Program-made: the position numbers and the translations under genes
The notes under the pieces: generated by a model
Told to the model about the DNA's origin: nothing
The model's input: only the letters and a program-made list of their open reading frames with translations
Databases searched by the model: none
Shown: positions 1-20,995 of the stretch, one piece after another
How the letters are laid out: every line of letters begins with the position of its first letter
Position numbering within the stretch: the stretch's first letter is position 1
Assembly (NCBI GenBank): GCA_913776405.1
Contig: CAJYOV010000192.1
Location: 1 to 20,995 of the forward strand
DNA: 20,995 nucleotides
Source: Pseudobdellovibrionaceae bacterium
GTDB taxonomy: Bacteria > Bdellovibrionota > Bdellovibrionia > Bdellovibrionales > JAMPXM01
Direction of reading: 5' to 3'

Positions 1-1476
1 TTGAATAACGTGAAGGCGGCTGATCGACTTATAGGAATCGGCTGCGTACTTCATGCCGCCGGTGCCGTGAATCGCTGACCAGATTTGAGTGAAACCTGTT
101 GCCGACGCTTCACGAATCGCCCAGAGAATTCTTGAAACAGAGAACTCGCGGAAGTTGCCTTCGCCGTTGGCTGACGGATTGTCGTGCATCGTATAAGACA
201 AACCAGATTCAAGAGGTTCGTTGAACGAGACAACTGCGCTGCAGCCTGTGCCGCAGCCGATGTAACCTTTCGTATCCCTATAGAAGGGGAGGCCCGTCAC
301 AGCCGCTTGGAAGAAGTTCGCCCAACCTTCGCCCCATGCAAGACGTGGATCGATGATGGCGTTTCCATTATGGCTTCCGCCCGGTGAATTCGGTTTACCA
401 TATTGATCTTCGATGAAGTGGCCGTACTCGTGAATGATGACCGAGTTATCGAAGTGATCCATATCGCTTGCGGTCGTGTCACCGTTAACGCCGCCGAGAA
501 TGTAGAGCTCACGGTTGCCATTGAGGTAATAGCTGATACCGCCAGAGACACCGTAGTAGACGCCCGGTGAAAGACCGGGAGTCCAATACGTGAACACGAT
601 GGGTGCAACCGTGAAAGGTTGGCAACCGTTCACGACCGTTCCGCAGTTCGCGGTGGCTGTGCGGAGGTAGGCTTGAGCGTTCGCGATCTGATCAAGAATA
701 TTGAAAGCGCCGCCGAGCCCCGAACCTGCAGCAGTTGCGAGATAAGAAAGGCTCGCTCCGGTTGTCGATTGAACAGTTTTGCTTAGCGCATACGGCTCGT
801 TATCGGTCGGGTTATTCATAATGTAACCCGTATTTGTCGCATTTGCCGCGCGCGAGAGAACGCTCACCGTGTAGGATTGGCCGTCTGCAGGTAACGACAT
901 CGAGAAGTTCCCGCTTGCATCGGTCTCGGCACACTGAACGATTTCGCCGTTTGAGTTTGTCGCGCGGACTTCGGCGTACCGAATCGGCCGAGCGTTCAAG
1001 AGCGTGAGATTTGAAAAGCCCGAAAGCGTAATCGCACCTGATCCACTCGAGCGGTAGAAGCCGATAGCGCTTTGGCCGTGAGCACGAATACTTCCCGAAG
1101 AGTTGGCGTCGACGATAGTCTTTACAGCTTTAACCAGCGTGCAAGGAGACGTGCAGGTATAAACACTTGGCGTACCGTTGATCGAAAGCCCGTAGGACAT
1201 CGTCGATTCATCGGCTTGCACCGTGGGCACAACCGCATTCGTACCATCAGGAGTCACGCCGTTGCCATCGATTCGGTACTGATATTTGGCAGAGCCCGTA
1301 ACGGTCATCGAATTCGCAAACGTTCGCGGACTTGAGACGTAAGGGCAGTAGGCCGCGATGGGTTTTCGCTGTGAAGCTTGATCGCCGCTGCTCACTGAAC
1401 AGCCGTTCAGCGAGGCTGCAACAAGCACGAGCGCAACTGTTGCGAGCTTCGATTTGATCTGGGAAGCAGTCTTCAC
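1..1476 (-). CDS. Lipoprotein zinc metallopeptidase (HExxH), 3' end beyond window
   Basis: The reading frame is open from a GTG at 1476 to the left edge (492 codons, no stop), so the C-terminus is missing. The N-terminus is a hydrophobic signal ending in a lipobox (ASLNGC, Cys26), so this should be a lipid-anchored envelope or exported protein. Residues about 170-215 resemble a carboxypeptidase regulatory-like beta domain. The motif HEYGH (residues 349-353) followed by GEGWANFF, with Glu383 thirty residues after the second His, fits a zinc peptidase in which two His and a downstream Glu bind the metal. I see these motifs directly; assignment to a named MEROPS family is not possible by eye. 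The GTG start is supported by GGAG nine bases upstream. That ribosome-binding site lies in the loop of a small inverted repeat. The gene diverges from the ftsE unit. A role in degrading host or prey protein is only a guess. Confidence 0.8.
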   Translation of the reverse strand, partial: MKTASQIKSKLATVALVLVAASLNGCSVSSGDQASQRKPIAAYCPYVSSPRTFANSMTVTGSAKYQYRIDGNGVTPDGTNAVVPTVQADESTMSYGLSINGTPSVYTCTSPCTLVKAVKTIVDANSSGSIRAHGQSAIGFYRSSGSGAITLSGFSNLTLLNARPIRYAEVRATNSNGEIVQCAETDASGNFSMSLPADGQSYTVSVLSRAANATNTGYIMNNPTDNEPYALSKTVQSTTGASLSYLATAAGSGLGGAFNILDQIANAQAYLRTATANCGTVVNGCQPFTVAPIVFTYWTPGLSPGVYYGVSGGISYYLNGNRELYILGGVNGDTTASDMDHFDNSVIIHEYGHFIEDQYGKPNSPGGSHNGNAIIDPRLAWGEGWANFFQAAVTGLPFYRDTKGYIGCGTGCSAVVSFNEPLESGLSYTMHDNPSANGEGNFREFSVSRILWAIREASATGFTQIWSAIHGTGGMKYAADSYKSISRLHVIQ

Positions 1477-1478
1477 GT

Positions 1479-1504
1479 CTAGGTTCTCCAAGCGGGTGAC
1501 CTAG
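1479..1504 (-). promoter_or_regulatory. Ribosome-binding site in the loop of an inverted repeat
   Basis: CTAGGT and ACCTAG (1479-1484 and 1499-1504) form a 6-bp stem with a 14-nt loop. The GGAG that would serve the metallopeptidase GTG start lies in that loop (minus strand, 1486-1489). The stem is short, so translational control is only a possibility. Confidence 0.3.
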
Positions 1505-1562
1505 TGCTTATCGGTGGGGCTGGGTCGAACGAAGAGGCTGTCTTTGGACCGGAATTTTTAAG

Positions 1563-1575
1563 TCTCAAATTGAGA
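1563..1575. promoter_or_regulatory. Short palindrome in divergent promoter region (possible operator)
   Basis: TCTCAAATTGAGA has 6-bp arms around a central base. It lies in the 222-bp spacer between the divergent metallopeptidase and ftsE units. It could be an operator, but 6-bp arms in AT-rich spacer DNA also occur by chance. Confidence 0.2.
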
Positions 1576-1579
1576 ATTC

Positions 1580-1609
1580 TTGAATCGTTTCGCGCAGTCA
1601 TGAGATAGT
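1580..1609 (+). promoter_or_regulatory. Possible sigma70-type promoter for the ftsE unit
   Basis: TTGAAT at 1580-1585 and GATAGT at 1604-1609, spaced 18 bases apart, each match four of six consensus positions. The site is about 90 bases upstream of the first gene of the unit. This is a pattern match only. Confidence 0.28.
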
Positions 1610-1616
1610 CTGGCGG

Positions 1617-1645
1617 CTCAAAAAGCGACGATTTTGACCGTCGCT
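1617..1645 (-). terminator. Hairpin with T-run on the minus strand in the divergent spacer
   Basis: AGCGACG (1624-1630) and CGTCGCT (1639-1645) form a perfect 7-bp stem with an 8-nt loop. Read on the minus strand, the stem is followed by a short T-run, like an intrinsic terminator. It lies upstream of the metallopeptidase start and downstream of no minus-strand gene visible here. It could be an attenuator for a leader transcript or a barrier to antisense transcription. Confidence 0.4.
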
Positions 1646-1698
1646 CAAGCGGCAAAAACGAGACCACTACTAGGCCCCGACCGGGCTAAACGAAAGTT

Positions 1699-1965
1699 AT
1701 GGAAAAAGGCTTTAACTCTGACATCGTCTATCGCGGAATGAACTTCCATGTTCAGAGTGAAGATTGGGGTATCGAAAACCCCTATCTCGTCAGCCGCGTT
1801 TACCAAGAGGGCGCGATCATCAAGAGCGTGAAGACGCCGTATTCGGAAGTCCTAGGCTTCGGTCAGATCCATCGACGCCGTGTCGACCCCCAGGTAATTC
1901 GTCTGGCTCTGCGAGAGCAGCACGAGAAAATTCTAGACCTGTTGCTAAGTGGTCAGCTTGTTTGA
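1699..1965 (+). CDS. Conserved-looking small protein upstream of ftsE (88 aa)
   Basis: The protein has no signal peptide or membrane segment. The N-terminal half (YRGMNFHVQSEDWGIENP, then LVSRVYQEGAIIKS) resembles a short beta-rich protein I associate with deltaproteobacterial-type genomes, with an F/YHVQ(S/T)ED core. That recognition is from memory and no function is known to me. The C-terminal part (about residues 58-88) is a charged helix. It starts at ATG 1699 with only a weak GAAAG upstream, and it ends 19 bases before ftsE in the same direction. It is probably cotranscribed with the division genes and might be a cytoplasmic partner or regulator of FtsE, but that is inference from position only. 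Confidence 0.75.
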   Translation: MEKGFNSDIVYRGMNFHVQSEDWGIENPYLVSRVYQEGAIIKSVKTPYSEVLGFGQIHRRRVDPQVIRLALREQHEKILDLLLSGQLV

Positions 1966-1984
1966 CTGAAGTAGAATAAAGAGA

Positions 1985-2635
1985 ATGATTTCATTCTCTC
2001 ACGTCTACAAAACGTATCCGGGCCCGGTGCACGCGCTTCGCGACATCACTGTCGAAATTCAAAAAGGCGAGTTCCTGTTTCTGACTGGAAAGAGCGGCGC
2101 TGGTAAGACAACTCTCTTCCGAATGATTTCGGCTTTCGACAAACCCTCATCGGGGCAAGTGCAAGTCGCGGGCTACGACCTTGCGGCCATTCGCGCAAAC
2201 GAAGTGCCTTTCTACCGCAGAAAAATCGGTGTCGTCTTTCAAGATTTCCGACTTCTTCGCGGTCGAAGCGTTTTTGAAAACGTCGCTCTGCCACTAGAAA
2301 TTCGCGGCGACCGCGTTCAGGGGCTGAATCGACGTGTCGATGACATGCTCGATCATGTTGGCTTGATTCTGAAAAAAAATGCGCCGATCGAACAGCTCTC
2401 AGGCGGTGAACAACAGAGGGTTGCAATCGCGCGCGCGTTGATCCACCAACCGGGCGTTTTAATCGCGGATGAGCCTACGGGCAACCTCGATCCGCAGATG
2501 AGCGAAGAGATCATGGATCTCCTTGATCGTGTCAACGCTCAGGGCACGACCGTCTTTGTCGCAACTCACGATCATGAGTTGGTTCGTCGTCGCGCAAAGC
2601 GTGTCGTGAACATCGATGCGGGGCATTTGAGATGA
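1985..2635 (+). CDS. ftsE: Cell division ABC transporter ATP-binding protein FtsE
   Basis: This is a 216-residue single ABC ATPase domain, the usual FtsE length. The Walker A motif is GKSGAGKT (35-42). The Q-loop glutamine is Gln86 in VVFQDF. The signature is LSGGEQQRVAIARA (from 138), Walker B is VLIADEPTGNLD (158 onward), and the H-loop is ATHD (His195). FtsE forms a cytoplasmic dimer on FtsX and couples ATP hydrolysis to activation of periplasmic cell-wall hydrolases at the division site. It is preceded by a purine-rich AAAGAGA ribosome-binding site. Its TGA overlaps the ftsX ATG (ATGA), so the pair is translationally coupled. LolD and MacB ATPases share these motifs, but the FtsX and EnvC genes downstream make FtsE the firm choice. 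Confidence 0.95.
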   Translation: MISFSHVYKTYPGPVHALRDITVEIQKGEFLFLTGKSGAGKTTLFRMISAFDKPSSGQVQVAGYDLAAIRANEVPFYRRKIGVVFQDFRLLRGRSVFENVALPLEIRGDRVQGLNRRVDDMLDHVGLILKKNAPIEQLSGGEQQRVAIARALIHQPGVLIADEPTGNLDPQMSEEIMDLLDRVNAQGTTVFVATHDHELVRRRAKRVVNIDAGHLR

Positions 2636-3567
2636 GTTGGCTTTCGAACGATCTCAAAAGTTTTAAACGCTCTTGGCTTCATCACACAGGAATGCAGCTC
2701 GCGACTTTATCGGTGCTCACGGCTACGTTTGCAGTCGTAGCACTTGTGTTGTCGCTCGGTTTGAATGTGAATCGAATTCTAGCTTCTTGGGGCGAGACAG
2801 TGCAAATCACTGCGTACCTTGATGAGAACGTTGCTGCCGATAAGGTTTCTGGTATTCAGTCACAGCTTGAAAAACTTCCGTCGGTCGAAACGGTTGTTCA
2901 CATCCCACGCGAAGTTGCGACTCAAAATTTCAAATCTCAGATGGCGTCTTACGCTCCGGACCTTTTGACGGACTCGGATTTCGAAAATCCTTTTCCTGCA
3001 AGCTTTCGAATCAATCTTAAAGGTGGCGTCCATACTGAACAAGACTTCGCGGCTTTAGAAAAAATTGCGGCTGCGGTTGGAAAAGTCGAGGGTATCGAAG
3101 ACGTTTCTTACGGCCAGACTTGGGTGAAAAGCTATGCGTCTTTCGTGAACGCAATTGCTGCAAGTGGTGGCGTCATGGTTTTAATCCTTCTGGCAGGTGG
3201 CCTCTTTGTTGTCTCGAACTCGATTCGTGCTTCGATCACCGCTCGCCGTGAAGAGATCGAAATTCTAGAGTTGATTGGAGCAACGTCCTCGATGATCCGT
3301 AGACCCTACATCGTCGAGGGTGCCGCGATGGGCTTCGTTGCAGCTTTAATCGCGCTTGGATTGTGCTTCGGCATTCAGGCGTGGCAGCTCTCGCTCGTTT
3401 CAAAGAACTTGGAATTGGCAAGGCTCGCGCATCAAGTGACTTATCTTGGGCCGGCCCTGACACTCGCCTTCGTCGCATGCGGAACTTTCTTGGGTGCCTT
3501 CGGTGCTTGGGCGACTGTTCGTCGTATTAACGACGGTTGGTCGGCTCTTCAGAGGCAGTCGACGTGA
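2632..3567 (+). CDS. ftsX: Cell division protein FtsX
   Basis: This 311-residue membrane protein has FtsX architecture. A short cytoplasmic N-terminus is followed by TM1 (about 21-44) and a periplasmic domain (about 45-175) rich in charged residues. Three C-terminal membrane segments follow (about 176-200, 228-250 and 275-298). The motif SNSIRASITARREEIEILELIGAT between TM2 and TM3 is characteristic of the family. The periplasmic domain of FtsX normally binds EnvC or a similar hydrolase regulator, and the next gene encodes an EnvC-type protein. It overlaps ftsE by four bases, and its stop overlaps the likely GTG start of the next gene. Confidence 0.94.
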   Translation: MSWLSNDLKSFKRSWLHHTGMQLATLSVLTATFAVVALVLSLGLNVNRILASWGETVQITAYLDENVAADKVSGIQSQLEKLPSVETVVHIPREVATQNFKSQMASYAPDLLTDSDFENPFPASFRINLKGGVHTEQDFAALEKIAAAVGKVEGIEDVSYGQTWVKSYASFVNAIAASGGVMVLILLAGGLFVVSNSIRASITARREEIEILELIGATSSMIRRPYIVEGAAMGFVAALIALGLCFGIQAWQLSLVSKNLELARLAHQVTYLGPALTLAFVACGTFLGAFGAWATVRRINDGWSALQRQST

Positions 3568-4748
3568 ACAGAAACGTATTCAGACTTTTCAAGTCGCTTC
3601 TCGCGGGTTCGGCTCTGTCGATCTCGCTTGCTGCTTTTGGCGCGACACCTGAGAAGTCTGATGCGAAACCCGCAGTCAAAGTCGAAGCCCTTGCGGCAAA
3701 GATGACAGCGAGCAAACAGAAGATCGCAGAGGCGGAAGAAGAAAAACGCCGGATCCTCGGCTCGCTTTATTCGATTCAAAAAAAGATGAAGAAGATCACG
3801 TCTGAGAAGAGCCATCTGACAGACGAGCTCTTCCAAGCTCAGGACGGCGTAAGAAACATCGCGAAAGTGATCGCCAATCTCGAGAAAGAGATTTCGCAGC
3901 AGAAAGTTCAGCTCAGACGCCGACTCAGAGCGCTTTACAAGATGTCGGGTCAAGGCTACATCGGCATCTTGTTCTCTCAAACGAACTCGAGTGATCTCGA
4001 TCAAACACTTCGATTCTTAAAGATCGTGACCGACAGCGACTACAAGCTGATTCAGTCTTACAAAAAGAACGTTGCGGCTTACACGAAGCAAAAAGACAAA
4101 TTGAAGTCGCAAGTTGAACGGCTCGTGGGTATCGAGAAGCGAATTAAGAAACAAGAAGGTCTGCTGGCGCTTCAACACCAGTCGAAATCAAAGATCGTCT
4201 CGGAGCTTGATCGCAAGCGTTCAGCCAACCTCGATAGCATCAAAAGTATTCGGAAAAAGACAGAAGGCATGAGCGATGAAGTGATGGATGAGCTTCTTCG
4301 CCCTTCGATCTACGAGCAAAAAGGTCTTTTGCCTTCGCCGATCGCAGCTGCTGTTGCGCAAGACTTCGGTCTAATCACCGACGAGAAGTTTAAATTAAAG
4401 TACTCGCACAAGGGCTGGACTTACGCAGCGGTCACGGCGCCCGTTGTCTCGATCTTCGAGGGCACAGTCGCAAGAGCAACCGCGGTGCCCGGTTACGGAA
4501 CCACGGTCGTGATCGATCACGGGGATCATTATTATTCGGTCTACGCTCACTTATCTCACCTGCGTGCAAAGCAGGGTGATACGATTGAGAAAGGCCAGCC
4601 GTTCGCAGATGCGAGCGATTCAAAAGGAATATATTTCGAGATTCGACATTTTTCAGAACCGGAGAACCCGGCGATTTGGATGTCGACTCGAAACGCGAAA
4701 GCAGTTGAAGCAAGCAAAACTTCAGCGGCAATGGCCAGTGTCGACTAA
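3564..4748 (+). CDS. envC: EnvC-type amidase activator with degenerate LytM/M23 domain
   Basis: The protein has 394 residues from the GTG at 3564, which overlaps the ftsX stop (GTGA) and has AGAGG eight bases upstream. An earlier ATG at 3537 lies inside ftsX and would hide the signal peptide (MNRNVFRLFKSLLAGSALSI, cleavage near residue 26). Residues about 37-245 are long coiled coil. Residues about 255-372 are a LytM fold. The zinc-site residues of active M23 peptidases are not conserved: the expected HxGxD reads HKGWT (Asp replaced by Thr286), and the HLH before FEIR reads GIY (355-357), much like the SLYFEIR of E. coli EnvC. So it should not cleave wall itself but activate amidases, with FtsEX as the driver. 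Confidence 0.9.
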   Translation: MNRNVFRLFKSLLAGSALSISLAAFGATPEKSDAKPAVKVEALAAKMTASKQKIAEAEEEKRRILGSLYSIQKKMKKITSEKSHLTDELFQAQDGVRNIAKVIANLEKEISQQKVQLRRRLRALYKMSGQGYIGILFSQTNSSDLDQTLRFLKIVTDSDYKLIQSYKKNVAAYTKQKDKLKSQVERLVGIEKRIKKQEGLLALQHQSKSKIVSELDRKRSANLDSIKSIRKKTEGMSDEVMDELLRPSIYEQKGLLPSPIAAAVAQDFGLITDEKFKLKYSHKGWTYAAVTAPVVSIFEGTVARATAVPGYGTTVVIDHGDHYYSVYAHLSHLRAKQGDTIEKGQPFADASDSKGIYFEIRHFSEPENPAIWMSTRNAKAVEASKTSAAMASVD

Positions 4749-4760
4749 GGAGAGTCTTCA

Positions 4761-6284
4761 ATGATGCGCAGAGTGGTTAAGTTCTTAGTCGTTCCCTTAG
4801 CAATTCTCGTTCTGATGAGCGGGTGGTTTGTTGCAGCCATGGGCGGTTTCTCAAGCGCCACCGCGTATGCGAAAGAACGCTATGAAGACCTTCAAATCTT
4901 TGCGAAAGTTCTGAACCTTGTTCAGCAGTACTACGTAGAAGATGTCGATACGCAGAAGCTGATCTACGGCGGCATCAAGGGCATGCTGCAAGAGCTTGAT
5001 CCTCACACGAACTTTCTGCCGCCGGATGTTTATAAAGAGTTCGAGTCGGAAACGAGCGGCGAGTTCTCAGGGATCGGTATCGAAATCACGGTTCAAAACG
5101 ACATCCTCACGGTCATCTCTCCGATCGAGGACACACCGGCCTACATCGCAGGTATCAAAGCCGGCGACCGCATCGTCGAAATCAACGGCGTTAGCACGAA
5201 AGGTTTCTCACTCGCGGAAGCCGCTCAACACATGCGCGGAAAACGCGGCTCGAAAGTGCGTCTCGGTATTTTCCGAGATGGCTTCGAGAAGCCGAAGGTC
5301 TTCGAGGTTGAACGTGGTTCGGTGAAGGTGCGTTCGGTCAAGTTTCTCGATCTCGATGACGGCTACGGCTACATCCGCTTGACAAGCTTCATCGAAAACT
5401 CGGCGCCCGACATGGAAAAGGCGTTGAAGCAATTGATCAAATCTCACAAAGAGATCCGCGGTTTGATCATCGACCTCCGTCGAAACCCAGGCGGTCTCTT
5501 AGACCAAGCTGTTAAAATTTCGGACTTCTTCCTCGAAAAAGGCGTGATCGTCAGCACGATCGGTCGCAACAAAAAAGAAAAAGAAGTGATTTACGCGAAG
5601 AAGGAAGGCACTTACGCAAACTTCCCAATCATCGTATTGATCAACGAGTATTCGGCTTCGGCATCTGAGATCTTGGCGGGTGCGCTTCAAGACAACAAGC
5701 GTGCGCTCATCATGGGTCAACAGTCGTTTGGTAAGGGTTCGGTTCAGTCGGTCGTGAAACTCGGCGACGGATCGGGTTTGAAACTCACAGTTGCGCGCTA
5801 CTACACACCTAGCGGTCGGTCGATTCAGGCGCTCGGCATTACGCCGGACGTTCTCGTCGATGAAGTCGATCCTGAGAGCTATAAAAAAGCGATTATCAAA
5901 CGCGAAATCCGCAGAGAAGGCGATATCTCTCGCCACTTGTTGGGTGAGCGCGAGCTTGAAGAACAGGAAAAGAAGGAAGAGCCGGCACCGTCGGATTCGG
6001 CGAATTACTGGTTCAAGGCAAGTGGCGATCCGAAGAAAGCGAAGACTCCGAAAGAGAAGCTTCTCGCAGAAGACTTCCAGGCGATGCAGGCTTACAATTA
6101 CCTCCGTGCTTGGAAGGTGATGGAAGGCTACGTAGATCAAAGCTCAAATTCCGGAACACCGGTAAGTGCGGCTCCAGAGGCATCGGGAGCAGCACCAAGT
6201 TCTGGTTCGACGCCAGCGCCGGCCGCATCGCCAGCTGCTACGCCAGCCAAACCAGCGGCGAAAACGCCAGCAAAGAAGAAGTGA
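4761..6284 (+). CDS. ctpA: C-terminal processing (S41) protease, CtpA/Prc type
   Basis: This is a 507-residue periplasmic serine protease anchored or secreted by an N-terminal hydrophobic segment (about 8-28). A PDZ domain (about 100-185, starting at SGEFSGIGIEI) is followed by the S41 core with the Ser-Lys dyad. Ser300 lies in NEYSASASEI, Lys325 in FGKGSVQ, and Gln329 completes the site. These proteases trim C-termini of envelope proteins, often cell-wall hydrolases or lipoproteins. After residue 380 comes a charged region and a Pro/Ala-rich, Lys-ending tail (from about 465) that is probably disordered and might contact wall or membrane. An AAGGAGAG ribosome-binding site precedes ATG 4761, 12 bases after envC. 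The unit ends in a strong terminator. Confidence 0.93.
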   Translation: MMRRVVKFLVVPLAILVLMSGWFVAAMGGFSSATAYAKERYEDLQIFAKVLNLVQQYYVEDVDTQKLIYGGIKGMLQELDPHTNFLPPDVYKEFESETSGEFSGIGIEITVQNDILTVISPIEDTPAYIAGIKAGDRIVEINGVSTKGFSLAEAAQHMRGKRGSKVRLGIFRDGFEKPKVFEVERGSVKVRSVKFLDLDDGYGYIRLTSFIENSAPDMEKALKQLIKSHKEIRGLIIDLRRNPGGLLDQAVKISDFFLEKGVIVSTIGRNKKEKEVIYAKKEGTYANFPIIVLINEYSASASEILAGALQDNKRALIMGQQSFGKGSVQSVVKLGDGSGLKLTVARYYTPSGRSIQALGITPDVLVDEVDPESYKKAIIKREIRREGDISRHLLGERELEEQEKKEEPAPSDSANYWFKASGDPKKAKTPKEKLLAEDFQAMQAYNYLRAWKVMEGYVDQSSNSGTPVSAAPEASGAAPSSGSTPAPAASPAATPAKPAAKTPAKKK

Positions 6285-6326
6285 TCACGACGACGGGCTT
6301 GTAACCTCAAGCCTCGATGTGGAAAT

Positions 6327-6358
6327 AAAAAAACGCGGACCCAGGCCCGCGTTTTTTT
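6327..6358. terminator. Strong bidirectional intrinsic terminator
   Basis: ACGCGG and CCGCGT form a stem with an 8-nt loop, flanked by seven A on the left and seven T on the right. It functions in either direction. It closes the ftsE-ctpA unit on the plus strand and the 59-residue minus-strand gene on the other. Confidence 0.9.
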
Positions 6359-6389
6359 ATATCGAAAATCAGTCTGAGCTCAGAGAGTT

Positions 6390-6569
6390 CTAGCCCTTCA
6401 GAAGTTTCGATACGGCGAAAATACCGACGCCAAGAATCGCTAAAATCGAAATCGCCTTTGAGCCGATCGCGACCGCTTCATTTTGGCCCATGAAACCTCC
6501 AATCGAGGCGCAGGCAAGACCGACGACAACAAGAATGATCAAGGCGAGAATCAAACGAAAAAGCTTCAT
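6390..6569 (-). CDS. Small two-helix membrane protein (59 aa)
   Basis: ATG at 6569 runs to TAG at 6390-6392. The product begins MKLFRLILALIILVVVGLAC and ends FAVSKLLKG. It has two hydrophobic segments (about 4-25 and 38-54) joined by a short polar loop with GQNEAVA, and basic residues at both ends. The frame has good codon usage and sits between a terminator and a terminator-like hairpin, as a real monocistronic gene would. The ribosome-binding site is weak. A small stress-type or phage-shock-type inner-membrane protein is possible, but I do not recognise a family. Alternatively the first hydrophobic segment with Cys20 could be a lipoprotein signal (VGLAC), which would change its topology. 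Confidence 0.6.
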   Translation of the reverse strand: MKLFRLILALIILVVVGLACASIGGFMGQNEAVAIGSKAISILAILGVGIFAVSKLLKG

Positions 6570-6613
6570 GGGTTAAGCATGGCGCTTTGGAGTTTGGAGA
6601 GTCAAATAAGGCA

Positions 6614-6638
6614 TCGATTCTTCAGCTTGAAGAATTGA
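6614..6638 (-). terminator. Hairpin after gluQ (probable terminator of tig-gluQ)
   Basis: An 11-bp stem (6614-6624 with 6628-6638, one G-T pair) closes a 3-nt loop five bases after the gluQ stop. The following T-run is poor (TGCCTTATTT), so it may terminate weakly or protect the mRNA 3' end. Confidence 0.5.
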
Positions 6639-6642
6639 TGCG

Positions 6643-7632
6643 TCATTTTACGACTGAAAGTCCGAGTTCTTTCAAAGTAAGGGCGGGCAGACGTTCGGAA
6701 GAAATATCAGCCAACTCGTGCAGCTTAATCGCTTCGGGAAAATCGAAACTGGCCTCGAAAATCTCGATGAGTTGCTTCGACGTGATGCCGCCTTCGTGAA
6801 GCTCTTCGAGAGTGACTCCAGCTGTTCGTTTCTCTAACCGGTGACCATCCTCTTGAGTCACAAGAGATGCGTGAAAGACTGCAGGAAGCTTTCGCGCGGA
6901 ATTTTCAGACTTCAAAAGCCATGTTTGAATTGCGCGCTGAGAAATGAGCGCTGGAGCGAGATCGATACTCCGTACGAGCAGATCGTAGCCGCCGTCGAAG
7001 TCGTCAATCGCGCAGGCCCAATGATAAGAGGGCACGAAATGATCGCCAGACGGCGACGTGCGCGCGATGATGAAGTCGTCATACCCTTCCGCGTGCGCGC
7101 CACCCATGGTCTCCGGCGAGCTTGGCATTTTCATGCGCCAAGCGAGAGTTACAACGTCTTTTGAAAGCGGAGGCGAGAAGCCGGACTGCAGATCGAAACT
7201 CCGAAGGCGACAAGCGCCCGAGTAAATTGGCGCAGCACCGTCGTGCGGCGCTGACGCCATTCCCGCGAGCGCGGTTTGCACATCTTTACGAGAACAATCG
7301 CAAGCGTAGATCACGCCTTCTCGGCGTGCGCGCTCGAACAGCTCAAGGTGACGCGGGTAGAACTCGCTTTGAGTCAGAGTCACATCAGGCTTCATGCCGA
7401 GCTCGCGCATGTCTGAAGCTTGAAGTTCTTGAGCACCGGCGAGAACGCGCGGGCGGTCAATGTCTTCATAGCGAACGACCCAAGGCAGTCCGAGAGCTTT
7501 CGCGAATTTCCAAGAGATCCAAGCCGTACGCAGGTTGCCGACGTGAAAGCGGCCCGTAGGTGAAGGCGCAAAACGAACGCCGCCCGTGTAAGGGGCGGCG
7601 CGAGAGTTTGAATTCGTTGAAACATCTTTCAT
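6643..7632 (-). CDS. gluQ: Glutamyl-Q tRNA(Asp) synthetase
   Basis: The 329-residue product matches the class I GluRS-like catalytic core without an anticodon-binding domain. Motifs are VRFAPSPTGRFHVGNLRTAW (the HIGH-type motif reads HVGN), RYEDIDRPR and LTQSEFY. CxCSR (Cys111, Cys113) with YSGAC (Tyr137, Cys141) forms the expected four-ligand zinc site. HRLEKR lies in the KMSKS position. The enzyme charges glutamate onto queuosine in tRNA(Asp), independent of the tRNA acceptor end. Full-length GluRS would need about 150 more residues. It starts 26 bases after the trigger factor gene, so the two are probably cotranscribed. Confidence 0.92.
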   Translation of the reverse strand: MKDVSTNSNSRAAPYTGGVRFAPSPTGRFHVGNLRTAWISWKFAKALGLPWVVRYEDIDRPRVLAGAQELQASDMRELGMKPDVTLTQSEFYPRHLELFERARREGVIYACDCSRKDVQTALAGMASAPHDGAAPIYSGACRLRSFDLQSGFSPPLSKDVVTLAWRMKMPSSPETMGGAHAEGYDDFIIARTSPSGDHFVPSYHWACAIDDFDGGYDLLVRSIDLAPALISQRAIQTWLLKSENSARKLPAVFHASLVTQEDGHRLEKRTAGVTLEELHEGGITSKQLIEIFEASFDFPEAIKLHELADISSERLPALTLKELGLSVVK

Positions 7633-7658
7633 GCGAATCCAGTTGAAGCCTTAACGTT

Positions 7659-9014
7659 TTAGGCGCGGTTTGTTTCGTCTTCTTTTGCGAGGTCTTCTTT
7701 CGAGACGTCTGTGACCTTTGCTTTCGACGTCAAGAAATCGAGAACCTTCTCTTCAGTGACTTGGTAAACGAGGCGTGAGCTACGTTCTTGGTCACCGTAG
7801 AATTCGCGAACGCGCGCAAGATCGATGCCTGTTTGCGCCGAGAACTCTTGCATCTTCTGCTCGAGGTCTGCCTTCGTCGCTTTCAAGTTGTTATCTGTCG
7901 CGATCTTGTCGATCAAGAATGACGACTGGATCATGTACGACGCTGTTTGAGCGAAGTCGGCGTCCCATTTGTTTTTGTACTCTTCGTACTCGCCGTCGCC
8001 GAGACCTTGCTGCTGCATCCGTTGCTTCATGTCTTCGACGAGAGCTTTCTTTTGCTCTTCGAGGAGAGTCTTTGGCACAGCGACTGGGTTTGCATCGACG
8101 AGAGCGCGCATCAAGCGGTTCTTCATGTCATCTGCAACGCGCTTGCCTTCACGTTTTTCGAAGTCTTCGCGGATCGCTTTGCGAAGACCTTCAACGTTCT
8201 CGTAAGGGCCGACGCTTTTTGCGAACTCGTCGTTCACTTCTGGGAGCTTTTTCGATTTTAGCTCTTTCAAAGTGACTTCAAACTTCACCGGTTTTCCTTT
8301 GAGGTCTGCTACGTGGTAGTCCTCAGGGAATTTGATTTCGATTTCTTTTTTCGCGCCCGGCTTCATGCCGATCACGCCTTCTTCGAAGCCAGGGATGAAC
8401 TGCTTCGAGCCCAGCTCAAGGTTGTGACCTTCGGCTGCGCCGTTTTCGAGTTCTTTGCCGTCAACGTAGCCTTTGAAGTCGATCACAGCCGTGTCGCCTT
8501 CTTTTGCGCCGCGATCTTCAAGAACCGGGACCGATTCGGCGCGGCTCTTGCGAATGTCGTCGATTGTTGCGTCGACAAGTTCTTCTTTCATCTCGAACTT
8601 CTCGCGCTTAACTTTCAAGCCTTCGATACCCTTGATTGTGACCTCTGGGCGCACTTCGAATTCCGCTGTGAAGGCGAAATCTTTCGATTCGTCGATGTTA
8701 TCGAACTCGATTGCTGGGTAGCTGATTGGATCGAGCGAATGCTCTTTCAATGCTTTTCCGTAATGTTGCTGAACGATATCCTGAACAACATCTTGTTTCA
8801 CACGATCGCCGAAGAGCGATTTGATAGTGTTCATCGGGGCTTTTCCTTTACGGAAACCCTTTACAGCGACGTTGCGCTGAATGCCTTGGAATGCGCGGTT
8901 AAATGCGGCTTGTACTTCCACGGCTGGAACTTCAATATTGAGTTTGCGCTCGAGAGCGGAAACGTTTTCGATCGTCGACTTTGCAACGTTTGAGTAAGTA
9001 GTCGTATTGGCCAT
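7659..9014 (-). CDS. tig: Trigger factor, ribosome-associated chaperone and prolyl isomerase
   Basis: This 451-residue protein has the full trigger factor layout. The N-terminal ribosome-binding domain (about 20-150) carries the signature GFRKGKAPMN at about 58-67, which docks at the ribosomal tunnel exit. An FKBP-type isomerase domain follows (about 165-250, GDTAVIDFKGYVDGKE and FIPGFEEGVIGMKPG). The helical chaperone arms come last (about 255-435). It shields nascent chains in the cytoplasm. ATG at 9014 has AGGAG five bases upstream. It diverges from the ArsA-like gene across about 100 bases and leads gluQ. Confidence 0.96.
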   Translation of the reverse strand: MANTTTYSNVAKSTIENVSALERKLNIEVPAVEVQAAFNRAFQGIQRNVAVKGFRKGKAPMNTIKSLFGDRVKQDVVQDIVQQHYGKALKEHSLDPISYPAIEFDNIDESKDFAFTAEFEVRPEVTIKGIEGLKVKREKFEMKEELVDATIDDIRKSRAESVPVLEDRGAKEGDTAVIDFKGYVDGKELENGAAEGHNLELGSKQFIPGFEEGVIGMKPGAKKEIEIKFPEDYHVADLKGKPVKFEVTLKELKSKKLPEVNDEFAKSVGPYENVEGLRKAIREDFEKREGKRVADDMKNRLMRALVDANPVAVPKTLLEEQKKALVEDMKQRMQQQGLGDGEYEEYKNKWDADFAQTASYMIQSSFLIDKIATDNNLKATKADLEQKMQEFSAQTGIDLARVREFYGDQERSSRLVYQVTEEKVLDFLTSKAKVTDVSKEDLAKEDETNRA

Positions 9015-9059
9015 GGGAACTCCTGACGCATGCCTATTTTTTCTACTAAAAAGACCCGG

Positions 9060-9089
9060 ATCTTAGGAGAAAAAGGCAGGGTTTGCCAA
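9060..9089 (-). promoter_or_regulatory. Possible sigma70-type promoter for tig
   Basis: On the minus strand TTGGCA (9084-9089) and TAAGAT (9060-9065) are separated by 18 bases, about 45 bases before the trigger factor start. Each box matches four or five consensus positions. This is a pattern match only. Confidence 0.33.
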
Positions 9090-9112
9090 TCCATTTCTCG
9101 AGGGAAGCCATA

Positions 9113-10024
9113 GTGTCGAATCGCTTTAATGCCTGGAAAGAGAAGCAAATCCTTTTCGTCTCGGGAAAGGGTGGGGTCGGAAAGTCTTTAGTGGCTGCCG
9201 GGCTCGCTCACGACCTCGCCAAAGCTGGTAAACGAGTCCTTTTGGCCGAGATCGGCGAAACCAGCTATTACAAGGATTTCTGGAACTTACCGTCGATCGG
9301 CCACGAGCCAGTTCGCCACCCTGACGGCTTCGATATCGCCCTCTGGAGCGGCGAAACGAGCCTCCGTGAATATGTGCTTTTCTATTTGAAGATGGAGCGC
9401 CTTTACTCGCTCTTTTTCGAGAATAAAGTCATGCGCTCTCTCGTTAACGTGGCTCCGGGATTAAGCGAAATCGCCATCCTCGGTAAAATCACGAGCGGAA
9501 TCCGTAAGGTTGGCCCTCCGCTTCCGTACGATACGATCATCGTCGATTCTTTTGCGACCGGCCATGCCCTCGCGCTTCTTCAGGCGCCGAAAGGCATGAT
9601 GGAGGCGATCAAGTTCGGACCGATGGGGCATCACAGTCGCGAAATGGATAAAGCGATCAAAGACCCGAAGCTTACAGGCTACATCGTGGTCACACTGCTT
9701 GAAGAGCTTCCGGTCACAGAGTCCCTTGAGTTCAATCAAACGTTGAAAACGGAATTGGGCGTTCAAGTGGATGTTGTGGCGAACAAAATTTTGGAAATGC
9801 CAGTTGCGCTCACGGAGATCGATCAAATCGCAAACGGGCAGGGCGAGCCAGCTCCGGATCTTCAAGAATTCTCGCGCTACCTCGAGAAAACGGAACGCCG
9901 CCAGGAAAAGTACATGCAAACTTTGAAAGAGAGCGGCGTCGACGTCGTCACGGTCCCGCTCATTTTTTCGAGCGAACCCAAAGTCTTAGTCCAAGCGACG
10001 GGGGAGGCGTTACGAAACGGTTAG
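9113..10024 (+). CDS. ArsA-like anion-transporter-family ATPase, first of a pair
   Basis: This is a 303-residue soluble P-loop ATPase of the ArsA/GET3-MinD class. The deviant Walker A GKGGVGKS spans residues 18-25, and DSFATGH (145-151) matches the ArsA-type DxxPTGH switch motif. The classical arsenite-binding cysteines are not evident, and no arsB or arsR is nearby, so arsenic export is unlikely. The GTG at 9113 is preferred over the upstream TTG at 9083 because GAGGG lies eight bases before it and the protein then begins just ahead of the first strand. The switch I region reads LLAEIGE instead of the DPA form in its partner, so the two ATPases are not simple duplicates. They may form a heterodimer. 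Confidence 0.85.
   Translation: MSNRFNAWKEKQILFVSGKGGVGKSLVAAGLAHDLAKAGKRVLLAEIGETSYYKDFWNLPSIGHEPVRHPDGFDIALWSGETSLREYVLFYLKMERLYSLFFENKVMRSLVNVAPGLSEIAILGKITSGIRKVGPPLPYDTIIVDSFATGHALALLQAPKGMMEAIKFGPMGHHSREMDKAIKDPKLTGYIVVTLLEELPVTESLEFNQTLKTELGVQVDVVANKILEMPVALTEIDQIANGQGEPAPDLQEFSRYLEKTERRQEKYMQTLKESGVDVVTVPLIFSSEPKVLVQATGEALRNG
10000..10014 (+). promoter_or_regulatory. Strong Shine-Dalgarno sequence followed by ACG (probable start of the second ATPase)
   Basis: GGGGGAGG (10000-10007) is the best ribosome-binding sequence near the second ATPase. Four bases later is ACG (10012-10014), in frame with that gene. The GTG at 10048 has no Shine-Dalgarno sequence. If base 10013 were T, the site would read ATGA and give the same stop/start overlap used elsewhere in this window. 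Confidence 0.5.
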
Positions 10025-10047
10025 ACGAAATCCTCCAGTCTCAAAAA

Positions 10048-11112
10048 GTGATCGTGTGCGCTGGAAGTGGCGGGGTCGGTAAGACGACCGTATCGGCCGC
10101 AATCGGTGTTCGCGCAGCGATGATGGGCCGACGAGTCTTGGTTCTCACGGTAGATCCGGCAAAACGTTTGGCCACCGCACTCGGTTTGGACTTAAGTGAT
10201 GACGCTGAGAAATCGGTCGTCCTGCCTGGCGCAACGGGCTCACTCGCAGCCGCGGTCGTCGACTCCAAAAAAGTTTTCGACAAGTTCATCAGAACGCACT
10301 CGAACCAAGCTGATGTTGTCGAGCGCATCATGAAGAACCGCTTGTATCAGCAGATGTCGACGACACTTGCTGGTTCACAGGAATTTACGGCGCTCGAGCG
10401 CCTTCTTCAGGCGACCGAATCGGGCCACTACGATCTTGTGATTCTCGATACGCCACCCACGAAACACGCGATGGATTTCCTTACGGCGCCTCAGCGTTTG
10501 AGCGCGCTTTTTTCCGACACGATCACCAAGTGGTTTACGAGCCCGGATGATAAACCGAAAGGCCTCATCGCCTCGCTCGTTGGTCGCGGTACAAGAACGG
10601 TTTTAAAATCGCTCGAGGTTCTAACCGGCGGTCAATTTATCGAAGAGCTCATCGACTTCTTCGCGGCTGTCCGCTCGATTCAAAAAACACTTCGCGATCG
10701 AAGTCTGGCCGCCGCCCAAGTCCTTACAGGTGAGTCGACCCGGTTTTTTGTCGTCACAAGTTTTGATGCGGCAAAGCTCACGGAGGCGCGCTACCTTCAA
10801 GGGCAGTTGCAACGTCTAGGCTATCGACTGGAAGCCGTGATCATCAACCGTGCGTTTCCGCTGTGGTTGCCGCCCGGTCAACAAGACGCTCAAGGCGGCG
10901 CAAATCTGTCGCAAGAGAAGGTCCGGAAATTCTTCGATCAGTTCCGTCAGTACCATAGTCGGCGGTATGATCTTTACGAAGAGTTTGCCAAAGGGCTCAA
11001 TAGAAACGTCGCTGTCGCTCGCATCCCTGAATATCAGCAGGATATTCATGGGATCGAAGACTTAAAGATGCTGGGCGAAACGTTGGCCGAATCGACTGCA
11101 AACGGGAGTTAA
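10048..11112 (+). CDS. ArsA-like ATPase, second of a pair (true start probably 10012)
   Basis: The coordinates begin at the first canonical start, GTG 10048, giving 354 residues. That start leaves only four residues before the P-loop (GSGGVGKT) and has no ribosome-binding site. The frame is open upstream and reads KRLDEILQSQK just before it, as in a natural N-terminus, so initiation at ACG 10012 (366 residues) is more likely. TVDPAKRLATALGL is the ArsA switch I region, and LVILDTPPTKHAMDFL is the DTPP switch II. A long helical middle (about 90-250) follows. Arsenite-binding cysteines are absent. It follows the first ATPase without a gap and precedes a TPR lipoprotein by five bases. A role in targeting or polar positioning of an envelope component is possible but unproven. 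Confidence 0.87.
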   Translation: MIVCAGSGGVGKTTVSAAIGVRAAMMGRRVLVLTVDPAKRLATALGLDLSDDAEKSVVLPGATGSLAAAVVDSKKVFDKFIRTHSNQADVVERIMKNRLYQQMSTTLAGSQEFTALERLLQATESGHYDLVILDTPPTKHAMDFLTAPQRLSALFSDTITKWFTSPDDKPKGLIASLVGRGTRTVLKSLEVLTGGQFIEELIDFFAAVRSIQKTLRDRSLAAAQVLTGESTRFFVVTSFDAAKLTEARYLQGQLQRLGYRLEAVIINRAFPLWLPPGQQDAQGGANLSQEKVRKFFDQFRQYHSRRYDLYEEFAKGLNRNVAVARIPEYQQDIHGIEDLKMLGETLAESTANGS

Positions 11113-11117
11113 GCCGC

Positions 11118-12395
11118 GTGAAAATCAGATCCGTCGGGACCATTGGAGTTTTGGCTTGTCTGGTTTTTGCCTCCGTCGGTTTGTTCACTCTCACGGGATG
11201 TAGCTCGCTCCATCGAGCCGCAACCTCACTTGTTAGTCAGGGCCCGATCGTCGAGCACGTTCGTGGCGCCTCGCCGAAAGAAGCTCCGGATCTCTATAAA
11301 AAAGCGGTCGATGAGCTTGAATCTCAAAAATTCCAGGACGCGCTCGCGGACTTCGACGCCTTTCTCTTGAACACGCCGACAGCCGCTTGGACCCAGGCGG
11401 CAAGATTAAATTCTGGTCGCGCACTCGAGGGTCTTGAACGTTGGGGCGAAGCAGCCGATCGTTATCGGTCGGTCATTCAAGCAACTGCGAAAGCGCCGCG
11501 CCTTCAGGCGATGGCTCTTTATCGATTGTCAGTTTGCTACGAAGCGATGGGCGATGAAACCCAAGTCGTTGTGACGTTGAACGACCTCGTGAGCCGTGCT
11601 CAGTTTTTGCCGCGTGAAATCGGTCAGGCCGAGTTGCCTGCAAAACTCGCTGGCGCCTATGCGCGTATTGGAAATTTCGACCGAGCTCAAGAATTTTACC
11701 GCCGCGCCGAAATTGGCATCGCGCGCCTTCGTCAAGAATCTGGGGGCGAAATTCCTGAGTGGCTTGCGCAGACTTATTTCTCAATGGGCGAAACGTCTCG
11801 TCAGCAAATTTCGTGGAGCGAGTTTGAGTCTTCGATTCGCCCCTTCGCTCGCGGTCAGATCTTTCTCCTCCAGGCGGCTGAACTGAATCGTTCGCCTTGG
11901 TCGGATCGCGCGGCCGACGAACTCGTTCAAGTCTACAACTCGTTATTTGAAACGATTCGCCAAGCGCCGATGTCAGCAGGCGATCCGGTCCTAGCGAAGC
12001 GAGCGCTTCAAAAAAAGCAGTGGGCTAGAGTCGGCTTGATTCTCGATTTGATGACGGAGCTTCGAGCGCGTGCGCTGCCACAAGCGACAACGTCAGCGCA
12101 ATCGGCGAAAGTTCAAAAAGCACTCGATCAAGTTAACCGCAAGATTCAAAACTTCTTGTTAGAACGACCGGCTGGCGAGGGTTTGACGGATGAATCGCGC
12201 CTGCGCGTGAAGAATCGCGCGGCTCTTCGTGTCGAGTCGGTCGACGATCAATCGCTCGAGCAAGCCTTTATCAAAAGTAGTCGGAAAGCGCCGCCATCGA
12301 ATGCTCAAGTTCCGGCTCCGGAGCCGACTCCACTTGAAGAATCAGTACCTGCGATTCGGGTCACGCCACCGTCGCCGGAAGACCCGAACTTATGA
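11118..12395 (+). CDS. TPR-repeat lipoprotein
   Basis: The product has 425 residues. GTG 11118 has GGGAG nine bases upstream. A signal peptide ends in the lipobox LTGC (Cys28), so the mature protein is lipid-anchored in the envelope. Residues about 55-215 contain helical hairpins of TPR type (YKKAVDELESQKFQDALADF, then AGAYARIGNFDRAQEFYRRA). The rest is helical with a Pro/Glu-rich tail (about 390-425). TPR lipoproteins scaffold protein complexes such as secretion, motility or wall machines. Position after two ArsA-like ATPases suggests a shared complex or transport function. The stop overlaps the next ATG (ATGA), so translation is coupled to the EI24 protein. Confidence 0.83.
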   Translation: MKIRSVGTIGVLACLVFASVGLFTLTGCSSLHRAATSLVSQGPIVEHVRGASPKEAPDLYKKAVDELESQKFQDALADFDAFLLNTPTAAWTQAARLNSGRALEGLERWGEAADRYRSVIQATAKAPRLQAMALYRLSVCYEAMGDETQVVVTLNDLVSRAQFLPREIGQAELPAKLAGAYARIGNFDRAQEFYRRAEIGIARLRQESGGEIPEWLAQTYFSMGETSRQQISWSEFESSIRPFARGQIFLLQAAELNRSPWSDRAADELVQVYNSLFETIRQAPMSAGDPVLAKRALQKKQWARVGLILDLMTELRARALPQATTSAQSAKVQKALDQVNRKIQNFLLERPAGEGLTDESRLRVKNRAALRVESVDDQSLEQAFIKSSRKAPPSNAQVPAPEPTPLEESVPAIRVTPPSPEDPNL

Positions 12396-13156
12396 TTGGT
12401 TTCGCGCGCAAGTTTTCCCTCGGGTTCTCGACGCCATTGATTGGGCTTACGCTCATTCTCGAATCCCACCGCGTGCGTAGGCTTGCAATCATCCCCTTTA
12501 TTCTTACGTTGCTCGTTTTCATGGTCGGACTTGCTCTCGGCCTGCCGTTTATCACGAGTTTGGTTGCGCCCTTCACCGCATGGCTCGTGTCGCTTCTTAA
12601 AATTAAGCCCACGTCGGATTGGGCGGTGGGCTTATCCTGGGTGTTACCGGTCTTGATCTGGCCAGCTCTCGCGGTTTCGCTTCTTTATCTCTTAGTTGTG
12701 CTGACACGTGTCCTTGTTGCGCCGTTTTACGGGCTCTTGTCTGAGAAAGTCTTGGTTGTTCGAGGCGCGCTGGAGCCAGAGAAGTTCAAACTTTTTCCGT
12801 GGCTGCAAATCAACGCTCGGCTCTTTCGAATCTCGATTGTGAAAGCATTCGCGTTTGCGGTGTTGGGCTTGATCCTCACGCTCCTGTCTTTCATTCCGGG
12901 GGTCGGGTTGTTCACTGGCTTTGGATTCATGATCCTGATCGGTTACGACGTGACGGATTATGCCTTTGAAGCGCTTCAGTGGAGCTGGGAGCAGCGAATC
13001 TCGTTCTTTCGTGCGAATTTTCCGGCATTTATCGGTCTCGGCGCAGCGTTGGGACTTGTCTTTTTAATTCCTGGCCTCAATTTCTTCTTATTGCCAGCGT
13101 CAGTAGCCGGAGCCGCGGAATTAGTCCGTAGGTTAGCGAGAACAGTGAGTGTTTGA
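12392..13156 (+). CDS. EI24/CysZ-like integral membrane protein
   Basis: This 254-residue protein has about five or six hydrophobic segments (about 30-55, 85-108, 145-165, 167-185 and 215-245). The C-terminal motif PGLNFFLLPASVAGAAELVRR and the APFYGLLSEKV segment are typical of the EI24 (CysZ) domain family. CysZ proteins take up sulfate, but many EI24 proteins have unknown roles. The gene is coupled to the lipoprotein before it (ATGA) and abuts the glutamate-cysteine ligase after it. Coupling to a thiol-forming enzyme fits sulfur supply but does not prove it. Confidence 0.8.
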   Translation: MIGFARKFSLGFSTPLIGLTLILESHRVRRLAIIPFILTLLVFMVGLALGLPFITSLVAPFTAWLVSLLKIKPTSDWAVGLSWVLPVLIWPALAVSLLYLLVVLTRVLVAPFYGLLSEKVLVVRGALEPEKFKLFPWLQINARLFRISIVKAFAFAVLGLILTLLSFIPGVGLFTGFGFMILIGYDVTDYAFEALQWSWEQRISFFRANFPAFIGLGAALGLVFLIPGLNFFLLPASVAGAAELVRRLARTVSV

Positions 13157-13157
13157 A

Positions 13158-14423
13158 ATGTCTGTAGCGATGTCGACGTTCGTAAAAGAGACTGCCCACC
13201 AGCGTATCTGCGAAAACATGGATCAGATCGAAGCGTGGTTCAAGAGCGTGCGGCAAACGGTCGACGTGCCTTTTTACTCAAGCTACGACATTCGCGACTT
13301 CGGTCACAAAGTGACGGCCGTTGATGCCAACATTTATCCAGCTGGTTTCAACAACATTTGCCCGACCGATCGAGAGGCCGGCGGCGAAGTTGTGAAGGCC
13401 TACTTGGATCGTCACTATGGCTCAAGCTTGAAACGCGTTCTTGTTCTGACCGAAGAACACACATCCAATGCCTACTATTGGAACAACGTCGCTGCATTAA
13501 AGAAACTGATCGAAGATGCAGGTCTCGAAGTCCGTATCGCCTTCCCACGCATGCAATCGGGCGACGTGATGCAGATGCAGTCGGCTTCGATGGGTGAAGT
13601 CACTGCTTATGCGGCCGTCATTCGCGACGGTAAAATTGTTGTCGAAGGCTTTGAGCCAGATCTCGTTATTTCAAACAACGATTTCTCAGAAGCGTATGCG
13701 GAATGGGGCGAGCTTAAGACGGTCCTCAATCCACCACGTGAACTCGGTTGGTATCAGCGGAAGAAGTCGACGTTCTTCAAACACTACAACGAGCTTGCGA
13801 CAGAGTTCGCAAAGGTCGCGAAGCTCGATCCGTGGGAACTCACGGTCGAAACCGAATTGTTCGAGCACTTCGATATGGCCGATCAAGCGAGCAAAGAAGC
13901 GCTCGCTCTCAGAGTCGATGCGATGATCGCGCGCTTGAAAACCGAGTACGACAAACGCGGCATCAAAGAAGAGCCCTTCGTGTTTGTAAAAAACAATGCC
14001 GGCACCTATGGTCTCGCGGTCATGCGAATCGGATCGGGTGATGAAGTGCGTGCGCTGAACAACAAGACACGAACAAAGATGAAAGCCGCAAAGGGCGGCC
14101 GCGGCGTTGAAGAAGTCATTATTCAAGAGGGTGTCCCGTCGATCGTTAAAAGTGACGGTGTCTCGGCGGAGCCCGCAATTTACTTGGTTGGTTGCCAACT
14201 GGTAGGCGGCTTCTTGCGTACGCATGCGTCCAAGGGTCCAACTGAAAGCTTGAACAGCCCGGGCGCTGTCTATAAACGCCTTTGTGTGTCCGACCTCAAA
14301 GTCGACGTGGAAGGCTGCCCAATGGAGAACGTCTACGGCTGGATCGCCCGCCTCGGTGTTCTCGCCATCGGCCGTGAAGCCAAAGAAATGGGCGTCAAAT
14401 ACGTAGGCTTCAACCGCGCCTAA
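13158..14423 (+). CDS. gshA: Glutamate-cysteine ligase, Acidithiobacillus type
   Basis: The product has 421 residues from ATG 13158. GTG 13149 and ATG 13170 are alternative in-frame starts, and the choice is uncertain because no strong ribosome-binding site distinguishes them. Conserved blocks known from the rare gshA family first found in Acidithiobacillus ferrooxidans are present: VPFYSSYDIRDFG, DANIYPAGFNN, NPPRELGWYQRKKSTFF, PFVFVKNNAGTYGLAVM, NKTRTKMKAAKGGRG and VIIQEGVPS. The last blocks form an ATP-grasp-like nucleotide site. The enzyme joins glutamate and cysteine, the first step of glutathione synthesis, in the cytoplasm. This family is unrelated to the common E. coli GshA. No gshB is in the window. 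It follows the EI24 gene directly and is closed by a large palindrome. Confidence 0.9.
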   Translation: MSVAMSTFVKETAHQRICENMDQIEAWFKSVRQTVDVPFYSSYDIRDFGHKVTAVDANIYPAGFNNICPTDREAGGEVVKAYLDRHYGSSLKRVLVLTEEHTSNAYYWNNVAALKKLIEDAGLEVRIAFPRMQSGDVMQMQSASMGEVTAYAAVIRDGKIVVEGFEPDLVISNNDFSEAYAEWGELKTVLNPPRELGWYQRKKSTFFKHYNELATEFAKVAKLDPWELTVETELFEHFDMADQASKEALALRVDAMIARLKTEYDKRGIKEEPFVFVKNNAGTYGLAVMRIGSGDEVRALNNKTRTKMKAAKGGRGVEEVIIQEGVPSIVKSDGVSAEPAIYLVGCQLVGGFLRTHASKGPTESLNSPGAVYKRLCVSDLKVDVEGCPMENVYGWIARLGVLAIGREAKEMGVKYVGFNRA

Positions 14424-14429
14424 CCCGGC

Positions 14430-14482
14430 GGTACCGTGCACCTATTTGCAACGCGCCGCGTGGCAAATAGGTGCACGGTACC
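14430..14482. repeat. Near-perfect 53-nt palindrome (REP-like hairpin)
   Basis: The left arm GGTACCGTGCACCTATTTGC (14430-14449) is exactly complementary to 14463-14482. The 13-nt centre extends the stem by one A-G mismatch and four pairs (ACGC/GCGT), leaving a 3-nt loop. The stem starts seven bases after the gshA stop. No T-run follows, so a standard intrinsic terminator is unlikely. It could be a dispersed REP-type element, an mRNA 3'-end stabiliser, or a small mobile palindrome. Confidence 0.9.
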
Positions 14483-14489
14483 CTCCAAA

Positions 14490-14517
14490 CTAGACCTTTG
14501 GCCTATCTAGACCTTTG
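14490..14517 (+). repeat. Two direct copies of CTAGACCTTTG, 17 bp apart
   Basis: Copies lie at 14490-14500 and 14507-14517, between the palindrome and the start of the next gene. Spacing and position would suit a two-site regulator, or a promoter element. A CCGATAA sequence (14526-14532), like the -10 region of flagellar sigma-28 promoters, lies downstream, but no correct -35 spacing is seen. Confidence 0.6.
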
Positions 14518-14548
14518 TGCGGGGTCCGATAAGAGGGTGGGGGTCTTT

Positions 14549-15259
14549 ATGCAGCGACAGCTCATGGGTGCATTCGCGGTCTTTTGTTTGGCGGTTACGG
14601 CAGGTGCCGTGGCCGGTCGAACTTCTTGGAAAGGCGCGATCTACCTAACTAGCACGAGTTTCACGTCCAATGTTCGTAACCCAGCCGCCGTTCATCGAGA
14701 TCTCGATGACACGAAACTTGAGGGCTCTGAGCTTCTCACCGGCACTCGGAACCGCCTTCTGGCCGAAGCCAAAGTGCTTCTCGAGCCCGGTGAAATGGGG
14801 CTTCAGTTTGGGCATTTCGTTACTCGAGATTCTCAGGGAAATCGACAGCTTGCGTGCGACTACTACAACAAAATGCGAGTGCGCTTTGAGGCCGATGGCG
14901 TTGCTACCGCAGGCGAAAAGCCGACGATGGAAATCGAGGGGCCTTGCCGTACAGGTGACGACATCACGAAAATCGAGCCCGTCTGGATTCCGGTCTTCAA
15001 GATCTTGGGTGAAAAACCAAGCGATATGGAACTCTCATTTTCTGAGAGTGAAGGCCTAGCGTTCAAGTTCACGAACATCGACGGGCAGTGGCCGACACGT
15101 TGGCAGTTGGCTTCAATCCAACTCTTCAATGACGCCGAATCGGGCCGGACAGTGTATTTCGACTCTCAGGCTGTTCGTGCTATTCGCTCAAAACCGCTAG
15201 TTCTTGCATGGCCACGGGCGGATCGCCTGCCATCGAGCGCGAAAAAGATTTCAGAATAA
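14549..15259 (+). CDS. Exported protein of unknown function (236 aa)
   Basis: ATG 14549 is chosen because it starts a clean signal peptide (MQRQLMGAFAVFCLAVTAGAVA, cleavage near residue 22) and follows GGGGG five bases upstream. A longer frame to 14471 would run through the palindrome. The mature part (about 214 residues) looks beta-rich and soluble, with two cysteines (in LACDYY and GPCRTG) that could form a disulfide in the periplasm. No catalytic motif or family is recognisable to me. It is probably expressed from its own promoter in the preceding spacer, which holds the direct repeats. It could be in a unit with the following exported protein. Confidence 0.72.
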   Translation: MQRQLMGAFAVFCLAVTAGAVAGRTSWKGAIYLTSTSFTSNVRNPAAVHRDLDDTKLEGSELLTGTRNRLLAEAKVLLEPGEMGLQFGHFVTRDSQGNRQLACDYYNKMRVRFEADGVATAGEKPTMEIEGPCRTGDDITKIEPVWIPVFKILGEKPSDMELSFSESEGLAFKFTNIDGQWPTRWQLASIQLFNDAESGRTVYFDSQAVRAIRSKPLVLAWPRADRLPSSAKKISE

Positions 15260-15270
15260 GAGAGCAACTA

Positions 15271-15332
15271 CCCCTTACTCCGCCTTTGTGGGAAGCCTTT
15301 CCCACTCTTAGGGGACTAGAGGCGAGGGGAGT
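15271..15332 (+). promoter_or_regulatory. Structured leader with alternative pairings before the 135-aa gene
   Basis: GTGGGAA (15288-15294) and TTCCCAC (15299-15305) form a perfect 7-bp hairpin with a GCCT loop. CCCCT (15271-15275) can pair either with AGGGG at 15310-15314 or with AGGGG at 15325-15329, which is the ribosome-binding region of the next gene. CGCCT (15281-15285) can also pair with AGGCG (15320-15324). The arrangement could be a terminator with read-through or a translational switch. Confidence 0.4.
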
Positions 15333-15338
15333 GAGTTC

Positions 15339-15746
15339 GTGAAGCGACTGGCAGCTGTTTTTATCTTCATACCTGTCGTCGCTTGGGCCGCTCTCCCTCT
15401 CCTGAATATTTCGATTTCTTCCAAGAGCCCGAGTCTTAAATGCATTCTCGAAACGACGAATCAAGCGATGCCGCCGGGCTGGAGGTCAGTCGCATTTGTC
15501 GTAGCTACGATTGAAACTCAAGACCGCTCGCTTGCATCGGTCACCATCCTCGCGAGAAACCCGTCGAGTGGATCGGGCGCCACTTACGATCTTCTCGTGA
15601 CGTCAACAGATTCAAACGGATGGAACTACTTCCAAGCCGGCGGTGATCTCGGGATCGCGACCTACTCAATGAAACAAACGGCACAACTTATTCAAAGACG
15701 AACAGCGACACGCCTCGGTGTTGTCGATCTCTCAAGTTGTCAGTAA
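15339..15746 (+). CDS. Small exported protein of unknown function (135 aa)
   Basis: GTG 15339 follows GGGGAG by seven bases. The N-terminus MKRLAAVFIFIPVVAWA is a signal peptide, cleaved near residue 17 or 18. The mature domain of about 118 residues alternates short beta strands and has one cysteine near each end (Cys35 and Cys134), which could form a disulfide in the periplasm. No family is recognised. The stop lies ten bases before the HIT-like gene, so the two may share a transcript. The preceding leader can fold so as to mask its ribosome-binding site. Confidence 0.7.
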   Translation: MKRLAAVFIFIPVVAWAALPLLNISISSKSPSLKCILETTNQAMPPGWRSVAFVVATIETQDRSLASVTILARNPSSGSGATYDLLVTSTDSNGWNYFQAGGDLGIATYSMKQTAQLIQRRTATRLGVVDLSSCQ

Positions 15747-15756
15747 TGATCGTTGG

Positions 15757-16191
15757 ATGGAACGAACAGCCATCCACGACCGCGTCGACGAAGCTAGAGC
15801 CGGAAAAAACCCTTACGTTATTTGTAAGTTAGAAACCTGCTGGGTCGTCATCGCGAACCGTAGACTTGTCCCGGGCCACTGCGTGACGTTCGCAGATCCG
15901 GTCGTCTTCGGAATGAACGATCTCTCTGAAGATCTTCGTATGAAATACTGGCGCGACGTCTGCCGTGTCGGCGACGCCCTGATCGCTGTCACCGGTTCAT
16001 ACCGCATCAACTACGAAACCCACTGCAACATCGCTCAAGCTCTGCATACGCACCTGACACCACGACAACTCTCCGAACCCGACGACAAACGCCGCGAACG
16101 CGCAGCCATCGCCTACCGCGAAGAAGAAATCGACCTCGAAAAAGAAAAGGCCTTCATCGAAAAGATGAAAGCCTTCTTGGAAGGTACGTGA
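15757..16191 (+). CDS. HIT-like (histidine triad) protein with altered first triad position
   Basis: ATG 15757 gives 144 residues. An in-frame TTG at 15718 lies inside the preceding gene and is less likely. The order of elements is HIT-like: a strand pair (YVICKLETCWVVIANRRLVPGHCVTFADPVV), a helix, then RINYETHCNIAQALHTHLTPR. The HIT signature is HxHxH; here the first His is Ala95, while His97 (the position of the nucleophile) and His99 remain. Some bacterial HIT-like proteins with an E/QPALHxH motif share this pattern, so it may be a family trait rather than decay. HIT enzymes hydrolyse dinucleotide polyphosphates or nucleoside phosphoramidates. A charged C-terminal helix (about 118-144) ends the protein. 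No signal peptide is present. Confidence 0.75.
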   Translation: MERTAIHDRVDEARAGKNPYVICKLETCWVVIANRRLVPGHCVTFADPVVFGMNDLSEDLRMKYWRDVCRVGDALIAVTGSYRINYETHCNIAQALHTHLTPRQLSEPDDKRRERAAIAYREEEIDLEKEKAFIEKMKAFLEGT

Positions 16192-16193
16192 TT

Positions 16194-16207
16194 CGGTTAT
16201 GCAACCG
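16194..16207. other. Small hairpin between convergent genes
   Basis: CGGTT-ATGC-AACCG forms a 5-bp stem just after the HIT-like stop. There is no T-run on either strand, so it is a poor terminator candidate. The 47-bp gap between the convergent genes holds nothing else I can recognise. Confidence 0.3.
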
Positions 16208-16238
16208 CCCGCGTCACATGCGAGCGAGCCGTGGTTTC

Positions 16239-17885
16239 TTAGCGGAGCAAGTTCAAACACTTTCCAGCATCAAGCGTCTGGAAGTCTTGCGCACGGTGAC
16301 CAAGAAGCGTTGGAAGTTCAGCATTGATCGGTTGCACGCCCTTCGCCATCTGGCAGAAGTCGTTAAGCTCTTTGCCCGCGTCTTTCATCTTCTTGCGGCG
16401 AGCATTCACACCATCGCGTGAGAGAAGCGGGTAATCACGGATTTCGCCCTCAGCTACGCGGAACTTACGAACGTAGTACTTCACCGTACGATCGATGTTT
16501 GCGCGAGCGACTTCTGTCCACATTGGATCGCCTTTGTGAAGCTTCTGGATCGTCTCCCAGATCGCTTTGCCTTCAAACGCGGTCGGTGCGAGTTCGCTTG
16601 CTTGAACAGACATGAATTCGTTTTGAATGCGCTTCATCAAGTCTTTGTTTTTCACTAAACCATCCGTGTGGTTCCAGACGAAGACAGCGGCTTGACGGTA
16701 GTAAGCATCTGATTCAGTCGACGTGAGCCAACCTAAGTTTTCAGCCAAGTCGACGGTCTTCAGCAATTCAAGCGGCGCGTTTGCGAGCTGAGTGAGAACG
16801 CCGTTTTGACCGACGACGACATCGCGAAGAGTTGTGCTTGTCGACAAACGCTGAAGGAGAGCTTTTTGTTCGCCTTTTGCGCGCTGGCCACGACCGGCCA
16901 TTTCCAGAAGATACGGAAGCATTTGAATCACGCCGCTACGGTCATTCGTTTGAACAATCGCTTCGATCGCGCGAAGTTTTGCCGAGCTCGATTCGTAGAA
17001 CGAGCAATACTGCTTAGCAATGTAATCGTCTTGTGAGCCCGAAGCGATGCCGGCCACGTCTGTGTAGTGACCCGTGATCTTTTCAGCAAAGAGCGGCTGC
17101 AGGCTCTTACCCGATTTGTAAATTTCCTGGTTACGGCCGTTGATTTTGCCCTCTGCGATTGTTTCGATCTCTTTGTAATAAGCCTCAGAGATCATGCGGC
17201 GCTGAGAGTCGTCGAGCATCGCGCCAGGTTGCAAACCTGGAACGAGAGCGCGGAAGTAAGCGCCGAGTTTTTCTTCGACTTGGTTTCCGAGCGGAGCTTT
17301 ATCGCCGAAGCCACCGATGAATGCCGAACCGTTGAAAATACGACGAAGGCGATCGTTGAATGAGTCGCCGATTGGCGAGTAACGAACGGCCGCTGTTGCA
17401 AGAGCATCAGCAGAATCGAGACCGACTTCGTCGCGAAGAACGCGAGCGTATTCTTCTGGAGTTCGGCTCGATTTCTGTTTCGAGGCGAGCGTGTTGCAGC
17501 CGAAAAGGTAAACCATCGTGGCGTCATTCAAGACACTCGGGCATGAGCTGCAAGAGAGCTTTTCCATGTCCGAATCAGAAAGGAAGAATGACTTGTTGTC
17601 AGTGAAGCCGCCGCCGAAGTGGCCAGAGACAAGAACAACGTCACACTTCACTTTGTTTTCTTTGCACGTGCGCGCGAGGAATCCTGTGTCTGATTTGCCT
17701 TTGACGAGTTCAACGAACTCGAAGTAATCCGGGTGAAGGTAGCGCTGGAACGACTCTTTCTCTTCGCTCGAATTGATCGTCGCGGTACAGATCACCTTTT
17801 TCTTGATGCCGGAATTTTGCGCCAAAGCCGGCAACGCAGCGAGCGTCAGAAGTGCAGTCGTGACTGAGAGTTTCAAAAGTCTCAT
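16239..17885 (-). CDS. Secreted protein with putative caspase/CHAT-type cysteine peptidase domain
   Basis: ATG 17885 gives 548 residues. It is preferred over 17903 because it has GGAG seven bases upstream, makes an ATGA overlap with the serine protease stop, and starts a clean signal peptide (cleavage after ALA, residue 22). Residues about 30-215 look like an alpha/beta domain. CDVVLVSGHFGGGF (His89) is followed about 40 residues later by ATMVYLFGCNTLA (Cys130). A His after one hydrophobic strand and a Cys after the next is the dyad layout of caspase-fold peptidases, including CHAT. SCSSC (111-115) adds a cysteine-rich loop between them. Residues about 215-548 are helical, with no recognised family. 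Peptidase activity is inferred, not established. Confidence 0.8.
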   Translation of the reverse strand: MRLLKLSVTTALLTLAALPALAQNSGIKKKVICTATINSSEEKESFQRYLHPDYFEFVELVKGKSDTGFLARTCKENKVKCDVVLVSGHFGGGFTDNKSFFLSDSDMEKLSCSSCPSVLNDATMVYLFGCNTLASKQKSSRTPEEYARVLRDEVGLDSADALATAAVRYSPIGDSFNDRLRRIFNGSAFIGGFGDKAPLGNQVEEKLGAYFRALVPGLQPGAMLDDSQRRMISEAYYKEIETIAEGKINGRNQEIYKSGKSLQPLFAEKITGHYTDVAGIASGSQDDYIAKQYCSFYESSSAKLRAIEAIVQTNDRSGVIQMLPYLLEMAGRGQRAKGEQKALLQRLSTSTTLRDVVVGQNGVLTQLANAPLELLKTVDLAENLGWLTSTESDAYYRQAAVFVWNHTDGLVKNKDLMKRIQNEFMSVQASELAPTAFEGKAIWETIQKLHKGDPMWTEVARANIDRTVKYYVRKFRVAEGEIRDYPLLSRDGVNARRKKMKDAGKELNDFCQMAKGVQPINAELPTLLGHRAQDFQTLDAGKCLNLLR

Positions 17886-18883
17886 GGGGCGTCTCCAGTA
17901 CATTTCAAATTTGGATCGAGAATGAGATGAGTCTGAGCTTGAATCCAGCAGAGGTGCGGATAAACAGAAGCTGCAATCTGCGACGTATCCTTATCGCCGC
18001 AGACTTGTAGAAGATCGCTTGGCGAAAGCGCACTCTTCGCCGCAAGCGGATCTGATTTGCATCCATTTGCATCGTAAGTGATCAAGCTCTCAGGGCTGAT
18101 GCCCTTCTTAAGAAGCTTCTCTTTCGCTTTGTTGTAATTTTCTGTTTGCTCAGCTGAGTGCTTGGCTGCGAGTGCGCCGCCAGCCTTAATCGCAGTCAAA
18201 ACACCGACCAATGTTTTTCGAGACGCACCGTCGATCGCAAAGAGCGGCCCACCGCTATCGCCGAAACAAGAAGACTGCCCAGAGGTTACGCCTTTTGCGC
18301 GGATCAAGGTGCCATCGTCTTCAAGAGTTGCGGTCAGGGAATAACGGAGTTTCGCGGGCGCGGAACTCATATTGCTTTTTGAGCTGAGTCCATAACCGAT
18401 CAACTCGAAATCACGCGCGTGAGCGACCGCCGACATGAGCGACTCGCGAGTCGAAGCGACATCCGGCAAATCGGTCTGCGTGAGCCCAAGTGCAGGTAAG
18501 ATACGATCGGCAAAAAGGAAGTAGGCGATGTCAGCGCCGCTTTTTCCAGCTGCTTGAACGCCCTTGATATCTCGGCAATAGCCAGTTCGTGCTTCCGCTT
18601 TTTGAATCTTAAGACGGCGCCCTGAATCCGGAACCGAAGCGGAGTTCGCGAACGAGAAGGCGTTCATCTCTTTGCCAAGAACGCAGTGGCCAGCGGTTAA
18701 GATCAAACGTGGGTGAATGACCGTACCTGTGCAGATATTGTTTGTCTGTTCATTGAGAATAAAGACGGTCGCCTTCGTTGACTCAACAGGCGCGCGTGTT
18801 CCCCGAATAACGGCTGTCGCCGTTAACGACGAAAAAAGTGAGAAGGCGAATGTGGCTGCGGCAAACGTACGGGAAAATCGCAT
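17882..18883 (-). CDS. Secreted chymotrypsin-fold (S1) serine protease
   Basis: The product has 333 residues with a signal peptide that ends TATA at residue 24. The catalytic triad is complete: His66 in LTAGHC, Asp118 in GADIAYF, and Ser210 in CFGDSGGPL. The residue six before the Ser (Ser204) occupies the S1-pocket position that is Asp in trypsin, so Lys/Arg specificity is not expected. Right after the predicted cleavage comes VIRGTRAP, similar to the IVGG that forms the active N-terminus of these proteases. Signal peptidase cleavage alone might therefore produce active enzyme. A C-terminal extension (about 240-333) contains three cysteines and no recognised domain. It overlaps the caspase-like gene by four bases. 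Confidence 0.9.
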   Translation of the reverse strand: MRFSRTFAAATFAFSLFSSLTATAVIRGTRAPVESTKATVFILNEQTNNICTGTVIHPRLILTAGHCVLGKEMNAFSFANSASVPDSGRRLKIQKAEARTGYCRDIKGVQAAGKSGADIAYFLFADRILPALGLTQTDLPDVASTRESLMSAVAHARDFELIGYGLSSKSNMSSAPAKLRYSLTATLEDDGTLIRAKGVTSGQSSCFGDSGGPLFAIDGASRKTLVGVLTAIKAGGALAAKHSAEQTENYNKAKEKLLKKGISPESLITYDANGCKSDPLAAKSALSPSDLLQVCGDKDTSQIAASVYPHLCWIQAQTHLILDPNLKCTGDAP

Positions 18884-19029
18884 ACGCCCACAGTAAGCAT
18901 TTCTGATGCCGAAACAGGCCTGACCACGGAGAGTGTCTTATTGATCACAGTCGATCTGACAGCTCGAGTTTCAAGAAAACATCAAAATGATTTGAGCGAG
19001 AGCCGCCGAACGTCGTCGCTGTCGAGAGG
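18884..19029. other. Spacer upstream of the protease pair
   Basis: These 146 bases separate the hotdog-fold gene from the serine protease and probably contain the protease promoter. I find no convincing -35/-10 pair and no strong terminator hairpin. Confidence 0.4.
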
Positions 19030-19584
19030 TTAGACGGTGCCTTGTGGCTCAGCGGACGAGTCGTGCTTCGGCTTTTTCGGGCGACGCTTTGTCGAGAGAG
19101 TGAGCTCGAATTCTGCGATCCGGGCGTTCGGGTCAATGCTGGGGACAACCGCGTAGGCTTTGTACGTGCGGTTTAGGCGTTCATCGGTGGTTTCAGATTC
19201 GCGCAGCTGTGCGAGGACTTCAGCGTTTTCGTCGCAAATGAAATGCACGTCGCCTTCGGCGCGCTTTAAGAAAGTCGCTTTGAAATCGCGGAACAGAAAG
19301 TCGATGCGATGTTCGCTTTCACGAGTGAACTTGAAGGCAAGCATCGCAATCGAAAGTTCGGCGCCAATGTTGATGGCGCCGAAGTACATCACGCGCAAAT
19401 GATTCCGCGTGAGAAAATTCAAAGGGATTTTTAAAACCGTACGCGTTTCGGAAAGCTCAACCACGCGGGGAGTAACGATACCAACGAGTGGAATCATCAA
19501 GCCGCCGACCGCCGTGAGAGCGAGTTCTTCAGCTTTTTTCTTCATTCCGGGTGATAAGAATCCGAACGCGTCGTTGAGTTTCAT
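19030..19584 (-). CDS. Hotdog-fold (DUF4442-like) protein, possible thioesterase
   Basis: The protein has 184 residues. Its core pattern, a helix, then VVELSETRTVLKIPLNFLTRNHLRVMYFGAINIGAELSIAMLAF, matches the hotdog fold of DUF4442/PaaI-like proteins, where the N-H and MYFGA blocks precede the central helix. Such proteins often cleave acyl-CoA thioesters, but DUF4442 substrates are unknown. The C-terminus (from about 168) is basic, TKRRPKKPKHD, and likely disordered. AAGGGA precedes ATG 19584 by five bases. The gene starts 17 bases after the aminopeptidase stop, so they are probably cotranscribed. Confidence 0.75.
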   Translation of the reverse strand: MKLNDAFGFLSPGMKKKAEELALTAVGGLMIPLVGIVTPRVVELSETRTVLKIPLNFLTRNHLRVMYFGAINIGAELSIAMLAFKFTRESEHRIDFLFRDFKATFLKRAEGDVHFICDENAEVLAQLRESETTDERLNRTYKAYAVVPSIDPNARIAEFELTLSTKRRPKKPKHDSSAEPQGTV

Positions 19585-19601
19585 AAAATCCCTTACGTGA
19601 A

Positions 19602-20995
19602 TTAACCGTTATTCATCGCCATTTGAACGAATGTGCGAACCATCACGCCGGATGCGCCTTTAGCAGGGCAGTACGGAAGACGATTGCCGACATGCCAGCC
19701 CGTGCCCGCGATATCGAAATGCGCCCAAGGAATATCTTTCGAGACGAACTGTTCGAGGAAGGCTGCCGCAGTCGCTGAACCAGCACCTTTGCCTGATGAG
19801 ATGTTCGAGAGATCTGCGTAAGTGCCTTTCATATCCTTCACGTGGTAATCCGTGAGCGGCATTCTCCACAGCCATTCGCCAGAAGCCTCGGCAGCTTCTT
19901 CGATTTGTTCTGAAAGATCGTTGTCGCGTGTGAAGTAACCTGTGTGCGTGTTGCCAAGAGCTACGACCATCGCGCCCGTGAGAGTTGCGGTATCGAGAAT
20001 CATCGAAGGGTTTTGTTCGCACGCGTACACGAGAGCGTCCGCGAGGATCAAGCGGCCTTCGGCGTCGGTGTTATTCACTTCGATCGTTTTACCGTTACGA
20101 GCCGTCACGATGTCACCTGGCTTTGTGGCCGCTGGGCCAGCCAAGTTCTCAGTCGCAGGAACGAGACCGATGACATTTACTTTCAGTTTCAACTGAGCGA
20201 TTGCGAGCATAGCGCCGATAACCGCAGCCCCGCCGCACATGTCGTACTTCATCTCTTCCATTCCGGCAGCGGGCTTAATGCTGATACCGCCGCAGTCGAA
20301 CGTAAGACCTTTGCCAACGAGCGCGATCGGCTTCTTCGAGCTTGGTGCGCCGTTATATTCCATAATGATGAATCGCGGTTCTTGCGAGGAGCCGTTCGAA
20401 ACGCTCAAGAACGAGCCCATTTTCTCGCTCTTAATGCGCGACTTATCCCAGACAGTGACTTTCAACTTCGTGCCTTTTGCGGCTTTCAAAGTTTCTTCAG
20501 CCATAATTGTCGGAGTCATCTTGTTGCCTGGGCGATCGCCTAACCAACGTGAGAAGTTCACGCAAGAAGCGAGCGTGTTGCCGATCTCAAGACCGCGCTC
20601 GTGGCCCTTCGCTTTTGCCGTGCTGACGATGTAAGTCGTTTCAACTTGCTTCGCGTCTTTCGCAGACTCTTTGAATTCGTTGAACGAGTAATCGGCAAGA
20701 TGCGCACCTTCGGTTAGCGCCTGAACCGTGAGATCTGCGTCGAGCGAATTGTGCGGGAGCGTGTCCATCGCGAGTGCGAGGGTGCGCGCCTTCGCAGAAC
20801 GAGCGTGATTCACAGCCGTGGCTGCGGCTTGACGAAGAGTTTCGTGGGTCATTGTCTTCGGATCACCAAGGCCGATTGTGATCACGTGGCGGACACCCGC
20901 AACACCTGCATCGCGGAACAAGAGGGCCTCGTTCACGCTGCCTGAAATCGTCGAGTCGTCGAGAGAAACCTGGATTTTAGACTGGATCGCTTTTG
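19602..20995 (-). CDS. pepA: Leucyl aminopeptidase (M17), 5' end beyond window
   Basis: The frame is open to the right edge, reading KAIQSKIQVSLDDSTISGSVNEALLF, so GTG 20936 is internal and the true start lies outside. The visible 464 codons hold the whole M17 catalytic domain. VGKGLTFDCGGISIKP supplies the catalytic Lys and metal-binding Asp, MKYDMCGGAAV the next block, and NNTDAEGRL is the family signature with Asp and Glu metal ligands. The enzyme is a cytoplasmic hexameric, two-metal exopeptidase that removes N-terminal residues, with leucine preferred in many members. The N-terminal macro-like regulatory domain is largely present. It would finish digestion of peptides taken up by the cell. 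Confidence 0.93.
   Translation of the reverse strand, partial: KAIQSKIQVSLDDSTISGSVNEALLFRDAGVAGVRHVITIGLGDPKTMTHETLRQAAATAVNHARSAKARTLALAMDTLPHNSLDADLTVQALTEGAHLADYSFNEFKESAKDAKQVETTYIVSTAKAKGHERGLEIGNTLASCVNFSRWLGDRPGNKMTPTIMAEETLKAAKGTKLKVTVWDKSRIKSEKMGSFLSVSNGSSQEPRFIIMEYNGAPSSKKPIALVGKGLTFDCGGISIKPAAGMEEMKYDMCGGAAVIGAMLAIAQLKLKVNVIGLVPATENLAGPAATKPGDIVTARNGKTIEVNNTDAEGRLILADALVYACEQNPSMILDTATLTGAMVVALGNTHTGYFTRDNDLSEQIEEAAEASGEWLWRMPLTDYHVKDMKGTYADLSNISSGKGAGSATAAAFLEQFVSKDIPWAHFDIAGTGWHVGNRLPYCPAKGASGVMVRTFVQMAMNNG

What the first reader, a model, noticed from the sequence alone, without database searches (positions are those of the whole stretch)
16239..18883. Translationally coupled secreted serine protease and caspase/CHAT-like protein
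Two exported proteins share an ATGA overlap: an S1 protease with intact triad and a 548-residue protein with a His-(~40)-Cys layout (SGHFGG and LFGCNT) like caspase-fold peptidases. Such coupling suggests fixed stoichiometry and a joint job, for example one protease activating the other in the periplasm or outside the cell. I know of no described system of this exact pair. Families and motifs are seen; the cascade is inference.
Basis: partly seen in the sequence, partly recalled or inferred. Interest (0 to 1): 0.75.

Follow-up and report, generated by a model that had tools for sequence, protein, structure and literature searches.

The report
Exported serine protease plus caspase-fold peptidase
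A Bdellovibrio relative carries two overlapping genes for an exported chymotrypsin-type protease and an exported caspase-shaped peptidase of an uncatalogued family, and some relatives appear to keep the two genes together, so they may do one job outside the cytoplasm.

Summary
Window 17882-18883(-) encodes an S1 protease with an intact triad. 16239-17885(-) encodes a 548-aa protein overlapping it by ATGA. That protein has no Pfam or NCBIfam match, yet AlphaFold2 (pLDDT 93-94) gives a caspase/haemoglobinase fold whose best re-aligned chains are SAVED-CHAT, iotapain, legumain, caspases and gingipain. His89 and Cys130 follow the third and fourth strands and are invariant in 120 of 120 aligned members.

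The pairing recurs but is narrow. Nine S1 orthologues share a private C-terminal module. Four have exactly the contig length and source of a caspase-fold orthologue, with no other match among 118 x 115 listed lengths. Those contigs could not be read. In contrast, 0 of 26 loci of other family members carry an S1 gene nearby.

Best reading: a lineage-specific, exported two-protease module built on an unprofiled clan CD family. The activation cascade is inference: the model shows no propeptide or floppy activation loop, and the S1 pocket is not trypsin-like. The reverse direction, the caspase-fold enzyme trimming the S1 partner's basic linker, is equally open.

The parts
17882..18883 (-). Exported S1 (chymotrypsin-type) serine protease, 333 aa; triad codons His66 18686-18688, Asp118 18530-18532, Ser210 18254-18256
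   Evidence: Pfam Trypsin E 7.3e-17; triad invariant in 10 of 10 orthologues
16239..17885 (-). Exported caspase-fold (clan CD-like) protein, 548 aa
   Evidence: AlphaFold2 pLDDT 93.3; domain model 94.2; VIA-align matches; dyad invariant in 120 of 120
17882..17885 (-). ATGA overlap of the S1 stop and the caspase-fold start
   Evidence: sequence
17893..17896 (-). GGAG, Shine-Dalgarno-like, 7 nt before the caspase-fold ATG, inside the S1 gene
   Evidence: sequence
17040..17804 (-). Caspase/haemoglobinase-fold domain, residues 28-282; His89 codon 17619-17621, Cys130 codon 17496-17498
16242..17033 (-). All-helical C-terminal region, residues 285-548; HEAT-type repeats are detected at this side in some homologues
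   Evidence: secondary structure; Pfam HEAT_2 in 7 of 44 homologues scanned
18029..18166 (-). Lys/Arg-rich linker of the S1 protein, residues 240-285
   Evidence: K+R 18-28% in the linker against 9-13% in the catalytic part and 0-10% in the module, 10 orthologues
17885..18028 (-). C-terminal Cys/Trp module of the S1 protein, residues 286-333, seen only in this S1 subfamily in my searches

Best explanation
The two genes form a translationally linked module that places two endopeptidases in the same compartment outside the inner membrane. The first is a chymotrypsin-type S1 protease; signal-peptidase cleavage after Ala24 would expose its V-I-x-G N-terminus, so it should be active once exported. 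The second is a His89/Cys130 cysteine peptidase of an unprofiled clan CD family with a helical C-terminal region. The most likely job is joint cleavage of external proteins, prey proteins if this organism preys on bacteria as its relatives do. Mutual processing is possible but its direction is unknown. Shown by computation: S1 family and triad, predicted caspase/haemoglobinase fold, conservation of the dyad, recurrence of the pair by contig-length match. Inferred: export, catalytic activity, substrates, joint action, mutual processing.
Against: Foldseek's own E-values were weak (none at 0.001 or below). The four pair contigs were not read, so adjacency there is inferred. P0122 and P0123, on contigs of 16710 and 15048 bases, have no length match. 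The rest of the family occurs without an S1 neighbour (0 of 26; 0 of 8). Parallel identities also follow from shared descent alone. Predatory life style of this organism was not tested.
Confidence: 0.6

Rival explanations
1. Activation cascade: the S1 protease cuts and switches on the caspase-fold zymogen, as SspA does for SspB in Staphylococcus aureus.
For: Operon order with the S1 gene first and the recurring pair; precedent of a co-expressed serine protease activating a cysteine protease (PMC3454333, passages); several clan CD enzymes are activated by cleavage (PMC4357240, passages).
Against: No propeptide and no low-confidence loop in the model; the loop after Cys130 (131-142) is short. 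The conserved basic residues of that loop (Lys136, Arg141) do not suit a Ser/Thr-pocket S1 enzyme. Most of the family examined lacks the S1 partner.
Confidence: 0.2
2. Reverse processing: the caspase-fold enzyme cuts the Lys/Arg-rich linker of the S1 protein and frees it from its C-terminal module.
For: The linker is 18-28% Lys+Arg in 10 of 10 orthologues; clan CD families C11, C25 and metacaspases cut after Arg or Lys (PMC12445089, passages); the module is found only in the S1 subfamily that pairs with the caspase-fold gene.
Against: Specificity of this clan CD family is unknown; basic linkers are common; no cleavage data.
Confidence: 0.15
3. Two independent exported hydrolases that share an operon without acting on each other.
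For: Secreted serine proteases are abundant in Bdellovibrio (PMC12546842, passages); other family members stand without an S1 partner; S1 genes are frequent (52 of 368 genomes match at E 1e-10).
Against: The same S1 subfamily, with its private module, recurs with the same caspase-fold subfamily.
Confidence: 0.25
4. The second protein has the caspase fold but is not a peptidase (scaffold, binding protein or regulator).
For: His is followed by Phe rather than Gly; caspase-like folds without activity exist (Raptor, the first Foldseek match of the full model; its inactivity is recalled).
Against: Ser87, His89 and Cys130 invariant in 120 of 120, Gly88 in 117 of 120.
Confidence: 0.1

Closest known systems
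Clan CD peptidases: C11 (clostripain, iotapain), C13 legumain, C14 caspases and metacaspases, C25 gingipain, and CHAT domains
   Same: Predicted caspase/haemoglobinase fold, His after the third and Cys after the fourth strand, Gly next to His (definitions in PMC4357240 and PMC12445089, passages)
   Different: No Pfam clan CD model matches any of 44 members scanned; His-Phe instead of His-Gly; helical C-terminal region; invariant extra cysteines
Staphylococcus aureus sspABC (SspA serine protease activates the co-expressed SspB cysteine protease)
   Same: A secreted S1-type serine protease and a secreted cysteine protease from one operon (PMC3454333, passages)
   Different: SspB is papain-like and the third gene is an inhibitor (both recalled); here the cysteine enzyme has a caspase fold, there is no third gene in the overlap, and activation is not shown
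Prokaryotic metacaspases / orthocaspases, including operons with protease genes
   Same: Bacterial caspase-fold enzymes, some with a possible signal peptide; [quoted passage not shown]
   Different: That survey used Pfam-type profiles, which do not detect this family; Bdellovibrio is not named in its main text
Trypsin-nuclease and caspase-nuclease (canu) antiviral loci; SAVED-CHAT
   Same: Trypsin-like or caspase-type proteases in paired systems (PMC12799240, passages); SAVED-CHAT is the best fold match
   Different: Those are intracellular defence systems; here both proteins carry export-type N-termini and no nuclease or defence gene was recognised next to them

Membership tests
Clan CD (caspase/haemoglobinase fold) | Alternating strands and helices of the caspase/haemoglobinase core | tested here: met
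   AlphaFold2 models and VIA-align re-alignment; 49 of the 50 rows shown for the domain are named as caspase, CHAT, C11, legumain or gingipain, the other is Tce1 (9qpe_G), which I did not classify. Predicted structure only
Clan CD (caspase/haemoglobinase fold) | Catalytic His at the end of strand 3 and Cys at the end of strand 4 | tested here: met
   Strands 83-87 and 124-128, His89 and Cys130; invariant in 120 of 120
Clan CD (caspase/haemoglobinase fold) | Gly adjacent to the catalytic His | tested here: met
   Gly88 in 117 of 120, Ala in 3
Clan CD (caspase/haemoglobinase fold) | Small three-stranded section between strand 3 and helix 3 | tested here: inconclusive
   Two short strands, 93-95 and 101-103, are assigned
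Clan CD (caspase/haemoglobinase fold) | His and Cys close in space | not testable with these tools
   No model coordinates were returned
Clan CD (caspase/haemoglobinase fold) | Endopeptidase activity with strict P1 specificity | not testable with these tools
   Needs purified protein
Profiled clan CD families (C14, C11, C13, C25, CHAT and others, by Pfam model) | Match to the family's sequence profile | tested here: not met
   44 of the 120 members scanned; 22 families at E <= 0.1, none of clan CD; P0001 alone at E <= 1 gives only DUF4129 at 0.15
S1 serine peptidase (chymotrypsin family) | His-Asp-Ser triad in family context | tested here: met
   Pfam Trypsin E 7.3e-17; triad invariant in 10 of 10
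S1 serine peptidase (chymotrypsin family) | Free I/V-I/V-x-G N-terminus paired with the Asp before the active Ser | tested here: inconclusive
   Residues are there behind the signal peptide (Ala24 in 9 of 10; Asp209 in 10 of 10); cleavage site not predicted by a dedicated tool
Trypsin-type specificity (cuts after Lys/Arg) | Asp at chymotrypsin position 189 | tested here: not met
   Ser or Thr in 10 of 10; position numbering recalled
sspABC-type protease cascade | Adjacent genes for a secreted S1-type protease and a secreted cysteine protease | tested here: met
sspABC-type protease cascade | Papain-like cysteine protease | tested here: not met
   Caspase-type fold predicted
sspABC-type protease cascade | Serine protease activates the cysteine protease | not testable with these tools
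   Needs purified proteins
Intracellular caspase or trypsin defence systems | Match to a known defence model | tested here: not met
   PADLOC: none for P0001; P0002 only LmuA 0.011 and Avs1b 0.032, weak
Intracellular caspase or trypsin defence systems | Cytoplasmic location | tested here: inconclusive
   Export-type N-termini by hydropathy in 117 of 120 speak against it; no dedicated predictor

The most novel reading that the evidence does not exclude
An extracytoplasmic two-step protease relay in Bdellovibrio-like bacteria: an S1 protease that is born active and a caspase-fold enzyme of a new clan CD family that process one another, a secreted counterpart of initiator-executioner pairs that arose apart from cytoplasmic caspase systems.
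Probability: 0.25. Interest if true: 0.75.

Novelty: new variant of a known kind. Interest (0 to 1): 0.52.

Why it matters
It points to a sizeable exported clan CD family that has no Pfam or NCBIfam model here: 251 homologues at E <= 0.001, matches in 83 of 368 genomes searched in the phylum, and members named by their sources as Bdellovibrio, Bdellovibrionota, Betaproteobacteria and Casimicrobiaceae. If active, these are a new set of site-specific peptidases. The S1 pair offers a simple two-protein test of whether bacteria run a caspase-fold/serine-protease relay outside the cell.

Tried and rejected
Reading the pair in another genome: scans of genome contigs with P0001 (no relative) and with alignment A1 (26 loci), of viral contigs (no relative), and of up to 368 genomes of the phylum found family members but no second readable pair. 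In these genome searches only some candidates per genome were scored (3, 5). The pair evidence elsewhere rests on equal contig lengths in the protein tables, which list the best 120 of 251 and the best 120 of 160 hits; six listed rows without a contig length were left out of the count.

Defence system: set aside on export-type N-termini, neighbours and PADLOC. Paper searches for this pair or family: Bdellovibrio + caspase + metacaspase, caspase homologs + prokaryotic + metacaspase + trypsin + signal peptide, CHAT protease + caspase + trypsin + bacterial + cascade, Bdellovibrio + caspase-like + protease, SAVED-CHAT + PCaspase + CRISPR + proteolytic, clan CD + secreted + cysteine peptidase + Bdellovibrionota, Bdellovibrio + proteases + prey. 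The listings show no description of it; most listed papers were seen as title and abstract start only, and subscription journals are mostly not held.

Foldseek alone was not decisive (no match at 0.001 or below; first rows include KaiA and aspartate decarboxylase). The promoter scan found no sigma-70-like site in 15600-19700 where shuffles gave 2.0 on average, uninformative. Conserved neighbours of the wider family: in the part of the output shown, neighbour genes were shared with at most 2 other loci. Paired-specific residues: 4 columns, all in the helical region, too few sequences to read anything into.

Full report
What is there. On the minus strand, 18883-17882 encodes a 333-aa S1 protease and 17885-16239 a 548-aa protein. 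They overlap by ATGA, and GGAG lies 7 nt before the second start. The window is a 20,995-base contig of a draft genome put at 84% completeness and 4% contamination. A same-order genome, G058, has a contig of 3,348,710 bases, the length of CP025734.1, Bdellovibrio sp. qaytius, so the organism is a Bdellovibrio relative (inference).

The S1 protease. Pfam Trypsin E 7.3e-17. Among ten orthologues, the window's included, the triad and Asp209 are invariant and Ala24 precedes the I/V-I/V-x-G motif in 9 of 10, which suggests that signal-peptide removal makes the mature N-terminus (inference). The pocket position is Ser or Thr in 10 of 10, as in chymotrypsin rather than trypsin (numbering recalled). 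A C-terminal module of about 48 residues follows a linker of 18-28% Lys+Arg.

Is the pair conserved? Searching with an S1 alignment gave nine orthologues that stand far above the rest (E 8.5e-86 or better, next 3.5e-10). Three lie on contigs of 966-1258 bases, too short to hold both genes. Of the other six, four have exactly the contig length and source of a caspase-fold orthologue: 6389 (P0125/P0008), 11431 (P0143/P0006), 7436 (P0145/P0009) and 58563 (P0147/P0007). Among the 118 and 115 lengths listed there was no other match. P0122 (16710) and P0123 (15048) have no listed match; P0122 is 96% identical to the window's S1, and its partner may lie in the P0001 cluster, which has two members (inference). 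The four contigs were not read. On a tree of the 16 caspase-fold orthologues the paired ones lie in one fork with P0003-P0005 (support 87/87); the label needs two changes, and 1 of 500 shuffles is as low. P0003-P0005 and eight others of the 16 have no S1 match, five of them on contigs over 14 kb. Identities of the five pairs run in parallel (r = 0.96), which shared descent alone would also give.

Against a general link: S1 genes were found in 0 of 26 loci of the wider family (up to 6 kb on each side, less where contigs end), and in none of the 30 loci with 1.5-kb flanks and 20 other than the window's own, some of which are the same places; nor in 8 further loci. The S1 profile used found 20 of 20 S1 loci given as a control, though these had been fetched with a related profile; 19 of 19 S1 loci outside the window lack the caspase-fold gene within 1.5 kb. 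In the phylum search at E <= 1e-10, with at most 5 candidates scored per genome, only the window's S1 match covered the C-terminal module cleanly (368 genomes).

The locus. In G002, G007, G011 and G012 the genes gshA, orf262 and the M17 aminopeptidase stand together with neither gene between; in the same-genus genome G001 the interval holds other genes. These five were read out of the 11 relatives with a gshA match. So the S1 gene, the caspase-fold gene and the DUF4442 gene are a lineage-specific insertion here, or were lost in the others. G001 has a diverged family member elsewhere (37% over the domain) with no S1 match on its 6.2-kb contig. G+C of the two genes (0.52) matches the window (0.527), so nothing points to recent foreign origin.

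How it works. The best-supported statement is that two probable endopeptidases are co-produced and exported together. Whether one activates the other is open. A zymogen cascade like SspA-SspB (PMC3454333, passages) is attractive, but the model shows no propeptide and no floppy loop, and the Ser/Thr pocket does not suit the conserved Lys136 and Arg141 of the loop behind Cys130. Several clan CD families cut after Arg or Lys (PMC12445089, passages), so cleavage of the basic S1 linker by the caspase-fold enzyme is equally possible. Secreted serine proteases have been tied to prey lysis in Bdellovibrio (PMC12546842, passages; the words caspase and cysteine do not occur in its main text), which makes prey digestion a natural role (inference).

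Verdict. Observation confirmed, interpretation partly supported: an exported, unprofiled clan CD family with a lineage-specific S1 partner, a new variant of a known kind.

Noticed in passing
P0018-P0121; genomes: The caspase-fold domain is shared by a wide family of 340-930 aa proteins with varied C-termini (HEAT repeats in some), in Bdellovibrionota and in proteins named as Betaproteobacteria, without a Pfam clan CD match.
   Followed up: partly
window 19030-19584: DUF4442 (thioesterase-like) gene next to the pair; also absent from the interval in the relatives read, its best family match is 41% in G009.
   Followed up: partly
window 14471-16191: Three small genes without Pfam or NCBIfam match; orf262 and orf157 have counterparts in G001, and the orientation of orf262 relative to gshA differs between relatives.
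   Followed up: no
window 9083-11112: Two tandem ArsA-type ATPase genes.
   Followed up: no
window 1985-6284: ftsE/ftsX-like genes (named by my reading) followed by an M23 peptidase and an S41 peptidase with PDZ domain.
   Followed up: no
L110 4204-5856: The G001 family member loses similarity to the family in its later part, where the frame looks like a different reading; not examined further.
   Followed up: no
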